NCBI RefSeq assembly: GCF_024138125.1 | Contig: NZ_CP099993.1 | Span: 1,178,001-1,242,000 of the forward strand | From: Halorussus salilacus | GTDB lineage: Archaea > Halobacteriota > Halobacteria > Halobacteriales > Haladaptataceae | Length of the DNA: 64,000 nt | Direction: 5' to 3' | Shown here: positions 1 to 64,000 of the stretch, one piece after another | Layout of the letters: each line of letters starts with the position of its first letter | Numbering within the stretch: position 1 is the stretch's first letter | Made by a program: the position numbers and the translations under genes | Notes under the pieces: model-generated | What the model saw: the letters and a program-made list of their open reading frames with translations, nothing else | What the model was told of the DNA's origin: nothing | Database searches by the model: none

Positions 1-978
1 GTCCTCACCATCCCACTCGCCGCGTGGACGAACTCGCTCGACATATTCGTTGTCCTAACCGTCATCCCGACGCTGGCGCTTATCGACCAGTTCGTCTATC
101 CAGCCCAGAGCGCCGCGCTCCCCCGAATCGTCACCGAGGAGAATCTGGTGCAGGCAAACTCGCTGTTCTCGCTCGCGTACAAGCGCGTGGACCTCGTGTT
201 CAAAGCGGTCGGTGGCGTCCTCATCGCGATGTTCGGCGCGGTGACCCTGTACGTCTTCGACGCCGTGACGTTCCTGCTGGCGGCCGTGCTCTTCGGAAGC
301 GTCGCGATTCCGTCCGGCGGTCCCGACTCCGACCGGTCGGAAGACCGACTGAGCGAGTACCTCGACGACCTTCGTTCGGGAGTCGGCTACGTCCGGCGAA
401 CCGTTCTGACCAACATCATCGTGGGTGCCGCGGTCGCGAACTTCGTGGTCGGCGGGACGATGGCAGTACTCCCGGGATTGGCAGACCTGTGGGGCGGCCC
501 GCAGATGTACGGTCTCCTGGTGTCGGCGCTCGCGGCGGGGACCCTGCTCGGGGCGCTCGGTGCCTCGTTCCTCCACGAGGTGCGACTCGGCTACGCGCTG
601 AGCGTCTGCTTCGCCATCGCGGCTGTCGCGTTCTTCGCCGCGATGCGGGTCCCCCGCCCGTTCGCGTCAGTCGGCCTCTTCGGACTAGCTTGGATTCCGG
701 TCGGGGCGTACAACGTGCTGATGCAGACACTGCGTCAGACCGCGGTTCCCGACGATCTCCTCGGCCGCGTCACGGCAGTGTCAACGAGTGCGTCGGCGGT
801 CGCGGCACCGGTCGGGTCGTTCGTCGCGGGGAGCGCCGCGAGCGTCGTGGGTCTCGAAACCGCGCTGACCGTCGGCAGTCTCGGCTTCGCTGGGGTCGCG
901 GTACTGTTCTCGGTCCGGCGGCGACTCCGGGTGCTCCCACCCATCGGTGACGTGAGCACCGCCGACATCAAGCACTGA
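1..978 (+). CDS. MFS exporter, 5'-truncated
   Basis: Open from the first base of the window, so the start lies outside; 325 residues are visible. The protein is mostly hydrophobic, with about eight membrane segments, and resembles the MFS_3 group of drug and siderophore exporters. A cytoplasmic loop motif (PAQSAALPRIV, near visible residue 35, followed by QANSL) is characteristic of that group. The probable role is proton-driven export of a small molecule across the cytoplasmic membrane; the substrate cannot be read from sequence. The next gene on the same strand, 66 nt away, encodes the unusual 639-aa protein and has its own AT-rich promoter. An MFS permease is certain; the subgroup is likely. 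Confidence 0.85.
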   Translation, partial: VLTIPLAAWTNSLDIFVVLTVIPTLALIDQFVYPAQSAALPRIVTEENLVQANSLFSLAYKRVDLVFKAVGGVLIAMFGAVTLYVFDAVTFLLAAVLFGSVAIPSGGPDSDRSEDRLSEYLDDLRSGVGYVRRTVLTNIIVGAAVANFVVGGTMAVLPGLADLWGGPQMYGLLVSALAAGTLLGALGASFLHEVRLGYALSVCFAIAAVAFFAAMRVPRPFASVGLFGLAWIPVGAYNVLMQTLRQTAVPDDLLGRVTAVSTSASAVAAPVGSFVAGSAASVVGLETALTVGSLGFAGVAVLFSVRRRLRVLPPIGDVSTADIKH

Positions 979-1044
979 CCGCCCCGCTGAAGTTCATTTA
1001 TTTCGAATAATAATATTGTTATAGTATTGGGGTTCATCCCCGTT

Positions 1045-2964
1045 ATGGTCGTCATCTCTCCGGAAAGTGACCCGTATCGCCCGCTAGCCGAAGCCATCGC
1101 GGACGACCGTTCGGCGGAACTCGTCTCGACCGTGGAAGACGCCGCCGACGGCCCTGCGCTGTACGTCTGCCACCCCGCTTCGCTGACGCCGTCGGCCGCG
1201 CTCGCCCTACAACGGCGACTGCTGGAGGACGGTCCGCGGGGCGGCGCGTTCGGTATCGTGACCGGCCGGACGGAGAACGACGCCCGACGGCTGTACGAGC
1301 GCAAACCGCCGAACGACGAGCGCCACTGCATCCTCCTCCGAAAGGAAGACCGCGATATCCGCTCGCCCGACGAGGAAACGGTCGTCTTCGGGCGTAACGA
1401 CGCGACTGTCGGCGAGATGGAGTCGCTCGACGAGGGGGGTCTGGCGTCGCTCTCGACCATGACCGACGGCCGCTCGATACACACGTTCCTCTCGGACGGG
1501 TACCTCTGTGGCTACCCAACGGTCAGCGACTACGAGTTCGAGGAACCCACGCCGCGGTGCGTCGAGGACGGCGAGCGGAACTGCCCCCTCGACGGCGACC
1601 TGCTCCCCGCCGACCGGTTTGGCCCGTCACATGTGTTCCTCAACTCCTGTGCCTCCACGATTCCCGACACGGGCACGTACGGCCTCCCGGTTCACGTCGG
1701 GATGGGTCTGCTGACCAACGCAGTCTCGCTCATTGGCGGCTACCGGGCGATGGAGGGGCTTCCAGAGGAGACCGCGTTCCATTACGCCCTCCTGCGGGCG
1801 GGATACACCGCCGCAGAGCGGTGTTACCTCCTCAACCGGAACTCCCACGAACTCGACCTCGAAGCCTACCCCTACGTCTGCTACGGGCGGCCGGACCGGG
1901 CGGTCGGCCGACCCGCCGACCAGTCCTCCGAGGTCGAGTTGACTCGAACCGACGGCGAGTTGCGAATCGAGGCGACCGACGTGTCCGCCCACGTCGTCGA
2001 GGTCGAGGTCCCAAACGAGCGACTCCCCGACCGGACCCCGGTGCTGGTCGAGAACCGGAACGACAACCACAGCGACTGGCCACTCTACTACGCCGCGCTC
2101 CCGGGTGAGGACGTGACCCGAGTGTTCCTCTACTCGTGGGGGCGAATCGAGGCCGACCGGCTCGTCGCCGCGGTCGGCACAGGGTCGCTCGACCGGCGGC
2201 TCGGCGTCGTCCGTCGCTCGCTGTCGAACCTCCGGGGGGTCGAGGCGCTGGGTCTCACCGACCGGAAGATGAACGGACAGCTGACGAACCTCCGGAACCA
2301 GGTTCACGGCCTCGCGTCGGAGTACGACCGGCGTCGCTATCGGATGAACGCCCATCGCGCGCTCGCCGACCGGATGGAGACCGTCGAGAACGGATTGACG
2401 AACGTCCGCGACCGACTCCTCTCCGTGCTGGACGGCCGCGGACCGGGATTCCTCTCGGACGAGTACGGCGACCGCGTGCTACAGCGTTCGACCTCGGTCG
2501 CCGACGAGGAGTGTTACCACTGTGGGCGGCCGGTGTTCGTCAAGGAAGTCCGAGACCCCCAGCGGACCACCCGGCGGGAAATCGGTCTCTGTCCGCGGTG
2601 TATCAACGTCTTCGACGCGCCGAGTGTCGAGGGCGGCGCGGCGTACCCCCGTATCTACGGTGACCTGCTGTTCGAGGGGGATTCGCGCCGGACCGTCGAA
2701 ATCGAGTTCACGAATCCGGAGCCGTCGCAGATGCGCGCGACCGTCCACCCGTGGCTCTGGGCCAACCAAGACGACGTGCGCGGAAGCCCGGTGTTCGATC
2801 CCGAGACAACGACGGTCGAGTTAGCGCCGGGCGAGACGGAGACGGTAGCGTTCGAGGTCGACGTTGGGTCGGTTCCCCAAGACGCCTACACGCTCTACGC
2901 GTACGTCCTCGGAAACATGGATGTCTATCTCTCGATGCGGCGGTTGCTCGTGACCGAGGACTGA
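1045..2964 (+). CDS. Unknown 639-aa protein with caspase/CHAT-like region and C-terminal zinc ribbon
   Basis: I do not recognise a named family. The first ~230 residues alternate predicted strands and helices; a His in RSIHTFLSDGYLCG (about residue 146) and a Cys in HVFLNSCAS (about residue 202) are followed by a Gly-rich helix (GLLTNAVSLIGGYRAMEG). This order recalls the His-Cys dyad of CHAT and other caspase-fold peptidases. A helical, probably coiled-coil part lies around residues 400-470. Near residue 495 two CxxC pairs (CYHCG and CPRC) suggest a zinc ribbon, followed by a beta-rich tail that may be an Ig-like domain. ATG 1045 was chosen over TTG 1027 because an AT-rich TATA region lies about 25 nt upstream. 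It follows the MFS exporter; function unproven. Confidence 0.75.
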   Translation: MVVISPESDPYRPLAEAIADDRSAELVSTVEDAADGPALYVCHPASLTPSAALALQRRLLEDGPRGGAFGIVTGRTENDARRLYERKPPNDERHCILLRKEDRDIRSPDEETVVFGRNDATVGEMESLDEGGLASLSTMTDGRSIHTFLSDGYLCGYPTVSDYEFEEPTPRCVEDGERNCPLDGDLLPADRFGPSHVFLNSCASTIPDTGTYGLPVHVGMGLLTNAVSLIGGYRAMEGLPEETAFHYALLRAGYTAAERCYLLNRNSHELDLEAYPYVCYGRPDRAVGRPADQSSEVELTRTDGELRIEATDVSAHVVEVEVPNERLPDRTPVLVENRNDNHSDWPLYYAALPGEDVTRVFLYSWGRIEADRLVAAVGTGSLDRRLGVVRRSLSNLRGVEALGLTDRKMNGQLTNLRNQVHGLASEYDRRRYRMNAHRALADRMETVENGLTNVRDRLLSVLDGRGPGFLSDEYGDRVLQRSTSVADEECYHCGRPVFVKEVRDPQRTTRREIGLCPRCINVFDAPSVEGGAAYPRIYGDLLFEGDSRRTVEIEFTNPEPSQMRATVHPWLWANQDDVRGSPVFDPETTTVELAPGETETVAFEVDVGSVPQDAYTLYAYVLGNMDVYLSMRRLLVTED

Positions 2965-3666
2965 CTACCACTCGATGGGTTCCTTATCGCGCCAGAACTG
3001 CCCGCTCGGAGCGTCCGGTCGGAAGCGGGCCAGCCAGACCGGCGTTTCGATGCCCTCCTCGACGGTTCGGGGCGCGTCGTTCCCGCCCATGTCGGTCCGC
3101 ACCCATCCGGGGTCGGCGACGTTCGCTATCAGTCCCTCGTCGCCGTATTCGCCGTCGAGATAGGCGGTAAAGCCGTTCAGCGCGGTCTTGGATACGCGGT
3201 AGGCGGGCGAACCGCCCCGCTCCATCTCATCGCTGAACTTCCCCATCACGCTCGACATGCCGACGACGCGAGCGCCCTCACGTTCGAGCAGGAGCGGGAG
3301 CGCGCACCTCGTGACGTGCATCGGGCCACGGAGGTTCGTCGTCAGCGCCCGATTTACTCCGTCAGGATTGGCCTCGTGAAGCGCTTCATCCGGGCCGCCG
3401 ATGGCGGCATTGTTGATGAGAACGTCGAGATGGCCGTGTTCGTCCCGAATGCGAGCCATCGCGGCCTCGATGTCCTCGTCGTCGGTCACGTCCAACTGAA
3501 GTGGACGACAGTCGTCCGACGTTACGTCGTCGGGACGGCGCGCACCCGCGTACACGGTTGCGCCGAGGTCGGCCAAGCGTTCGGCGATGTGCCTGCCCAT
3601 GCCCCTGTTCGCCCCGGTCACGAGCGCTACCTGCCCGTCGAGAGAATCGTACGTCTCGATACCCAT
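2965..3666 (-). CDS. Short-chain dehydrogenase/reductase
   Basis: A 233-residue classical SDR, cytoplasmic, expected to oxidise or reduce a hydroxyl/keto group with NAD(P). The cofactor motif TGANRGMG is at residues 17-24, the structural NNAA motif near residue 87, and the catalytic Ser and YxxxK (SSVMG, later YRVSK) near residues 135-155. Length is typical of minimal SDRs. It is convergent with the 639-aa protein, whose stop ends only 1 nt from this gene's stop. Downstream of the HxlR regulator on the same strand but separated by 171 bp, so co-transcription is uncertain. The substrate is not predictable from sequence. Confidence 0.9.
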   Translation of the reverse strand: MGIETYDSLDGQVALVTGANRGMGRHIAERLADLGATVYAGARRPDDVTSDDCRPLQLDVTDDEDIEAAMARIRDEHGHLDVLINNAAIGGPDEALHEANPDGVNRALTTNLRGPMHVTRCALPLLLEREGARVVGMSSVMGKFSDEMERGGSPAYRVSKTALNGFTAYLDGEYGDEGLIANVADPGWVRTDMGGNDAPRTVEEGIETPVWLARFRPDAPSGQFWRDKEPIEW

Positions 3667-3837
3667 ATCGGCCCGTGGTTTTCAATCTTAATATTAATAT
3701 CTATATTTGCCGGAACAGACAGAGTTCACGGGAACACGTTCCGTGTTTAAACCCATGAAAGCCGACCGAGGGGACAGGTATGAGAGTGTGTAACAGTATT
3801 AATATCTTCCCGAGCGGCCGGTCGGCCACCAACAGCG

Positions 3838-4248
3838 CTACGAGACGCCGCCGTCGGCGTCCTCGGCGGCGGCGAGGTGTCGCTCGCCCCACGCGGCCAT
3901 GCTCTCGATGACCGGGCGGAGCGACGCGCCGCGGTCGGTCAGCGAGTACTCGACCCGCACGGGCTTTTCGTTCACTATCTCGCGGTTCACCAGCGCCTTC
4001 TCGCCGAGGTCTTCGAGGCTGTCCGAGAGCACCTTGCTGGAGATGCCGTCGACGTCGTGCTTGAGTTCGTTGAACCCCATCGGCCCGCCGTCGAGCAGGC
4101 GGTGGATGACCACCGGGTGCCACTTCTTGCCGAGGATGGTCGCGGTCGCGGTGACCGCACACCACTCCTCGCCCGCGCACCACACCGCCAGCGGTTCGTC
4201 GGCGTCCGGGTCGTCGCCAGCGTCGGAGTCGCGGTCGGCGTCGCTCAT
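3838..4248 (-). CDS. HxlR-family winged-helix regulator
   Basis: A 136-residue protein. After an acidic N-terminal tail comes the HxlR (DUF24) winged helix: the conserved ILGKKWHPVVIHRLL helix, GFNELKHDVDGISSKVLSDSL as recognition segment, and the wing ending in VEYSLTDRG. These proteins bind operator DNA as dimers and often sense redox state or small electrophiles. A Cys pair-like segment (WCAGEEWCAV) precedes the first helix and could be redox active. ATG 4248 was chosen because the acidic tail begins there and no homologous sequence extends upstream. It is divergent from the cation antiporter gene and upstream of the SDR; either could be its target, which is inference. Confidence 0.85.
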   Translation of the reverse strand: MSDADRDSDAGDDPDADEPLAVWCAGEEWCAVTATATILGKKWHPVVIHRLLDGGPMGFNELKHDVDGISSKVLSDSLEDLGEKALVNREIVNEKPVRVEYSLTDRGASLRPVIESMAAWGERHLAAAEDADGGVS

Positions 4249-4410
4249 GTCGGGAGCCACGCGGGCGCGGTCCAAATAGTTACCTCCTCGTATCGACTTA
4301 CCTTCGGTAATCCCGTTCGGCGACTCGCGACTCGCACATCCCACCCGGGTTCGCTCGTTCCCCTCCGACACCCCACATCCCTTTCCGCGCGTCGGACGTA
4401 TCCCACACCG

Positions 4411-5421
4411 ATGCTCGGTGTCTTGGTCGATCTGGCGGTGATCGCGGGGAGCGTCCTCGCGCTCTGGTACGGCGCGACGGCGTTCGTGGAGGCGGCCTCG
4501 CTGGTCGCGCGCCGGGTCGGACTCTCCGAACTCGTCGTGGGCCTGACCGTGGTGGCGGTCGGCACCTCGACGCCCGAACTCCTCGTGACCCTCGACGCCG
4601 CGGTGGTCGGCCGGACCGGCGTGGCGGTCGGCAACGTCGTCGGGTCGAACGTGTTCAACCTCGGTCTGCTGGTGGGTGCGGTCGCGGTGTTCGCGCCCGT
4701 GCCGACCGGCCGGACGCTGGTGTATCAGGACGGGGTCGCGGTCGTCGCCGCGACCCTGCTCACGACCGCGCTGGTCGCCGACGGGACCCTCTCGCGGGTC
4801 GAAGGCGTCGGCCTGCTCGTCGTCTACGCGACCTACGTCCTCGTGCTGATTCGGCGGGGGAGCGGTTCCGAGGCCGCGCTCTCGGCCGACGGGTCGGCCG
4901 AGAGCGCCGCGTCCGGCGGGACGACCGTCTCGACCGGCGAGTCGGCCGACTCGCCGGTCGAGACGGTCGCGGAGGCGGTCTCTCCCCGACACCTCCTCCG
5001 GGGCGTCGTCGGGTTCGGCCTGCTGGTTGGCGGGGCCCACCTGCTCGTGGAGTCGTCGGCCGACCTCGCGCGACTCGTGGGCGTCTCCGAGTGGGCCATC
5101 GGGGCGACCGTGGTGGCGGTCGGCACCTCGACGCCCGAACTCGCGACATCGATGGCGGCCTCGGCGAGCGGTCGCCACGAGGTCTCGATAGGCAACCTCG
5201 TCGGGAGCAACGTCTTCAATCTGCTCGGGGCACTCGGCGCGACCGCCGCGATTCGGCCCGTTCAGGTGACCGGCGACGCGTGGACCGGGCTACTGTGGCT
5301 CTGCGCGCAGATGGCGGTCGTCGTTGTGCTGTTCCGGACGGGCTGGCGACTCTCGCGGGCGGAGGGCGCGCTCCTCGCCGCCGGAACGCTGGCGTGGTGG
5401 GCCGCGAGCGTCGCCGGGTGA
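4411..5421 (+). CDS. Calcium/sodium antiporter (CaxA/YrbG-type)
   Basis: A 336-residue membrane protein made of two homologous halves, each with the alpha-repeat of the Na+/Ca2+ exchanger family. The first half has VGTSTPELLVTL and GNVVGSNVFNLG; the second has VGTSTPELATSM and GNLVGSNVFNLL. The Glu and Asn residues in these repeats coordinate the cation. The halves are joined by a variable acidic and Ser/Thr-rich cytoplasmic loop (about residues 150-190). It should exchange Na+ (or H+) for Ca2+ across the cell membrane. The gene is divergent from the HxlR regulator and 74 nt upstream of the AIR-synthase-like gene on the same strand. Confidence 0.93.
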   Translation: MLGVLVDLAVIAGSVLALWYGATAFVEAASLVARRVGLSELVVGLTVVAVGTSTPELLVTLDAAVVGRTGVAVGNVVGSNVFNLGLLVGAVAVFAPVPTGRTLVYQDGVAVVAATLLTTALVADGTLSRVEGVGLLVVYATYVLVLIRRGSGSEAALSADGSAESAASGGTTVSTGESADSPVETVAEAVSPRHLLRGVVGFGLLVGGAHLLVESSADLARLVGVSEWAIGATVVAVGTSTPELATSMAASASGRHEVSIGNLVGSNVFNLLGALGATAAIRPVQVTGDAWTGLLWLCAQMAVVVVLFRTGWRLSRAEGALLAAGTLAWWAASVAG

Positions 5422-5495
5422 GGCGGGTCGCCCGCCGTAGCGTCGGTCAGGCGCGAACCACCACGGATTTGGCGACTCCGGCGCAATTGCCGTCG

Positions 5496-6515
5496 ATGAC
5501 CGACCTCGGCAAGGTGGACGGGGCGTTCTTCGACGAGTACATCTACCCGAACCTCGGGGCCGACCGCGCCGACGTGAGCCTCGGCCCGCGACACGGCGTC
5601 GACTTCGGCGTCGTGGACGTGGGCGGGCGCGCGGTCGTGCTGGCGAGCGACCCGCTCTCGCTGACGCCCGCGCTCGGGTTCGAGCGGGCGGCGTGGTTCG
5701 CGGTCCACGTCGCGCTCGCCGATGCCGCGGTGTCCGGTATCCCGCCGACCCACCTCGCGGTCACCTTCACCCTCCCGCCGGAGATGACCGACGACCAGTT
5801 CCGCACCGTCTGGGAGACGTTCGACCGCGAGGCCCGCGAGTTGGGGGTGAGCATCGTGACCGGCCACACCGCCCGCTACGGCGGGTGTTCGTACCCGTGG
5901 GTCGGCGGCGCGACCGCGCTGGCGGTGGGCGACCACGACGACCTCGTGCGCCCCGACGGCGCGACCTCGGGCGACCGCCTGCTCGTGACGAAGGGGCCAG
6001 GTATCGAGGTCGCTGGCTTCCTCGTGACGCTGTTCGAGGACGCGGTCGACCTCCCCGAATCGACGATTCGGGACGCCACGGAGCGGTTCTGGGACATGAG
6101 CCCGGTCCGCGACGCCCTGACCGCCGCGGCGGCCGGACCGGTCACCGCGATGCACGACGTGACCGAGGGCGGTCTGCGGGGCGCGCTGGTCGAGTTCGCC
6201 GCAGCCGGTGGGGTGCGCCTCGACGTGGACTCCGCGGAAGTGCCCCTCCTCCCGGGCGTCCGGGAGGCCTGCGAGTTCTTCGATATCGACCCGTGGGACG
6301 CCACCAGCGAGGGGACCCTGCTGATTTCGGTCGAGTCGTCGGGCGTCGAGGCGGTGCTGTCGGCGCTGGACGCCGAGGGGATTCCGGCGGCCGAAATCGG
6401 CGAGGTCCGGGAGGGGTCGGGCGCGTTCGTGGACGGCGAGCGCGTCGAACCGCCCGAGGCCGACCCCTCGTGGGCGGTCTTCGAGGAGTACGCCGAGCGG
6501 GTCGGCTTGGAGTGA
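5496..6515 (+). CDS. AIR synthase-related protein (HypE/ThiL/SelD fold)
   Basis: A 339-residue cytoplasmic protein of the PurM/HypE superfamily, which binds ATP and acts on phosphorylated or carbamoylated small substrates. The N-terminal half carries the dimer-forming domain with VVLASDPLS (Asp for Mg-ATP) and SGIPPTHLAVTFTLP; a second conserved block reads VTGHTARYGGCSYPWVGG. The C-terminal half has LLVTKGPGIE and AMHDVTEGGLRGAL, the motif shared by HypE, ThiL and SelD. The exact reaction is not determined; archaeal members are often annotated only as AIR-synthase family. No hydrogenase, thiamine or selenium genes are adjacent. ATG 5496 fits the N-terminal alignment. Confidence 0.85.
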   Translation: MTDLGKVDGAFFDEYIYPNLGADRADVSLGPRHGVDFGVVDVGGRAVVLASDPLSLTPALGFERAAWFAVHVALADAAVSGIPPTHLAVTFTLPPEMTDDQFRTVWETFDREARELGVSIVTGHTARYGGCSYPWVGGATALAVGDHDDLVRPDGATSGDRLLVTKGPGIEVAGFLVTLFEDAVDLPESTIRDATERFWDMSPVRDALTAAAAGPVTAMHDVTEGGLRGALVEFAAAGGVRLDVDSAEVPLLPGVREACEFFDIDPWDATSEGTLLISVESSGVEAVLSALDAEGIPAAEIGEVREGSGAFVDGERVEPPEADPSWAVFEEYAERVGLE

Positions 6516-6576
6516 GTCGAAACCCCCCCCCCCCGACGTGTTGGGTCCACGATTCGAACGTATCCGACAGCGAGAC

Positions 6577-6606
6577 GCTAGCTACTCCCGGTACATAGAG
6601 GACCGC
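6577..6606 (+). repeat. CTAGCTACT repeat, copy 1
   Basis: The core GCTAGCTACTCCCGGTACAT continues with AGAGGACCGC. Closely related sequence recurs inverted at 6970-6999 and at 35881-35920. Followed here by CACAGCAC-type simple repeats, as is the 35.9-kb copy. Confidence 0.7.
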
Positions 6607-6784
6607 GACCGCACAGCACGGCATAGCACAGCACAGCACCGCAACCGCGCCCCCGTTCCTCCCCGCCGCGCGCTCGCCGAGGGCGAGCGCCCGGCGCGTC
6701 CCGTGGTTGGGACAGTCTCCGAAGCGCCGGACCGACTGGCCCCCGACACGCCCGACTCGTCCGGGCCTCCGCGGTCGGGACGCA

Positions 6785-6813
6785 CTCGCGGGCCTCCGTC
6801 GGAGGCCCGCGAG
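6785..6813. terminator. GC-rich perfect hairpin in convergent spacer
   Basis: A 14-bp perfect inverted repeat (left arm 6785-6798, one-base spacer, right arm 6800-6813; core GGGCCTCCG/CGGAGGCCC). It lies between two convergent genes, so a role in ending transcription or stabilising the 3' end is plausible, but there is no U-run on either side and archaeal termination usually needs one. Similar hairpins recur elsewhere in the window. Confidence 0.4.
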
Positions 6814-6969
6814 CGGGGAGGTCCGGGGACCCCTCGGCGGTCTGCTTAGTAGCGCGAAGCAGATCTCGGAAGTCGCAGCCCGCGTAGCAGCGCGAGCAGG
6901 AACGTCTTCCGGCGGATGAAGGGCGAGGGAGGAGAGCGACCGAAGGGAGTGAGCGCCGACCGAGGGCTT

Positions 6970-6999
6970 CTCTCTTCTAGGTAACGGCAGTAGCTAGCT
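6970..6999 (-). repeat. CTAGCTACT repeat, copy 2
   Basis: Read on the minus strand this is GCTAGCTACTGCCGTTACCT followed by AGAAGAGAGA, matching copy 1 in the first ten bases and most of the next fifteen. It is inverted relative to copy 1 and lies about 100 bp past the thioredoxin stop. Confidence 0.65.
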
Positions 7000-7101
7000 T
7001 CACGCCGGGAAAGTTCGGTCTCGATACGAAAGTGACACCGACGAATAGCGAATCTGTCGAAAAAATCTCGACACGAAACCGGGCGATTCCGACTTACGTT
7101 C

Positions 7102-7368
7102 TCACGCGCCCGCTTTTTCGAGCGCGGATTCGAGCTCCTCGCGCTGGGTGACGCCGACGAACCGCTCGACGATGCCGTCGTCGTTCTCGACCACGATGGT
7201 CGGAATCGACCGGACCTGATACTCGTTGGCCACGTCCTGATGCTCGTCGACGTCGATCTTCTCGAACTCGACCTCGTCCCAGTCGGCCTCCATCTCTTCG
7301 AGGATGGGGTCCTGAGTCTTGCACGGGCCACACCAGTCGGCGTAGAAGTCCTTCAGCGTGACAGTCAT
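7102..7368 (-). CDS. Short thioredoxin-family protein
   Basis: An 88-residue cytoplasmic thiol-disulfide oxidoreductase. The active site WCGPCK lies at residues 11-16, and the cis-proline segment RSIPTIVV near residue 53. The protein begins almost directly at the active-site strand (MTVTLKDFYADWCGPC), so the first strand and helix of classical thioredoxin are missing; it is nearer in size to the short archaeal glutaredoxin-like thioredoxins. ATG 7368 was preferred over an upstream start at 7404, whose extra residues (MRAAQVHSPRPP) look unlike coding sequence. It is transcribed divergently from the Sec61-beta gene. Confidence 0.9.
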   Translation of the reverse strand: MTVTLKDFYADWCGPCKTQDPILEEMEADWDEVEFEKIDVDEHQDVANEYQVRSIPTIVVENDDGIVERFVGVTQREELESALEKAGA

Positions 7369-7532
7369 TGGTGGTCTGGGCGAGTGTACCTGCGCCGCGC
7401 GCATAAGGGTTTCCCACCGCCGCGTGCTTGCCGCAATCGGAGCGCGCCCGACCCCAGCGCCGGGACCGAAACGCGCCGGAGGACCCGGGGCGCTCCGAAA
7501 GGTTTAGGCGGCGGGAAACCGGACCATCGCAC

Positions 7533-7697
7533 ATGAGCAGTGGCCAGAACTCCGGCGGGCTGATGTCCAGCGCCGGACTCGTCCGGTACTTCGACGCCGA
7601 GGATCGCAACGCCATCACCATCGACCCCAAGACCGTCGTGGCCTTCGGCGTCCTCTTCGGCGTCTTCGTCAAGCTCCTCAACGTCCTCGCGCTGTAG
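7533..7697 (+). CDS. Preprotein translocase subunit Sec61-beta
   Basis: A 54-residue tail-anchored membrane protein, the beta (SecG-equivalent) subunit of the archaeal SecYEbeta channel. The cytoplasmic half carries the conserved segment [20 protein letters not shown] (residues 8-27), then a single transmembrane helix ([18 protein letters not shown]). Length and layout match haloarchaeal Sec61-beta. ATG 7533 is preceded by a TATA-like GGTTTAGG about 30 nt upstream, so the transcript is probably leaderless. It stands alone between the thioredoxin gene and a small membrane-protein gene. Confidence 0.95.
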
Positions 7698-7752
7698 GCG
7701 TCCCGGGGCGTCCGGCCGACAGGGATAACCGGGTCGCGGTCGGCGTCCCTCC

Positions 7753-8319
7753 ATGCGACTCTCTCCGTTCAGTTCCCGCGAGACCGATTCCGCGAGCGGC
7801 GCGACCGACAAATCCGACGCGACCGGCGCGACGGCCGAACGGGGGGCGAAGCGCCGACCGGTCGTCGAGGGCCTGAAGGGCGGTCTCGTCGCCACGCTCG
7901 TGATGACCAGCTACCGGCTCCCGATAGCCCGCTCGCTGCCGCCGACCGCGGAGTTCTGGTCGAGGTACGTCGCCGGGGGCGACCCCGCCGACCACCCGGT
8001 GACCGCCCTCGCCCTCCACCTACTCTACGGCACCGTCGGCGGCGGGGTCTTCGGCGCGCTCGGGTCCTCGTCGGCGCGTCGGGCCAGTCGGCCCGACGCG
8101 CCGACCAGCGGGCAGAGGACCGCCCGGAGCGAACTGGTCGGCCTGCTCGAAGGCGTCGGCTACGCGCTCGCGCTCTCTGCGTTCGGCGAGCGCGTCGTGC
8201 TCGGCCGGGTCCTCGGCATGGACCTCGACCGCGACGAGTCGCTGGTCTTCCACGTCGGCCACCTCGTCTACGGGCTGACCCTCGGGACGTGGGTCGGGTC
8301 CCGGACCGGCGCGAAGTAG
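7753..8319 (+). CDS. Hypothetical membrane protein
   Basis: A 188-residue protein I cannot assign. The first ~40 residues are polar and rich in Ser, Thr and Ala. A conserved-looking membrane-associated stretch follows (VVEGLKGGLVATLVMTSYRL, then ADHPVTALALHLLYGTVGGG), with further hydrophobic segments near residues 130 and 170. Three or four membrane passes are likely. It lies 55 nt after Sec61-beta and 59 nt before pdxT, all on the same strand, but the spacers are long enough for separate promoters. Function unknown. Confidence 0.75.
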   Translation: MRLSPFSSRETDSASGATDKSDATGATAERGAKRRPVVEGLKGGLVATLVMTSYRLPIARSLPPTAEFWSRYVAGGDPADHPVTALALHLLYGTVGGGVFGALGSSSARRASRPDAPTSGQRTARSELVGLLEGVGYALALSAFGERVVLGRVLGMDLDRDESLVFHVGHLVYGLTLGTWVGSRTGAK

Positions 8320-8378
8320 GGCGCGAGCCGAATCGACGAGACGGACCCTTTTTGCGCCCCGACTCCCTACCCGCGCCC

Positions 8379-9017
8379 ATGACTCTCAGAGCGGGCGTCG
8401 TCGCGGTACAGGGCGACGTGAGCGAGCACGCCGACGCCGTCAGGCGCGCGGGCGCGGCCCACGGCCGGGAGGTCGAGGTCGCGGAAATCCGGACCGCGGG
8501 GACCGTGCCCGACTGCGACCTCCTGTTGCTCCCGGGCGGCGAATCGACCGCCATCTCGCGGCTCCTCCGGTCGGAGGGCATCGACGAGGAGATACGCGCC
8601 CACGCCGCGGCGGGCAAGCCCGTGCTGGCGACCTGCGCGGGCCTCATCGTCTCTGCGACCGACGCGGGCGACGACCGGGTCGACGAGCTGGGCATCGCCG
8701 ACGTGACGGTCGAACGTAACGCGTTCGGCCGCCAGAAGGACAGCTTCGAGGCCCCCCTCGACGTGGCCGGGCTCGACGACCCCTTCCCCGCGGTGTTCAT
8801 CCGCGCGCCCCTCATCGAGTCGGTCGGCGAGGGCGTCGAGGTGCTGGCCGAGTGGGACGGCCGCCCGGTCGCGGTCCGGGACGGGCCAGTCGTCGCCACC
8901 TCGTTCCACCCCGAACTCACCGACGACTCGCGGTTGCACGGCTTCCTGTTCGAGGCCGTCGAGGAGTCGGGGACCGCGGGGGAGGCGGGAGCCGACGATT
9001 CCGCCTCGGACCAGTAG
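8379..9017 (+). CDS. pdxT: Pyridoxal 5'-phosphate synthase glutaminase subunit PdxT
   Basis: A 212-residue class-I glutamine amidotransferase that hydrolyses glutamine and channels ammonia to PdxS in the ribose-5-phosphate-dependent PLP pathway. The start VVAVQGDVSEHADAV, the oxyanion motif LPGGESTAISRLL, the nucleophile Cys in ATCAGLIV (near residue 85) and the catalytic His and Glu in TSFHPELT (near residue 180) are all present. Length agrees with the family. The partner gene pdxS is not in the window. ATG 8379 was chosen over upstream starts because the family begins at MTLRAGVVAVQG. The Ala/Gly-rich acidic tail is variable. Confidence 0.96.
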   Translation: MTLRAGVVAVQGDVSEHADAVRRAGAAHGREVEVAEIRTAGTVPDCDLLLLPGGESTAISRLLRSEGIDEEIRAHAAAGKPVLATCAGLIVSATDAGDDRVDELGIADVTVERNAFGRQKDSFEAPLDVAGLDDPFPAVFIRAPLIESVGEGVEVLAEWDGRPVAVRDGPVVATSFHPELTDDSRLHGFLFEAVEESGTAGEAGADDSASDQ

Positions 9018-9053
9018 GGCAGACTTTTCTTTCTGGCACCCGTCCGTGCCGAC

Positions 9054-9506
9054 ATGAACGCCGACATCGACGCGGTGCGAGTCGCCATGACCGAGGAGGG
9101 CCCGGTCCCGGTGGTCGTGCTCGCGCCCGACGACGCCGACGACGTTCTCCCCATCTTCATCGGCTTCGAGGAGGCGGTCAGCATCGCTCGCGGCATGGAG
9201 GCCGAGGACATCGGCAGACCGATGACCCACGACCTCCTGCTCGACGTGGTCGAGGAACTGGGCGGCCGGGTCACCAGCGTGGAGGTCACGTCGCTGGAGG
9301 GGGGCACCTACATCGCCGACCTCCACGTCGACACCCCGCGGGGCCAGACGGTGATCGACGCCCGCCCGAGCGACTCGCTGGCGCTCGCGGCCCGGACCAA
9401 CGCCCCCATCGAGGTCGGCGAGACCGTCTTCGAGTCCGGACGACGCGACCGCGAGGAGTTCGACGAGCTACAGGACATCACCGAGGTCGCGGAGCTGGGA
9501 GCATGA
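9054..9506 (+). CDS. Bifunctional nuclease family protein (DUF151)
   Basis: A 150-residue cytoplasmic protein of the BFN/DUF151 family. The family core is visible: VVVLAPDDADDVLPIFIG, EAVSIARGMEAEDIGRPMTHDL, GTYIADLHVDTP, and the conserved DARPSDSLALAARTNAPI. Plant and bacterial members have been described as nucleases acting on DNA and RNA, but activity in archaea is not established. The stop codon overlaps the hisE start in an ATGA arrangement, so the two are translated from one transcript. Confidence 0.9.
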   Translation: MNADIDAVRVAMTEEGPVPVVVLAPDDADDVLPIFIGFEEAVSIARGMEAEDIGRPMTHDLLLDVVEELGGRVTSVEVTSLEGGTYIADLHVDTPRGQTVIDARPSDSLALAARTNAPIEVGETVFESGRRDREEFDELQDITEVAELGA

Positions 9507-9808
9507 GCGAGGAAGTCGAATCCACCGACGCCGTCCTCGACGAACTGTTCGCGGTCGTCGAGGACCGCAAGGAGACCCTGCCTGAGGACTCGTACACCGC
9601 GTCGCTGTTCGACCACGAGAAGGGCGAGAACGCGGTCCTCGAAAAGCTGGGCGAGGAGACCACGGAGCTGATTCTGGCGGCGAAAGACGACGACCCCGAG
9701 GAGATGGCCCACGAGAGCGCCGACATCGTCTACCACCTGCTGGTCCTGCTGTCGATGAAGGGGATGGACCTCGGAGACCTGCGCTCGGAGCTTCGAGAAC
9801 GGCGGTAG
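9503..9808 (+). CDS. hisE: Phosphoribosyl-ATP pyrophosphatase HisE
   Basis: A 101-residue all-alpha enzyme of the MazG-like superfamily, second step of histidine synthesis (phosphoribosyl-ATP to phosphoribosyl-AMP plus pyrophosphate). The metal-binding motif EKLGEETTELILAAK (near residue 50) and the partner HESADIVYHLLVLL (near residue 75) are intact. Stand-alone HisE of this length is usual in haloarchaea. The start overlaps the preceding gene by 4 nt. No other his genes lie in the window. Confidence 0.96.
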   Translation: MSEEVESTDAVLDELFAVVEDRKETLPEDSYTASLFDHEKGENAVLEKLGEETTELILAAKDDDPEEMAHESADIVYHLLVLLSMKGMDLGDLRSELRERR

Positions 9809-9847
9809 CGACGGTCTGCGACGTGCTGTTCGTTCTCGGAGTTACGG

Positions 9848-10180
9848 CTACTCGGAAGCGATTCGCGGTCTCCCCCTCGACCAGAACCGCGAGAGCCGCG
9901 TGAGGACGGCGGCGGCGACGAGCGACTGAACGAACACGAACCCGGCGAGGATGACCCAAAAGCCCGCGCCGGTCCGAATCAGAAACTCGTTGTAGAGGAA
10001 CGTGTCCACGAGCAACGTCGCGATAACGGCCGGTGTGGCGACCAAAAGCGCCGCTCGCGGGACGACGCCCCACTCCGCCAGCGCGAGTATCACACCGGTC
10101 ACCGCGAATATCGAGAGCGTCAACCGTCCCAACGAAAACTTCGGGAGTCCGTTCGCGGAGAGGACGGTCGAAGGCGTCAC
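9848..10180 (-). CDS. Hypothetical three-pass membrane protein
   Basis: A 110-residue hydrophobic protein with about three membrane segments (LTLSIFAVTGVILALAEW; AALLVATPAVIATLLVDTF; FWVILAGFVFVQSLVAAAVL) and a basic C-terminus (SRFWSRGRPR), consistent with an inside-positive end. GTG 10180 was chosen because ACTTTTATCG at 10201-10210 lies 26 nt upstream, the usual spacing for a leaderless haloarchaeal start; longer frames upstream are non-coding in character. It is convergent with hisE. I recognise no family and no function. Confidence 0.65.
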   Translation of the reverse strand: MTPSTVLSANGLPKFSLGRLTLSIFAVTGVILALAEWGVVPRAALLVATPAVIATLLVDTFLYNEFLIRTGAGFWVILAGFVFVQSLVAAAVLTRLSRFWSRGRPRIASE

Positions 10181-10200
10181 GGTCGGGATTTGATGTCGGT

Positions 10201-10210
10201 CGATAAAAGT
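10201..10210 (-). promoter_or_regulatory. TATA box of the 110-aa membrane protein
   Basis: ACTTTTATCG on the minus strand, centred 26 nt before GTG 10180, implies a leaderless transcript and decides the start codon of that gene. Confidence 0.55.
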
Positions 10211-10269
10211 GTTTCCGCGCTCGGGACGAATTCGCGCGGTCGGCTCCGACGCGTCCGAGACCACCCCGG

Positions 10270-10578
10270 CTACGCCACCTTCTCGAACCGGTGCAGAACC
10301 ACGTCGCTGTCGTCGTCCCACTCGAAGTTCTCGTGGGCCCGGTCCAACACCTCGCGGTACTGTTCCAAGTCGGCCATCCCCTCGGCCTGTGCGTCCTCGT
10401 CGGTCAGGTCGCCGAGTGTGCGCTCGCGGACTTCGACCACCTCGAACGTCTCGTCCTCGACCTCGAAGCGGTCGCCCTCGTCGGCGTACTGGTCGCCGCG
10501 GTGTATCTGGGTCACGTCGCCCGCGACCGCGCCCTCTCGCATTCGACCGTTCGGGAGCAGGGTTTCTGCGTCTGCCAT
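10270..10578 (-). CDS. ASCH-domain protein
   Basis: A 102-residue protein with a complete ASCH domain, a PUA-like beta-barrel thought to bind RNA or modified nucleotides. Visible markers are GRMREGAVAGDVTQIHRGDQ, then DRFEVEDETFEVVEVRERTLGDLTDEDAQ and a C-terminal HENFEWDDDSDVVLHRFEKV. ATG 10578 was preferred to ATG 10599 because CGGTTTTGCC at 10601-10610 fits as a TATA box 27 nt upstream. It lies downstream of the HtpX gene on the same strand with a 47-nt gap. Role unknown beyond probable RNA binding. Confidence 0.85.
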   Translation of the reverse strand: MADAETLLPNGRMREGAVAGDVTQIHRGDQYADEGDRFEVEDETFEVVEVRERTLGDLTDEDAQAEGMADLEQYREVLDRAHENFEWDDDSDVVLHRFEKVA

Positions 10579-10625
10579 GGGCTGAAATTGGGCCGCCATC
10601 GGCAAAACCGTTGGGCTTCCGGGCG

Positions 10626-11753
10626 CTATCGCGTTTCCGCGTCCATCTCCCGCAGACGCTCGATTCGCTCGCCGGTCGGCGGGTGGGTCGGGAAGTCGGT
10701 CGCGGCGTTGGCCTCCTCGAAGGCGTCGGCGACCGTGTCGGTCGCGGCCTCGTCGAGTTTCTCGAAGGCGTTCTTCTCGCCCCCGTTGACCGCGAAGCCG
10801 GTGTACGCCGAGGGGTCGAACTCGTCGTCCTCGGCCTCCGGGACCGGAACGACGTAGAACGCCGACTGGACCCGGTCGCGGGCCCGGAGGTCGGTCTCGG
10901 GGTGTCGGTGTGCCTCGCGGTCGAGTTCGGCGAGCGCCGACGCGAGCGCGGCGGGCGAGCCGGTGATGGCGACCGCGCCGCGGTCGGCCGCGTGTTCGCG
11001 GTACTGCGAGAGCAGTCGGGTGAGTCCCCGGCCGACCGACCAGAAGACCCACGCGACCGGCCGGACGGCGACCGTGAAGAACAGCCACGGGAAGAAGGTG
11101 ACCGGGTTGCCGTGGGCGAGACCACCGTCGTCCCGGGGGTTGCCGTACCGGTCGGTCTCGACCTCGTCGATTGAACGCGGGCTGAACCACCCGAGCAACC
11201 ACTCGCCGATCAGCTCGACCAGCGACGCCGCGGTCATCACGCTCGCGTCGCGGTTCTTGACGTGGGCGAGTTCGTGGGCCAGCACCGCGTCGACCTGTTC
11301 CTCCGAGAGCGCATCGAGCAGGCCCGAGGAGACGACCACGGTCGCGTTGCCGGGCAGGACGCCGGTGGTGTACGCCTTCGGCACGTCGGTCTCGGCGACC
11401 GCGAGCTTCGGCGCGGGAACGTCGGCGGTGTGGGCGAGGCGAGCGAGGCGCTTGCGGAGGTCGCGGGGGGCGTCGTCGGCCGACCGAATTGCGGCGTCCT
11501 CGCCGGTGAGCTTCTCGCTGAGGACGACCTCGGAGACGACCGCGGCCGCGAACAGCGCCGCGAGCAGGACGCCGCCGAGTCGGTCCCCGACGACGACCCG
11601 GTCGCCCTCCCCGAGTAGCACGGTCAGGAACACCGAGAGCGCGTCGGTCAGCACCCAGTGGAGCGCGAGCGCGAACGCCCCGAGCAGGCCGACCAGCAGG
11701 ACCAGCACCGCACCCATCCGAGCGCGTAACTCCCAGTCGGTCTCCCACTCCAT
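10626..11753 (-). CDS. HtpX-like M48 membrane metalloprotease
   Basis: A 375-residue integral membrane zinc protease, expected to clip misfolded membrane proteins. Two N-terminal membrane segments are followed by PKLAVAETDVPKAYTTG and the zinc motif HELAH in VDAVLAHELAHVKNRD (near residue 180). Another membrane segment follows, then the third zinc ligand in YREHAADRGAV. The C-terminal part (PTGERIERLREM) is typical of haloarchaeal HtpX homologues. Length is slightly above bacterial HtpX because of inserted acidic loops. It is downstream of the DUF5518 gene on the same strand. Confidence 0.93.
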   Translation of the reverse strand: MEWETDWELRARMGAVLVLLVGLLGAFALALHWVLTDALSVFLTVLLGEGDRVVVGDRLGGVLLAALFAAAVVSEVVLSEKLTGEDAAIRSADDAPRDLRKRLARLAHTADVPAPKLAVAETDVPKAYTTGVLPGNATVVVSSGLLDALSEEQVDAVLAHELAHVKNRDASVMTAASLVELIGEWLLGWFSPRSIDEVETDRYGNPRDDGGLAHGNPVTFFPWLFFTVAVRPVAWVFWSVGRGLTRLLSQYREHAADRGAVAITGSPAALASALAELDREAHRHPETDLRARDRVQSAFYVVPVPEAEDDEFDPSAYTGFAVNGGEKNAFEKLDEAATDTVADAFEEANAATDFPTHPPTGERIERLREMDAETR

Positions 11754-11789
11754 CGCCGCGAAGTCGTAACTCGCCCGATATAAATTCCC

Positions 11790-12155
11790 CTACTCGTTTG
11801 CGATCCACCCGCCGACCGCCCCGGCGAGCGCGCTTTCGAGGCCCATCGCGAGCGCGAGCACCGCGCCGACGAGGAAGACGCTCCCGCCGAGCAGGGGACC
11901 GAGCGGCCCGAGGCCGACCGTGCCGAGCGCGCCGACCGCGAGACCGAACACCACCGCGAGGACGATTCCGCCGAGCGCCCCGGCGAGCAAGCCGTGCCAC
12001 GCGCCCCGGCCGAACCCGCCGCCAGCGAGGTAGCCCGCGACGAACCCGCCGAGCAGGCCCGCGGTGAGCTGGCCGAGACCGGGCAGGACGACGCCGATAG
12101 CGCCCACGAGCAGTTCGACGACGAAGCCGACTCCGACCGCGTACCAGTTGGTCAT
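11790..12155 (-). CDS. DUF5518-type membrane protein
   Basis: A 121-residue, Gly- and Ala-rich membrane protein with about four transmembrane segments. The start MTNWYAVGVGFVVELLVG and the repeated GGFVAGYLAGGGFGRGAWHG motif match the haloarchaeal DUF5518 family as I recall it. ATG 12155 follows a TTATCA box at 12181-12190 with leaderless spacing. It sits between htpX and the F420 reductase gene on the same strand but has its own promoter-like sequence. Function unknown. Confidence 0.8.
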   Translation of the reverse strand: MTNWYAVGVGFVVELLVGAIGVVLPGLGQLTAGLLGGFVAGYLAGGGFGRGAWHGLLAGALGGIVLAVVFGLAVGALGTVGLGPLGPLLGGSVFLVGAVLALAMGLESALAGAVGGWIANE

Positions 12156-12196
12156 GTGACGCGTTTGTAGGCGTCGAACGCTGATAAGGCTGGTTC

Positions 12197-12865
12197 CTAC
12201 TCGAACTTCACGCCTACGTCGTGCATCCCGTCGTTCTCCATCGCGATGTTGATGAGCAGGGGCGTCAGACTCTCGACCTCGGCGGCGTTGGCCGCCCCGC
12301 CCGCGGGGAGCGCCCGAAGGCCCTCGATTCCCTCGGCGAGCCGGACCGCGATGTCGACCGCGTCCCCGTCGTCGCCGACCACGAGGGTGTCGAGGTCGAG
12401 GTCGACCGAGAGGTTCGCGAGCCGGTCGGCCGAGAGGTTGTGGAAGGCCCCGACCACGGGAACGCCCTCCGGCGCGACGTCGGCGACCAGCTCGGTGACG
12501 CTCCCGGTCTGCGGGGGCCTGTAGTGGAACCCCTCCTCGTCGCGCTCCATCCCGACCGCCGGGGAGATCAGCACGTCGGCGTCCTCGATGCGGTCGGCGA
12601 CGGCCTCGACGGTGTCCCGGACGTGGTAGGCCGGGACCGCCAGCACGACCACGTCGGCGCGGTCGGCCGCCATCTCGTTTCCGAACCCCTTGACCGTCCG
12701 CTCGACGCCGACGCTGTCGAGTTCGGTCTCGTACTCCTCGGCCTTCCCGCGGGCCTTCTCGGGGTCGCGCGAGCCGACGAGGAGCTCGTGGTCGGTGTCG
12801 CGCCCCCACCGGAGCGCGAGCGCCTGTCCGATGTCGCCGGTGCCGCCCAGAATCGCGATTCGCAT
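12197..12865 (-). CDS. npdG: NADPH-dependent F420 reductase
   Basis: A 222-residue cytoplasmic oxidoreductase moving hydride between NADP(H) and coenzyme F420. The Rossmann motif is at the N-terminus (AILGGTGDIGQALALRW); GSRDPEKARGKAEEY provides the NADP phosphate-binding Ser-Arg; VVLAVPAYHVRDTVEAV and the late segment ALPAGGAANAAEVESLTPLLINIA match the NpdG family. Length is standard. It appears to be a single-gene unit, transcribed away from nothing directly related; F420 synthesis genes are not in the window. Confidence 0.95.
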   Translation of the reverse strand: MRIAILGGTGDIGQALALRWGRDTDHELLVGSRDPEKARGKAEEYETELDSVGVERTVKGFGNEMAADRADVVVLAVPAYHVRDTVEAVADRIEDADVLISPAVGMERDEEGFHYRPPQTGSVTELVADVAPEGVPVVGAFHNLSADRLANLSVDLDLDTLVVGDDGDAVDIAVRLAEGIEGLRALPAGGAANAAEVESLTPLLINIAMENDGMHDVGVKFE

Positions 12866-12901
12866 GTCACGACGTTCGGGGCGGAGGCGGATTAAACGTT
12901 C

Positions 12902-13291
12902 TCACTCCGACAGCGCGACGCGGAACCGGTCGTAGCCCGCAGTGGCCGCCCGGCGGGAGACCGACAGTGCGACCACCACCGCGCCCGCTCGCGCCAGCAG
13001 GACGACGGTGCCCCCGGAGGCGACCGCGAACTCGACCGCGAGAAAGCCGACGTACGAGACCGCGAACAGCGCGAGGAAGAACGTGGTGAGTCGGCCAGCG
13101 TCCGCGGCTGGGAAGTCGCCGAGTTGCCTGCCCACGAACCAGTGGGCGACCGGGAGGCCGACCGCCAGCGACCCGACGGCGTAGGGGCCTACGCCGTCGG
13201 GTCGGGGCGAGACGAGCGCGCCGAGCAGGACCGCGAGGAAGCCGCCGACGGAAAGCGTCCACGCGCCCCGTTCGATTGCGAGCCAGTTCAC
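12902..13291 (-). CDS. Hypothetical four-pass membrane protein
   Basis: A 129-residue hydrophobic protein with four predicted membrane helices (TLSVGGFLAVLLGALV; GPYAVGSLAVGLPVAHWFVG; TTFFLALFAVSYVGFLAVEF; VVLLARAGAVVVALSVS) and a short charged C-terminus. The only reasonable start is GTG 13291 (MNWLAIERG). It is 36 nt upstream of npdG on the same strand and 48 nt downstream of the HAD gene. I do not recognise the family. Confidence 0.7.
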   Translation of the reverse strand: MNWLAIERGAWTLSVGGFLAVLLGALVSPRPDGVGPYAVGSLAVGLPVAHWFVGRQLGDFPAADAGRLTTFFLALFAVSYVGFLAVEFAVASGGTVVLLARAGAVVVALSVSRRAATAGYDRFRVALSE

Positions 13292-13339
13292 GCCGGATTC
13301 ACCGTCACGTCCCGGCGTACCGACGCCCGAAACGTAAAG

Positions 13340-14203
13340 CTACTCCAACAGGTCCGGGAGGTCGTTGACCGACGCGATCACGGCGTCGGCACCCGCCGCC
13401 TCGTACTTCCGGCGTCCCTCCTCGCCCGTGAGACCGCCGGTCAGCACGCCGACGCCGAAGTACTCGCGGTCGGGGTCGGCCTCCGCGGCGTTGCGCGCGG
13501 TCTTCACGTCGTCCAAGGTGTCGCCGACGAAGACGACCGACTCGGCGTCGAACCGCTCGGCGAGCGTCACGAGCGCGCGGGGGTGGGGCTTGCCCTCCTC
13601 CCAGTCGTCCATCGTGAACCGGCGGTCGTCGGGCACGTCGAGGCCCGCGCGGCGCTGGGCGATGTCGGCCTCGTCGGCGGGTCTGCCCGTCACGATACCG
13701 AGGGGGCGGTCGGCGAGCGCGTCGACGGTCGCCGACTCGAGGATGACCGGCTCGTCGCGGATGAACCCCGGCGCGTCGATGTCGGCGGGTTCGCCTTCGA
13801 GGTCGGCGTAGAGGTCGGCCCCGAGGTAGAGCTGCTGGAAGACCTCGCGGAGTCGATTGGGGTTCCACTCCGCCCGCACGCGCTCGCGGGCCGCGCCCGC
13901 GAGCGCGTCGTCGACGACCGCCTCGGCCGCGTCGAGACCGCCGCCCGACTCGGCGATTCGGTCGGTGAACTCCGTCAGGTCGAGGTCACTCCCCTCCCGG
14001 CGCGAGAGGACGAACAGCGCCGCGGCGTAGGTGAGTTCCCAGTCGTTGTTGAACCCGCCCGCGTCCTTGAACCGCTGGATGTCGGCCTTCTCGATGGTGT
14101 CTCCGTGGACGCGCGCTACGGACTCCACGATGGCCCGCCGGTAGGAGTCGGCCACGTCCACGACCACGCCGTCGATGTCCAGCACGACCGCGTCTGCGTG
14201 CAT
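13340..14203 (-). CDS. HAD-superfamily phosphatase (TIGR01548-like)
   Basis: A 287-residue cytoplasmic hydrolase. The nucleophile motif DIDGVVVD is at residues 9-16, a large helical cap domain spans roughly residues 20-150, [14 protein letters not shown] supplies motif II Thr, and [16 protein letters not shown] supplies the metal-binding Asp pair of motif IV. The [10 protein letters not shown] cap motif is typical of the TIGR01548 group of archaeal HAD enzymes, some of which are linked to histidinol-phosphate aminotransferase. The substrate is unproven. hisE is 3.5 kb away and not in the same unit. Confidence 0.88.
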
Positions 14204-14281
14204 GCGAGGGGGTAGTCAGCGGGAATTGAAGGGTCTTGCGACGCGGGCGAGGCGACCGCGCGGGCGGTTCGGTCCGGCGGT

Positions 14282-15070
14282 TCACCCGCCGTCCTCGCGC
14301 GCTCCCCTGACCTGCGCGACGTGGCTGAGCGTGACCAGTCCGAGTCCCCCGACGAGGTTCCCGGCCGTGACGACGGCGGTCGTCACGGCCAGCGCGCCGA
14401 GGCTCACGTCCGCCCCGAGGAACGCGCCGAAGAGGACGTGGAGAATCGTGACGACGACGTGGTCGAAGGGACCGAGCGTCAGCAGGACCCCGACGATGTA
14501 CGCGACGGTGATACGACTCCCCACGCTATCGACCGCGAGCAGGAGGAACGACAGCAGGGAGACGAGCGCGCCCCCGGTGATGGCCTTCACGAACTCGGCC
14601 GCGGCCGTCCGGGCGACGATCTCCTCGGCGGTCCGAGCCAGTACGTGGGGCGCTCCCGTCGGGAGCGCGCCCTCGACCGACAGAACGGCCACGAGGAGGC
14701 CGCCGCCGAGGAGATTGAGCGCGAAGGTCACGGTCCACAGCCGGACCAGCGGACCGACCAGCCACGAGTCGTCGGCCGCGACCGCCGTCGCGACCGGGTC
14801 GAAGAAGTTCTCGTTGAACAGTTCGGCGCGCCCCACGACGAGGAACACGAGGCCGGGACCGAACGCGAGCGCTCCCGCGACCGTGGCGACCTCGCCGAAC
14901 CGGGGTTCGACCGCGGCCTCGACGATGCCGAGCGCCACGACGCCGAAGACGACGGTGAACCCCGCGATGAAGCTGGTCGAGACGAGTTCGAGCAACGACT
15001 GGTCGAGGCGGCGCTCGCCCTCCTCGACCGCCCGGTCGAATATCTCGGCGGGGTCGGGCGCGACCGACAC
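14282..15070 (-). CDS. Formate/nitrite transporter (FNT) family channel
   Basis: A 262-residue six-helix membrane channel for small monovalent anions such as formate, nitrite or hydrosulfide. The family motif near the second helix (GRAELFNENFFDP) and the later NLLGG, GDHVVVTILH-like block (FDHVVVTILHVLFGAFLG) and NLVGGLGLVTLSHVAQ fit FNT architecture, in which two broken helices form the pore. GTG 15070 (MSVAPDPAEIF) was chosen because CGCTTTTGACC lies ~27 nt upstream; the alternative is TTG 15097. The anion carried is not decided by sequence alone. Confidence 0.88.
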   Translation of the reverse strand: MSVAPDPAEIFDRAVEEGERRLDQSLLELVSTSFIAGFTVVFGVVALGIVEAAVEPRFGEVATVAGALAFGPGLVFLVVGRAELFNENFFDPVATAVAADDSWLVGPLVRLWTVTFALNLLGGGLLVAVLSVEGALPTGAPHVLARTAEEIVARTAAAEFVKAITGGALVSLLSFLLLAVDSVGSRITVAYIVGVLLTLGPFDHVVVTILHVLFGAFLGADVSLGALAVTTAVVTAGNLVGGLGLVTLSHVAQVRGAREDGG

Positions 15071-15131
15071 GCCTCGGCTATCGGGAGAGTCGGTCAAAAG
15101 CGTCGTGGCGGTCTCACGGCGAGAGAATCGG

Positions 15132-15683
15132 TCAGTGGAGCATCCCGACCGAGAGCAGGGCGACCAGCAACAGGCCGAGCGCGTATATCGCGTCGAGCCA
15201 GAAAATGCTCAGGAGATTCGCGAGGTAGATGACCAACACGGCGGGAAGCGCGAGGAGGACGACCGGATGTTCGCGCCACTCCGACTTCGTCCGCGCCCAG
15301 ATGTTCTTGGCGTCGCCGGTGCTCGGAAACGCGTGCATGGCGACGCTGGCACCCAGCCAGAGCAGGGCGTATCCGGCGATTCCGAACCGGTCGACGTGGA
15401 ATCCGCTTGCGTCGGGCTTGCCCCACAGCAACGCCAGCACGCCGAACAGCGCGAGCGCAATGAGCGTGTTCACCAGGAACGGCGCGACGCTGACCGCGAA
15501 CGCGTCCCGGTACCGGTCGGGCTCCTCGTGGAGGACGTATCCGGCCGGATTACCGAGTCGAAAGTAGCAGACCTCGGCCACCGGAACGTCGTACCTGGCG
15601 CAGAGTCGCTCGTGCGCGAACTCGTGGACAACGACACCGGGGAACGTCACGAGGCTTATCAGGAACCCGGGGATGATGAGCAT
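15132..15683 (-). CDS. Membrane-embedded zinc metallopeptidase (M50/DUF3267-like)
   Basis: A 183-residue membrane protein with an HExxH motif inside a hydrophobic region (FPGVVVHEFAHERLCARYDVP, near residue 20), followed by a NPAGYVLHEEP segment and four more membrane helices. This layout resembles intramembrane M50 or DUF3267 peptidases. A third zinc ligand is not obvious; GDAKNIWARTK near residue 130 might contribute. ATG 15683 was chosen over ATG 15713 because ATTGATTATCTT lies at leaderless distance. The target protein is unknown. Confidence 0.75.
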   Translation of the reverse strand: MLIIPGFLISLVTFPGVVVHEFAHERLCARYDVPVAEVCYFRLGNPAGYVLHEEPDRYRDAFAVSVAPFLVNTLIALALFGVLALLWGKPDASGFHVDRFGIAGYALLWLGASVAMHAFPSTGDAKNIWARTKSEWREHPVVLLALPAVLVIYLANLLSIFWLDAIYALGLLLVALLSVGMLH

Positions 15684-15749
15684 GCCCCGAACACCAGACG
15701 GAAAGATAATCAATCTGACTTCTGTTATCGGCCGTGATAACGCGAAGTC

Positions 15750-16139
15750 CTACTCCCGCGCGACGAACAGCGTCTCGCCCGGCAGGGTCTCGCGTTCGAC
15801 CGGAATCGCTGGCCCGTCGCCCCCGAGGGTCGTGAACAGCAACGCGGCGTCGGCCCGGCGCGCGGCCTCGCGCGCCGGGCCGTGGAGTTCGGGTGGGAGG
15901 TTCAGCGCGTAGATCGCGTCGGCGTCCCGGTAGACCGCGGGGTCGGGGTCCCAGAGGTCGTCCTCGACGAACCTCACGCCCGCGGGCACCTCGCGGACGT
16001 GCACGTCGGTCGCGGTCACGGTCTTCCCGGCGTCGGCGAGCGCCGCCGCCACGTCGGTCCGGCGGCCGATTCCGACCTCGACGAGCGTCTCGAACCCCGA
16101 GAGGCGGTCGGCGAGGGCGTCGCGGGTGCGCGGGTCCAC
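15750..16139 (-). CDS. UPF0146 family protein
   Basis: A 129-residue cytoplasmic protein with a methyltransferase-like Rossmann start (LVEVGIGRRTDVAAALADAG) and a second strand ending TATDVHVREVP, followed by GVRFVEDDLWDPDPAVYRDADAIYALNLPPELHG. The glycine loop is retained, but no catalytic motif is evident and the family is uncharacterised. GTG 16139 is the only plausible start (VDPRTRDALAD). It is divergent from the archaemetzincin gene, with only 39 nt between the start codons, so the two promoters interlock. Confidence 0.88.
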   Translation of the reverse strand: MDPRTRDALADRLSGFETLVEVGIGRRTDVAAALADAGKTVTATDVHVREVPAGVRFVEDDLWDPDPAVYRDADAIYALNLPPELHGPAREAARRADAALLFTTLGGDGPAIPVERETLPGETLFVARE

Positions 16140-16146
16140 GGCGGGA

Positions 16147-16156
16147 AGTTTATGGG
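16147..16156 (+). promoter_or_regulatory. TATA box of archaemetzincin gene
   Basis: AGTTTATGGG centred about 27 nt before ATG 16179. It sits within 20 nt of the divergent GTG start of the UPF0146 gene, so polymerases for the two genes would compete. Confidence 0.5.
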
Positions 16157-16178
16157 CCGCTCCCGCATAGTGTTTGGC

Positions 16179-16700
16179 ATGCTCGTTGACGTCGTCCCCG
16201 TGGGGGACGTTTCCGCGCAGGTCAAGCGACAGGCCTCGGTCGCCCTCCGTTCGGTCTACGACTGCGACGTGACGATTCACGACTCCCAGTCGGTCCCGTC
16301 GGGGGCCCACGACGAGAAGCGCGACCAGTACCGCGCCGAGGAGTTCATCGAACTCGCGGGCCGGGTGGGGTCGGGCGAGAAGAACATCGCCATCACGCCC
16401 GAGGACCTGTTCTACCGGCGGCGCAACTACGTCTTCGGTCTGGCCTACCTCGACGGCAAGGGCAGCGTCATCTCGACCTACCGGCTCCAGACCTCCAGCG
16501 ACGGCGGCTTCTCGAACCGGAGCGCGAGCGAGATATTCTCCGACCGGGTCCGCAAGGAGGTCGTCCACGAGATCGGCCACACCATGGGACTGGAGCACTG
16601 CGACAACAAGCGATGCGTCATGAACTTCTCGCCGACCGTCCGCGAGGTCGACGTGAAGGAGGAGAACCTCTGCGGGTCGTGTCAGCGCACGGTCCTGTAG
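16179..16700 (+). CDS. amzA: Archaemetzincin zinc protease
   Basis: A 173-residue cytoplasmic metallopeptidase. The extended zinc signature HEIGHTMGLEHCDNKRCVMN (near residues 130-150) carries the three His ligands, the archaemetzincin Cys residues, and the Met-turn; a final CGSCQ pair completes the four-Cys structural zinc site. The N-terminal MLVDVVPVGDV and RYRRRNYVFGLAYLDG-type segment (residues ~80-95) match AmzA. The short start was chosen because AGTTTATGGG sits 27 nt upstream. Substrates of archaeal archaemetzincins are not known. Confidence 0.95.
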   Translation: MLVDVVPVGDVSAQVKRQASVALRSVYDCDVTIHDSQSVPSGAHDEKRDQYRAEEFIELAGRVGSGEKNIAITPEDLFYRRRNYVFGLAYLDGKGSVISTYRLQTSSDGGFSNRSASEIFSDRVRKEVVHEIGHTMGLEHCDNKRCVMNFSPTVREVDVKEENLCGSCQRTVL

Positions 16701-16726
16701 CCCGCCCGGGCCTTCCCGCGTCGGTC

Positions 16727-18010
16727 CTACTCGCGCCGCGACCGTAGTCCCTCTATCGCCGCGCCGACCAGCGACAGCGCCGCGACCGCCAGCGGAGCGA
16801 CCTGCCCACCCCAGCCGGGCGGGACGGCGTACCGCGCCATCGCGGTCGCGTAGTCGAGGTCCTCGCGGATGACCGACGCGTCGGCGGTCGAATCCGCGAG
16901 TCCGGCCTCGTCGGCGGTCGGGCGGTCGGCGCTGCCCTCGCCCGGGAGCCGGTCGGCCTCGTATGGCAGACCGCCGGTCTCGACGGCCCAGACGACCTCT
17001 CCCTCGGGGTTCACCTCCATCACGCGGCCGTTGTACGAGTCCGTAATCAGGGTGTCGCCGTCGGGGAGGCGGTCGGCGTCGCGGGGCCACTGGAGGCGAC
17101 CCGACCCGCCGAACTCCCAGACCACCTCGCGGTCGGCGTCGAGTTCGACCACGCGGTCGCGCTCGCTGTCGGCGACCAGCAGGTGGTCGTCGGCCAGCCT
17201 GTCGGGGTTGTGTTGCTCGTGGAGGACCTCGCCCCGCTCGTGGAAGTCGTCCGGGCCGACGACCGGACGGACCCGGATGGGCCCCGACTCCTCGTCCATC
17301 CGGAGTTCGACAACGGTGTCGAAGTTCCGGAGGCTGACCTGGAAGACGCCGGGACCGAGTCGGTCCACGTCGTTGAGGTGGGTCCAGTCGCCCTCCGGCC
17401 CCATCCCCTCGGGCCTCTCGTAGTCGTCGGTCGCGTTCCACTGCCAGACCACCTCCTTCTCGCGATTGACCGCGAACACCCGGTCGTTGCCCATGTCGGC
17501 CAGCACCCAGCGGTCCTCGCTCCCGACTACGTAGTGGTCGGCGTCGTGGAGCTCGTGTTCGTGGAGCTTCGCGTCGTACCACGCGTACTCCCACACGAGT
17601 TCGTCGCTCGACTGCTCGACGATTCGGAGACTGTTGCGGACGCAGTTCTCGAAGCCGTCGTCGCGGTAGCGCGGGGGACACTCCTCGTCGGGGACCTCGG
17701 TGGCGGTCGAGAGCTGGACGCGGTCGGGACCCAATCGCTCGACGTCGAACACGTCGTCGGGCTCGTCGTACTCCCAGACGACCTCGCCGTCGGGCGATAT
17801 CTCTATCGCACGCCCCTCGTCGTGGTACCCCTGCAGACCGACGAGCGTATTGTTCTCGGGGCGCTCGTCGTCTTCGGTCACCCGCGGGCCGTCGGGGGCC
17901 GAGAGCGCGCCGACGGTCGCCGCGAGGAGACAGACCGCCGCGAGGGCGACCAGCAGTTTGGCCCGGCGCTCGTGGCCGGTGGCGAACCCCTCCAGAACGC
18001 GACGTATCAC
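16727..18010 (-). CDS. Membrane-anchored arylsulfotransferase (ASST)-like beta-propeller
   Basis: A 427-residue protein with an N-terminal membrane helix (LLVALAAVCLLAATVGAL) and a C-terminal one (VAPLAVAALSLVGAAIEGL), leaving a six-bladed propeller between them, probably outside the cell. Repeats show the ASST pattern: GRAIEISPDGEVVWEYDEP, VFAVNREKEVVWQWNATDDY, WTHLNDVDRLGPGVFQVSLRN, RVVELDADREVVWEFGGSG and LITDSYNGRVMEVNPEGEVV. The His and Arg of enzymatic ASST are not clearly placed, so catalysis is doubtful; a binding or scaffold role is possible. GTG 18010 follows CGTTTTCC at leaderless distance. Confidence 0.85.
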   Translation of the reverse strand: MIRRVLEGFATGHERRAKLLVALAAVCLLAATVGALSAPDGPRVTEDDERPENNTLVGLQGYHDEGRAIEISPDGEVVWEYDEPDDVFDVERLGPDRVQLSTATEVPDEECPPRYRDDGFENCVRNSLRIVEQSSDELVWEYAWYDAKLHEHELHDADHYVVGSEDRWVLADMGNDRVFAVNREKEVVWQWNATDDYERPEGMGPEGDWTHLNDVDRLGPGVFQVSLRNFDTVVELRMDEESGPIRVRPVVGPDDFHERGEVLHEQHNPDRLADDHLLVADSERDRVVELDADREVVWEFGGSGRLQWPRDADRLPDGDTLITDSYNGRVMEVNPEGEVVWAVETGGLPYEADRLPGEGSADRPTADEAGLADSTADASVIREDLDYATAMARYAVPPGWGGQVAPLAVAALSLVGAAIEGLRSRRE

Positions 18011-18078
18011 TTCCGGAGGTACGGCGGCTCGGGGGAAAACGATTCGGGGGAGAGGAACTCGGGGCGAACCGACGCCGG

Positions 18079-19893
18079 TCAGGGCGCGTAGTAGTACTCG
18101 CCCTGCTTTTTCTGCTCGCGGTCGAGCTGGCTCCCGGGCTTGTTGATGCGGGGTCGCCCGACGTTCTCGTCGCGCCGGAAGGTGATGTCGAGGTTCGACA
18201 GGAAGTCGTTCATCCCCTCGCGCATCCCCTTGGGCTTGCTCGCGCGGCCCTGCACCGCGGGTTCGCCGTCGAACACCATCAGCCGGTCGGCCAACAGGTC
18301 GATCATGTAGATGTCGTGGTCGATGACCAGCACGGTGGCGTCCTGCTGTTCGGCGAACCGCCGGATGGCGCGGGTCGCGCGCACCCGCTGTTCGACGTCG
18401 AGGTAGGCGCTGGGCTCGTCGAGCAGGTAGAGGTCGGCCGACTTCGAGAGGCAGGCCGCGATGGCGACCCGCTGGCGCTCGCCGCCCGAGAGGTCGGTGA
18501 GGTCCTGCTCCATGATGCGCTCCAGTTGGAGCGGCTGGGCGATCTCGGTGTTCCAGTACGACGAGCCGACCTTGTCCGTAATCGAGCGCATGAAGACGTC
18601 GACCCGCATCGGCTGGTCGATTTCGATGTACTGGGGCTTGTACGCGATGTCGAGCCGGAAGTCGAGTTCGCCCTCGTCGGGGTCGAGGCGCCCCGCCAGC
18701 AGTTTGGCGAAGGTGGACTTCCCGATGCCGTTCGGGCCGACCACGCCCAGCACCTCGTTCTCGCGAATCGTGCCGCCCTCCACGTCGAGGCCGAACTCGC
18801 CCTCGCCGTAGGACTTCGAGAGGTCGGGGTACTCGACCAGCGTGTCGGCGCGGGTGACCTGCCGGGGGGCGTGCTCCTCGAACTCGATTGCCTCCGGCCG
18901 GATGCGCATGTTCTCGTTGTCGAGATAGCCCTTGAGGTACTCGTTGATGCCGTTCCGGACGGATTTCGGGTCGGTGATGACGCCGTACGCGCCGGGCTCA
19001 CCGTACGCGACGTGGAGGTTGTCGGCCACGAGGTCGAGGATGGCGAGGTCGTGCTCGACGACCAGCATCGACTTGCCCTGTTCCTCGGCCATCTCTTGGA
19101 CCAGGCGCGCGGCCGCCACGCGCTGGCTGATGTCGAGGTACGGCGTTATCTCGTCGACGAAGTAGAAGTCGGCGTCCCGAGCGAGACACGCTACGAGCGC
19201 CACGCGCTGGAGTTCGCCGCCCGAGAGGCTGTCGATGTCCTGGTCCATGACGTGCTCGATTTCGAGGCGCGAGAGCAGGTCGTCGAGCACGCCGCGCTCG
19301 TCGGTGTTCTCCAGCAACTGAGCGGTCGGTCCGTCGAAGCGGTCGGGAATCTTGTCGACGTACTGAGGCTTTCGCGAGACGCTCACGTCGCCGTCCTTGA
19401 CCGCGTGCAGGTAGTCCTGTAGCTCCGTGCCGCGATAGGCGTCGAGCACCGCCTCCCAGCCCGGCGGCTCGGCGTGGTCGCCGAGGTTGGGGGCGAGTTC
19501 GCCCGCCAGAATCTTGACGGCCGTGGTCTTCCCGATACCGTTCGGCCCGAGGATGCCGGTGACCTGCCCCTCAAGCGGGACCGGCAGGCCGTACAGCGAG
19601 AAGGCGTTCTCGCCGTAGCGGTGGACCGGTTCGTCCTGCAGTTCCTGGGGGAGGTTGATAATCTCGATGGCGTCGAAGGGGCACTTCTCGACGCAGATGC
19701 CGCAGGTCTCGCCCAGACAGATCTCCTCGCTGATGTGTATCTGGTCGGGTTGGCCCTCCTCGGTGTCCTCGCCCCGGAGCGTGATGCACTCCTTGCCCGT
19801 CCGGTTCGGTGGGCAGTAGTTCTTGCACTCGTAGCTACAGCGGTCGGGCTGACACCGCTCTAGGTCCACGACCGCGATGCTGTCGTCGGCCAT
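18079..19893 (-). CDS. Ribosome recycling ATPase RLI/ABCE1
   Basis: A 604-residue cytoplasmic twin-ABC ATPase that splits post-termination 70S ribosomes. The N-terminal iron-sulfur part has CQPDRCSYECKNYCP and later CLGETCGICVEKCPFDAI, giving two 4Fe-4S sites. The first ABC has GPNGIGKTTAVK, signature LSGGELQRVAL and Walker B DADFYFVDE; the second has GPNGIGKSTFAK, LSGGERQRVAI and SADLYLLDEPSAYLD. The hinge and C-terminus (KPKGMREGMNDFLSNLDITFRR; cited in part) match ABCE1. It is 3 nt downstream of the EMC6-like gene, so the two form an operon. Confidence 0.97.
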   Translation of the reverse strand: MADDSIAVVDLERCQPDRCSYECKNYCPPNRTGKECITLRGEDTEEGQPDQIHISEEICLGETCGICVEKCPFDAIEIINLPQELQDEPVHRYGENAFSLYGLPVPLEGQVTGILGPNGIGKTTAVKILAGELAPNLGDHAEPPGWEAVLDAYRGTELQDYLHAVKDGDVSVSRKPQYVDKIPDRFDGPTAQLLENTDERGVLDDLLSRLEIEHVMDQDIDSLSGGELQRVALVACLARDADFYFVDEITPYLDISQRVAAARLVQEMAEEQGKSMLVVEHDLAILDLVADNLHVAYGEPGAYGVITDPKSVRNGINEYLKGYLDNENMRIRPEAIEFEEHAPRQVTRADTLVEYPDLSKSYGEGEFGLDVEGGTIRENEVLGVVGPNGIGKSTFAKLLAGRLDPDEGELDFRLDIAYKPQYIEIDQPMRVDVFMRSITDKVGSSYWNTEIAQPLQLERIMEQDLTDLSGGERQRVAIAACLSKSADLYLLDEPSAYLDVEQRVRATRAIRRFAEQQDATVLVIDHDIYMIDLLADRLMVFDGEPAVQGRASKPKGMREGMNDFLSNLDITFRRDENVGRPRINKPGSQLDREQKKQGEYYYAP

Positions 19894-19896
19894 GGT

Positions 19897-20205
19897 TCAG
19901 AAGGTGACGCCGTTGGTCAGCAGGATGGTCCACGTCACGAACCAGAGCGAGAAGGTCATGAACAGCACGTAGAGGTGGTCCTTGGTCGAGAAGTCCTCCA
20001 CGTCGATGCCCAGCACTCGGAGGAGCGGCAACTGGGCGAAGACGGCCCCGCCCACGATAGCCAGCGCGAGGGTGTCGGTCGCCGCGGTCCCGAGGACCGC
20101 GGCCGACACCAGCGCGGCAGCGACGCCCGCCAGCGTGCTGACGGCCGTCACCGTCACGCCCCGCATGTGCGAGGCCCGCCGTTCGGAAGCCTGTTCGGTA
20201 GCCAT
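19897..20205 (-). CDS. EMC6-like membrane protein
   Basis: A 102-residue protein with three membrane helices: VTAVSTLAGVAAALVSAAVLG, ALAIVGGAVFAQLPLLRVLG and HLYVLFMTFSLWFVTWTILL. Size, topology and the polar IDVEDFSTKDH linker before helix 3 resemble archaeal relatives of EMC6, a subunit of the eukaryotic membrane-protein insertase complex. The match is structural and remembered, not searched. It overlaps nothing and is followed after 3 nt by RLI, a pairing that suggests a link to translation at the membrane. Confidence 0.7.
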   Translation of the reverse strand: MATEQASERRASHMRGVTVTAVSTLAGVAAALVSAAVLGTAATDTLALAIVGGAVFAQLPLLRVLGIDVEDFSTKDHLYVLFMTFSLWFVTWTILLTNGVTF

Positions 20206-20270
20206 ACGAGTGCATCAGGGACCCGCGTTGAAAAACCCAACCTTTCGCGACCACCTTTTACTGCACTCAG

Positions 20271-20299
20271 GGATTGGCGAGCAGGTGGCTCGCCAATCC
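20271..20299. repeat. Perfect hairpin GGATTGGCGAGC
   Basis: Twelve-base arms (20271-20282 and 20288-20299) are exact reverse complements around a five-base loop AGGTG. It lies just upstream of the EMC6-RLI operon on its minus strand, so it may also be transcribed as a leader hairpin. Confidence 0.6.
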
Positions 20300-20349
20300 C
20301 TTCGCTGGTAAAATCTGGACCAAAAACCTGCGTCACCTCCTCGGCCGCG

Positions 20350-20374
20350 AGAGAGGCGGCTTCGCCGCCTCTCT
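20350..20374. repeat. Perfect hairpin AGAGAGGCGGC
   Basis: Eleven-base arms (20350-20360 and 20364-20374) around a TTC loop. Together with the hairpin 70 bp away it forms a compact two-stem array in the spacer. Confidence 0.6.
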
Positions 20375-20691
20375 GCGGCCTCGAAGGTTCCTTGGTCCGC
20401 TCCTCGCTTCGTCTGCGTGAGCGGAGCGAACGCAGGCTCGGAGGACGTAGTCTTCCGGTGCTCGTCGCGGCGGATTGCGGCGTGCGCCGGAGGAAGGCGT
20501 AGCTGGGCGAAATCGCCGGAGGAAGGCGTAGACGGGCGAAACCGGTGGAGAAGGATTGCCGGGCGAAATCGGGGTGAATGGCCGTCCTGCAACCGAACGC
20601 CAGCGAGTCGGTCGCGAGTCGAGTCAACCGCCTTACCCGTGCCAGTCATTCTCAATACTTTTATGGCAGTAGCGTGTTTCGAAACGTAACG

Positions 20692-20973
20692 ATGGTATCT
20701 GAGTCCGAGCGAGAGGACATCGACGACCTACCGCCGAGCGCGAAGCTGGTTTTCAAGGTGCTCGAATACAAGGGTGCGCTCACCCAGAAGCAGATCGTCG
20801 AGGAGTCGATGCTCTCGGCCCGAACGGTCCGATACGCTCTCGAACGACTGGAGGAACTGGGAGTCGTGGAGGAGGACGTGTACTTCGCCGACGCGCGACA
20901 GAACCTCTACGAGATAGACGTGTGCAGCGAGGCGAACGCGGAGGCCGCCGACGCCCAGAAGTCGGCGCAGTAG
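20692..20973 (+). CDS. Small winged-helix regulator
   Basis: A 93-residue protein consisting of one MarR/TrmB-like winged helix. PPSAKLVFKVLEYKGALTQK forms helices 1-2, QIVEESMLSARTVRYALERL the recognition helix, and GVVEEDVYFADARQNLYEI the wing. It is expected to bind DNA as a dimer; no ligand domain is attached. ATG 20692 was chosen because the family starts there and TACTTTTATGG (20656-20666) fits as promoter. The targets are unknown. A common haloarchaeal family of about this length. Confidence 0.88.
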   Translation: MVSESEREDIDDLPPSAKLVFKVLEYKGALTQKQIVEESMLSARTVRYALERLEELGVVEEDVYFADARQNLYEIDVCSEANAEAADAQKSAQ

Positions 20974-21035
20974 GTTCCGACCGGGCGAGTCCGGGGGATT
21001 CGGCGCGCGCTCCCCGCCTCCCGGGCGGGCGCGGG

Positions 21036-21503
21036 TCAGTCGGTGAGCGTCCCGACCGCGGACGACCGTCCGGTCAGTTCCTCGGCTTCGAGCGCGTACA
21101 GCGACAGGTGGGTGGGGGCCTGCCCGTCCGACCAGGGAGCGAGGGGGAACCACGCGTTGTCTCCGATGACCGCGAGCGCCTCGGTGATTCCGTCGTCCGT
21201 GAGGACTTCGAGGGGGCCGCGCACCATCACGCTGGTCCACTCGGGCGGCCGGACCTCCGGCACGACGAGCGTCGCGGTCGTGGTCGCGTCGAGATACGGC
21301 AGTTTCTCGCACCCCTCGTCGGTCTGTAGCTGGAAGTAGAACGTCGAATCGCCGTCGTAGCCGAACGAGACCGGAATCGAGTACGCGACGGAATCCCGCG
21401 CCATCGTCAGACATCCCCATCCCTGCCCACGGAGGAATGCGTTCACCTCGTCGGCGTCCATCTCGATGTCGGGCGTCTCGGCGTCGAGTGGGTCGGCGAA
21501 CAT
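21036..21503 (-). CDS. Pyridoxamine 5'-phosphate oxidase-family flavoprotein
   Basis: A 155-residue split-barrel protein that should bind FMN or F420. The core is GQGWGCLTMARDSVAYSIPV, FGYDGDSTFYFQLQTDEG and ATLVVPEVRPPEWTSVMVRG, the order seen in small stand-alone PNPOx-like proteins of haloarchaea. The real PLP-forming oxidase has more residues and a C-terminal motif missing here, so a general reductase or flavin-binding role is more likely. It is convergent with the winged-helix gene and transcribed away from the toxin-antitoxin pair. Confidence 0.88.
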   Translation of the reverse strand: MFADPLDAETPDIEMDADEVNAFLRGQGWGCLTMARDSVAYSIPVSFGYDGDSTFYFQLQTDEGCEKLPYLDATTTATLVVPEVRPPEWTSVMVRGPLEVLTDDGITEALAVIGDNAWFPLAPWSDGQAPTHLSLYALEAEELTGRSSAVGTLTD

Positions 21504-21602
21504 GTCTCTACCGAGTCGGTTTCTCCCGGAGGCACATTTAACGGGCAGGCGATTCCGACGGGGTGAGAACGGCGTCGAGCGGCCGTGAAAACCGCCGTTT
21601 CG

Positions 21603-21641
21603 GAGTTCTACGCCCGAACGACCGTGATGGGTCGCTCGGTG
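21603..21641. repeat. Left direct repeat flanking the toxin-antitoxin pair
   Basis: Thirty-nine bases that match 22507-22545 at about 35 positions (shared core CGACCGTGATGGGTCGCTC). On the minus strand they encode a copy of the last residues of the PIN-ATPase-KH protein (ERPITVVRA then stop). The repeat is 904 bp from its partner. Confidence 0.75.
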
Positions 21642-21710
21642 TCGCGTGCGCTGACCCCTCGCAGAGCGACCACCTGAAACGTTATGGTCGCAGGCTCACA
21701 ACGTACACAC

Positions 21711-22013
21711 ATGAGCACCGACAAGAAGCGGGTCCAGTTCCGGGCACCGGCACGACTCATCGAGCGTACCGACTCGCTCGCGGCCGTTTTCGGGTCCGAC
21801 CGAACCGACATCCTCATCCACGCGCTCCGGGAGTACCTCCGTGACGCCGCACACGACGACGAAATCAAGCAGGAGATCGCGGGGGCGTACTACGACGACG
21901 AGATCAGCTTCGAGCAACTGAAATCGCTCGTCGGCAAGGAGGAAGCCGCGAACTTCCGCGTCCTGAAACGACAACTCGACGAGGACCTCACCGACGAGCT
22001 AGCGGAGTTGTAG
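21711..22013 (+). CDS. Ribbon-helix-helix antitoxin of PIN toxin
   Basis: A 100-residue protein. The N-terminal half is a ribbon-helix-helix DNA-binding unit (KRVQFRAPARLIERTDSLAA then FGSDRTDILIHALREYL); the C-terminal half (YYDDEISFEQLKSLVGKEEA, then ANFRVLKRQL) resembles the helical segment of UPF0175-type antitoxins that wraps the toxin. The stop is immediately followed by the PIN toxin ATG, giving a translationally coupled pair. ATG 21711 was chosen since GAAACGTTATGG lies ~30 nt upstream. Expected role: neutralise the toxin and repress its own promoter. Confidence 0.85.
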   Translation: MSTDKKRVQFRAPARLIERTDSLAAVFGSDRTDILIHALREYLRDAAHDDEIKQEIAGAYYDDEISFEQLKSLVGKEEAANFRVLKRQLDEDLTDELAEL

Positions 22014-22508
22014 ATGACGGTCGTCGCAGACACCTCCGCGCTGGTCAGTCTCGGATGTGGAACCGAAGCGTCGCCCGTCGAACTCCTGACCGACGAGTAC
22101 AGCGTCGTCGTCCCCGAGACGGTCGTCGTGGAGCTCGAAGAGGTGGCCGCGTACGACGACGAACAGGCGCGTGCGGCCCGACGCGTCTTGGACGCGACAG
22201 ACGGGCTCACGGTCGAGAACGTCTCGCTCGACGCCGACTTCCCGCTCGACGATGGCGAAAACGCCGCGGTCGCGCTCGCGAACGAGCGCGACGCGTCGAT
22301 GTTACTCTGTGACGAGTTCAACAAGATCGGACTCGTCCACGCGTCGCTCGACGACGTGACGCTCGTCACCACCCCGAAGTTCCTCCTCGTCCTCGAATCG
22401 AAGGGGCGACTCTCCCCATCGGAGGTCGAGACCGCGCTCGACCGAATCGGTGAGATTCGAAGCTGGAGCGGGAACAGCTACGTCGAGCGCGTCCGGAATC
22501 GGCTCTGA
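22014..22508 (+). CDS. PIN-domain toxin (VapC-like)
   Basis: A 164-residue PIN ribonuclease. The acidic metal-binding residues are placed as expected: Asp6 in VVADTSALVSL, Glu in VVPETVVVELEEV (near residue 40), Asp in PLDDGENAAVALANE (near residue 80) and Asp in LLCDEFNKIG (near residue 100). A helical C-terminal extension (residues ~120-164) exceeds typical VapC length of ~130. It begins directly after the antitoxin stop. The likely action is cleavage of a specific RNA when free of antitoxin. Its stop overlaps the right-hand copy of the flanking repeat. Confidence 0.87.
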   Translation: MTVVADTSALVSLGCGTEASPVELLTDEYSVVVPETVVVELEEVAAYDDEQARAARRVLDATDGLTVENVSLDADFPLDDGENAAVALANERDASMLLCDEFNKIGLVHASLDDVTLVTTPKFLLVLESKGRLSPSEVETALDRIGEIRSWSGNSYVERVRNRL

Positions 22509-22545
22509 GTGCTACGCCCGGACGACCGTGATGGGTCGCTCCATG
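22507..22545. repeat. Right direct repeat: 3' end of the PIN-ATPase-KH gene
   Basis: The partner of 21603-21641. It comprises the toxin stop and the last ten codons plus stop of the PIN-ATPase-KH gene on the minus strand. This arrangement suggests insertion of the toxin-antitoxin pair at the 3' end of that gene with a carried copy of the end. Confidence 0.75.
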
Positions 22546-24413
22546 TCTATCGCGCGCTCCAGTTCCTCGGCGATGGCGCTCCCGCGCGAGACCTGGATGT
22601 CCCCGCCCCGACCCACCGTGGCGGTGAAGAGGTACTCACCGCTGGCCTGCACCTCGACCGTCTCGCCCGCGTGGCCCTCGGTCGGGACGACGATGTGCCG
22701 GGAGGTGATTTCGGGCGTCACGACCTCCCCCGCGGTCGCGCCGCCGTTCGCGCTCGCGCCGCTCGCGCCGCTCTGGGACGCCGACTGGGGCTTCTCGTCG
22801 TGGGTGCGAACGTCGATGTCGATGCCGAGGCGGTTCTCGATGTCCTCGATGCGGCCGCCGCCCTTCCCGATGACGTAGGAGATGTCGTCGTCGGTGACGT
22901 AGACGGTCGCGCGGTTCTGGCCCTGCACGTCCACGTCCACGCGGCCGCGGGCGACCGACTGGATTTCGCGCTCTATCTCCTGGCGCGCGAGCTTCGAGAC
23001 GCCGCTCTCCTCGCGTTCGCCCTCGTTCAGGGGGACCGTGACGACCTGTCGGTTGAAGGTGTAAATCTCGTACTCGGGGCGTCCGGTCTCGAAGTCCGAG
23101 ATGACGATGACGGGGCGAGCGAGGTCCTCTTCCATCAGGCCCTCGGGCACCTTGACCTGCGTCGAGACGTCGTAGACGGTGTCGACCTGTCCGGCCTCGA
23201 TGTAGACCACGGTGTCGACGACCTGCGGAATCATGCCGAGTTCGACCCGGCCGACGAGGCGCTGGAGCGCGTCGATGGCGCGGGTCGCGTGGACCACGCC
23301 GACCATCCCGACGCCCGCCAGCCGCATGTCGGCGAACACCTCGAAGTCGTCGGTCTTGCGGACCTCGTCGTAGATGGTGTAGTCGGGCCGGACCATCAGC
23401 AGGGAGTCGGCGGTCTTGGCCATCTCCCCGCCGAGTTCGGTGTACTGAGTGATGTCGGGGCCGACCTGCAGGTCGCGGGGCTTCTCCATCGTCTTGACCG
23501 CGAAGCCGTGGTCGGAGAGGAACTCCCCGACCGCTTGGGCGAAGGTGGACTTGCCCGCCCCGGGCGCGCCCGAGACGAGCACGCCGCGCTGGTGGTCGAG
23601 CAGGCGCTCTTTGAGTTCGGCGGCGAACTCGTAGTCCTCGATGTCGGTCTTGACGATGGGCCGGACCGCGGTTATCTCCCACGCGTCCGAGAACGGCGGT
23701 TCGGAGATGGCGATGCGGTAGTCGCGGAACTGGACGATGGTCATCCCGCGCTCGTCCAGCTCGATGAACCCCTCGTGGCTCTGCTTTGCGCTCTCGATTA
23801 TCTCGCTGGCGTACTCCTTGACGGTCTCCTCGTCGAGGACCGTCTCGCCGATCTTCCGGTACTCCATCTCGCCCACGTCGCCCTTCTTCGCCATGGGCTC
23901 GACGCCGACCTTGAGGTGGACGCTCATCGTGGTCTCGTCGAAGTAGTCCTCGACCGAGAGCCGACCCACCTCGCGGGTCTTCGGGGCGATGTACTCCACG
24001 TCGAGGCCCTTCGCCTGGGCGACCTCGCTCTGGACGCTGTCGCTGGTGACGAAGGTGGCGTCGTGTTCGGCGGCCAGCTCGCGGATGAGCGCGTCGATCT
24101 CGCCCTCGGTGGCGCGTCCGGCCTCCTCGGCGTCGGGGCGCTCGCCCACGTACTTCAGCTCTATCTTCCCCTCGTCGGCGAGGTCGGCGAGTCGCTGGAG
24201 CTCTTCGAGGCCGTCCCACCCGCTGTCCTGCCCGCGGTTGGCTTGGGCTTCGAGTTCGGCCACGGCGGCCTCGGGGATGAGTACCGTCGCGTCGGCGAAC
24301 TCGCCGTCGACGGTTTCACCGTCCTCGCGTTGCTTCTCCGAAGCAACGCCGCCCGCGACCCGCTCGGAGATACGACCGTCGATGACGACGCTCGTGTCCG
24401 GTAGCACCTTCAT
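22512..24413 (-). CDS. PINc-ATPase-KH protein
   Basis: A 633-residue archaeal protein with three parts. Residues 1-150 form a PIN nuclease domain (LPDTSVVIDGRISE, AAVAELEAQAN, HDATFVTSDS). Residues ~240-480 are a PilT/GspE-like AAA ATPase with Walker A SGAPGAGKSTFAQ and the Asp-box DYTIYDEVRKTDDF. Residues ~520-570 are a KH domain with the GKGG loop (DISYVIGKGGGRIEDIENRL). The combination suggests an ATP-driven ribonuclease, possibly in RNA quality control; it is cytoplasmic and usually hexameric in related ATPases. ATG 24413 was chosen because the PIN domain starts there. Confidence 0.92.
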   Translation of the reverse strand: MKVLPDTSVVIDGRISERVAGGVASEKQREDGETVDGEFADATVLIPEAAVAELEAQANRGQDSGWDGLEELQRLADLADEGKIELKYVGERPDAEEAGRATEGEIDALIRELAAEHDATFVTSDSVQSEVAQAKGLDVEYIAPKTREVGRLSVEDYFDETTMSVHLKVGVEPMAKKGDVGEMEYRKIGETVLDEETVKEYASEIIESAKQSHEGFIELDERGMTIVQFRDYRIAISEPPFSDAWEITAVRPIVKTDIEDYEFAAELKERLLDHQRGVLVSGAPGAGKSTFAQAVGEFLSDHGFAVKTMEKPRDLQVGPDITQYTELGGEMAKTADSLLMVRPDYTIYDEVRKTDDFEVFADMRLAGVGMVGVVHATRAIDALQRLVGRVELGMIPQVVDTVVYIEAGQVDTVYDVSTQVKVPEGLMEEDLARPVIVISDFETGRPEYEIYTFNRQVVTVPLNEGEREESGVSKLARQEIEREIQSVARGRVDVDVQGQNRATVYVTDDDISYVIGKGGGRIEDIENRLGIDIDVRTHDEKPQSASQSGASGASANGGATAGEVVTPEITSRHIVVPTEGHAGETVEVQASGEYLFTATVGRGGDIQVSRGSAIAEELERAIDMERPITVVRA

Positions 24414-24453
24414 GGTGAGTCGTAGGTTCGGAGCGTTGATAAGGATGTTCAAC

Positions 24454-24541
24454 CGGGAGGGTGCGGCAGACCGACCGAGAGGGTACGGCAGACCGACCAA
24501 GAGGGTACGGCAGACCGACCAAGAGGGTACGGCAGGCCGAG
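24454..24541 (+). repeat. Four tandem 22-bp repeats in a divergent promoter region
   Basis: Four copies of a 22-bp unit with core GAGGGTACGGCAGACCGACC, slightly diverged at both ends. They lie 40-130 nt upstream of the PIN-ATPase-KH start (minus) and 80-160 nt upstream of the membrane-protein gene (plus). No spacers, so this is not a CRISPR array. Confidence 0.75.
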
Positions 24542-24547
24542 ACGGGA

Positions 24548-24581
24548 GCGGGCGGCGCGCGTCGCGACGCGCGCCGCCCGC
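24548..24581. repeat. 34-bp perfect palindrome
   Basis: A spacerless palindrome with 17-base arms (GCGGGCGGCGCGCGTCG and its complement), just after the 22-bp tandem repeats. It may act as a transcription block between divergent genes or as a protein site. Confidence 0.65.
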
Positions 24582-24617
24582 CTCGTCGCTTACGTACGAG
24601 GAGGTCGAACGGTGGGT

Positions 24618-25196
24618 ATGGGAATCCGAGCCTCGATGCTCTCGGACGGCCGGGAGAACGCGGCGGTGGGATGGGTGCTGCTCGGCGTGCTGGCGCTCGC
24701 CGCGGTCGGGAGCCTGCTCGACGCCGACCCCCTCTGGGCGGGGTTCGCGCTCGCGGCGGGCGCGCTGGCCGCGCTCCCCGCCGCGTTCGCACGCGACCCC
24801 GAGGTGATGGTGCCGTGGGAGGTGGTGGCGCTGGCGGTCCTGCCGGTGGCGCTCCGAGCGGTCGCTGGCGGGCGGGTCGTCCAAGTCGCGACCTACCTCG
24901 CGGTGGCGGCGCTCGCGCTACTCGTGGCGGTCGAGCTCGACGCGTTCACGTCGGTCGAGATGAGCGCGGGGTTCGCGGTGGGGTTCGTGGTCGTGACCAC
25001 GATGGCGACCGCGGGGACGTGGGCGGTGGTGCAGTTCGCGGCCGACCGGCTCCTCGGGACCGCGTTCCTCACCACGCCCGACGCGCTGATGTGGGACCTC
25101 GTGTTCGCGTCGCTGACGGGCGTCCTCGCCGGGGGGCTCTTCGAGGCGTACTTCCACGGAGAACCGTTCCGGATTCGGCGGGGTGAGCGGCTGTGA
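24618..25196 (+). CDS. Hypothetical membrane protein, first gene of a pair
   Basis: A 192-residue protein with about six membrane segments (WVLLGVLALAAVGSLL; WAGFALAAGALAALPAAF; VVALAVLPVALRAVAG; VATYLAVAALALLVAVEL; GFAVGFVVVTTMATAGTW; ALMWDLVFASLTGVLAGGLF) and a basic C-terminus. Its stop overlaps the GTG start of the next membrane-protein gene by 4 nt. ATG 24618 is preferred over GTG 24612. No family recognised, but the strict overlap implies a joint role with its neighbour. Confidence 0.8.
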   Translation: MGIRASMLSDGRENAAVGWVLLGVLALAAVGSLLDADPLWAGFALAAGALAALPAAFARDPEVMVPWEVVALAVLPVALRAVAGGRVVQVATYLAVAALALLVAVELDAFTSVEMSAGFAVGFVVVTTMATAGTWAVVQFAADRLLGTAFLTTPDALMWDLVFASLTGVLAGGLFEAYFHGEPFRIRRGERL

Positions 25197-25894
25197 GCCT
25201 CGCAGAGACCCTCGGACTCGACGACCGCCGCCAGAAGCGGGTCGTCGGCGTTCTACAGGTCGTGCTGGCGGGCATCACCCTCTACGGCGTCTATCGCGTC
25301 AACGTGGGGCTGGCAATCAACGCCGCCATCCCGCTGGGGGTCACCTTCCTTCCGGCGTACCTCGAACGGGACACCCGCATCTCGATGGACCCCGGGCTGG
25401 TGCTGTGGATGACCGCGGCGGTGTTCCTCCACGCGGTCGGCGCGCTGGGCGTCTACCAGTGGATGGGGTGGTACGACCAGGTGGCCCACGCGCTGTCGGC
25501 GTCGGTGGTCGCTGGCGTCGGCTACGCGACGGTCCGTGCGTTCGACCGCCACTCCGAGGCGGTGTCGTTTCCCTCGGAGTTCGTCTTCGCGTTCCTGTTC
25601 GTGTTCGTGATGGCGTTCGGCGTCCTCTGGGAGATAATGGAGTTCGCCACGGGGCTGGCGTCGCAGGTCGTGGGCGGCGAGGCGGTGCTGGCCCAGTACG
25701 GGATAGACGACATAATCTACGACCTCGCGTTCAATCAGGTCGGCGCGCTCGTGGTGGCGGTGTGGGGCCACGCCCACCTCTCGGGCGTGAGCCGCGACCT
25801 CTCGCGGGAGATGGACGACTCGGGGAAGACCGACGATTCCGGGGAGGCAGACGACTCCGAACAGGCCCGCGACACCCGAGATACCGAGGAGTGA
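25193..25894 (+). CDS. YjdF/DUF2238-like membrane protein
   Basis: A 233-residue protein with five or six membrane helices. The signature WMGWYDQVAHALSASVVAGV and the later VLWEIMEFATGLA, then DIIYDLAFNQVGALVVAVWG resemble the YjdF (DUF2238) family, in which His, Glu and Asp residues in membrane helices are conserved. The C-terminal 30 residues are an acidic Asp/Ser tail outside the membrane. Starts at GTG 25193, overlapping the preceding gene, so translation is coupled. Function of the family is unknown. Confidence 0.8.
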   Translation: MSLAETLGLDDRRQKRVVGVLQVVLAGITLYGVYRVNVGLAINAAIPLGVTFLPAYLERDTRISMDPGLVLWMTAAVFLHAVGALGVYQWMGWYDQVAHALSASVVAGVGYATVRAFDRHSEAVSFPSEFVFAFLFVFVMAFGVLWEIMEFATGLASQVVGGEAVLAQYGIDDIIYDLAFNQVGALVVAVWGHAHLSGVSRDLSREMDDSGKTDDSGEADDSEQARDTRDTEE

Positions 25895-25978
25895 CTCGAC
25901 GGACGACGCCGACGGGTCGCTCCGACCCGGCCTGCCCCATCCGTCGATTTCAAGCCGTTCGGCGTCCACCCTCGGACC

Positions 25979-27067
25979 ATGACCGAGGTCGCCGACCTGA
26001 CCCGAGAACTGGTCGCCATCCCGAGCCACGACGACGAGACGAAAGCGGGCGATTTCGTCGAGGAGTGGCTCCGCGCCGAGACCGACGCCGACGTGACCCG
26101 CGACGAGACGGGGAACGTGGTCGCTCGGAAGGGGCCGAGCGCGAGCGACGGTCCGTCGCTCGCGCTCGTGGGCCACCACGACGTGGTTCCGCCCGCGGAT
26201 TCGCAGGTGACCGACGACGGAGCATACGTCGTCGAGGAGCGCGGCGGTCGCCTCTACGGCCGAGGGACCGCCGACATGAAGGGCGCGGTGGCGGCCGCGA
26301 TGCTCGCCTTCAGAGACGCGAATCCCGCTGGCGAACTCGTCTTCGCGAGCTTCGTCGGCGAGGAGACCGGCGGCGAGGGCGCTCGCGCCGCAATCGACGA
26401 CGGCTTCGCGCCCGACTGCGCCATCGTCGCCGAGGGCTCGACCAACTACTCGACGGAGGGCGTCACCGACGTGGTGGTCGCCCACAAGGGTCGGCGGGCG
26501 AGCACGGTCACCGCCCGCGGGTCGGCCGCCCACGCCAGCGAACCCGAGGCTGGCGTCAACGCGGTCTACCGGGCCTGCGACGCGGTCGACGTGATTCGGA
26601 ATCTGGAGTTCCCCGTAGCCGAGGTGTTCGGCGAGCGACTCCGGGGCAGCGTCGCGGTCACCGGCATCGACGGCGGGAGCGCGTGGAACGTCGTCCCCGA
26701 AGACTGCGAGGTCGTCGTGGACGAGCGGACCGTCCCCGGCGAGCGCGCCGACCTGAAGCGCGTCGAGGACATCGAGGGCGTCGAGTGGACCGTCGGGCAG
26801 GACCTGCCGCCGATGGAGTGCGACGACGAGGCGTTCGCCGAGGCGGTGCTGGCCGCCGCGCGCGAGGCCCAGTCCGGGGCCCCCGAACTCGTCACCAAGC
26901 CCCACGCGACCGACGCGGGGTGGCTGGCCCAAGCCGGGACCTCGTGCGTGGTCTGCGGCGCGTCCGAACCCGGCGAGGCCCACACCGAGGACGAGAGCGT
27001 GAGCGTCGAGGTGCTGGAGCGGTGTTACGACATCTACCGGGGTGCCGCCGAGCGGGTCGGCCGATAG
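25979..27067 (+). CDS. M20-family metallopeptidase (DapE/ArgE-like)
   Basis: A 362-residue cytoplasmic zinc hydrolase. The metal and catalytic motifs are intact: GHHDVVPP (first His-Asp), GRGTADMKGAVA (bridging Asp), ASFVGEETGGEGAR (general base Glu and metal Glu), VAEGSTN, and a final GEAHTEDESV (last His ligand). The dimerisation domain occupies roughly residues 165-270. It should cleave an N-acyl amino acid or dipeptide; DapE, ArgE and carboxypeptidase G2 activities cannot be told apart by eye. No lysine or arginine genes are adjacent, so a general peptidase role is equally likely. Confidence 0.9.
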   Translation: MTEVADLTRELVAIPSHDDETKAGDFVEEWLRAETDADVTRDETGNVVARKGPSASDGPSLALVGHHDVVPPADSQVTDDGAYVVEERGGRLYGRGTADMKGAVAAAMLAFRDANPAGELVFASFVGEETGGEGARAAIDDGFAPDCAIVAEGSTNYSTEGVTDVVVAHKGRRASTVTARGSAAHASEPEAGVNAVYRACDAVDVIRNLEFPVAEVFGERLRGSVAVTGIDGGSAWNVVPEDCEVVVDERTVPGERADLKRVEDIEGVEWTVGQDLPPMECDDEAFAEAVLAAAREAQSGAPELVTKPHATDAGWLAQAGTSCVVCGASEPGEAHTEDESVSVEVLERCYDIYRGAAERVGR

Positions 27068-27118
27068 TCCGTCCCGAAATCCGCGCTTTGATATTCGGTG
27101 ACACCTAACTCCGTCGCG

Positions 27119-28642
27119 ATGGCAAGCGAAGCCGCCGCCGAGACCTCCGAGACCTACTCGGAGTTCATCGACACGGTAGAGCGACTGACGAACGTTCAGC
27201 AGGCCGCGAACGTACTCGGGTGGGACCAGGAAGTAATGATGCCCGAGGGCGGCACGCCCGCCCGGTCGAAGCAACGCTCGGCGCTCTCGACGCTGAGCCA
27301 CGAACTGCTCACGTCCGAGAAGATGGCCGAGATGCTCGACGAACTCGAAGCCGAGGACCTCGACGACGAGCAGGCGGCGGTGGTTCGGGAGGTCCGGCGC
27401 GAGCACGACCGCGCTGTCCGGGTCCCCCAGGACCTCGTCGAGGAGATATCGCAGGTCTCCTCGGAGGCGTTGCCGGTCTGGAAGGAGGCCCGCGAGGAGG
27501 ACGACTTCGAGACGTTCGCGCCGACGCTCGAAAAGCTGGTCGAGCTCAAGCGCGAGTACGCAGAGCACATCGACCCCGACCGGGACCCCTACGAGGTGCT
27601 GTTCGAGGAGTACGAACCCTACCTCGGAGTCGAGACGGCCGAGCGGGTGCTCGCGCGCCTGCGCGACGAACTCGTCCCGCTGGTCGAGGCGATTCGGGAG
27701 TCCGAGGCCGACCTCGCCACCGACACGTTCGCCGGGGAGTTCGATATCGACACTCAGGAGGAACTGACCCGCGACGTGCTCGACACGCTGGGCTACGACT
27801 GGGACCACGGCCGCCTCGACACCGCGCCCCACCCGTTCTCGACGGGCAACCAGTTCGACGCACGGGTCACCACGCGGTTCAGCCCCGACGAGCCGCTGGG
27901 CGCGCTGATGGCGACCGTCCACGAGTTCGGCCACGCGACCTACACCCTCGGCCTGCCCCGCGAGCACTACGGCACGCCGCTCGGGGAGTCGCGGGACATG
28001 ACGGTCCACGAGTCCCAGTCGCGGCTCTGGGAGAACCACGTCGGGCGCTCGGAGGCGTTCTGGGAGCGGTTCCTGCCGAAAGTGAAAGAGCGGTTCCCGC
28101 AGGTCTCGGACGCCTCCGTCGCCGACGCCTACGAGGCCGCAAACGAGGTCTACGAGGACAACCTCATCCGCGTCGAGGCCGACGAACTCACCTACCACAT
28201 GCACATCGTGGTCCGGTTCGAGATCGAGCGCGACCTCGTCCGGGGCGACATCGAGGTCGAGGACGTGCCCGAGCGCTGGAACGACAAGTACGAGGAGTAC
28301 CTCGGCGTCCGGCCCGACTCGAACGCCGAGGGGTGTCTCCAGGACATCCACTGGAGCCACGGCGACTTCGGCTACTTCCCGACCTACTCGCTCGGGAGCG
28401 TGCTCGCGGCCCAGCTCTACGACAGCGTCGAGGACGACATCGAGGACGTAGACGAGAAGATTCGCGAAGGCGACTTCGAACCCCTCCACGACTGGCTGAC
28501 CGAGAACGTCCACCGCCACGGGAGCCGGTACACCACCGACGAACTGATTCGGCAGGCCACCGGCGAGGACTACACCGCCGACTACTTCCTCGACTACGTG
28601 AAGTCGAAGTACGGCGACCTGTACGAACTCGACGAGTACTGA
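27119..28642 (+). CDS. M32 carboxypeptidase Taq, paralogue 1
   Basis: A 507-residue cytoplasmic zinc carboxypeptidase. N-terminal helical lid: NVQQAANVLGWDQEVMMPEG and ARSKQRSALSTLSHEL. Catalytic region: TVHEFGHATYTLGLPREHYG supplies HEFGH, VHESQSRLWENHVGRSEAFW the downstream Glu motif, and HMHIVVRFEIERDL, GCLQDIHWSHGDFGYFPTY the late family blocks. It trims basic or neutral C-terminal residues in known homologues. ATG 27119 matches homologues; TTGATATTCGG upstream is a TATA box. A second M32 gene lies 2 kb downstream. Confidence 0.95.
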   Translation: MASEAAAETSETYSEFIDTVERLTNVQQAANVLGWDQEVMMPEGGTPARSKQRSALSTLSHELLTSEKMAEMLDELEAEDLDDEQAAVVREVRREHDRAVRVPQDLVEEISQVSSEALPVWKEAREEDDFETFAPTLEKLVELKREYAEHIDPDRDPYEVLFEEYEPYLGVETAERVLARLRDELVPLVEAIRESEADLATDTFAGEFDIDTQEELTRDVLDTLGYDWDHGRLDTAPHPFSTGNQFDARVTTRFSPDEPLGALMATVHEFGHATYTLGLPREHYGTPLGESRDMTVHESQSRLWENHVGRSEAFWERFLPKVKERFPQVSDASVADAYEAANEVYEDNLIRVEADELTYHMHIVVRFEIERDLVRGDIEVEDVPERWNDKYEEYLGVRPDSNAEGCLQDIHWSHGDFGYFPTYSLGSVLAAQLYDSVEDDIEDVDEKIREGDFEPLHDWLTENVHRHGSRYTTDELIRQATGEDYTADYFLDYVKSKYGDLYELDEY

Positions 28643-28699
28643 ACCGACCTCCATTTTATCGGCGGTTTTACAATTCGTGGTCTCGTAGACCGCGATAAC

Positions 28700-30004
28700 G
28701 TGCCCTCCAGTCGCGTCAGCACGCGCCGCGAACTGCTCCGAGTCGCAGGAGCGACGCTCTCGGTCTCGCTGGCGGGATGCGTCGGCGGCGACCTCGATTT
28801 GCTCGAAACCGACGGCGACCTCTCGTGTTCCGACACTGACCGGCCGTTTCCGGACGACTGGCCACTGATCGGCTACGACAGGCGGAACACGAGTGCGAAT
28901 CCGAACGCGACCGGGCCCAGAGAAGGGGTCGAGGTCCGGTGGACCGACGGTGGCCCCCGGGGTTTCCGGGGCGCACCCATCCTCGCGGGCGAGGCCGTCT
29001 ACGTCCAGAAGTCCCCGACCCACCTCACCGCGTTCGAACGCGACGACGGGACCGAGCGCTGGTCGATTCGGCTCGGTACGACCGACGACTCGACGCAGAC
29101 CACCACCCACTCCGGTTCTCACCAGACGCCAGCCGTCGTCGGTGACACCGTCTACGTCGGCGGCGGCAACGCCGAGGTCGAGAAGGACGGCCCGGAACTG
29201 GATCGACTCGCCGACCACTTCGGGCTGTACGCCGTGGACCGCCACACCGGCGACGTTCGGTGGACGATACGGCCCGACGACTTCGTCGACACGCCGCCGG
29301 TCGTCGTCGGTGACCTCGTCCTGTTCGTCACGCGGGTCGGTACGGTGTACGCGGTCGATACGATGGAGGAGTCCGTCGCGTGGACGCTCTCCGTCGGAAC
29401 GCGGGACGCACCGTTACCGCCCCTCGCAGTAGACGGATGCCGACTCTATCTCGGCACGGTCGGAGACGGCCTCTACGCTATCGACGTGGAGCGCGGAGAA
29501 CTGAGTTGGGACCTATCGGAACTCGCGTCGCGGGCGGCCCCGGCGGTCGCTGACGGAATCGTCTACGTCGGCGGCGCGGACGGCGTCCTCTACGCAGTGA
29601 ACGCCGAATCGGAGTCCGTCGAGTGGAAGCGCGACCTCGGACGCGCCATCTCGATGGCTTCGCCCGCAATCGCGTCCGGAACCGTGTTCGTCGGGACCGC
29701 AGACGGCGACCCCGGCGAGGAACGCACCCGAGTACGCGCGCTCGACGCCGAGACCGGCGACGAGCGCTGGACCGCCGAGACCGAGGAGTACGTCAAGTCT
29801 TCGCCCGCGGTCGCCGACGGCGTCGTCTACGTCGCGGCGCGGGAGCGAATCTTCGGATTCGACGCCGAGACCGGCGACGAACTGTGGACCCACGAGGTAC
29901 ACGGCGGCGTCTCCGCACCGCTCTCGGTCGCCGACGGGACCGTCTACGCGGCGACGACCCACGGGCAGTTGTACGCGCTCGCCGAGCCGAGTGAATACAA
30001 CTGA
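28700..30004 (+). CDS. Tat-exported lipoprotein with PQQ-type beta-propeller
   Basis: A 434-residue extracytoplasmic protein. The N-terminus holds a twin-arginine signal and lipobox (TRRELLRVAGATLSVSLAGC), so it is probably exported folded and anchored by a lipid on Cys near residue 27. The body is seven or eight blades with the PQQ-repeat pattern, e.g. GEAVYVQKSPTHLTAFERDD, VYVGGADGVLYAVNAESESV and VYVAARERIFGFDAETGDELW (partly cited). No PQQ or metal ligand is evident, so it is more likely a surface binding protein than a dehydrogenase. The start is GTG 28700. Confidence 0.92.
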   Translation: MPSSRVSTRRELLRVAGATLSVSLAGCVGGDLDLLETDGDLSCSDTDRPFPDDWPLIGYDRRNTSANPNATGPREGVEVRWTDGGPRGFRGAPILAGEAVYVQKSPTHLTAFERDDGTERWSIRLGTTDDSTQTTTHSGSHQTPAVVGDTVYVGGGNAEVEKDGPELDRLADHFGLYAVDRHTGDVRWTIRPDDFVDTPPVVVGDLVLFVTRVGTVYAVDTMEESVAWTLSVGTRDAPLPPLAVDGCRLYLGTVGDGLYAIDVERGELSWDLSELASRAAPAVADGIVYVGGADGVLYAVNAESESVEWKRDLGRAISMASPAIASGTVFVGTADGDPGEERTRVRALDAETGDERWTAETEEYVKSSPAVADGVVYVAARERIFGFDAETGDELWTHEVHGGVSAPLSVADGTVYAATTHGQLYALAEPSEYN

Positions 30005-30058
30005 TATGTACGAGGGAAAGAACTATACGTTGGTTGTCGCATGTTACCACAGAGTCGA

Positions 30059-30613
30059 ATGGTATCCCGCCCCGTCGATTCCGATCTGGAAGTGAACGGC
30101 CGGACGGTCTGTCAGGCCGTCGACGGCCTGACAGACCGTCCGGCCGACGCGGAAGCGCGGGGCCGAGCGATTTTGGCCGAGAACGGTATCGAGAGTCCCC
30201 CGTCCGAGAAGTGGTACGCGCTCGCGGACTTCCTGGCGGCGCTCGACGACATCGGGTCGGCGCTCGGCGAGGAGACGGTGACCCGCCTCGGGGCGAAGGT
30301 CCCGGAGGGCGTCGACTGGCCGTCGGAGGTCGAGTCGGCGACCGACGGGTTCGAGACGGTCGACGATGCGTACCACCTCAACCACCGCGGGGGCGACATC
30401 GGCCACTACGAGTTCGCCGAGGTGGGCGAGCGCGAGCGGCGAGTCACCTGCGCGAACCCCTACCCGTGCGCGTTCGACAGGGGGATAATCGAGGGCACGC
30501 TCCGGGCGTTCGGCGAGGAGTTCAACTACACGCCGATGGTGTTCATCCACGAGACGAGCGAGCGGTGTCGGGACGAGGGCGGCGAGCAGTGCACGTATCG
30601 CGTGACGTGGTGA
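30059..30613 (+). CDS. V4R/HNOB-like sensor domain protein with a palindromic 5' region
   Basis: A 184-residue acidic protein with one domain of the 4-vinyl-reductase / heme-NO-binding superfamily type. ALADFLAALDDIGSALGEET forms the helices, DDAYHLNHRGGDIGHYEF the core strand-turn, then ANPYPCAFDRGIIEGTLRAF, and the C-terminal HETSERCRDEGGEQCTYRVTW (cited in part), with the Cys pair typical of V4R. A small-molecule sensor role is inferred; no DNA-binding domain is attached. Codons ~13-29 overlap a perfect 50-bp palindrome. ATG 30059 is preferred to ATG 30041 because AACTATACG sits 34 nt upstream. Confidence 0.7.
   Translation: MVSRPVDSDLEVNGRTVCQAVDGLTDRPADAEARGRAILAENGIESPPSEKWYALADFLAALDDIGSALGEETVTRLGAKVPEGVDWPSEVESATDGFETVDDAYHLNHRGGDIGHYEFAEVGERERRVTCANPYPCAFDRGIIEGTLRAFGEEFNYTPMVFIHETSERCRDEGGEQCTYRVTW
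30097..30146. repeat. 50-bp perfect palindrome within coding sequence
   Basis: Positions 30097-30121 are the exact reverse complement of 30122-30146 with no spacer (central AGGCCGTCGACGGCCT). It encodes GRTVCQAVDGLTDRPAD in the V4R-like gene, starting about 35 nt after the ATG. It could form a cruciform or a strong mRNA hairpin near the start. Confidence 0.9.
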
Positions 30614-30663
30614 GCGTTCGCCGCGACCCCGACGTTGATAAGTCGGGGCTCCGACCGGAGGGT

Positions 30664-32145
30664 ATGGCAGACGCCTACGACGACCTCCTCGAACGCTACG
30701 AACGGATCTCGCACCTCCGGGACGGCCGGGGCGTCCTCTACTGGGACCAGCAGGTCACGATGCCCGAGGGCGGCACGCCCGCCCGTTCTCGCCAGCTCTC
30801 GGCGCTCTCGGGGCTGACCCACGAGAAGCTGACCGACGACGGACTGGGCGACCTGCTCGACGCGGCCGAGCGCGAGGACCTCGACCCCGAGCAGGCCGCA
30901 GTCGTCCGCGAGGTCCGGCGCGAACACGAGCGCGCCGGAGAGGTCCCCCAAAACCTCGTGGAGGAGTTGACCCGGCTCCAGTCGGAGGCCCAGGACGACT
31001 GGCGGGAGGCCAAGGCGAACGACGACTTCGGGGCGTTCGCGCCGACGCTCGACGAACTGGTCGACCTCCGGACCGAGCGCGCCGAGCACATCGACCCCGG
31101 CCGGGACCCCTACGAGGTGATGTTCGAGGACGGCGAGCCGCACCTCGGACTGGAGACGGTCGAGCGCGTCTTCGAGGAACTCAAGGCCGGACTCGTCCCG
31201 CTCGTCGAGGAGATACGCGCGAGCGACCCCGTCCCGAACGTCTTCGATGGGAGCTTCGACGAGGGGACCCAGCGCGACCTCTCGGAGGACGCGCTCGACC
31301 TGCTGGGGTACGACTGGGACCGGGGCCGACTCGACACCTCCGCCCACCCGTTCACCTCCGGAAACCAGTTCGACGCCAGGGTCACCACGCGGTTCCACGA
31401 GGACGACCCCATCGACGCGCTGACCGCGACCGTCCACGAGTTCGGCCACGCGACCTACGCGCTCGGGCTCCAGCGAGACGCCTACGGCTCGCCGCTGGGG
31501 CGGGCGCGCTCGCACGGCGTCCACGAGTCCCAGTCGCGGTTCTGGGAGAACCACGTCGGCCGGACGAGGGAGTTCTGGGAGCTGTTCTTGCCCACATTCA
31601 AAGAACACTTCCCGCAGGTCGAGGGCGTGACTCCCGAGGAGGCCTACCGGGCGGCAAACCGGGTGACAGCGGACAACTGCATCCGGGTCGAGGCCGACGA
31701 ACTCACCTACCACATGCACATCATCCTCCGGTCGGAGGTCGAGAAGGCATTCGTCTCTGGCGACCTCGACGTGGCCGAAATCCCGCATCTGTGGAACGAC
31801 AAGATGGAGGAGTACCTCGGGGTCCGACCCGACTCGGACGCCGAGGGCTGTCTCCAAGACATCCACTGGACCGGCGGGTTCGCGCGGTTCCAGAACTACA
31901 CGGTCGGGAGCGTGCTGGCCGCCCAGCTGTGGGCGACCATCGAGGACGAACTCGACGACCCGCGCGGGCTGATTCTGGCGGGCGAGTTCGAGCCCATCCA
32001 CGACTGGCTGACCGAGAACGTCCACCGCCACGGCCAGCGGTACACCACCGACGAGCTGATTCGGCGGGCCACCGGCGAGGACCTGACCGCCGACTACTTC
32101 CTCGACTACGCCGAGGAGAAGTTCGGCGAGATATACGGGCTGTAG
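30664..32145 (+). CDS. M32 carboxypeptidase Taq, paralogue 2
   Basis: A 493-residue zinc carboxypeptidase, clearly related over its full length to the 507-aa protein at 27119-28642. It has the same blocks: GVLYWDQQVTMPEGGTPARS, TVHEFGHATYALGLQRDAYG (HEFGH zinc motif), VHESQSRFWENHVGRTREFW, and GCLQDIHWTGGFARFQNYTV. A helical N-terminal lid covers the active site in homologues. ATG 30664 fits family length; GTTGATAAGTC lies 30 nt upstream. The two copies have diverged widely, so the duplication is old or one was acquired separately. Confidence 0.95.
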   Translation: MADAYDDLLERYERISHLRDGRGVLYWDQQVTMPEGGTPARSRQLSALSGLTHEKLTDDGLGDLLDAAEREDLDPEQAAVVREVRREHERAGEVPQNLVEELTRLQSEAQDDWREAKANDDFGAFAPTLDELVDLRTERAEHIDPGRDPYEVMFEDGEPHLGLETVERVFEELKAGLVPLVEEIRASDPVPNVFDGSFDEGTQRDLSEDALDLLGYDWDRGRLDTSAHPFTSGNQFDARVTTRFHEDDPIDALTATVHEFGHATYALGLQRDAYGSPLGRARSHGVHESQSRFWENHVGRTREFWELFLPTFKEHFPQVEGVTPEEAYRAANRVTADNCIRVEADELTYHMHIILRSEVEKAFVSGDLDVAEIPHLWNDKMEEYLGVRPDSDAEGCLQDIHWTGGFARFQNYTVGSVLAAQLWATIEDELDDPRGLILAGEFEPIHDWLTENVHRHGQRYTTDELIRRATGEDLTADYFLDYAEEKFGEIYGL

Positions 32146-32264
32146 TCGGCGACCGACCGCGAACGCGGCGACTGCGGTGGGCGGTGGGCTCGGACGCGCG
32201 ACGACTCCGGGCCCCAACGACTTTCCACCCGCGGGTCGCGGATGGGGAGAACGGCCCGGTTCCG

Positions 32265-33008
32265 ATGTCCCTCCCGCTCCACATGGGGTGGCGACACGCG
32301 CTGTTCGCCAACTGGTCGGTGGACCCGAGCGTCCTCGCCCCGCACGTTCCCGATTCGGTGTCGCTCGACACGTACGACGGCCGGGCGTGGCTGACGGTGC
32401 TCCCGTTCACGAACGTCGACGTGCGCCCGCCGTGGCTCCCCGAGGGCGTCGGGATTCGCCTCCCGGAGGTGAACCTCCGGACCTACGTCGCCCGCGAGGG
32501 CGAACCCGGCGTCTACTTCTTCAACCTCGACGCCGACGGCGTGCTGTCGGTCCTCGGGGCGCGAGCCACCCACTTCCTGCCGTACTTCCACGCGCGGATA
32601 CGCCACCGGGTCGCCGACGACGGCCGAGTTCGGTTCGAGAGCGCGCGCCGCCACCCCGGCGCGCGCCCGGCGCGGTTCGTCGCCACCTACCGGCCCGACG
32701 GCGAGCGGTTCCGGTCGGAACCCGGGTCGCTGGCGGAGTTCCTGACCGAGCGCCACCGCTACTACGCCGAGTCGCCCAGCGGGCGACTCCGGTACGCCGA
32801 CGTGCGCCACGAGCGGTGGGCGCTGTACCCCGCGACGGTGGACATCGAGGAGAACACGGTGTTCCGGGCGAACGCGTTCGAGACGCCCGCGACAGACCCG
32901 GTGTGCTACTACAGTCCGGGCGTGGACGTGCTCGCGTCGGCGAATCGCGAGTGGGCCGGACCGACCGGCGACCTCGCGGAGTTGGTCGCGCCGATACGCG
33001 AGTCCTAA
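32265..33008 (+). CDS. DUF2071 protein (YqjF-like)
   Basis: A 247-residue cytoplasmic protein of the DUF2071 family: HMGWRHALFANWSVDPSVLA, PDSVSLDTYDGRAWLTVLPF, NLRTYVAREGEPGVYFFNLD, LPYFHARIRHR and a final PVCYYSPGVDVLA. The family has an antibiotic-binding-like beta-barrel of unknown role; in bacteria some members lie near oxidoreductase genes. The start ATG 32265 precedes the conserved MGWRH segment. A single gene, divergent from nothing, 119 nt after the second M32 gene. Confidence 0.88.
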   Translation: MSLPLHMGWRHALFANWSVDPSVLAPHVPDSVSLDTYDGRAWLTVLPFTNVDVRPPWLPEGVGIRLPEVNLRTYVAREGEPGVYFFNLDADGVLSVLGARATHFLPYFHARIRHRVADDGRVRFESARRHPGARPARFVATYRPDGERFRSEPGSLAEFLTERHRYYAESPSGRLRYADVRHERWALYPATVDIEENTVFRANAFETPATDPVCYYSPGVDVLASANREWAGPTGDLAELVAPIRES

Positions 33009-33094
33009 CGCAGAGATACGGTCTCCCTACTCTGAGTGACAGGTCGGGCCACACGAGAAATAGGGCGTTGGAACATCTCGGTAGAGTGGTTGTT

Positions 33095-33121
33095 ACACCA
33101 ACACCATTATAAGGGTGGTGT
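33095..33121 (+). promoter_or_regulatory. TATA box flanked by an operator-like inverted repeat
   Basis: ACACCA occurs twice in tandem (33095-33106), then TTATAA (33107-33112), then TGGTGT (33116-33121). The inner ACACCA and TGGTGT form a perfect inverted repeat around the TATA box of the 60-aa zinc-finger gene, 29 nt before its ATG. A bound repressor would block TBP directly. Confidence 0.6.
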
Positions 33122-33138
33122 GCATTACCATAGCACGT

Positions 33139-33321
33139 ATGGCGACCGCACCGACCGGCGACGACGACGCCCTTTTCGACGAATTCCTGTCCGAGCGTGG
33201 CCACGAAACCGAGGACGTCGGCTGGCAGGAGGACTACAACAAACTCCAGTGTCCGGAGTGCGGCGGGCTCCACGATACCTCCGCGAGCGAGTGTTCGGTC
33301 TGCGGGTGGCACCCGCGATAG
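33139..33321 (+). CDS. HVO_0416-type small zinc-finger protein
   Basis: A 60-residue protein. After a variable start comes DDALFDEFLSERGHETEDVG and WQEDYNKLQCPECGGLHDTS, then SECSVCGWHP. Two CxxC pairs (CPEC and CSVC) form one zinc ribbon. It matches what I remember of the haloarchaeal HVO_0416 family; such small zinc proteins often act as regulators or adaptors. The gene has a TATA box inside an inverted repeat, suggesting tight control, and is a single unit. Confidence 0.87.
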   Translation: MATAPTGDDDALFDEFLSERGHETEDVGWQEDYNKLQCPECGGLHDTSASECSVCGWHPR

Positions 33322-33591
33322 GCCGACGGTAGCGACGAGCGGCGGACGGTAGCGACGGGAAGCGACTACCTGCGGCGCGTTTTTCCGAGTCGTTGCGGTA
33401 GCGAGCGCCGCGTATTCGTGTCCGTACCGTTACTTACTCTCGACGAGTCGGTGGACGTTGTGTGTAACGTTTCGGTCAGTAAGACACCAAAATGTCCGAC
33501 TGTGAGCCCGTTATATCGGTATTCTGGCAGGGAAATCCGAGTCCGTGTCGATAGAAATATATTGTAAGATTTCCGTACCCTCACAGGAGAG

Positions 33592-33753
33592 ATGCCAGAG
33601 TGTCAGAACTGCGGGGCCTTCGTGACCGACGCGTACGCGCGGGTGTTCACCCCGCGAGGCGTCGAGAATCCGCGAGTCTGCCCCGAATGCGAGGACAAGA
33701 TTCGAGACGGAAGCGAAGTACGCGAAGCGCGCTCGCCGCGCAACACCTCCTGA
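33592..33753 (+). CDS. Small zinc-finger protein, 53 aa
   Basis: A gene too short for most ORF scans, found by eye. The protein begins MPECQNCGAFVTDAYARVF and continues with ENPRVCPECEDKIRDGSEVR; its two CxxC pairs make a treble-clef-like zinc site. The tail (REARSPRNTS) is basic. AAATATATTG at 33555-33564 serves as promoter, and a GGAG stretch lies a few bases upstream of ATG 33592. It is 120 nt before the UvrD-like helicase gene on the same strand, so a working link to that helicase is possible. Similar proteins occur across haloarchaea. Confidence 0.8.
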   Translation: MPECQNCGAFVTDAYARVFTPRGVENPRVCPECEDKIRDGSEVREARSPRNTS

Positions 33754-33872
33754 GTCGACTCGCGAGGCGTCTTCCTCCCGGGATACCGGTCGACCAGCCG
33801 CGCGTCCGTCGATTCCGGCGTCCGACGCGATTCACGTCCATTTATGAGTGCGGGGGACATGTGATTGGTGTA

Positions 33873-35717
33873 ATGAGCCAAGACACGGACGAACGAGTGA
33901 CCCGCCTCTTCGGTGGTCCCGGCAGCGGGAAGACCACCGAACTCCTCGACCGTGTCGAGGAACTCCTCGACACGGAGGGCGTGGGCGTCAACGACATCTT
34001 GCTCGTCTCGTACACCCGAGCGGCCGCCAACGAGGTTCGCGAGCGACTCGCCGAGCGGCGCGACCTCAACCCCCGGTCGCTCCAGGGGACCGTCTGCACG
34101 ATGCACGCGAAGGCCTACGACCTGCTCGACCTCTCGCGAAACGACGTGGTCGGCGAGTCCGACAAGAAGGAGTTCTGCGAGGACTTCGGCATCGAGTTCG
34201 AGGACGAGTACAGCGGCGCTGGCCGCCGGACCGCGCGCTCGACCACGCTGGGCAACAAGATAATCGCGACCAGCCAGTGGCTCCAGCGCACCAGCAGGGA
34301 CGTTGCAGACTGGTACGACGTTCCCTTCCAGTGGAACGACGAGGAGGTCCGCCTGCCGCCGGACATCGACCCCAACGCCCAGGAGGGCAACAAGTACACC
34401 CCGACGTGGCCCAGCGACGACGACCGCCTCGACGTGCCCGAGGCCATCCGCGGGTGGCGCACGTACAAGGGCGAGAACGACCTCGTCGGCTTCGCCGACA
34501 TGCTCGAACGGGTGAAACAGCGCTCGCTGCTCCCGAACGTCGACTACCTCGTCATCGACGAGTTCCAGGACATCACCAGCCTCCAGTACGACGTCTACGA
34601 GGAGTGGAAGCCCCACATGGAGAAGGTCCTCATCGCGGGCGACGACGACCAGGTCGTCTACGCGTGGCAGGGCGCAGACCCCAAGCTCCTGCTCGACGAG
34701 GGCGGCGACGACGTCATCCTCGACACCTCCCACCGGCTGCCCTCCGAGATTCTGGAGGTCGTCCAGCACGAGGTCCGGCACATCGACGAGCGCCAGGAGA
34801 AGAACCTCTCGCCGCGCAAGCAGGGCGGGACGGTCGAACAGATAGACAGTCCCTCGATGCTCGACCTCGTCCGGAACGTCCGGTACACCGTCGAGGAACA
34901 CGACGGCACCCTGATGTTGCTGTTCCGGGCGCGCTACCAGATGTTCCGGTTCATCGACGAGTTCATCGACGAGGGCATCCCGTTCCGGTGTCTGACCGAC
35001 CAGCGGATGTGGACCGACCGACTCACCCAGTACGTCCGGGCGGTCGAGCAGATCGACGCCGACGAACCCATCACCGGTCTGCAGGCCCGGCGGCTCGCCG
35101 ACATGCTCCAGGACTCGGCGTTCGGCACGAACGAGCGCGACGAACTGTTCGACGCCATCGACGAGCGTAAGGAGGAAGCCGACACCGACGACCTCGCCGA
35201 GATCGAGGTCGAGCCCGACTTCGTGACCGACTTCGCGCCGTTCATGCCCGGTCCGGCCGCGGCGGCCGACATGGTCCGGAAGGTCACCAGCTTCCAGAAG
35301 AACTCGATGAAGGCGTACTTCGCGGGCGACTACGACGGGATGGCCGAGGACCGCGTCCGGATCGGTACCATCCACTCCGCGAAGGGTCGAGAGGCAGACC
35401 ACGTCTTCGTCGCCACCGACCTGACCGAGAAGGTGGTCGAGCAGATGGCCGCCACCGTCGACGAGGCCGACGTGCCCGACGACGTCGAGGAGTTCACCTC
35501 CAAGACCGACCCCGTGCCCTGTCTGACCGACAACGAGCGGCGGGTGTTCTACGTCGGAATGTCTCGCGCGCGCGAGCGACTCGTCCTGATGGAGAAGCTC
35601 GTGGGCGGCGCGCCCACCCTCCCCATCGACGTGTTGCTGTACAACGAGCGCAACGAGAAGAGCGTCGAGGACGTGCTGGACGGTGCGGTCGAGACCCCCG
35701 CGCCCCAATCGGACTGA
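33873..35717 (+). CDS. UvrD/REP-family (SF1) DNA helicase
   Basis: A 614-residue ATP-dependent 3'-5' helicase. Motif I is GGPGSGKTTELLDRV (residues ~13-27), Ia SYTRAAANEVRERL, II VIDEFQDITSLQYDV, III AGDDDQVVYAWQGA, IV LLFRARYQMFRFIDE, V GTIHSAKGREADHVFVA and VI YVGMSRARERLVLM. The 1B part is short (residues ~90-190), so it is smaller than bacterial UvrD (~720 aa). It should act in DNA repair or replication-fork restart. CATTTATGAG at 33838-33847 is the promoter, giving a leader of a few bases before ATG 33873. Confidence 0.93.
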   Translation: MSQDTDERVTRLFGGPGSGKTTELLDRVEELLDTEGVGVNDILLVSYTRAAANEVRERLAERRDLNPRSLQGTVCTMHAKAYDLLDLSRNDVVGESDKKEFCEDFGIEFEDEYSGAGRRTARSTTLGNKIIATSQWLQRTSRDVADWYDVPFQWNDEEVRLPPDIDPNAQEGNKYTPTWPSDDDRLDVPEAIRGWRTYKGENDLVGFADMLERVKQRSLLPNVDYLVIDEFQDITSLQYDVYEEWKPHMEKVLIAGDDDQVVYAWQGADPKLLLDEGGDDVILDTSHRLPSEILEVVQHEVRHIDERQEKNLSPRKQGGTVEQIDSPSMLDLVRNVRYTVEEHDGTLMLLFRARYQMFRFIDEFIDEGIPFRCLTDQRMWTDRLTQYVRAVEQIDADEPITGLQARRLADMLQDSAFGTNERDELFDAIDERKEEADTDDLAEIEVEPDFVTDFAPFMPGPAAAADMVRKVTSFQKNSMKAYFAGDYDGMAEDRVRIGTIHSAKGREADHVFVATDLTEKVVEQMAATVDEADVPDDVEEFTSKTDPVPCLTDNERRVFYVGMSRARERLVLMEKLVGGAPTLPIDVLLYNERNEKSVEDVLDGAVETPAPQSD

Positions 35718-35850
35718 GAACCGAGCGCGACATTCTGCGGTTCTTCGGCGACTTCGTCAGGATACCGTTTCGGAGACCGACCGAACAACGGGACGCGCCG
35801 CGAGCGCGCCTGCGGTGCTGGCGCGCTCGCACGCGGGGAGGCACGGGGCG

Positions 35851-35890
35851 CGGTCGCGGTGCCGTCGCGGTGCCGTCGCGGTGCTGTGCG
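35851..35890 (-). repeat. GTCGCGGTGCC simple repeats beside CTAGCTACT copy 3
   Basis: Three copies of an 11-bp unit GTCGCGGTGCC on the plus strand, ending in GTGCTGTGCGG. On the minus strand this is the ACCGCACAGCAC word that also follows CTAGCTACT copy 1 at 6.6 kb and recurs near 40.8 and 56.6 kb. Confidence 0.6.
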
Positions 35891-35920
35891 GTCCCACAGA
35901 TACCGGGAGTAGCTAGCCGC
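35881..35920 (-). repeat. CTAGCTACT repeat, copy 3
   Basis: Read on the minus strand: GCTAGCTACTCCCGGTATCT followed by GTGGGACCGCACAGCAC. It matches copy 1 (6577) at almost every position of the first 19 bases. It lies between the convergent helicase and DUF7533-type genes, again a 3'-3' spacer. Confidence 0.7.
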
Positions 35921-35976
35921 ACCGCAGAAACCGCCGAGTTCGAGCGAAGAAAACGAAGAACCGAATCGTCGGTCGG

Positions 35977-36222
35977 TCACTCCTCGTCGTCGGGCGTCTT
36001 CGCGACCTTGCCGAGCGCCTTCTGGGCGAACGACCCCGGCACGTCGGTCGGCCTCGTGAGGTACTCCTGAACCACGACCATCAGGACCGCGACCCCGACG
36101 AACGCCGCGCCGACGAGGGTCTCGCCCGCGAGCAGTTTCTCCGCGCCGAGCAGGCCCACCGGCAGCGCGAACACGAGGGTGGCCGCCAACTGGAGCGTGT
36201 CGATGATGCCCGAGTTACCCAT
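35977..36222 (-). CDS. DUF7533-like small membrane protein
   Basis: An 81-residue protein with two membrane helices (IIDTLQLAATLVFALPVGLLG; GAAFVGVAVLMVVVQEYL) separated by a short polar loop, and a C-terminal tail that begins TRPTDVPGSFAQKALGKVAK. This pattern fits a haloarchaeal small membrane protein family (DUF7533 as I recall). ATG 36222 lies 27 nt after TTTATATC (36245-36252), a clear leaderless promoter. Function unknown. Confidence 0.8.
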   Translation of the reverse strand: MGNSGIIDTLQLAATLVFALPVGLLGAEKLLAGETLVGAAFVGVAVLMVVVQEYLTRPTDVPGSFAQKALGKVAKTPDDEE

Positions 36223-36243
36223 CACCACGTCGTTTCGTCCGGG

Positions 36244-36253
36244 GCGATATAAA
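36244..36253 (-). promoter_or_regulatory. TATA box of the 81-aa membrane protein gene
   Basis: GTTTATATCG on the minus strand, 27 nt before ATG 36222. It is one of the clearest consensus boxes in the window and decides the start among GTG, GTG and ATG codons in a row. Confidence 0.65.
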
Positions 36254-36271
36254 CCCGGCGCGCGCGATCCC

Positions 36272-36306
36272 GCGTGGGCGACCCCGCGGCGCGGGGTCGC
36301 CCACGC
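36272..36306. repeat. 16-bp perfect inverted repeat in a divergent promoter region
   Basis: Arms 36272-36287 (GCGTGGGCGACCCCGC) and 36291-36306 around a GGC loop. It lies between the divergent DUF7533-like and riboflavin-synthase genes, ~25 bp beyond the TATA box of the former. Confidence 0.7.
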
Positions 36307-36412
36307 CGGGCCCCGCGCGTCGACGCTCGTGAGCACGCGCGTTCGACCCGAGTCCGGAGCGTCCGACCCGAGTCCGGAATCCTTTTCACCCGACCAGACC
36401 CACAGAACTGAT

Positions 36413-37015
36413 ATGTTTACCGGAATCGTTGAGGAAGCGGGCGAGGTGCGCGAGGTGACCGAGACCGACGACGGTCGCCGTCTCCGCATCTCGGGCGAGG
36501 AGGTGACCGCCGACCTCGACCGCGGCCAGAGCGTCAGCGTGAGCGGCGTCTGCCTGACGGTCGAGGACCACGAACCCGGGTGGTTCGAGGTCTTTCTGGC
36601 GAGCGAGACGGTCGAGAAGACCTACCTCGGCGAGGTCGGGGTCGGCGACCCGGTCAACCTCGAACGCGCGATGGCGGCCGACGGCCGGTTCGACGGCCAC
36701 GTCGTGCAGGGTCACGTCGATGCGACCGCGGAGGTCGCCGACGTGCGGCAGGTCGGTGAAGACTGGGAGTACGCGTTCACCGTCCCCGAGGGGTACGGCA
36801 GGTACGTCGTGGACAAGGGGTCGGTCACGATAGACGGCATCAGCCTCACCGTGGCCGACCGCCGCGAGGACGCCATCACGGTCGCCATCATCCCCGAGAC
36901 CCGGCGGGTGACAAACCTCTCGGAGAAGGAGCCGGGCGACCCCGTCCACCTCGAAGTCGACGTGATCGCCAAGTACGCAGAGCGCCTGCTCGACGGCGCG
37001 GGATTCGAGGCGTAG
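36413..37015 (+). CDS. ribE: Riboflavin synthase (alpha-subunit type)
   Basis: A 200-residue enzyme converting two 6,7-dimethyl-8-ribityllumazines into riboflavin. It has two tandem lumazine-binding repeats: MFTGIVEEAGEVREVTETDD ... SVSGVCLTVEDHEPGWFEVF and HVVQGHVDATAEVADVRQVG ... SVTIDGISLTVADRREDAI. The catalytic region of the first repeat (FTGIVEE, VCLTV) is conserved. This is the bacterial-type trimer; methanogens use an unrelated RibC. Other rib genes are not nearby. ATG 36413 starts the family-conserved MFTGIVE. Confidence 0.96.
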   Translation: MFTGIVEEAGEVREVTETDDGRRLRISGEEVTADLDRGQSVSVSGVCLTVEDHEPGWFEVFLASETVEKTYLGEVGVGDPVNLERAMAADGRFDGHVVQGHVDATAEVADVRQVGEDWEYAFTVPEGYGRYVVDKGSVTIDGISLTVADRREDAITVAIIPETRRVTNLSEKEPGDPVHLEVDVIAKYAERLLDGAGFEA

Positions 37016-37025
37016 AGTCGACCGA

Positions 37026-37061
37026 GACGGAGGCGACGCCGCTCGCGGCGTCGCCTCCGTC
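37026..37061. terminator. 16-bp perfect hairpin between convergent ribE and prsW-like genes
   Basis: Arms 37026-37041 (GACGGAGGCGACGCCG) and 37046-37061 around a CTCG loop. The ribE stop is at 37015 and the PrsW-like stop at 37060, so the hairpin overlaps one stop. A bidirectional terminator or mRNA 3' stabiliser is likely, though U-runs are lacking. Confidence 0.5.
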
Positions 37062-38346
37062 ACTTCGAGTCGGCGTCGTCCGGTTCGGATTCGCCCGGGT
37101 CGGGTTCGCCCGGCCCGGATTCGCCCGGTTCGAGTTCGCTCGGGACGGATTCACTCGGGGCGGATTCGCCCGGGTCGGGTTCGCCCGGGTCGGATTCGCC
37201 CGGGTCGGGTTCGCCCGGCCCGGATTCGCCCGGTTCGAGTTCGCTCGGGACGGATTCACTCGGGGCGGATTCGCCCGGGTCGCGCGCGACGGAGTCGCGT
37301 TCGGGAGCGTCGAGGTCGGCGTGGCGCTCGCTCGCCTCGCGCCCGTCCGGGTCGTCGCCCGCGCCGTCGAAGGTGACGCTCCGGCCCATGTCGGTCTGCC
37401 GGTAGGCGTTCCGGTAGCGGGCGATCTTCCGGTAGAGGATGTAGCCGAAGACGCCGTCGTACACCACGACGAAGCCGATGAAGGCGAGGCCGGGCGAGAC
37501 CGCGACATCGAGGAATTCGAGGGCGTCGGTCAGGTAGGTGACCGACGTGTTGTAGGTCGCGTGGATGAACGACGCGATGAGCAGGCCCTTGACCACGATG
37601 GGTCCGGCGTCCTCCTCGTTGAACTTCGCGAGGCCGAGGTAGTAGCCCGCGAACGCCGAGTAGATGACGTGGCCCGGCCCCGCCAGCAGGCGGACCGCCG
37701 CGACCTCGCCAGCGCTGGCGATGGCCTGCGTGCCGAGGTCTGCGACGCCGTCGATGCCGCGGGTGATGTAGATGGCGTTCTCGATGGTGGCGAAGCCCAG
37801 CCCCGCCATCGCGCCGTACACCGCGCCGTCGATGACCGCGTCGAAGCGGTCGTCCCGGAAGGCGTAGAGCCGAATCGCGAGCCACTTCACCGTCTCCTCG
37901 ACCGGGCCGACCACGAGGTAGAAGAAAAGCGCCATCCCGACGACCGGGACGAGCGTCACCGCACCCGCGAGCGTGTTGAGGACGGCCGCGAACCCGGCGA
38001 ACAGGACCCCCAGCATGAAGGTCCCGACGAGCAGGCTGAGCGGTTCGGAGGTCGTCACGTCGGCGTACCAGATGTAGGCCGCGAGCGCGAACGCCGGGAC
38101 GACCGACAGCACGACGAAGGCCCCGATGACCGGGTTCTGGACCGCCGCGAGGCCGCTGAGGTAGAACTGGGCGGCGAGGATGGCGAGCGCGAGGACGACG
38201 ACGATGGCCCGGGCCGACGCGGTCACGCCGCGGTAGACGCCAGCGGAGAGCCCGTCGAGCCACGTCCGGTTCTCCCACGTCGCCACGTCGTAGAGGTCCG
38301 CCGAATCGGTCGCGCCCTCCTCGACCGGGTCTCGTTGCGTTCCCAT
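37060..38346 (-). CDS. PrsW-family intramembrane metalloprotease with repetitive acidic tail
   Basis: A 428-residue membrane protein. After a cytoplasmic N-terminus come about nine membrane helices with the PrsW motifs: VVGPVEETVKWLAIRL (EExxK, near residue 155), ATIENAIYI (near residue 190) and GPGHVIYSAFAGYYLG (His in helix), then FIHATYNT. In bacteria PrsW cuts anti-sigma factors; the archaeal target is unknown. The last ~110 residues are hydrophilic and contain a duplicated Pro-Gly-Glu-Ser-rich block encoded by a 105-bp direct repeat. Confidence 0.9.
   Translation of the reverse strand: MGTQRDPVEEGATDSADLYDVATWENRTWLDGLSAGVYRGVTASARAIVVVLALAILAAQFYLSGLAAVQNPVIGAFVVLSVVPAFALAAYIWYADVTTSEPLSLLVGTFMLGVLFAGFAAVLNTLAGAVTLVPVVGMALFFYLVVGPVEETVKWLAIRLYAFRDDRFDAVIDGAVYGAMAGLGFATIENAIYITRGIDGVADLGTQAIASAGEVAAVRLLAGPGHVIYSAFAGYYLGLAKFNEEDAGPIVVKGLLIASFIHATYNTSVTYLTDALEFLDVAVSPGLAFIGFVVVYDGVFGYILYRKIARYRNAYRQTDMGRSVTFDGAGDDPDGREASERHADLDAPERDSVARDPGESAPSESVPSELEPGESGPGEPDPGESDPGEPDPGESAPSESVPSELEPGESGPGEPDPGESEPDDADSK
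37104..37280 (-). repeat. 105-bp tandem direct repeat in the PrsW-like tail
   Basis: Two nearly identical 65-70-bp blocks lie 105 bp apart, each with GGCCCGGATTCGCCCGG and GTTCGCTCGGGACGGATTC. Between them are shorter copies of TCGCCCGGGTCGG. Both keep the reading frame, giving repeated PGESGPGEPDPGES and APSESVPSELE units. Confidence 0.8.
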
Positions 38347-38478
38347 CGGCGGCGGCTACGCGTTCCAGTGACAACTATCTGGTCCCAGACCCCCTATGAT
38401 ACCTTAATCGTGATTAAATACCATTAACACTCGTAGGGGTGGGTTTATCAACCAGAATCGGACACCACTCGGTCAAGG

Positions 38479-38685
38479 ATGACGTACCGAAGCCAGAGCC
38501 GCGGATTCATGTACACCGCCCCGCCCGGTCCCGACGGCGAGGACGAGAACCGACCGACACCGACCGAGGAGGCCGACGACGAGCAAGCGGCCGCCGCCGA
38601 ACCCGCGCCCGACCTCGAACCGATGGGCAAGACCGACGCCAACTGGACCGGAAACGTCTCGACCGACGCCCCGGCCGACGACTGA
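38479..38685 (+). CDS. Small acidic hypothetical protein
   Basis: A 68-residue soluble protein: MTYRSQSRGFMYTAPPGPDG, then a Glu/Ala/Asp-rich middle, and a conserved-looking end with EPMGKTDANWTGNVST. No hydrophobic segment and no Cys. GTTTATCAA around 38443-38451 can serve as promoter, leaving a short leader. The composition and the motif-like ends suggest a real haloarchaeal gene, but I cannot assign a family or role. It precedes the FAU-1 gene by 96 nt. Confidence 0.65.
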   Translation: MTYRSQSRGFMYTAPPGPDGEDENRPTPTEEADDEQAAAAEPAPDLEPMGKTDANWTGNVSTDAPADD

Positions 38686-38781
38686 GGGCCGTCGCCCGAC
38701 GCCAGCGTTTCGGCGACCGCCGTCGCTCGTTCTCTGCGCCGAACCGCCAAACCGATAACCGCGCCCGCCCAGCCTTCTCGC

Positions 38782-40187
38782 ATGAGCAGGGTCCGCATCA
38801 GGGGAATCTACGCGACCGCGCTGACCGAGCGCCTCCGCGGGGAGTTCGAGGTCGTGCAGGCCTCCCCGCCCATCCGGCGGCGCTTCGACGCCGAGTTCCC
38901 GCCCGAGGAGTACGACGCCACCGTCGAGACGACCGACGACCGGCAGGGCGTGGCACTCAGCGGCGACCCCGAAACCGTCGAGCGCGTCGGCGACGCGCTC
39001 GACGGTGGCCTCGACGCCTTCCGGTGGTCGGACCCGGCCCCGCGGGGCGCGGTCTTCGACGGCGAGGTCGTCGAGACGCTTGGCGGGGGCGCGGTCGTGG
39101 ACCTCGGCGACCGCGAGGGCTACCTCCCCTACGGGACGGTCGACCGGCGCGTTCACGAGGGCGATTCGGTCCGCGTGCAGGTCCACGACCCCGCGGCCCC
39201 GTGGGCCGACCACCGGCCCGGACTCGGGACGGCGTTGAAGGCGTTCGGGGGCGTCGCGACCCTCTCGACCGACATCGACCGCGTCGTCGCCCGAGGCGAC
39301 GACGCGACCCGGACCGAACTCGCCCGGACGACCGAGATGCTCCCGACCGAGGTGCCCGACGAGTGGGGCGTCGGCTGGGAGTACGCCGCCGCCGACGCCA
39401 GCCTCGACGCGATGGACGACGCGCTGGCGCGGAGCGCCGAGCGCGCCGAGGAGATGGACGCCGCGCTCGCGGACGCTCCGGACCCCGGCGAGGAGGCCCC
39501 GAAGCGCCTCGTCGCGCCCGAGGCCACCGAGTGGGTGTGGTTCGGCCGCGAGTCCAGATTCGACCTCGATGCCGACCGCCGCGCGGTCGCGACCACGATG
39601 CCCGGCCACCACCGGGTGAAGGCCGCCCACGAGGCCGCGAGTTCGGCGGTCGACTTCGTGGAGGACCTCTGCGACCTCGACGGGGGGTTCCCCGCGGGCG
39701 CGGCCCTCCGACAGTTCGGCCCCGAGGAGGGCGACCGCGTGGCGATTCGCCACGGCAAGCCCGACGGCCGGTGCTTCTCGCTCGGGCGCGGCGAGGTCAC
39801 CGAGTGTCTCCCCGAGGAGGGGAAGGTCACGGTCCGCCGGGAACTCTCGGGCGGCGGCCTCTACGACGCGCTGGAGGTCCCCCGCGAGTCAGGCGACGTG
39901 GCCGTCACGAAGTTCCGCGAGGGCAGGTGGTGGTACCCCACCGCCTACCGGAGCGCCGAGGGCGAGACCAAGGGGACCTACGTGAACGTCTGTACCCCGT
40001 GGAGCTGTTTCCGGATTCGGCGCGGTACGTCGACCTCCACGTCGACGTGGTGAAGTTCCCGGACGGCGAGGTCCGGCGGGTCGACGACGACGAACTGGAC
40101 GAGTCGGTGGCGGCGGGGGAGGTGTCCGAGGAACTGGCCGAGAAGGCACGGAGCGTGGCGGGGAGTGTGGAGAAGGCGCTCAAGTAG
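38782..40187 (+). pseudogene. FAU-1 RNA-binding/ribonuclease protein, frameshifted
   Basis: The first frame (38782 to about 39996) encodes ~405 residues of the FAU-1 family: a variable start, an S1-like part (GAVFDGEVVETLGGGAVVDLGDREGYLP, partly cited), and the start of DUF402 (PGHHRVKAAHEAASSAVDFV, GDRVAIRHGKPDGR). After GTYVNVCTP the frame continues as nonsense, while the +2 frame resumes with PVELFPDSARYVDLHVDVVK and the expected end. Adding one G within ACCCCGTGGAG at 39994-40002 restores a 468-residue protein of normal length. FAU-1 is described as an AU-rich-RNA-binding, RNase-E/G-like protein. A sequencing error or real mutation are both possible. Confidence 0.88.
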
Positions 40188-40237
40188 TTCGAGCGAGCGA
40201 AGGAGCGAAGCGACTGAGCGAGCCAGTAAACGGTGGT

Positions 40238-40600
40238 TCAGATGAAGTCGCTGTCGGGCGACCCCTCGCCGCGACCCCCGCGGCCGCCCTCGTTGCGGTC
40301 GATGCCCATCACGCTCTCGGGCTGGTCGACGTCCCAGTCGCCGGTGCCGTCGTCTGCGACCCGGACGGTCACGTCATCGACCTCCTCGAAGTCCTTGGCG
40401 AGGTCGAGCTTGATGTTCTGGGCGGTCCGGGGGCTGATGGCGCATCCCGAGCACGCGCCGCCCAGTTCGACGACGACCTCGCCGGTCTCGGGGTCGGCCT
40501 TCTGGACCGCACTCTCGCCCCCGTGCATGCTGATGATGGGCATCTGGCCGGTGAGCCACCGCTCGACCCGGGCCTGAAGCGAGTCGTCGTCGTCGGTCAT
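40238..40600 (-). CDS. NifU-like iron-sulfur scaffold protein
   Basis: A 120-residue protein centred on one NifU C-terminal domain: a start [20 protein letters not shown], then [20 protein letters not shown], with the CxxC (CSGC) that holds a labile 4Fe-4S cluster for transfer to apoproteins. The C-terminus is a Gly/Arg-rich flexible tail. Cytoplasmic. It is a single gene, convergent with FAU-1, and downstream of the repeat-rich spacer. No other suf or isc genes are seen. Confidence 0.93.
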
Positions 40601-40956
40601 GGGTAGGGGTAGGGGTCGGAGGGGTGGTAGGGCTTTGGGTTTGTTTCGGGTCGGGGGCCGGGATTCGCGTTTCAGAGGCGGTAGTCGCGGAATCGGCTTG
40701 GAAGAATTCGGCTGTTGTTTCAGCTCATCAGGGTCCGGGGAGGGCGACTCAGAAAGCCCCCGGCCGGTCGCGGTCGCTCAGCGACATATCCGCGCCTCAC
40801 CGCACAGCACGACACGGCGCGGATAGGGGTCGCTGAGGCGACTACATAAACGCGACCGGCCGGGCCCTTTCGGTCCGGCCAACAGCAACCGCAGGCCACG
40901 AACCTCCCCAACCGACTGCGGTCCTCAGTCAGTCGCTCTCTTCGGTCGCTCTTTCC
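40601..40956. other. Spacer holding conserved structured element A
   Basis: No gene is visible in this 356-bp gap between the NifU-like and LVIVD genes, both on the minus strand. The first ~120 bp (40601-40720) are G-rich and lack structure. The rest is the structured element A listed separately. Small open frames (e.g. 40720-40911) follow from the repeat and are not protein-like. Confidence 0.6.
40741..40915 (-). ncRNA. Conserved structured element, copy A (candidate ncRNA)
   Basis: On the minus strand the element reads: a block GGTTGGGGAGGTTCG, then CTGCGGTTGC, GACCGAAAGGGC, an outer stem (40851-40862 with 40761-40772), TTTATGTAG, GTCGCCTCAGCGAC pairing with GTCGCTGAGCGAC, an inner stem (40816-40824 with 40788-40796), a loop with CTGTGCGGTGAG, and GGGGGCTTTCTG at the end. 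Element B at 55.3 kb keeps these single-stranded words but has different, still complementary, stem bases. Such covariation argues for a selected hairpin. RNA or DNA function cannot be decided from sequence. Confidence 0.55.
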
Positions 40957-42444
40957 TTACCCTCGGTATTTCCGCCACGCGGTCGCGCCGAGGAGCGCCG
41001 CGACCGCCGCCGGAACGCCGAACCCGGGCGCGCCGCCCGACGAGCCCTCGTCGGTCGCGGTCCCCTCGTCGAGGGCGGCCTCCTCGGTCGTCGTGGTGGT
41101 CGCGGCGGTCGTCTCGGTCCCCGCGGCGGTCGTTTCGGTCTCGGTCCCGTTCCCCGCATCACTCGTCAGCGACGGCGGGTCCTTCTGGGGCTCGCCGTGG
41201 ACCTCGTTATCGAAGGTGTAGAGCGCGCCGTCGATTCCCTCCAGTCGCCCCGTGCTGCTGGCGACGAAGAAGCGGTCGGTCGCGAGCTTCGCGGTCCAGA
41301 AGGCGGCCTCGTCGGGCATGCGCCACCAGATGAGCTCCTCGGGGTTCGCGGGGTCGGAGATGTCGTGGACCTTCACCCCGCCCTGATACCACGAGGAGAA
41401 CAGCCGGTCGCCGACGATGTCGAAGTTGTGCGAGGTGGTCCACGTTCCGCCCTGCGTGGTGTCCGGCGACGGCGGCGGGTCGATTGTCGAGAGCCGCTCG
41501 GGGGCTTGCGCGTCCGAGACGTCCCAGAGTTCGATGCCCCCGGGACCGCCCTCGATGTCGTCGCCCTCCCCGACCGCCCACGACTCCTTGTTGATTCCGA
41601 GCAGGCCCCCGTCCTCGCTGGGCATGGAGTAGTGGTCGTTGCCCGGCGGCTTGATGACGTGTTCGCGCGCGTCCTCTTCGGAGATGTCGGCGAGTTCCTC
41701 GCGGGGGCGACCGCCGACCTGCGCGACGGACTCGGGGGCCGCGGGGTCGCTCACGTCGAGTATCCACGTCCCGGCGTCCCACTGGGCGAGGTAGGCCCGG
41801 TCGTCGCCGACCCACACGTCGTGGACCTGACGCAACGACGGAGGGACCTCCGCCCACGCCTCGTCGTGGTCGAGCGGCGACCATCGGCCGAGTTCGGTCG
41901 GGTCGTCGTCGCTCACGTCGACCGTCACGACGGGGTTGTCCTCGCTGTCGTTGCCGGTCAGGTAGGCCACCCCGTCACGGAGGAAGCAGTTGTGGATGGG
42001 GTAGTCGGTCTCGAAGAAGGCGACCTGCTCGGGCCCCGTCGGGTCGCTCACGTCGTAGACCACCAGCCCCTGCAACACGTCGCCGATGATGGGGTCTGCG
42101 GGTCCGGCGACCACGAGCCGGTCGCCCTCGACCTTCAGGTCCTGAATCCCGCGGAGCGGGCCGTTCTCGCGGTCGTCGAGCAGGTCCCGGCGCTCCGCGA
42201 CGATCTGGGGGTCCCTCGGAATCGCCACGTCGACCACGACGAAGCCGTCCATCGCGGCGACGTAGGCGAACTCGCCGTCGGGTCCGGGGACCGCCTCCGC
42301 CGCCTTCTCTATCGGAATCCTGCCGAGCGGCCGGTACGGGCCGGGGTGGGCGCTCGCGGTCTCGACCGACGAGAGACCCGCGGCTCCGGCCGACGAGAGG
42401 CCGACGATTCCGGCGAGTCCCCCGAGAAGTTCGCGCCGTCGCAT
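40957..42444 (-). CDS. Exported LVIVD-repeat protein with PGF-CTERM-like anchor
   Basis: A 495-residue protein for the cell surface. The N-terminus has a secretion signal (RRRELLGGLAGIVGLSSAGA), probably Tat, ending near residue 30. The body is a propeller of LVIVD repeats: FAYVAAMDGFVVVDVAIPRD, LVVAGPADP, VVYDVSDPTGPEQVAFFETD, AYLAQWDAGTWILDVSDPAA, KVHDISDPANPEELIWWRMP. After a Thr/Glu-rich stalk, likely O-glycosylated, comes GGAPGFGVPAAVAALLGATA and a basic end, the pattern of the PGF-CTERM signal cut and lipid-linked by archaeosortase. Ligand unknown. Confidence 0.9.
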   Translation of the reverse strand: MRRRELLGGLAGIVGLSSAGAAGLSSVETASAHPGPYRPLGRIPIEKAAEAVPGPDGEFAYVAAMDGFVVVDVAIPRDPQIVAERRDLLDDRENGPLRGIQDLKVEGDRLVVAGPADPIIGDVLQGLVVYDVSDPTGPEQVAFFETDYPIHNCFLRDGVAYLTGNDSEDNPVVTVDVSDDDPTELGRWSPLDHDEAWAEVPPSLRQVHDVWVGDDRAYLAQWDAGTWILDVSDPAAPESVAQVGGRPREELADISEEDAREHVIKPPGNDHYSMPSEDGGLLGINKESWAVGEGDDIEGGPGGIELWDVSDAQAPERLSTIDPPPSPDTTQGGTWTTSHNFDIVGDRLFSSWYQGGVKVHDISDPANPEELIWWRMPDEAAFWTAKLATDRFFVASSTGRLEGIDGALYTFDNEVHGEPQKDPPSLTSDAGNGTETETTAAGTETTAATTTTTEEAALDEGTATDEGSSGGAPGFGVPAAVAALLGATAWRKYRG

Positions 42445-42509
42445 GGACAGGAGAACGGACTACGGGAAGATAAAAGCGCGGGAACGACCCGTGCGGGCCG
42501 GTGAGCGAC

Positions 42510-43484
42510 TCAGGCCACCCGCGTCGAGTCGCCGGTCCCGCCGGTCAGGGCGCTCGCGATTGCGCCCTTCAGCACCACGTCGTCGCCGAGCGTGGTCAAC
42601 TGCACGTCGGGGACGTTGTTGAACACCAGGTCGTCGAGGCGGTCGCGAATCGGGTCCACGACGAGTGCCTCGTTGTTCAGCGCGACCGCACCGCCGACGT
42701 AGACGACCAGCGGGGCGTACGCCTGCACGACGTTGGTCACGCCGAGCGCGTTCCAGTGGGCGACCTGATCGACGACGTGGGCGGCGAACTCGTCGTCGCC
42801 CGCGCGGTCGAACACGTCGACCGCGGAGAAGTCGGGGTCATCCAGGGGGAGCGCGGTGTCGAGGCCGGGGTCGTCCTCGGCGAGGAGTTTCGCGTACTCG
42901 GGGATGTTGTTGCCCGAGCAGTACGCCTCCCAGTGGCCCTCGTGGCCGCACCCGCACGTCCGTCTGCCCTGCGGGTCGACCACCATGTGGCCGACCTCGC
43001 CCGCGTTGCCGTCCCACCCCGCGAGCACCTCGCCGTCGACGCACACCCCCGCGCCGATGCCCGACGAGATGGTGAGATACACCATGTCGTCGGGGTTTCG
43101 GTCGCTGTGGAAGCGCTCGCCGATGACGCCCGCGACGGTGTCGTTGTGGAGGTACACCCGGTCGGAGCCGACGAGTTCGCCGACGGGACCCGTCAGCGGG
43201 ATGCGCTCGACGGTGTCCGGGAGGTTCGCCGGGTTGTCGACGGTCCCCTCCGCGAGGTCGAGCGGCCCGATGCTACCGATACCGACGGCGCGGACCTCGG
43301 TGGGGTCGATTCCCGCCGCGGCGGCGGCCTCGCGGAGGCACGTCAGCACCGCCTCGGTCACGGCGATGCCGGTCGGCCCGCGCGGCGTGTCGGCGCGGTG
43401 GACGCTCACGACCTGCCCCTCCTCGTCGGCGACCGCGGCTCTGACGTTCGTCGCACCGAGGTCAACGCCCGCGTAGTACGCCAT
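42510..43484 (-). CDS. ROK-family sugar kinase
   Basis: A 324-residue cytoplasmic sugar kinase. The phosphate motif is at the N-terminus (YAGVDLGATNVRAAVADEEG), the catalytic Asp lies in YLHNDTVAGVIGE, the second phosphate motif is YLTISSGIGAGVCVDGEVL, and the ROK zinc motif is CGCGHEGHWEAYCSG (near residue 180), with the sugar-binding Glu-x-Gly-His in EVGHMVVD. Probably phosphorylates glucose or an N-acetylhexosamine with ATP. There is no helix-turn-helix, so it is an enzyme and not a ROK repressor. Confidence 0.94.
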   Translation of the reverse strand: MAYYAGVDLGATNVRAAVADEEGQVVSVHRADTPRGPTGIAVTEAVLTCLREAAAAAGIDPTEVRAVGIGSIGPLDLAEGTVDNPANLPDTVERIPLTGPVGELVGSDRVYLHNDTVAGVIGERFHSDRNPDDMVYLTISSGIGAGVCVDGEVLAGWDGNAGEVGHMVVDPQGRRTCGCGHEGHWEAYCSGNNIPEYAKLLAEDDPGLDTALPLDDPDFSAVDVFDRAGDDEFAAHVVDQVAHWNALGVTNVVQAYAPLVVYVGGAVALNNEALVVDPIRDRLDDLVFNNVPDVQLTTLGDDVVLKGAIASALTGGTGDSTRVA

Positions 43485-43567
43485 TCACGCCGGGACAGAC
43501 GTGACGGCCGCACTTAACTACAAGCATTTACTCGCCGACGAGTATGGTAGAACGTGGCAATCGACTG

Positions 43568-43619
43568 CCCGCCCGCCGCCGTGCCCGCCGCGCTCGCGGC
43601 GGGCACGGCGGCGGGCGGG
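43568..43619. repeat. 25-bp perfect inverted repeat
   Basis: Arms 43568-43592 and 43595-43619 are exact complements around CT (core GCCGCCGTGCCCGCCGCG). It lies 84 bp upstream of the ROK gene and 90 bp past the Usp gene end, both minus, so it may end Usp transcription. Confidence 0.75.
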
Positions 43620-43690
43620 CGTTCGGAGACCTCGGCGGGTGGGCGTTCGGAGACCTCGGCGGGCGGGCGTTCGGAGGCCCCGGCGGGCGC
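43616..43690 (+). repeat. Three tandem 24-bp repeats next to the inverted repeat
   Basis: Three copies of GGGCGTTCGGAGACCTCGGC-type units of 24 bp (the third with GGCCCC in place of ACCTC). They follow the 25-bp inverted repeat directly and precede the Usp stop codon. Confidence 0.75.
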
Positions 43691-43708
43691 GTGCCCGCGG
43701 TCGCCGAC

Positions 43709-44158
43709 TCAGTCCGACCGGACGAACGTGACAGGGCAGGGGGCCGACAGCATCACTTCCTGGGCGGTCGAGCCGAACACCGCCTTGCCGGTGGGCGAGC
43801 GCTTTCGCCCGCCGACGAACACCTGATCGGCCTGGACCTCGCGCGCGAGTCCCACGATGCTCTCGCCGTGCGGCCCGACCGTACCGCGCACCCGATAGGT
43901 GACTCCCGCGTCGGTGAGGTAGTCGGTGAGTTCGCGGACGGTGGCGTGGCGTGCGGCCACCTCGTCGGCGCTGATCTCGCCCGCCGGGTCGTAGTCGAGG
44001 CTGGCGACCACGTCGTCGAACTCCTCGTCGGTGAACACATGTGCGAGTACCACCGTCGCGTCGGTCGGTTTGGCCACGTCGACGACGGCCTGAGCGAGGT
44101 TCTCGGTGCGGTCGGCGTCGCCCGGCCCGACCGCGAGCAGGATGGTGTCGATAGCCAT
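43709..44158 (-). CDS. Universal stress protein (UspA family)
   Basis: A 149-residue cytoplasmic protein with the Usp alpha/beta fold: MAIDTILLAVGPGDADRTEN, VVLAHVFTDEEF, GVTYRVRGTVGPHGESIVGL and the ATP-binding C-terminus VFVGGRKRSPTGKAVFGSTA, then VMLSAPCPVTFVR. The G-2x-G-9x-G(S/T) loop is nearly complete, so ATP binding is likely. ATTAATTATCG at 44180-44190 provides the promoter; ATG 44158 fits the family. It is divergent from the SDR gene. Confidence 0.93.
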   Translation of the reverse strand: MAIDTILLAVGPGDADRTENLAQAVVDVAKPTDATVVLAHVFTDEEFDDVVASLDYDPAGEISADEVAARHATVRELTDYLTDAGVTYRVRGTVGPHGESIVGLAREVQADQVFVGGRKRSPTGKAVFGSTAQEVMLSAPCPVTFVRSD

Positions 44159-44279
44159 ACCCGAACGTCCACGCCCGCGATAATTAATGGTGTGGGAGGT
44201 GGTAAGCCTTCGAGCGCGAGTCGGGCCCCGGCCGAGCGCGACCTCAACGCACATGTGGGCGGCGCGCGAACCGTCGGTC

Positions 44280-45020
44280 ATGATACGACCCGACCTCGAC
44301 GAACGGACCGCTCTGGTGACCGGTAGCGCGACGGGCGTCGGCCGAGAGCTACTGTTCGCGCTGGCCGAGCGGGGCGCGTCGGTCGCGGTCCACTACCGGA
44401 CCAGCCGCGAGGCCGCCGAGGAGGTCGCCGAGGCGGCCCGCGACCGCGGCGCGCCCGAGGCGACCGCGGTGCAGGGCGACGTCGCCGACCCCGACGACGT
44501 GGACGCGATGTTCGACGCGGTCGAACGGGAACTGGGCGGCGTGGACGTGCTGGTCAACAACGTCGGCCCCTTCGCGCCCAGCCACTGGGAGGACATCTCC
44601 TTCGAGCAGTGGAACACCGTCCTGCAGGCGAACGTCAACGGCACCTACCTCTGCTGCAAGCGCGCGCTCCCCGGAATGCGCGACCGCGAGTGGGGCCGCA
44701 TCGTGAACGTCGGCTACGCGAGCGCCGAGAAGGGACTGGTGAGCCCCAAGAACGCCCCCTACTTCATCGCCAAGCAGGGCGTGCTGATGTTCACCCGGAT
44801 GCTCGCCAACGACACCCAGCACGACGGCATCACGGTCAACGCGGTCTCGCCCTACGTGGTCGAGAACTCCGACGAATTTCCCGACGACCTCCCGCGCGGG
44901 CGGCCCGCCGGGTTCGACGACGTGGCGCAGGCAGTCCTGTTCTTCCTCGACGAGTCCAGCGGCTACATCAGCGGCGAGAACGTCGAGGTCGACGGCGGGT
45001 GGCTCCCCGAAAAGGTGTGA
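44280..45020 (+). CDS. Short-chain dehydrogenase/reductase (FabG-like)
   Basis: A 246-residue classical SDR. Cofactor motif VTGSATGVGRELLFAL (residues ~13-28), NNVG at residue ~88, and the catalytic tetrad with Ser/Tyr/Lys in VGYASAEKG and APYFIAKQGVLMFTRML (Tyr and Lys five apart). The end DESSGYISGENVEVDGGW is typical of FabG-like enzymes. Probably NADPH-dependent reduction of a beta-keto or similar compound; the substrate is unknown. The Ser of the usual catalytic SS is replaced in VGYAS, which is somewhat unusual. It is convergent with the CBS gene. Confidence 0.9.
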   Translation: MIRPDLDERTALVTGSATGVGRELLFALAERGASVAVHYRTSREAAEEVAEAARDRGAPEATAVQGDVADPDDVDAMFDAVERELGGVDVLVNNVGPFAPSHWEDISFEQWNTVLQANVNGTYLCCKRALPGMRDREWGRIVNVGYASAEKGLVSPKNAPYFIAKQGVLMFTRMLANDTQHDGITVNAVSPYVVENSDEFPDDLPRGRPAGFDDVAQAVLFFLDESSGYISGENVEVDGGWLPEKV

Positions 45021-45028
45021 CGGAGGGT

Positions 45029-45481
45029 TCAGTATTCGTCCAGATTCCACCGCTCCTGTTCGGGCGACCAGCCCTGCCGACCCTGCTCCAGTCGGTGGGC
45101 CTCCTCGATGAGTGCCTCCTGTTCGTGCACCACGTCGGTCATCGTCAGCATCCCGACGATCTCCATCGACTCCACGACTGGGAGTTTCTTCACGTCCTTC
45201 TCGTGCATCGTCTGGACCGCCTTGCGTATCGTCGCGTCAGGTGTAGTGGTCACGAGCGAGTCGCTTGCCGCCTTCGAGGCCGGAACCTCGGTGAACGGTC
45301 GCTCGGATAGGTAGCCCGCCTTCAGCGCGTCGGTCTCGGTCACTATTCCGACGGGGGTCCCGTCTCGCTTGAGGACGACACTCCCGACGCGCTCGCGGAG
45401 CATCCGGCCGACCGCCTGCTGGAGCGGGGCGTCGGCCTCGACGGTCACCACGTCGGCCGTCATCGCGTCTCGAACGAGCAT
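45029..45481 (-). CDS. Twin CBS-domain protein
   Basis: A 150-residue cytoplasmic protein made of two CBS motifs: LVRDAMTADVVTVEADAPLQ, GSVVLKRDGTPVGIVTETDA and LVTTTPDATIRKAVQTMHEK, KKLPVVESMEIVGMLTMTDV. A CBS pair binds an adenine nucleotide at its cleft and acts as an energy or ionic-strength sensor. The helical C-terminus (EQEALIEEAHRLEQG) ends in WNLDEY. No effector domain is fused. The IS200/IS605 element lies ~55 nt upstream of its start, so its promoter may have been changed. Confidence 0.93.
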   Translation of the reverse strand: MLVRDAMTADVVTVEADAPLQQAVGRMLRERVGSVVLKRDGTPVGIVTETDALKAGYLSERPFTEVPASKAASDSLVTTTPDATIRKAVQTMHEKDVKKLPVVESMEIVGMLTMTDVVHEQEALIEEAHRLEQGRQGWSPEQERWNLDEY

Positions 45482-45671
45482 GGTCGAGACGTGGTGCGAA
45501 GGGTACGTCTTTGTTTGGGTGCGCTCGCGGTTACAGCGGTAGCGAGGCGAAAGCCCACCCCTTCAGGGGTGGGATGAAGCCGACAACTGGGAACCAATCC
45601 ATGTTCATAGCCACGGTTGGGGTTGGATGTTTACGTAACATCTTTAGGTGAATGACTTCTATATACCGACG

Positions 45672-46061
45672 ATGCCCCGTGGGTTCGACAGGGAACGTAC
45701 CAATGTCCACAAACTCCAGTACCACTTCATCTGGTGTCCGAAGTACCGCAAATCGGTGCTTGAGGGCGAGGTACGTGACCGTCTCAAAGAACTCATCGAG
45801 GACAAAGCCGACGAACTCGGGTTAGAGATACTGGAGTTGGCGATTCGTCCCGACCACGTTCACTTGTTCATCACGGGCGACCCGACACTCGCCCCGAACA
45901 AGATAATGCAACAGGTCAAGGGCTACTCCTCGCGCCACCTCCGCGACGAGTTCGACTTCGGCTTGCCGTCGCTGTGGACGCGCTCGTACTTTGTCTCAAG
46001 TGCGGGCGACGTATCCAGCGAAGTCATCGAGGAGTACATCGACGCCCAAGCAGGTGAGTAG
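45672..46061 (+). CDS. tnpA: IS200-type Y1 transposase TnpA
   Basis: A 129-residue HUH endonuclease that cuts and joins single-stranded element ends as a dimer. KLQYHFIWCPKYRKSVLEGE is the family start, AIRPDHVHLFITGDPTLAPN carries the HUH pair (HVH), and SSEVIEEYIDAQ the catalytic Tyr in the C-terminal helix. Length is typical. ATG 45672 was preferred to 45648 since the family starts near MPRGFDRERTN; TTCTATATACCG just upstream is A/T-rich. tnpB follows after 2 nt. Confidence 0.95.
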   Translation: MPRGFDRERTNVHKLQYHFIWCPKYRKSVLEGEVRDRLKELIEDKADELGLEILELAIRPDHVHLFITGDPTLAPNKIMQQVKGYSSRHLRDEFDFGLPSLWTRSYFVSSAGDVSSEVIEEYIDAQAGE

Positions 46062-46063
46062 TC

Positions 46064-47218
46064 ATGCAACGGAACGTCTCAACCACGGTGCGGGTCAAAC
46101 TCCACTCGCTGACCAACAGGAAAGCCGATCTGCTCGCCCGTGAGTACGAGGCGTTTCAGACCGAGGTACACGGCGGAGACGCCAACCTCTACTCCGCAAC
46201 CGACCAGCAGGCGTCGAAAGTCCAACGACAGAAAGACCCGAACCCAAACACCGAACAACCCGTCGTCCTCCGCAACGACGTGTTCGACGTGGCTCACGAC
46301 GAGGGCACCGTCCTTTCGTCGTGGTGGGTGAAAGTCCCCGTCTACGACTCCGAACAGGGGCGGGGCAACTCCATCTGGTGTCCCGCTCACGTCCCGCACA
46401 AGGACGAACAACTCGTCCGTGAGGGCGACGTTCGGGACAGCGAACTGGTGCGCCGTGACGGTGACTGGTACGTCCATCTCGTCGTAAAGCGGTCTGTGAC
46501 CGTTCAAGACGAGTATGACGACGTGCTGGCTATCGACATGGGTGCACGGTGGGTCGCTACTTGCGCGTTCCTCTCTGACCGCAAGACCACCTTCTACGGC
46601 GAGGAAGTGCGTCGTATCCGCGAACACTACAAGCAGTTGCGAAAGTCCATCGGGAAAGCGAAACCCCGACAGGGACAGCAGGTGGTAGAGCGTATCGGTG
46701 ACGCGGAAGCGCGGAAGGTGGACGACCGCCTCCACAAGATTGCACGCCAAATCGTGGAGGACGCCGAAGAACGGAACGCGGTCATCGTCGTGGGCGACCT
46801 CGGCGGGATTCGCAAGGACAACGACAAAGGGCGGTACGTCAACGACAAGACCCACAAGATGCCGTTCGCCCGCCTGCTCAACTACATTGAGTACAAGGCC
46901 CACGACGCAGGCATCGACGTACAGTTGGTCGAAGAATACGACACATCGAAGACCTGCAATCGGTGTGCCTGCGAGGGCGTGCGTGAAACGCAGGGCCGTT
47001 TTGAGTGTCCTGAGTGTGGGCTGGACGATAATGCGGACAAGAATGGTGCGCTGAATATCGGCAAACGAGCCTTGGGCAAGTTCTCGAAACCGCTGTCCGA
47101 GGCGGGGGCTGTACTGGCACAGCCCGAAACGCAGGTCATCGTCCAACGTGACGACGAACCTGCGAACCTCTCCGTATTCGTGGGTTCAACCCCCAGTGGG
47201 GGAACCCCACGGCTTTAG
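46064..47218 (+). CDS. tnpB: TnpB-like RNA-guided nuclease of IS605
   Basis: A 384-residue TnpB. RuvC-I is VLAIDMGARWVATCAFLSD (Asp near 154), RuvC-II is AVIVVGDLGGIRKDN, and RuvC-III is CGLDDNADKNGALNIGKRAL with the last Asp. The zinc ribbon is CNRCACEG ... FECPECG. At RuvC-II the usual Glu before Asp-Leu is Gly; related haloarchaeal TnpBs often have this, so the acidic residue may come from elsewhere or the protein may be inactive. An omega-like RNA would come from its 3' end. It overlaps the right-end hairpins. Confidence 0.92.
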   Translation: MQRNVSTTVRVKLHSLTNRKADLLAREYEAFQTEVHGGDANLYSATDQQASKVQRQKDPNPNTEQPVVLRNDVFDVAHDEGTVLSSWWVKVPVYDSEQGRGNSIWCPAHVPHKDEQLVREGDVRDSELVRRDGDWYVHLVVKRSVTVQDEYDDVLAIDMGARWVATCAFLSDRKTTFYGEEVRRIREHYKQLRKSIGKAKPRQGQQVVERIGDAEARKVDDRLHKIARQIVEDAEERNAVIVVGDLGGIRKDNDKGRYVNDKTHKMPFARLLNYIEYKAHDAGIDVQLVEEYDTSKTCNRCACEGVRETQGRFECPECGLDDNADKNGALNIGKRALGKFSKPLSEAGAVLAQPETQVIVQRDDEPANLSVFVGSTPSGGTPRL

Positions 47219-47234
47219 CCGTGGGAGGATGTCA
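47170..47234 (+). ncRNA. Candidate omega RNA / right end of the IS
   Basis: The end of tnpB and the IS right end contain nested hairpins: GGTTC/GAACC with CCCCC/GGGGG (47183-47206) then CCCACGGC/GCCGTGGG (47206-47225). In characterised TnpB systems the guide RNA scaffold comes from this place and the guide follows the element end. Assigned by position and structure only. Confidence 0.5.
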
Positions 47235-47351
47235 GTGGCTTCCGAACGTCGCCTCACCTGCGTCGCGGAACGCTTCCTCTCCCCATCGCTCGTCTCGGGT
47301 CAACGTTTCGAGGTCGATTCGTGTGCGTTCTGAGTCGTCATCGGTGTTCAT
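47232..47351 (-). pseudogene. Short ORF apparently truncated by the IS right end
   Basis: A 39-residue frame starting MNTDDDSERTRIDLETLTRD and ending GEATFGSH. Its TGA stop (47232-47234) is formed by the last bases of the IS, so the original protein probably continued beyond. AAATATCTGG about 30 nt upstream can be a promoter. Joined across the IS, the frame reads on into the CBS upstream region without a clear family motif, so the missing part cannot be recovered. The RDERW block resembles short acidic haloarchaeal proteins. Confidence 0.45.
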
Positions 47352-47487
47352 GGTTCGGCCAATTAGGGTACAGTAAAGCCAGATATTTGAGTGTTCTTCG
47401 AGAGACCAGTATCTCTTAGAGACCGTTACTCTCAATTCACACCTTGCATTTTTAACTATTGGGTTCGAAATCCGAAATCGTCGCCAC

Positions 47488-47697
47488 ATGAATCGGACAC
47501 CAGTTGTTTCAAGCAATCTCGAAAGTGTCGGCTATGACGCGGACAGCCAAGTCTTGGAGATCGAGTTCGGTAACGGTGTGTACCAGTATTTTGGCGTTCC
47601 AGAGAGCGTATATCGGGGGCTAATGAATGCCGCGTCTCATGGAAAATACCACCATCGGAATATAAGAGACGTGTATCCGTACGAACGAATTCGGTAA
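47488..47697 (+). CDS. KTSC-domain protein
   Basis: A 69-residue protein that is one KTSC domain, named for a Lys-tRNA synthetase C-terminal fusion. Seen motifs are VVSSNLESVGYDADSQVLEI, FGNGVYQYFGVPESVYRGLM and AASHGKYHHRNIRDVYPYERI (partly cited). Often carried by phages and plasmids; its activity is unknown. The gene lies in a stretch with clearly lower GC than its neighbours and beside an IS, suggesting transfer. It is convergent with the 52-aa gene. Confidence 0.85.
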   Translation: MNRTPVVSSNLESVGYDADSQVLEIEFGNGVYQYFGVPESVYRGLMNAASHGKYHHRNIRDVYPYERIR

Positions 47698-47856
47698 CTA
47701 CTCCTCGGAGTCCGGTTCGATTCTAATCAAGCGCTCGTAAGGAACGTAGCCGACAACATCTCGGTCCTGTTTCAATATTACTCCTCGTTGTGATTCCGTA
47801 AAGGACCCGCATTCAACGTATCCGACACGATCCGAGCTTTCGTAGTATGCGCGCAT
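47698..47856 (-). CDS. 52-aa hypothetical protein in the low-GC islet
   Basis: Found by eye, as it is too short for common cut-offs. The protein starts MRAYYESSDRVGYVECGSFT and ends VVGYVPYERLIRIEPDSEE; many Tyr, Val and Gly residues suggest a small beta-sheet domain. AGTTTTTCAAC about 30 nt upstream of ATG 47856 fits a TATA box. Its VPYERLIRI end resembles the VYPYERIR end of the convergent KTSC protein, but that is a short match. Stops 2 nt beyond the KTSC stop. Probably real; function unknown. Confidence 0.55.
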   Translation of the reverse strand: MRAYYESSDRVGYVECGSFTESQRGVILKQDRDVVGYVPYERLIRIEPDSEE

Positions 47857-47952
47857 TGGTCGTACTGTCAGACCAACGAGTTGAAAAACTACTGGTGTTC
47901 GGGAACGACGTCCAGAGGCAGAGAACTTCGTGCGTCTATCACTGGCGTTTCG

Positions 47953-49044
47953 TTACGACCGCGACAGCAACTTCGCCAGATGCTCCTTCGAGAAGAACGA
48001 GGTCGGCTTGTCCATGTGGACCCCGATTTCGCCCGAGAACGCAGACAGCCCCGCGTGCTGGACGCGCTCGGGGAGCGAGTAGCACTTCCGAATCCAGTGG
48101 CCCAGCCGAATCTCGGTGCTCAGGTCGTCGCGCCACGCCGCCTCGTAGTCGGCGAGCGTCCCGGGGTCCTCGGGGTCGATCTCGCGGGCCGCGTGGTCGG
48201 CCGCGGTCATGCCGTAGAGGATTCCCCCGCCCGTGAACGGCTTGGTCTGGGCGGCGGCGTCGCCGACGAGGAACCCCCGCCGACTCGTCACCGAGTCGGC
48301 GGGGCCGACCGGAATCATGCCCGCGCAGAACTCCCCGGTGTCGACGTCGTAGTCGGCGGTGAACTCCTCGAACAGGGCGTTCGCTCCGGGGTCCGACCCC
48401 GGCGGGGCCGCGAGGCCGTACTCGACCCCCGAATCGCCCCGCGGGATGCGCCACGCGAAAAATCGGGGCGCGGTGAGGTGAACGTCGACGTAGTCGCCGG
48501 GGTCGTCCTCGTCGCTGAACCCCAGCACGCCCTGTAGCTTCTCGCCGGGTTCGGGCAGGCCGAGTTCGCGACGGACCCGCGAGACGGGTCCGTCGCATCC
48601 GGCGACCATCTTCGCCTCGAACGTCTCGGTGCCGTCGGGTCCGGTCGCGGTCACCGCGACCCGGTCGGGACGCTCCTCGACGGTCGAGACGCTGTGGCCC
48701 TCCCGGAGGTCGACGCCCGCCTCGCGGGCCGCCTCGGCGAGGTGGCGGTCGAGTCCCACGCGGTCGATGACGTTCGAGACGACCTCGCGCTTGTAGAAGG
48801 GGTAGTCGTCGCTCCCGGGGCCACCGACGTGGAAGCGCGCGCCGAACACCTCGTTCTGGAGGAGGTCCTCTCGCGCGCCCTCGCGGGTGAACTCCCAGAC
48901 GTCGGTGCTGACGTGGCCCGAGCACGCGAGGGGCTCGCCGACCGACCCGCGTTCGAGCGCCAGTACGTCGTATCCGCGTTCGGCCGCGCGCCGCGAGAAC
49001 CGCGACCCGGCGGGGCCTGCCCCGACGACGACGAAGTCGTACAT
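47953..49044 (-). CDS. Geranylgeranyl reductase family FAD protein
   Basis: A 363-residue flavoprotein of the GGR group, which saturates isoprenoid double bonds in archaeal lipids or side chains. FAD motif MYDFVVVGAGPAGSRFSRRA, conserved YKREVVSNVIDRVGLDRHL, MVAGCDGPVSRVRRELGLP, AWRIPRGDSGVEYGLAAPPG and FLVGDAAAQTKPFTGGGILY, YGM. It is close to archaetidyl/digeranylgeranyl-phospholipid reductases, but haloarchaea have several paralogues; chlorophyll-type GGRs differ. The substrate is thus open. Downstream of the DUF7344 gene with a 33-nt gap, so possibly co-transcribed. Confidence 0.9.
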   Translation of the reverse strand: MYDFVVVGAGPAGSRFSRRAAERGYDVLALERGSVGEPLACSGHVSTDVWEFTREGAREDLLQNEVFGARFHVGGPGSDDYPFYKREVVSNVIDRVGLDRHLAEAAREAGVDLREGHSVSTVEERPDRVAVTATGPDGTETFEAKMVAGCDGPVSRVRRELGLPEPGEKLQGVLGFSDEDDPGDYVDVHLTAPRFFAWRIPRGDSGVEYGLAAPPGSDPGANALFEEFTADYDVDTGEFCAGMIPVGPADSVTSRRGFLVGDAAAQTKPFTGGGILYGMTAADHAAREIDPEDPGTLADYEAAWRDDLSTEIRLGHWIRKCYSLPERVQHAGLSAFSGEIGVHMDKPTSFFSKEHLAKLLSRS

Positions 49045-49077
49045 CGGCCCGAGGTACGGGCCTGCCGACCAAGTATC

Positions 49078-49632
49078 CTACCCTTCGATGTTCGGCGGGC
49101 GCTCCTGTCGAGCGAGCTGTCGCCGCCGCATGTAGTGGGCCATCGCCGAGAGCACGAACGCCGCGACGATGAGGACGCCCCAGATCTGGTCGGGTATCGC
49201 GGCGAACGGCGGGATTCCGAGGAGGTCGCCGATGACCAGAATCGCGCTCACGACCGCGAGCCCGAGGTAGTATCGAATCCACGGGAGGTCGTCCTGCGGT
49301 CTGAGGTACCCCTCCAGTTGGGCGGCGTTGTCCGACAGTTCGACCACGCCCCGGTTCTGGTTGTACTCGACGATGCCCGCGTCGGCGAGTTTCGGAAGAT
49401 GGGTCTGGTACAGCGAGGTGTAGACCGACTTTCGCTCGTTGGCCGACAGCCCCTCTACCGTCGTGTCGTTCTCCCACGCCGCGACCTGCTCGGCGAGCTC
49501 GCTCAGCTCGACCGGCCGCTCCTGTTGCTTGAGATAGTGCAACGTGTACCGGCGACGCCGGTTCTTGAGAACGTCGAAGATGAGATCTTCGGACAGTGTT
49601 TCTCGTTCAGGTGAATTATCAGCCGAGCTCAT
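49078..49632 (-). CDS. DUF7344-type winged-helix membrane regulator
   Basis: A 184-residue protein with an N-terminal winged helix and two C-terminal membrane helices. SEDLIFDVLKNRRRRYTLHY and ELAEQVAAWENDT, SVYTSLYQTHLPKLADAGIV form the DNA-binding domain of the haloarchaeal DUF7344 family; YYLGLAVVSAILVIGDLLG and IWGVLIVAAFVLSAMAHYM are the helices. A membrane-tethered regulator is implied. ATG 49632 was chosen over TTG 49650. It lies 33 nt before the geranylgeranyl reductase, perhaps a target. Confidence 0.87.
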   Translation of the reverse strand: MSSADNSPERETLSEDLIFDVLKNRRRRYTLHYLKQQERPVELSELAEQVAAWENDTTVEGLSANERKSVYTSLYQTHLPKLADAGIVEYNQNRGVVELSDNAAQLEGYLRPQDDLPWIRYYLGLAVVSAILVIGDLLGIPPFAAIPDQIWGVLIVAAFVLSAMAHYMRRRQLARQERPPNIEG

Positions 49633-49840
49633 GCTACCGAAGCCGCTCAATCGCTTGTTGCCCCGATGCCGCTGCCACCCATCGTAACACGGTACGCGAG
49701 TTTCACCCGGGCCACACTTTGTTATCCAGTACTTAGCCCGCCGTAAATATCAAGTAAGTTTTAATTCTGAGAGGTAATCGAGTGATTCCCGGAATTAATG
49801 CGACAATACGAAACTCATTCCGGAATTTCACCGACTATCT

Positions 49841-52795
49841 CTAGTCGTCGGTCGCCGGGGCAACCGTCCGGTCGGCCCGCGGGCCGTCGAGGTCCACGTC
49901 GGGGAGCAGGTCCCGGAGGTACCGTCCCGTGTGCGAGTCCTCGGTGCGAGCGACCTCCTCGGGCGTCCCCTCGGCGACGACCTCGCCGCCGTGCTCGCCG
50001 CCCTCGGGACCGAGGTCGATGACGTGGTCTGCGTTCTTCACGAGGTCGAGTTCGTGTTCGATGACGACCACGGTGTTGCCCTTGTCGGTGAGCCGCTGGA
50101 GCACCTCGATGAGCTTTCGCTCGTCGGCGCTGTGGAGCCCGGTGGTCGGCTCGTCGAGCAGGTAGAGGGTGTCGCCGGTGTCCTTCTTGCCGAGCTCCTC
50201 GGCGAGCTTGACGCGCTGGGCCTCCCCGCCCGAGAGCGTCGTGGAGGGCTGGCCGAGCTTCATGTAATCGAGGCCCACGTCCTTCAGCAGGCCGAGCCTG
50301 CGCGCGATGCGCTGGTCGTGCTCGAAGAAGTCGTAGGCCTCCTCGACCGACATGTCGAGCACGTCGGCGATGGTCGCGCCCTTGTAGGTCACGTCGAGGG
50401 TCTCGTCGTTGTAGCGCGCGCCGTCGCACTCCTCGCAGGGGACGTACACGTCCGAGAGGAAGTTCATCTCGATCTTGACGGTTCCCTGCCCGCCACACTC
50501 CTCGCAGCGGCCGCCCTTCACGTTGAACGAGAACCGGCCCTTCTCGTAGCCGCGCTGTCTGGCGAGCTTGGTCTCGGCGAACAGCTCGCGGATGTAGTCG
50601 AAGACGCCGGTGTAGGTCGCGGGGTTCGACCGCGGGGTCCGGCCGATGGGCGACTGGTCGATGAGCCGCACCTTCTCGACCAGTCCGGTGCCCTCGATGG
50701 CGTCGTGGTCGCCGGGGTCGACGCTGGTGTTGTCGTTCATCTCGCGGGCCAGCCCCTTGTACAGTATCTCGTGCATTAGGGTCGACTTACCCGACCCCGA
50801 GACGCCGGTAATCGCGGTGAACTGGCTCACGGGGATGTCGACGTCCACGTCCTCGAGGTTGTGCTGGCGCGCGCCCACGACGGTCAGGGCGTCGTCGCTG
50901 TCCCGGCGCTCGTCGGGCACGGGAATCTCCTCGCGCCCGGCGAGGTAGTCGCCCGTGATGGACTCCTCACACCGCGTTATCTCCTCGGTCGTGCCCTGGA
51001 TGACCACCTCACCGCCGCGCTTGCCCGGACCGGGACCCATGTCGATGACGTTGTCGGCCCGGCGCATCGTCTCCTCGTCGTGTTCGACCACGAGGAGGGT
51101 GTTCCCGAGGTCCCGAAGCTCTTCGAGGGTGTTCAGCAGGCGGTCGTTGTCGCGCTGGTGGAGCCCGATGGACGGTTCGTCGAGGACGTAGAGAACGCCA
51201 ACGAGGCCCGACCCGATCTGGGTCGCGAGTCGGATGCGCTGGCTCTCGCCGCCCGAGAGGGTCGAGGCCTCCCGGTCCAGCGTGAGGTACTCCAGTCCGA
51301 CCTCCTCCATGAAGCCCAGCCGCGCGCGTATCTCCTTGAGTATCTCCTCGGCGATCTTGGTCTCGCGCTCGTCGAGGGTCGCTTCCAGCCCCTCGAAGTG
51401 CTGCAGGGCGTCGCCGATGGACATCTCGTTGACCTCGGCGATGGAGGTACCGTCCACCAGCACCGACCGGCTCTGGTCGTTGAGCCGGGTGCCCTCACAG
51501 ACCGGGCACTCGGTGACCGCCATGTAGTCCTCGATGTGGTCGCGGGTGCTGTCCGAGTCGGTCTCGACGTACCGGCGTTCGAGGTTGGGGATGACGCCCT
51601 CGAATCGCTCGTCCTTCTCGCGGACGCCGTTCCGGGTCCGCCACTCGAAGTGGACCACGCCGTCGGTCCCCCAGACGAACGCTTCCTGCACGTCCTCGGG
51701 GAGGTCCTCGAAGGGGGTCTCGACGCTCACGCCGAAGTGGTCGGCGACGTTGTCGAGCTGTCGGCGGTAGTAGGTCCGGTTGTAGCTCCACGGCTCGAAG
51801 ACGTTCTTGAGCTTCTTCGAGGGGTCCTGGACCACGAGGTCCTCGTCGACCTCCTTGGTCTCGCCGATGCCCTCACACTCGGGACACGCGCCGTGCGGGC
51901 TGTTGAACGAGAAGCTCCGGGTCTCTATCTCCCGGAAGTCGATGCCACACTGGGTGCACGCGAGGTCCTCGGAGAACTCCACGACGAGGCGGTCGTCCTC
52001 GCCGTCGTCCGCTAAATCGCCGGTCGACCGGGCCGCGGCCCCGCCGATGGCGTCGGCGGCCTCGGCGGGCGGGTCCGGCAGGACGACCTTCAGCACGCCG
52101 TCGGCTTCGTCGAGGGCGGTCTCGACGCTGTCGGTAATCCTGCTCCGGGCCTCCTCGCTGACCTTCACGCGGTCGACGATAACGTCGACGTCGTGGTCGT
52201 AGTTTTTGTCGAGGTCCGGCCGATTCGTCGTGAGGTCGAACTCCTCGCCGTCGACCTCGACGCGAGCGTACCCCTCCGAAACGAGGTCGTCGAACAGGTC
52301 CTCGAACGCCCCCTTCTGGTCGCGGACCACGGGCGCGGCGATCTTCGCCCTCGTCCCCTCGGGGAGGTCGAGCACGCGCCGGACCATGTTCTGGGCGCTC
52401 TGCTCGCCGACCTCCTGACCGCACTCGGGACAGTGGGGCGTCCCGATGCGGGCGTACAGCAGGCGAAAGTAGTCGTGGAGTTCGGTGACGGTCCCCACGG
52501 TAGAGCGCGGGTTGTTGGCCGCGTTCTTCTGGTCGATGGAGATGGCGGGCGACAGCCCCTCGACGTTCTCGACCTGCGGCTTGTCCATCTGCCCGAGGAA
52601 GTTGCGGGCGTACGCCGACAGGCTCTCGATGTACCGGCGCTGGCCCTCGGCGTACACCGTCTCGAAGGCGAGCGAGGACTTCCCCGACCCCGACAGTCCC
52701 GTCACCACGTTGAACTTCTCGCGCGGAATGGAGACGTCGAGGTCCTTGAGGTTGTGCTCCTCGGCCCCCCGGACGTCGATGTAGTCCTTGCTCAT
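49841..52795 (-). CDS. uvrA: Excinuclease ABC subunit A
   Basis: A 984-residue ABC-type DNA damage sensor for nucleotide excision repair. Walker A sites [20 protein letters not shown] and [15 protein letters not shown], signature motifs [12 protein letters not shown] and [12 protein letters not shown], and Walker [13 protein letters not shown] and [12 protein letters not shown] are complete. Zinc modules include CPECG near residue 115, CTQCG ... CPECEG near 320, CPVCEG and CEECGGQG ... CEECDGAR. Length is normal. ATG 52795 begins the family-conserved [19 protein letters not shown]. The uvrB and uvrC genes are not in the window. Confidence 0.98.
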
Positions 52796-52868
52796 TCGGG
52801 TGCGCGTAGGGACTTGGGGTGTGAAACGCTGTCGGTTCGGACCGATACCGGCGTGAAAGTGGTCGCGT

Positions 52869-52908
52869 GACGGGGCGCTCGCGGTCGGAAGACCGCGAGC
52901 GCCCCGTC
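52869..52908. repeat. 18-bp perfect hairpin with GGAA loop upstream of uvrA
   Basis: Arms 52869-52886 (GACGGGGCGCTCGCGGTC) and 52891-52908 around GGAA, between the divergent uvrA and AI-2E-family genes, ~75 bp from the uvrA start. A GNRA-type loop would be very stable in RNA. Confidence 0.75.
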
Positions 52909-52939
52909 GCTTTTCCCCACAGTCGACGTACACGTCGCC

Positions 52940-53938
52940 ATGGACTCCGAGCGGGCGTTCGTGGCCGCACTGGTGGGACTCGCGCTCGCCGTCTCCGCGC
53001 TCGTCGTGCGACCGTTCTTCACCTTCGTCGCGCTCGCGGCGTTCCTGGCGTACGCCCTGTTCCCGCTCCAGCGGTGGCTCGCCCCGCGCCTCGAATCCCG
53101 GCTCGGACCGCGACTGGGTCGGCGGGTCTCGGCGCTGGTCCTGATGGTCGTCGCCGCGGTCCTGTTCGTGCTCCCGTTCGTCCTGCTGGTCCAGGTGGTC
53201 GTCAGGCAGGCGCTCGCGGTGGCCGAGGCCGTCCAGTCGGGCGCGGTGGACCTCGGCGTCCTCCGGGACCTCGTCGGGCCGGGCGTCGAGCGGACCCTCG
53301 CGGAGTTCGCACGCGCCGCTGCGGGTCGGATCGCCGAGGAGACGCCCGGGCTGCTCGGCGGCGCGTCGAACGTCGCGGTCGGGGTCACGGTGTTCGGCTT
53401 CGCGCTCTACTCACTGCTGGTCGGGGGCGAATCGGTCGTGGCGTGGCTCCGCGAGGTGACGCCGCTTCCCCGGCGCGTCGAGGACGAACTCCTCGCCGAA
53501 CTCGACCGGCTCACCTACGCGGTACTGGTCACGCAGGGGCTCATCGCGGTCGTGCAGGCCGTCCTGACCGGGGCGGCGCTGCTCGTCCTGGGGTTCTCGA
53601 ACGTCCTGTTCTGGACGGTCCTCGCGGTGGTGTTCGGGCTCCTGCCGTTCGTCGGGTCGATGTTCATCTGGCTCCCGGCGGCGGTCTTCCTGCTCGCCAC
53701 CGGCGACCTCCTCGGAGGCGCGGCCCTGCTCGTCTACGGCTTCGGTCTCGTCAACCTCACGGATAACTACCTCCGGCCGGTCGTCGGCGGCCGGAGCGCG
53801 AACCTCGACCCCACCGTCCTCGTGGTCGGCATCTTCGGCGGTCTCGCGGCCTTCGGCTTCGCGGGCATCTTCGTCGGTCCCATCGTCCTCGGGTTCACCA
53901 GGTCGCTGGTCGACGTGGCGGCCCGCGAGTACGCGTGA
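52940..53938 (+). CDS. AI-2E/YdiK-family permease
   Basis: A 332-residue membrane protein with the AI-2E transporter (DUF20) pattern: paired N-terminal helices FVAALVGLALAVSALVVRPF, FVALAAFLAYALFPLQRWLA, a helical periplasm-facing middle, and the conserved C-terminal block with FGLLPFVGSMFIWLPAAVF, GLVNLTDNYLRPVVGGRSAN, and GFAGIFVGPIVLGFTRSL. Members export varied small solutes or ions; autoinducer transport is not implied for archaea. It is divergent from uvrA with an 18-bp hairpin between. Confidence 0.92.
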   Translation: MDSERAFVAALVGLALAVSALVVRPFFTFVALAAFLAYALFPLQRWLAPRLESRLGPRLGRRVSALVLMVVAAVLFVLPFVLLVQVVVRQALAVAEAVQSGAVDLGVLRDLVGPGVERTLAEFARAAAGRIAEETPGLLGGASNVAVGVTVFGFALYSLLVGGESVVAWLREVTPLPRRVEDELLAELDRLTYAVLVTQGLIAVVQAVLTGAALLVLGFSNVLFWTVLAVVFGLLPFVGSMFIWLPAAVFLLATGDLLGGAALLVYGFGLVNLTDNYLRPVVGGRSANLDPTVLVVGIFGGLAAFGFAGIFVGPIVLGFTRSLVDVAAREYA

Positions 53939-53953
53939 GGGTCCCCGGCGGAA

Positions 53954-55081
53954 CTAGTAGGTCGGAATCCGGGCCGACCGGTCGCTACCCTCGACGAACG
54001 GGAGGTCGACCAGCGAGGCGAGGGTCTCCTCGCCGTCGACTCGGACCGTCATCACCGGCGCGTCGTCGGCGGTCCCCACCGACGAGTCGAGCAACGCGAA
54101 CGCGACGGGTTCGCCCCGGGAGGGGCTCTCGACCGCGCGGGTCACCTCGCCGACCGACTCGTCGCCCACGAAGACGGCCGCGCCCGAGTCCGGACGCTCG
54201 TTGGTCCGAAGCCCCGCGAGACGCTGGCTGGGCTGGCCGCGGTTCTCCACGCGCGAGACGACCTCCTGACCCACGAAACACCCCTTCTCGAAGTCGACCG
54301 CGTTCCGGAGGCCAAGGACGTTCGGGATGCGGCCCGCCAACTCGGTCTCGAACAGGGGCGTCCCGGCTTCGAGGGTGAGCGACTCCCACGTCCGGCGGCC
54401 GAACGGCGCGGCGTTCAGCCCGCGGTTCAGCAGGGTGTCGTAGACGAGTTCGGCGTTCGGGAACTCCTCGCCGGTCTCGTTGACCGTCGTCCCGGTGGTA
54501 CAGACCACCTCGTAGCCCTCCTCGCCGGTCGGCGCGTCGGTCCGGATCACGGTGACCCCGACCTCGGCGATGCGCCCCCGGACGAACGAGAGGCGGTCCT
54601 CGGGAGTGCCCGCGCCGTTGAGGACGCTGGCCAGCTTCTCGGTCGCCTTCGGGCCGTGGACGCCGAACACCGCGAAGTCGTCGCTCGCGACCGATATCTC
54701 CACGTCCTGAATGAACACCTTCTCGCGCCACTCCTCGGCCAGCGGTCCGGCCTCGCCCGGCGGGACGAACAGCAACAGGCGGTCGCCCGCGTCGTAGACG
54801 TACATGTCCAGCTCGACGCCGCCCTGCGGGTCGAGCAGGAGGGCGTAGACCCCCTCGCCGTCCTCGCTCGGGACGCGGTTCGACACGACGTTGTCGACGT
54901 ACTCGACGCGGTCCTCCCCCTCGACGACGACCACGCCGTAGGGCATCTCGGTGACGCCGACCACGTTCCGGACCGCGCGGTGGGCCCGGTCGGGGCGGCC
55001 GTAGTGGGCCGGGACTCGGCGACCCCCGACCTCGACGAACTCCGCGCCGAGGTCCGTCTGGTGGTCCTCGATGACTGTCAT
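53954..55081 (-). CDS. YgfZ/GcvT-like folate-binding protein
   Basis: A 375-residue protein of the aminomethyltransferase fold. The YgfZ signature is KGCFVGQEVVSRVENRGQPS (near residue 270) with its conserved Cys; earlier blocks are DYVDNVVSNRVPSEDG-like (VEYVDNVVSNRVP), VYALLLDPQGGVELDMYVYD and FAVFGVHGPKATEKL. YgfZ-type proteins support iron-sulfur enzyme maturation using tetrahydrofolate; GcvT proper would show glycine-cleavage partners, which are absent here. Convergent with the AI-2E-type gene. Confidence 0.9.
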   Translation of the reverse strand: MTVIEDHQTDLGAEFVEVGGRRVPAHYGRPDRAHRAVRNVVGVTEMPYGVVVVEGEDRVEYVDNVVSNRVPSEDGEGVYALLLDPQGGVELDMYVYDAGDRLLLFVPPGEAGPLAEEWREKVFIQDVEISVASDDFAVFGVHGPKATEKLASVLNGAGTPEDRLSFVRGRIAEVGVTVIRTDAPTGEEGYEVVCTTGTTVNETGEEFPNAELVYDTLLNRGLNAAPFGRRTWESLTLEAGTPLFETELAGRIPNVLGLRNAVDFEKGCFVGQEVVSRVENRGQPSQRLAGLRTNERPDSGAAVFVGDESVGEVTRAVESPSRGEPVAFALLDSSVGTADDAPVMTVRVDGEETLASLVDLPFVEGSDRSARIPTY

Positions 55082-55319
55082 ACCGTGGGATTGGGGCGCG
55101 AGCGGGATTAAAGGGACGGAATCGGGTGGCTGGTGGACGAGGTGAAGTGTTTCATCGGGGGTTTCGATGATGGATTGACCACTCGGCGCGTGCTGGCGCG
55201 GTCGGCGGGAGCGAAGCGACCGACTGCTCGGCGGACGCGGTTTGTCCGCCGGTGCCCGGCGGTGTTGGGCCGCGCCGACACGCGCGAGGGACGAGCATCG
55301 CAGGCCGAAGGCCGAGAAG

Positions 55320-55495
55320 CGCAGGAGGCTGGGGAGGTTCGAGGCCCGCGGTTGCGGTGGGGTCGGGCGGGACTGAAAGGGGCCGCCCGCTCGCGTTTAT
55401 GTAGTCGCCTCAGCGACCCCTATCGCGGGCCGGGCTGTGCGGAGAGGCCCGCGATATGTCGCTGAGCGACCGCGAGCGGGCGGGGGCTTTCTGGC
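55320..55495 (+). ncRNA. Conserved structured element, copy B (candidate ncRNA)
   Basis: Order on the plus strand: GGCTGGGGAGGTTCGAGGCC, CGCGGTTGCGGTGG, GGGACTGAAAGG, outer stem 55383-55395 with 55471-55483 (13 bp perfect), TTTATGTA, GTCGCCTCAGCGAC (55404-55417) pairing with GTCGCTGAGCGAC (55458-55470), inner stem 55422-55431 with 55446-55455 (10 bp perfect), loop with CTGTGCGGAGA, then GGGGGCTTTCTGG. Against copy A the stems differ in several pairs that stay complementary while the loops match. TTTATGTA could also be a TATA box. Function unknown. Confidence 0.55.
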
Positions 55496-55665
55496 GGTTC
55501 GTCGCCATGTCTTCTGGGAGGGTGCGTAGCGAGCGGGCGGGGGCTTTCTGGCTGTTCGTCGTTCCGTGTGCTCCAACGGTTCGTAGCGAGCGACCGGTGG
55601 CTTTCCGGGACGACACCACTCAGAGTTCTCCGACTCGTCGCGAGCGGGCGGGGGCTTTCCGGAAT
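55475..55665 (+). repeat. Degenerate repeats of the element-B tail
   Basis: Four copies of a unit built on GCGAGCGGGCGGGGGCTTTC at about 55470, 55526, 55580 and 55640, each followed by TGG or CGG and a variable ~35-bp stretch. The third has GACCGGTGG instead of GGGCGGGGG. They look like tandem duplications of the last part of element B. Confidence 0.6.
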
Positions 55666-55733
55666 TTCTCCGTCTCTCTCGTCACGAAACCGAGTAGCTC
55701 GCCGAAGACAGCAACCACGACCGAGTTCTCGTT

Positions 55734-56033
55734 TCAAAGCGGGAGTCGTTCGATGATGCGGTCGACGAGCGACGGCTCGTCGCCCGCCTCCTCGTCGGGG
55801 TCCGGAATCACGCGCTCGTCGGGCGTGATGAGCGTGCGCTGGTCGCCGGTGTTGGCGTCGATGAGACCGTCCTCCTTGAGGTTGGCGAGCGCGGTTTCGA
55901 GTTCGTCGATGTCGACATCGACGTGCGACCGGAGTTCGAACACCGTCATCCCCTCCTCGTTCCGGTCGACGAGGGCGTCCAGAACCGCAACCTCGACCGA
56001 CTCGCGGTTCCGGTACTCCCGCTTTGCCTTCAT
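55734..56033 (-). CDS. DUF6432-type winged-helix protein
   Basis: A 99-residue protein with one winged-helix domain: MKAKREYRNRESVEVAVLDA, LVDRNEEGMTVFELRSHVDV, IDELETALANLKEDGLIDAN, then a wing RTLITPDERVIP and an acidic tail ending in a helix (LVDRIIERLPL). It matches the haloarchaeal DUF6432 family as I recall. Likely DNA binding; targets unknown. Its start is 87 nt from the divergent PUA-domain gene. Confidence 0.88.
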   Translation of the reverse strand: MKAKREYRNRESVEVAVLDALVDRNEEGMTVFELRSHVDVDIDELETALANLKEDGLIDANTGDQRTLITPDERVIPDPDEEAGDEPSLVDRIIERLPL

Positions 56034-56119
56034 GGGTGGACGTATGACCGGTGGGTTCTTACACTTATCCCCGTCTCGAAGGCGGGGGTATTAAGCCGCG
56101 AAGCGACGGAGGGTCGGGT

Positions 56120-56599
56120 ATGAAGGTCAAGTCCCGCCACCACCTCAGGAGCGACGAGGTGAGCGACGTCGAGGACCGACTGGCCGAGAGCCTCGGCGTC
56201 GACCTCGACGCCGACACCTACGAACTCGTGGAGTTGGAGGACTCGGCGTTCGACCTCGTGCTGGTCGACGGCGAGCCAGCCGTCCTCTACTACGACGACG
56301 AACCCTTCCTGACCGTCCGCGGCGCGAACGAGTACCCGCCCGAGACGCACGTCGTCACCGTCGACGCGGGCGCGGTGTCGTTCGTCAGCGACGGCGCAGA
56401 CGTGATGCGGCCCGGCATCGTCGAGGCCGACGACGACATCGAGTCGGGCGACCTCGTCGCCATCGCCGAGGAGTCCCACGGCAAGGTGCTCGCGGTGGGG
56501 CGCGCGAAGACCGGCGGCGACGACATGGTTGGCGACTCGGGGAAGGTCGTCGAGTCGGTCCACTACGTCGGCGACGAACTCTACGAGTTCGACGTCTGA
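56120..56599 (+). CDS. PUA-domain RNA-binding protein (MCT-1/Tma20-like)
   Basis: A 159-residue cytoplasmic protein. The N-terminal DUF1947-like part (VKSRHHLRSDEVSDVEDRLA, then GVDLDADTYELVELEDSAFD) is followed by a PUA domain (HVVTVDAGAVSFVSDGADVM, RPGIVEADDDIESGDLVAIA and GKVLAVGRAKTGGDDM). This is the layout of the archaeal relatives of MCT-1/Tma20, linked in eukaryotes to tRNA and ribosome recycling. GGTATTAAGCC upstream of ATG 56120 serves as promoter. Confidence 0.9.
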   Translation: MKVKSRHHLRSDEVSDVEDRLAESLGVDLDADTYELVELEDSAFDLVLVDGEPAVLYYDDEPFLTVRGANEYPPETHVVTVDAGAVSFVSDGADVMRPGIVEADDDIESGDLVAIAEESHGKVLAVGRAKTGGDDMVGDSGKVVESVHYVGDELYEFDV

Positions 56600-56618
56600 G
56601 TCTCCGTTTTCGTCCCGC

Positions 56619-56682
56619 CACAGCACCGCCCTAGCACAGCATTGCCCCAGCACAGCATCGCCCCGCCACAGCACCGTCGCGC
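56619..56682 (+). repeat. Four tandem 16-bp CACAGCA repeats
   Basis: Four units of 16 bp starting CACAGCACCG, CACAGCATTG, CACAGCATCG and CACAGCACCG, just past the PUA-domain gene and before the DUF1028 stop. The same ACAGCAC word appears near 6.6, 35.9 and 40.8 kb. Confidence 0.75.
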
Positions 56683-56683
56683 C

Positions 56684-57436
56684 CTACTCCGCGTCCATCT
56701 CGTCGTCCCCGTCGGTCTCCTCGTAGCGCTCGACCGCCATCTCGAACCCCTCCTTCGCGAGTTCGTAGGTCTCCCGGAGGTCGGCGATGGGCGTCTCGGT
56801 GGCGTCGACCCGGAGGTCGTCGTAGTACGGTTCCATCTCGCGGTGCTCGGTGGTCTCGACGAGCAGCGCCGCGCTCTGGACGTGGAGGTCCTCGCGCTTG
56901 TCGCCGCCCTCGGCGTGGCCCGCTTCGAGCGCGTCGACGAGTCGCTCGGCGAGCGGGGCGTCCGAATCGCGCGAGTCCCGGTAGGCCTCGGCGGTCGCCT
57001 CGATCACGGACTCGCCGGTCAGTAGGTTCCCCGCGACGGTGAAGCCCTCGCCCTCAACGTGCCCGTACCAGTCCTTGCACTCCTCGCCCGAGAACGCGAA
57101 GGTGCCCTCGGCGTCGACGCCGTGGAGCTGGCGCTGGGGCGCACCGTCGTCGGCGTTGAGCAGGGACTGGAGGGCGTCCTCGACCGCGAGGCCGTCGTCG
57201 AGGTACGCGACGCCCTTCCGGCCGAGTTCGACGTTGACCAGACTCTGGGTTGCGACCGCGCCGGAGTCGCTGGCGAACGGACAGAGCGTCCCGACCGCCG
57301 GGAGTCGGGTCGTCACCGCGACGCCGAACCGCAGGTGGTCGTCGCCCTCGTCGTCTCGCGGCGTCGCCGCTCGACCGTCCGAGGCGGTCGCCTCGCGCGC
57401 TTCGTACTCCTCGCGAACGCAGATGCTGAAGGTCAC
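56684..57436 (-). CDS. DUF1028 Ntn-hydrolase-like protein
   Basis: A 250-residue protein of the DUF1028 family, which has the Ntn-hydrolase fold. Family blocks: VTFSICVREEYE, FGVAVTTRLPAVGTLCPFAS, GAVATQSLVNVELGRKGVAY, YGHVEGEGFTVAGNLLTGES and ADKREDLHVQSAALLV-like (GGDKREDLHVQSAALLV). GTG 57436 was chosen since the family starts with [MV]TFSI and a TTTTTT box lies 28 nt upstream. The expected activity is amide hydrolysis but none is proven. Confidence 0.88.
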   Translation of the reverse strand: MTFSICVREEYEAREATASDGRAATPRDDEGDDHLRFGVAVTTRLPAVGTLCPFASDSGAVATQSLVNVELGRKGVAYLDDGLAVEDALQSLLNADDGAPQRQLHGVDAEGTFAFSGEECKDWYGHVEGEGFTVAGNLLTGESVIEATAEAYRDSRDSDAPLAERLVDALEAGHAEGGDKREDLHVQSAALLVETTEHREMEPYYDDLRVDATETPIADLRETYELAKEGFEMAVERYEETDGDDEMDAE

Positions 57437-57539
57437 GCTCGAATCGAAGACGCGCCGCGCCAAAAAAGTCAGTCTGGCGGCGATTCGGTCGGTCCCGGCG
57501 AGTCGGAGTCCGGGAGCGACGCGCGGGTCGACCCCGCGT

Positions 57540-59000
57540 TCAGGCCGAGACGGTCTCGGTCTGCGTGGCCGTGTTGCCGTTCGAGTCCGTGACGGTGAGG
57601 GTCACGTCGTACGAGCCGCTACCCTTCTTGTCTTCGAGCTGGTCGGTACCGGACGCGCTGGTCCCGCTCACCGAGGTGGTCGCCGAGTCGACGGACGAGC
57701 CGTTCTGGGAGAGCGCGACCTCGACCGACGAGAGTTCGGTGTCGTCCGAGACGGCCCAGCTCGCGTCGAATCGCGCCCAGCCGCCGTTGCTGTCGCTCGT
57801 GACGTCGAGTGAGTCGACAGTCGGTGCAGTGTCGTCGCCGCCGTCGTCACCGTCGTCGCCGTCGTCGCCGTCGCTGTCGAGCGCGGCGGCCACGTCGAGC
57901 AGGCCGTTGCCCTGCTCGTTGTCGCCGAGACCGATGTCCTCGGCGGCCGAGTTGAGCTGGTCGCGCGCCTCGGTGTTCGACGAGCCGTTGGCCATGAGCT
58001 GGCCCGCGGCACCGGCGACGTGCGGGCACGCCATCGAGGTGCCCGAGAACGTGTCGTAGCCGCCGGGAATCGTCGAGTAGACGTCGCTTCCGGGCGCGGC
58101 GATCTCGACTTCCGACCCGGTCGAGGAGAAACTCGAGAGCTCGTCGCTGTCGTTGGTCGAGCTGACCGCCACGACCTCGTCGTAGACGGCGGGGTAGCCG
58201 ACGCACTCGTTGCACGGACCGTCGTTTCCGGCCGCGGCGACGAGGAACACGCCCTCGCTGGCGGCGTACTCGACCGCGTCCTTGAGCGCCGACGAGCCGG
58301 AGCTCGCGCCCAGGCTCAGCGAGCCGACGTCCCAGCCCTGATCGCCGACGTACTCGATGCCCGCCGCGATGTCCGAGAACGACCCGGAGCCTTCGCTGTC
58401 GAGCACCTTGACGGCGTGGAGGGTCGCCTCGGTCGAGACGCCCACGACGCCCTCGGAGTTGTCGACCGCGTCGGCGGTACCCGCACAGTGAGTACCGTGG
58501 TCGTTGTCGTCGTCCCACGACTCGTCGCACGACCCGCCGGAGCAGGTGGCGAACGCCTCGCCGGACCCGAGGTTGGCTTCGAGGTCGGGGTGGTCGCTGT
58601 CGATGCCGGTGTCGAGGATGGCGATGTCTGCGCCGCTCCCCGTCTCGCCCTCGTCGTGGGCCACGTCGGCGTCGACTCGGTCGATGCCCCACGGGAGGTC
58701 CTGGGCGAGCGCGTGCATCTGACCGTTCTCCTCGACGTAGCGGATGTTGGGGTTGCTCTCCAGCTTCGTCGCTGCCTGCTCGGGTAGGCGGAGCGTGAGC
58801 GCGTCGATGGAGTTGAACTCCCTGACCGTCTCGTCGGCCTTCTCGAGCGCGGCCTTGCGCCCGCGCTCGGACTTGAACCCGACGTTGACCTCGACGGTCG
58901 CGTTCGCACTGCCGAGTCCGGTCGCACCGACCGCCGCGATGGACCCGCCAGCGACCTTGAGTACGTTACGTCTCGAAACACTGCTTGTATTATCTGCCAT
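57540..59000 (-). CDS. Halolysin-like secreted subtilase
   Basis: A 486-residue extracellular serine protease (S8). Tat signal VSRRNVLKVAGGSIAAVGAT, then an I9-like propeptide up to about residue 100 (NIRYVEENGQMHAL), then the catalytic domain: Asp in DIAILDTGIDSDHPDLE, His in NDHGTHCAGTADAV, Asn in VAAAGNDGPC, and Ser in TFSGTSMACPHVAGA. Extra Cys pairs (CSGGSC, CNEC) may form disulfides. After a DGDDGDDG linker comes a C-terminal Ig-like domain (TDSNGNTATQTETV). It should digest proteins in high salt. The gene is divergent from sepF. Confidence 0.96.
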   Translation of the reverse strand: MADNTSSVSRRNVLKVAGGSIAAVGATGLGSANATVEVNVGFKSERGRKAALEKADETVREFNSIDALTLRLPEQAATKLESNPNIRYVEENGQMHALAQDLPWGIDRVDADVAHDEGETGSGADIAILDTGIDSDHPDLEANLGSGEAFATCSGGSCDESWDDDNDHGTHCAGTADAVDNSEGVVGVSTEATLHAVKVLDSEGSGSFSDIAAGIEYVGDQGWDVGSLSLGASSGSSALKDAVEYAASEGVFLVAAAGNDGPCNECVGYPAVYDEVVAVSSTNDSDELSSFSSTGSEVEIAAPGSDVYSTIPGGYDTFSGTSMACPHVAGAAGQLMANGSSNTEARDQLNSAAEDIGLGDNEQGNGLLDVAAALDSDGDDGDDGDDGGDDTAPTVDSLDVTSDSNGGWARFDASWAVSDDTELSSVEVALSQNGSSVDSATTSVSGTSASGTDQLEDKKGSGSYDVTLTVTDSNGNTATQTETVSA

Positions 59001-59144
59001 CCAGAGTAAACATACAGTAGCGGTATTTAACTATTTTTGTGAATATAATAATGTTTATAGTATAAACTGTTCGGTAGAATACCCGGCAGGGCGGCCCCCT
59101 CGTCTGACGTAAGAACTATACCGCTCCGCTCGGCCCTTATCCCT

Positions 59145-59495
59145 ATGGGCTTCATGACCAAGATCCTCGGCGACCGGGACGCACACACCGCCGAGGACTA
59201 CGTCGAACTCAACCTCGACGACTTCGAGACGGCCGGGAGCGAGGCCGCGATGCAGGTCCACATCGCGGAGGTACAGGGCCAGCAGGACGTCATCGCGATC
59301 AAGGACGCCGTCTACGACGGCGACCTCGTCATCGCCGACATCACCCGCCTGCGGACCGAGGACACGACCGTCGAGCGCATCACCAACGAACTCCAGCAGG
59401 TCGCCCGCGAGGTCGACGGCGACATCGTCCAGAAGGGCGACGACCAGATACTCCTCACCCCCACCGGCGTCGACATCAGTCGCGAGAAGCTGTAA
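59145..59495 (+). CDS. sepF: Archaeal SepF cell-division protein
   Basis: A 116-residue protein. The N-terminal MGFMTKILGDRD is a short amphipathic membrane-targeting helix, then DYVELNLDDFETAGSEAAMQ and QVHIAEVQGQQDVIAIKDAV, YDGDLVIADITRLRTEDTTV, and GDIVQKGDDQILLTPTGVDI form the SepF core (partly cited). In haloarchaea SepF anchors FtsZ2-dependent division at the membrane. Length fits. The gene has its own promoter region divergent from halolysin. Confidence 0.92.
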   Translation: MGFMTKILGDRDAHTAEDYVELNLDDFETAGSEAAMQVHIAEVQGQQDVIAIKDAVYDGDLVIADITRLRTEDTTVERITNELQQVAREVDGDIVQKGDDQILLTPTGVDISREKL

Positions 59496-59621
59496 CCGGC
59501 CTCGTCCCCCGATTCGTTTCGGTCGCCGACTCGCGCCACTCGCTCGTCATGCCGCGCTCGCCGAGTCGCGTCGAGTCACGTCACCCACCGCTGGGTAGCG
59601 ATGCGAGAAAGAAGACCGATT

Positions 59622-60014
59622 TCAGACGTTGTCGGGCGCGTCGGCGTCGTCCTCGACCGCGCGCTTCATCGACTCGCGGCGGGACTTGGCGTCCCGACCG
59701 GTGGCTTCGAGCAGGAAGTCGTTCTTGAGGCTGACCGCCTCCTCCGCGGCGTCGAAGTGGCCCGCTTCGATGACCTCCTCGGCGGGGCGCTCCTCGAAGT
59801 GGACCGCGAGCTTGTCCTTCTTGCCGCTGTACTCGGCCGTGCCAGCGACGATGCGGTCGAAGACGGGGTTGTCGGGCTCTTCGACCACGTAGAGTTCGTG
59901 GCCGTCGTACTCCTCGGTCCCGGCGACCTCGCCGAAGTACTCCTCGATCTTCGCCTTCATGTCGGGGATGCGGTCCTCCAGATGCTCGCCGCGTCGCATC
60001 TTGTACTCCTTCAT
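59622..60014 (-). CDS. DUF5611-type protein
   Basis: A 130-residue cytoplasmic protein. It starts MKEYKMRRGEHLEDRIPDMK and continues IEEYFGEVAGTEEYDGHELY, VVEEPDNPVFDRIVAGTAEY, and KLAVHFEERPAEEVIEAGHF, a pattern I recall as DUF5611 in haloarchaea. Predicted alpha/beta, no motifs of a known enzyme. ATG 60014 follows a CAATCC/AAAAGGG-type region and is preferred over ATG 60077. Role unknown. Convergent with sepF. Confidence 0.85.
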   Translation of the reverse strand: MKEYKMRRGEHLEDRIPDMKAKIEEYFGEVAGTEEYDGHELYVVEEPDNPVFDRIVAGTAEYSGKKDKLAVHFEERPAEEVIEAGHFDAAEEAVSLKNDFLLEATGRDAKSRRESMKRAVEDDADAPDNV

Positions 60015-60101
60015 GCTGTCCCCCTTTTGGATTGGGGGGTGTAAACCCTTTTCGCGTCGATTTCCCTCTTGAATCACCCGGTTTCGCTCGCGCGAGCAGC
60101 G

Positions 60102-60980
60102 CTACTCCTGTGCGAGGTAGCCCCTGCGACACTCCGGACAGATGTCGCCAGCGCGCAACGACGACCCCGCGACCCCCTCGCGGTGGCCGCACTCGGGACA
60201 GACGAACTCCGCGTCGACGTCGTGGTCGTCGGCGGGACCGTCGGGGGCCGGGACGCTCCCGCTAGAGGTGAACCCCGCCGAGAGGTCGGCCCCGCCCGCG
60301 CTCGCGCCGCCCTCGCTGGCCCGCAGGGTGTCGCCATCGGCGTTGACGAACTCCACCTCGTCGTCCTCCTCGTCGACCTCGGGTGCCGACTCGGGGGTGA
60401 GACCCCCGCCGAACTCCACGTCGGCGTCGCCGCCGGACCCCGGCCGGGCGTCGAACCCCTCGTCCTCAGTGCCCACGTCGGGCCACTCGCTGGGGGCGCT
60501 CTCGCCCTCGACCTCGGCGGGGTGGGTCGAGTCGGCGTCGGGCCACTCGCCGGGCTCGCGCCCCGGGTCGTCGGACGCGTCATCGCCATCGTCGTCCAAA
60601 ATCACGCCGTCGTCCTCCTCGGCCGACCGAGGTTGCTCGAAGTCGTTCTCCATCCCGGGAGAGGCGGCGCGGGCGGAGCCGCGGTCGTCGGCTCCGGCCG
60701 ACCCGACGGTCGCGCCAGCGCCACCCGCGGTTGCCCCGCCCGCCTCCGCGCTCGCGCCGCCCGCTCCGGCGTCCTCGCCAGCTGACTCGCCGCGTTCGCG
60801 GCCGGGCGTCTCGATGGCGGTGACCTCCTTGTTCTCGGAGACCACGTTGCGGTTGCCACACCGCGCACACTCCTCGAACTCCCGGACGGTGACCACGACT
60901 TCGCTTCCCTGCTCCTCGCGCTCTCGCTCGATCTCGGCCTCCCCGTAGGTGTGACCGAGCAGCGAACACCTCAGACTCAT
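60102..60980 (-). CDS. DUF7093-type zinc-ribbon protein
   Basis: A 292-residue protein with zinc-binding ends and a long disordered middle. The N-terminus has SLRCSLLGHTYGEAEIERER and FEECARCGNRNVV; the C-terminus has EFVCPECGHREGV and GDICPECRRGYLAQE. The ~190 residues between are acidic, Gly/Ala/Ser-rich and without structure. ATG 60980 starts the conserved MSLRCSLLGH. Haloarchaeal DUF7093 proteins have this layout. Function unknown. Confidence 0.87.
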   Translation of the reverse strand: MSLRCSLLGHTYGEAEIEREREEQGSEVVVTVREFEECARCGNRNVVSENKEVTAIETPGRERGESAGEDAGAGGASAEAGGATAGGAGATVGSAGADDRGSARAASPGMENDFEQPRSAEEDDGVILDDDGDDASDDPGREPGEWPDADSTHPAEVEGESAPSEWPDVGTEDEGFDARPGSGGDADVEFGGGLTPESAPEVDEEDDEVEFVNADGDTLRASEGGASAGGADLSAGFTSSGSVPAPDGPADDHDVDAEFVCPECGHREGVAGSSLRAGDICPECRRGYLAQE

Positions 60981-61516
60981 TGTGCTGTTCCTTACGTTCA
61001 TGCGTGGTAAACCCTGTGTTTCGGCGTGTGACGCGCGTCAGACGGTGGACGGGATGGTGCCGGTGAAACGACGGGGGTCGTTGATTGAATAGAGAAATCG
61101 AGCTAGATAGCCGCCGAGCGAGTTTCGGTGCGGGTTACGAACGAATCCCCCGGTCCGGTGTGTGCGTTCAAAAGTGAAACCGAGGGACGGTATCGCAAGA
61201 AGGGAGTACGGACGAGCGACGGAAATCGAATGAAGGCGACAAAGCGCAGGCAGAGGAATCGCCCTCCGACAAAGACGAAGGGTTCAGAGAGTCACCGAGT
61301 TCGATTCGGAAAGCAGTACGGGAGAGCCGAAAATCAGTGGGGCACGCGACCCGAGGAACGCAGAACTGGGTACAAGGCCAGCCACTCTCGGTTAGAAGTG
61401 TATTTACACTTGCGGGTGCGTGGGTCGTCAACGACCTCGTGACACGGACGGCCGGTCAGCAGTAAGCTACCGAAGTCCCAGTAACTGAGGGGAGAATCGG
61501 CGCGTTCGAACGGGAA

Positions 61517-61579
61517 GATTCGCGGCGCTCGCGGAGTTGCTCGCGGCGCAAAACAGTGGACCCGCTGGGATTTGAACCC
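61517..61579. repeat. Direct repeat with tRNA-Ala 3' end, distal copy
   Basis: A 63-bp sequence that matches 61660-61722 at 60 positions. It contains the T-arm/acceptor words GGGATTTGAACCC and GTGGACCCGC plus 38 bp of tRNA downstream flank (GCTCGCGGCGCAAAACAGTG). The 5' half of the tRNA is missing here, so it is not a working gene. Confidence 0.85.
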
Positions 61580-61656
61580 GAAGCCAGACGGTCCGGGCGT
61601 GCGGCGCGAGCGCCGTTCCGGGCGTGCGACTGGCAGGGGTTCAAATCCGCTCGTCG
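61564..61656. repeat. Imperfect inverted repeat of T-arm-like sequence
   Basis: GGATTTGAACCC followed by GAAGCCAGACG (61568-61591) is inverted as CGACTGGCAGGGGTTCAAATCC (61628-61649). Between them lie two copies of TCCGGGCGTGCG around GGCGCGAGCGCC. Both arms resemble tRNA T-arms. Confidence 0.65.
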
Positions 61657-61659
61657 TAC

Positions 61660-61722
61660 GATTCGCGCCGCTCGCGGATTTGCTCGCGGCGCAAAACAGT
61701 GGACTCGCTGGGATTTGAACCC
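61660..61722. repeat. Direct repeat with tRNA-Ala 3' end, proximal copy
   Basis: The copy that contains the last 23 bases of the real tRNA-Ala gene and its downstream flank, 143 bp from the distal copy. The flank GCGCCGC...GCGGCGC forms a hairpin just after the tRNA, perhaps its terminator. Confidence 0.85.
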
Positions 61723-61771
61723 AGGGCCTCTTCCTTGCGAAGGAAGCGATCTACCGCTGATCTACGAGCCC
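61700..61771 (-). tRNA. tRNA-Ala (anticodon CGC)
   Basis: A 72-nt cloverleaf read on the minus strand. Acceptor GGGCTCG pairs with CGAGTCC and includes G3-U70, the alanine identity pair; the discriminator is A. The anticodon arm is CTTCC-TTCGCAA-GGAAG, anticodon CGC for GCG codons. The T-arm has GGTTCAAATC with normal stem. The D-arm is TAGATCAGCGGTAGATC-like. No intron is seen and CCA is not encoded. Confidence 0.97.
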
Positions 61772-61811
61772 GCGAACGCAATAGGGCGTAGCGCGCCCAC
61801 TTATTAGAACC

Positions 61812-62423
61812 TTATGTTTCGACCCCGGTACGCAACAGGTGGGCACGCCCCGCGAGCCCACCCAGCACGAAGCCGGTGAAGTGGGCGACCAGCGCGACGC
61901 CCGGCCGGGCCGTGAGCAGGGTGACCCCGAGCGCGAACGCGACCAGCAGCGCGAGGCGGCCGCGCTCGCCCAGCGGGAGCCGCCGCAGGACCGCGCCGGT
62001 GACCGCGTTGCCCGCCAGCAGATATCCGAGCAGGCCGAACACCGCGCCGCTGGCCCCGAGGACCGCGTTCGCCGGGCCGACGACCCCGGAAACGACGACC
62101 TGCGCGAGGCCCGCGGCCATCCCGACCGTCGCGAAGAAGGCGTGGAATCGCCACCGGGTCGTCACGCGCTCGACGGCGAACCCGACCAGCACCAGCACGG
62201 CGGCGTTCGAGACGAGGTGGCCGACGCTCGCGTGGGCGTACACGCTCACGAGCAGGGTCCACGGGCGGGCCTCGACGGGCGGGGCGAGGACGAACAGCCC
62301 GGTCGCGAGCGACTGGGAGACCAGTCCCACGAGCGACTGGGCACCGAACACGGCGACGAAGACGACCAGCGTCTCCAGCGTCGGACTGCGGGCCGACTCG
62401 GAACGGCGGGGTGGCCCTTGCAC
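61812..62423 (-). CDS. Rhomboid-family intramembrane serine protease
   Basis: A ~203-residue membrane protein with six helices. Rhomboid landmarks: HASVGHLVSNAAVLVLVGFA (His-Asn region of helix 2), GASGAVFGLLGYLLAG (catalytic Ser in GxSG, helix 4) and ARPGVALVAHFTGFVLGGLA (catalytic His in helix 6). It should cut membrane proteins within the bilayer. GTG 62423 was chosen because CTTTTTG at 62449-62455 lies ~29 nt upstream; GTG 62429 is equally possible. It is 40 nt from tRNA-Ala on the same strand. Confidence 0.9.
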   Translation of the reverse strand: MQGPPRRSESARSPTLETLVVFVAVFGAQSLVGLVSQSLATGLFVLAPPVEARPWTLLVSVYAHASVGHLVSNAAVLVLVGFAVERVTTRWRFHAFFATVGMAAGLAQVVVSGVVGPANAVLGASGAVFGLLGYLLAGNAVTGAVLRRLPLGERGRLALLVAFALGVTLLTARPGVALVAHFTGFVLGGLAGRAHLLRTGVET

Positions 62424-62561
62424 GCACACTCGTAGGAGCGGAGACGACAAAAAGACCGGGGAGCGTGCGCGCATGCGCGCGGCTGTCAGATGATGAAAGA
62501 GAGAATCGCCCGCCAGTCGAACGGCGGGAGCGAGCCGAGAGGTGACGCCTCTCAGCTCACG

Positions 62562-62831
62562 TCAGTTCCGGAAGACAAACCGCATCTTCCGACCTTCGGC
62601 TCGCTCGCGCTCGCCTCAGTTCCGGAAGACAAACCGCATCTTCCGACCTTCGGCTCGCTCGCGCTCGCCTCAGTTCCGGAAGACAAACCGCATCTTCCGA
62701 CCTTCGGCTCGCTCGCGCTCGCCTCAGTTCCGAAAGACAAACCGCGTCTTCCGACCTTCGGCTCGCTCGCGCTCGCCTCAGTTCCGAAAGACAAACCGCG
62801 TCTTTCGGCCCTCGCGGAATCTTCGATTCCG
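62562..62831. repeat. Five tandem 54-bp hairpin repeats behind rpsJ
   Basis: Copies begin at 62562, 62616, 62670, 62724 and 62778. Each has an inverted repeat CGGAAGA..TCTTCCG around CAAACCGCA, followed by CTTCGGCTCGCTCGCGCTCG. In copy 5 the stem changes to CCGAAAGAC/GTCTTTCGG, keeping the pairing. The last copy merges into AATCTTCGATT just past the rpsJ stop. The plus-strand open frame through them (62490-62888) only reflects the period of 54. Confidence 0.9.
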
Positions 62832-62832
62832 C

Positions 62833-63141
62833 TCAGTCCTCGAGGACGATCTCGATGGAGACGTCGTTCGGGACCTGAATCCGCATGAGCTGTCGGAGCG
62901 CGCGTTCGTCGGCGTCGATGTCGATGAGGCGCTTGTGGACGCGCATCTCCCAGTGCTCCCACGTCGCGGTCCCCTCGCCGTCGGGGGACTTTCGGGTGGG
63001 GATCTCCAGCGTCTTGGTCGGGAGCGGGATGGGACCCGAGAGCGAGACGCCGGTTTTGTTGGCGATCTCGCGGACGTCGTCGCAGATGTCGTCGAGGTCC
63101 TCGGGGCTGGTGCCCGCCAGACGGACGCGTGCTTGCTGCAT
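62833..63141 (-). CDS. rpsJ: 30S ribosomal protein S10
   Basis: A 102-residue ribosomal protein of the small-subunit head; archaeal S10 equals eukaryotic uS10. Conserved blocks: [60 protein letters not shown] and [20 protein letters not shown]. Length is standard. It follows the EF-1alpha gene by 3 nt, the usual tuf-rpsJ operon in archaea. Five tandem hairpins lie past its stop. Confidence 0.98.
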
Positions 63142-63144
63142 GCG

Positions 63145-64000
63145 TTATCGCTCGTTGACGCTGAGGACCTTGCCAGCCGCGATGGTCTGACCCATGTCGC
63201 GGACCGCGAAGCTACCGAGTTCCGGAATCTCGCTGGACGGCTCGATGGACAGGGGCTTCTGGGGTCGGACGGTGACGACCGCGGCGTCGCCCGACTGGAT
63301 GAAGTCGGGGTTCTCCTCGGCGACCTCGCCCGACGAGGGGTCCATCTTCTTGTCGATGGATTCGATGGTGCAGGCGACCTGCGCGGTGTGGGCGTGGAAG
63401 ACCGGCGTGTAGCCGTCGGTGATGACCGACGGGTGCTGCATCACGACGATCTGGGCCTGGAACGTCTCGGCGACGCTCGGCGGGTCGTCGGCGGGGCCAC
63501 AGACGTCACCGCGGCGGATGTCGTCCTTGCCGACGCCGCGGACGTTGGTACCGACGTTGTCGCCGGGTTCGGCCTGCGGAATCTCCTCGTGGTGCATCTC
63601 GATGGACTTGACCTCACCGCTCACGTCGCTGGGCTGGAACGAGACGTTCTCGCCGGTGTTGAGGATGCCCGTCTCGACGCGACCGACGGCGACGGTCCCG
63701 ATACCCGAAATCGTGTACACGTCCTGAATGGGCATCCGGAGGTCGGCGTCCGTCGGCGGCTCCGGCGGTTCGAGGTCGTTGAGAGCCTCGAGGAGAATCT
63801 CGCCGTCGTACCAGTCGGTGTTCTCGGACTCCTCGGCGATGTTGTCGCCCTCGAAGGCCGAGATCGGGATGAAGCTGGCGTCCTCGGTGTTGAACTGGAC
63901 CTGCTTGAGGAGCTGCTTGACCTCTTCGACGACCTCGTTGTAGGTGGACTCCTTGTAGTCGACGACGTCCATCTTGTTGACGCCGACGATGAGTTCGTCG
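63145..64000 (-). CDS. tuf: Translation elongation factor EF-1 alpha, 5' part outside the window
   Basis: The last ~285 residues are visible; the start lies beyond the right edge. The G-domain end shows NKMD (GTP base recognition), then [12 protein letters not shown]-like helix and [12 protein letters not shown] (SA motif). Domains 2 and 3 have [40 protein letters not shown] and [20 protein letters not shown], ending [20 protein letters not shown]. It brings aminoacyl-tRNA to the ribosome. Same operon as rpsJ. Confidence 0.98.

Follow-up and report, generated by a model that had tools for sequence, protein, structure and literature searches.

The window, a stretch of 64,000 nucleotides from Halorussus salilacus (contig NZ_CP099993.1, positions 1,178,001 to 1,242,000), contains two related elements, copy A and copy B, each of which is a single long hairpin with a foot, a middle helix and an inner helix (Table 1). 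The foot begins with a GAAAG/CTTTC pair, followed by opposed G-G positions (three in B and two in A) and a GC helix of 13 pairs. A one-sided bulge, reading TTTATGTA in both copies, separates the foot from the middle helix, which is made up of GTCG, one bulged pyrimidine and about nine further pairs, and the inner helix TATC..GATA is capped by GGGCTGTGCGGAGA. Compared with dinucleotide shuffles, the fold strength corresponds to z values of -5.4 for A and -3.9 for B, with 0 of 200 shuffles reaching it in each case. All loop and upstream words quoted in an initial sequence-only reading were found in both copies, and their stems indeed pair and differ by paired substitutions as claimed there. However, the proposed unit of about 175 nt turned out to be composite, comprising a hairpin of about 117-120 nt and a separable module, plus a repeat tail in B. 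The upstream words TGGGGAGGTTCG and GCGGTTGC belong to a separate module, which is absent from most copies. The suggestion that TTTATGTA could serve as a promoter box was rejected, because the bulge sequence varies and reads TTCACTTCA, TGCAGTTCA, CTTGCGTG or GGCCGAAGGCCCGTG in other copies. Between A and B, the window also carries an apparently complete IS200/IS605-type element (45672-47218), with TnpA followed by TnpB.

Table 1. Parts of copies A and B in the window, and relaxase-domain genes on plasmids
Feature	Position	Strand	Remark
Copy A, hairpin core (GAAAGGGCCCGGCCGGTCGCG...CGCGACCGGCCGGGGGCTTTC, 120 nt)	40752..40871	-	model score 121 bits
Copy A, 5' side: central-module remnant (GGTTGGGGAGG..GTGGCCTGCGGTTGC..)	40872..40930	-	module shared with L290, L029/L021
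Copy A, TTTATGTAGTCGC: variable asymmetric bulge and start of helix 3	40838..40850	-	
Copy B, 5' side: central module (GGCGCGTGCTGGCGCGG...GACGAGCATCGCAG...GAAGCGCAGGAGGCTGGGGAGGTTCG..GCGGTTGCGGTG)	55185..55374	+	left boundary approximate
Copy B, hairpin core, 117 nt	55375..55491	+	model score 129 bits
Copy B, helices 1-2, 5' arm (GAAAG, internal loop GGG, CCGCCCGCTCGCG)	55375..55395	+	partner 55471-55491
Copy B, helix 3, 5' arm (GTCG-C-CTCAGCGAC, one bulged pyrimidine)	55404..55417	+	partner 55458-55470
Copy B, helix 4, 5' arm (TATCGCGGGCC)	55421..55431	+	partner 55446-55456; intervening loop GGGCTGTGCGGAGA
Copy B, tail array, three units of 54-57 nt	55492..55659	+	unit end = outer 3' arm copy
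Copy B, tail: outer 3' arm copies	55529-55548 (GCGAGCGGGCGGGGGCTTTC), 55586-55605 (variant), 55640-55659	+	
Relaxase-domain gene	L319:31552-32304, L321:16809-17561(-), L322:11689-12441, L325:20681-21289		Haloarcula conjugative plasmids

The hairpin is a module of its own, found either alone or in head-to-head pairs flanking a central module. This central module sits between two head-to-head hairpins in L290 and in L021/L029, and A and B each retain one hairpin and part of it. In the relative G314, neighbouring copies less than 700 nt apart are head-to-head in 18 of 19 cases (-+ 18, +- 1, tandem 0). Other Halorussus copies instead carry tandem units of about 27 nt upstream; a simple scan of 69 copies found two or more of these in 15. 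Downstream, 24 of the 69 have one or more tail units, each 53-57 nt long and terminated by a repeat of the outer 3' arm. The spacers of the tail units have a similarity of 0.90 within a locus and 0.49 between loci; the tail was hence rejected as a CRISPR array, its spacers being duplicated within a locus rather than unique.

Selection on a folded molecule, as the sequence-only reading had proposed, is supported by an alignment of 41 copies, in which 97.0% of pair cells are standard as compared to 86.3% in shuffles that preserve column make-up and ignore the relatedness of copies. Two-sided changes occur at 21 of the 43 pairs (148 cells), none of 500 shuffles reaches any of these measures, and pairing falls to 34-47% when the partner is slid by one to three columns. 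Across 104 copies from several genera, 97.9% of pairs are kept and two-sided changes are found at 30 of 41 pairs; the two-sided cells number 578, as compared to 168 in shuffles (0 of 500 match), but this larger alignment had been fitted to the covariance model and the 41-copy alignment is thus the fairer test. What is conserved is the shell of GAAAG, the GGG-GGG internal loop and CTTTC, and the enclosed stems vary freely in sequence and stay paired. Mismatches on the sense strand comprise 60 G.T versus 10 A.C (38 versus 10 minus the two loop-closing pairs), where a constraint on both strands, or on none, should give about equal counts, and therefore the sense strand appears to be selected to fold. 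Copy B accordingly scores 129 bits with the model in the sense and 38 bits in the antisense direction. G-U pairs constitute 1.4% of aligned pairs, a rarity that favours DNA over RNA without being decisive, and the fold is explained equally well or better by single-stranded DNA than by RNA.

A multi-copy haloarchaeal family had been among the options raised from A and B, and such a family was indeed found, with hairpins of 106-128 nt, of which the genome under study has about 70. BLAST retrieved about 41 good copies, and a covariance model built from them at least 62, far above the two seen initially. The shell pattern GAAAGGG-N80-110-GGGCTTTC gave 71 (33 forward and 38 reverse), with none for the reversed-pattern control. 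This shell is present in 217 of 292 Halobacteria genomes, the richest of which holds 175 copies; the reversed-pattern control gave no hit in most cases and never more than 2 per strand. The 175 copies are those of G314, where a second interior type (AAGCACYG...GAGGAGCGCAGCGAG) predominates. Copies are mostly intergenic, and in both genomes practically all of them fall outside the genes called with a simple codon model. Since the number of type I copies ranges within the genus Halorussus from 0-1 (G008, G013) to more than 60, amplification is lineage-specific. Rfam gave no match at gathering scores for the whole window and, for the surroundings of copy B, none even at an E value as high as 1, and no published description of the hairpin family was found by sequence words or topic in the open-access papers searched. 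Carriage by viruses was rejected, as no phage record with the hairpin and, for one exact pattern, no viral contig was found.

Individual sites are filled in one genome and empty in its relatives. Site A is 48-62 nt wide and devoid of the hairpin in three sister Halorussus species, and site B measures 118-127 nt, again with no hairpin, in two sister species, which supports the small mobile element that had been listed among the possible identities. Similarly, G314 and G176 share 91-93% identity across 20 kb, within which 718 nt of G314, containing a head-to-head pair, correspond to a clean junction in G176, even though a deletion in G176 could formally account for this difference. No target-site duplication is obvious at this one clean empty site, in genomes that are only about 92% identical. 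The near-identical copies L001 and L002 are recent. Hairpins occupying the same site in G314 and G176 are 64-76% identical, as compared to 88-95% for their flanks, and L039 and L040 share a 110-nt 3' flank with 99% identity and have unrelated interiors, each fully paired, which amounts to a whole-interior swap.

The orientation of copies was related to genes and to replication. On contig C1 of the genome under study (about 63 copies), 26 copies in codirectional gaps point with the downstream gene versus 10 against it. In G314 the corresponding numbers are 13 and 13, with no gene-orientation bias, and convergent gaps hold 22 copies versus 16 in divergent ones. A role as a 5'-regulatory element of downstream genes was rejected, given that the bias of the first genome has no counterpart in the second. 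Transposition of single-stranded DNA by Y1 enzymes typically shows a lagging-strand bias; for the hairpins, polarity relative to replication was not convincing, the best p value among six Cdc6-based choices of origin being 0.046.

All nine Haloarcula plasmids with a match carry a single hairpin, which lies upstream of a gene for an OB-fold single-stranded DNA (ssDNA)-binding protein at a distance of 490-670 nt and points away from it, with distances for part of the nine records derived from match coordinates. These genes are annotated as 'SOSS complex subunit B family' or 'hypothetical'. The same arrangement, with hairpins of type I or II, is found on Haladaptatus and Halorussus plasmids. Some OB-fold genes have no detectable hairpin, and G008 has several OB-fold genes and lacks type I repeats. 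At L168, L169, L173-L175, L190 and L191, a second hairpin type (AAGCACCGCAGG..GAGGAGCGCAG) takes the type I position upstream of plasmid OB-fold genes. In the four plasmid maps examined (pNG500, pHH126, CBA1115 plasmid 4 and H. halophila plasmid 2), a conjugation operon encoding a VirB4-like protein, a relaxase-domain protein and a coupling protein lies a few kb from the hairpin. The orc1/cdc6 genes of pNG500 are located away from the hairpin, and the GC skew of this plasmid is too flat for placing an origin. As a separate observation, the Haloarcula conjugative plasmids encode, directly ahead of the coupling protein, a protein of 203-251 amino acids with a relaxase domain of the MobA/VirD2 type and an HRDTEFPHAH motif; the domain scores 28.0 bits in pNG500 (cut-off 24.6). 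For archaeal conjugative plasmids, no relaxase homologs have been apparent (PMC9905601).

Taken together, A and B are, by a slightly better than even judgement, members of an unannotated, non-autonomous family of hairpin-ended mobile DNA of haloarchaea that is REPIN-like in its working. When a strand becomes single during replication, plasmid transfer or excision, the hairpin would fold, and its foot and unpaired words may be recognised by a shape-reading ssDNA-processing enzyme, probably a HUH-type transposase or a plasmid relaxase, which would then copy or move the element. Because such an enzyme would read shape and not stem sequence, the stems could drift by compensatory changes and by whole-interior swaps between copies. 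The chromosomal repeats may derive from the single plasmid hairpins beside the OB-fold gene, which would then be single-strand sites acting in cis, either as a transfer origin or in the leading region. The likeness to REPINs is limited to working and does not extend to membership, since no enzyme could be linked to the repeats and the model for REP-associated transposases (RAYT, NF047646) gave no score above cut-off in 145 Halobacteria genomes, as compared to 1 of 14 control genomes. Further points that count against the mobile-element reading are that the one clean empty site shows no obvious target-site duplication, that copy orientation has no clear link to the direction of replication, that a regulatory RNA would equally predict the gene-orientation bias on contig C1, and that a genome with several OB-fold genes (G008) can be devoid of type I repeats. 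A bolder version, possible though unlikely, would make these elements a novel class of mobile DNA in Archaea, composed of long single-strand hairpins with hypervariable sequence and conserved structure that descend from a single-strand site of a conjugative plasmid and spread through chromosomes by a relaxase-/OB-fold-protein-dependent route unlike that of RAYT or IS200/IS605.

The same fold could instead belong to a multi-copy structured RNA, with the hairpin transcribed as a small RNA or as a 5' or 3' UTR element and selection acting at the RNA level. Strong covariation, strand-specific pairing, the conservation of the loop GGGCKGTGCGGAGAG and the asymmetry of the internal loops would all suit such a molecule, as would the tendency of copies to point with genes in the genome under study. 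We nevertheless consider it rather unlikely, for the share of G-U pairs is low for an RNA family, the head-to-head pairs of G314 show no gene-orientation bias, sites are filled or empty between close relatives, Rfam gave no match within the limits stated above and TTTATGTA is no promoter. In another reading, a cis-acting single-strand plasmid site (a transfer origin, a leading-region single-strand promoter or a priming site) entered chromosomes as copies that do not transpose and are retained because they serve mobilisation or the handling of the genome. In its favour is the conserved single hairpin that plasmids of three genera carry beside OB-fold genes, always placed and oriented alike, with a conjugation operon and its relaxase-domain gene nearby and, on pNG500, distant orc1/cdc6 genes. 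Yet taken alone it leaves 70-175 chromosomal copies, head-to-head pairs and tail arrays unexplained; moreover, the relaxase gene is several kb from the hairpin, no nick site was identified and some OB-fold genes have no detectable hairpin, so that we regard it as quite unlikely.

Selection on the fold could also be dispensed with, if palindromes spread and stay paired through mutational mechanisms only, namely the correction of quasi-palindromes by template switching and gene conversion among the copies. Whole-interior swaps, the faster divergence of hairpins than of their flanks, the scarcity of G-U intermediates and tail arrays that are identical within and not between loci are in keeping with this. 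Correction towards a perfect palindrome should, however, erase conserved asymmetries, and these persist across genera (the GGG/GGG loop, the one-sided bulge of 8-15 nt, the bulged pyrimidine and the loop of 3-4 nt versus T). Together with the 6:1 excess of G.T over A.C, this makes a purely mutational origin very improbable.

Among known systems, the mobile hairpin family favoured here resembles REP/REPIN (BIME) repeats with RAYT (PMC3116915, PMC3733652, PMC6006769) in being high-copy, intergenic, palindromic, often in inverted pairs, non-autonomous and variable in presence between relatives. It differs in the length of the hairpin (106-128 nt versus 20-40 nt for REP), in the foot (GAAAG/CTTTC versus GTAG/CGTC), in its hypervariable stems and tandem tail units, and in the RAYT result given above; in Archaea, Quentin et al. 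found IS200-type Y1 proteins only (PMC6006769). MITEs are on record in Halobacterium and Haloquadratum (reviewed in PMC10969869). Like prokaryotic MITEs, the haloarchaeal elements are short, non-coding and multi-copy with inverted ends, but these ends fold on themselves into hairpins, in place of the simple terminal inverted repeats that MITEs share with a known IS; no target-site duplication was obvious at the one clean empty site, and no parent IS came to light. Transfer origins and leading-region sites of conjugative plasmids can likewise present a non-coding hairpin in the neighbourhood of a T4SS/relaxase operon and of a gene for an ssDNA-binding protein. Only the plasmid copies share this setting, lying near ssDNA-binding, T4SS, coupling-protein and relaxase genes on Haloarcula plasmids; the chromosomal copies are far too numerous for transfer origins, and the plasmid hairpin is a candidate site. 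Finally, in archaeal Rep-Arvir elements (SNJ2), the replication-origin hairpin of about 22 nt is single-copy, adjoins rep and requires pairing rather than sequence (PMC13107129). The hairpins described here are similarly haloarchaeal hairpins, probably of DNA, in which pairing and not sequence appears to matter, but they are far longer and multi-copy, and no sequence relation was noticed.

If the mobile-element reading is true, Archaea would possess a mobile repeat akin to REPINs that does without the transposase of bacteria, and would offer an unusual case of selection for folding on single-stranded DNA; the plasmid copies would mark out a definite region in which to look for a haloarchaeal transfer origin. 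Covariation screens for structured RNAs in archaeal genomes will meet this family and could misfile it as RNA.

Between two species, one head-to-head pair (L328:14478-14741 versus L331:995-1260) appears inverted in place with the orientation of the flanks unchanged, its alignment reaching 78.6% when inverted as compared to 69.8% in direct orientation, and in the inverted alignment GATAGG/CCTATC stands opposite GAGAGG/CCTCTC, a two-sided change.
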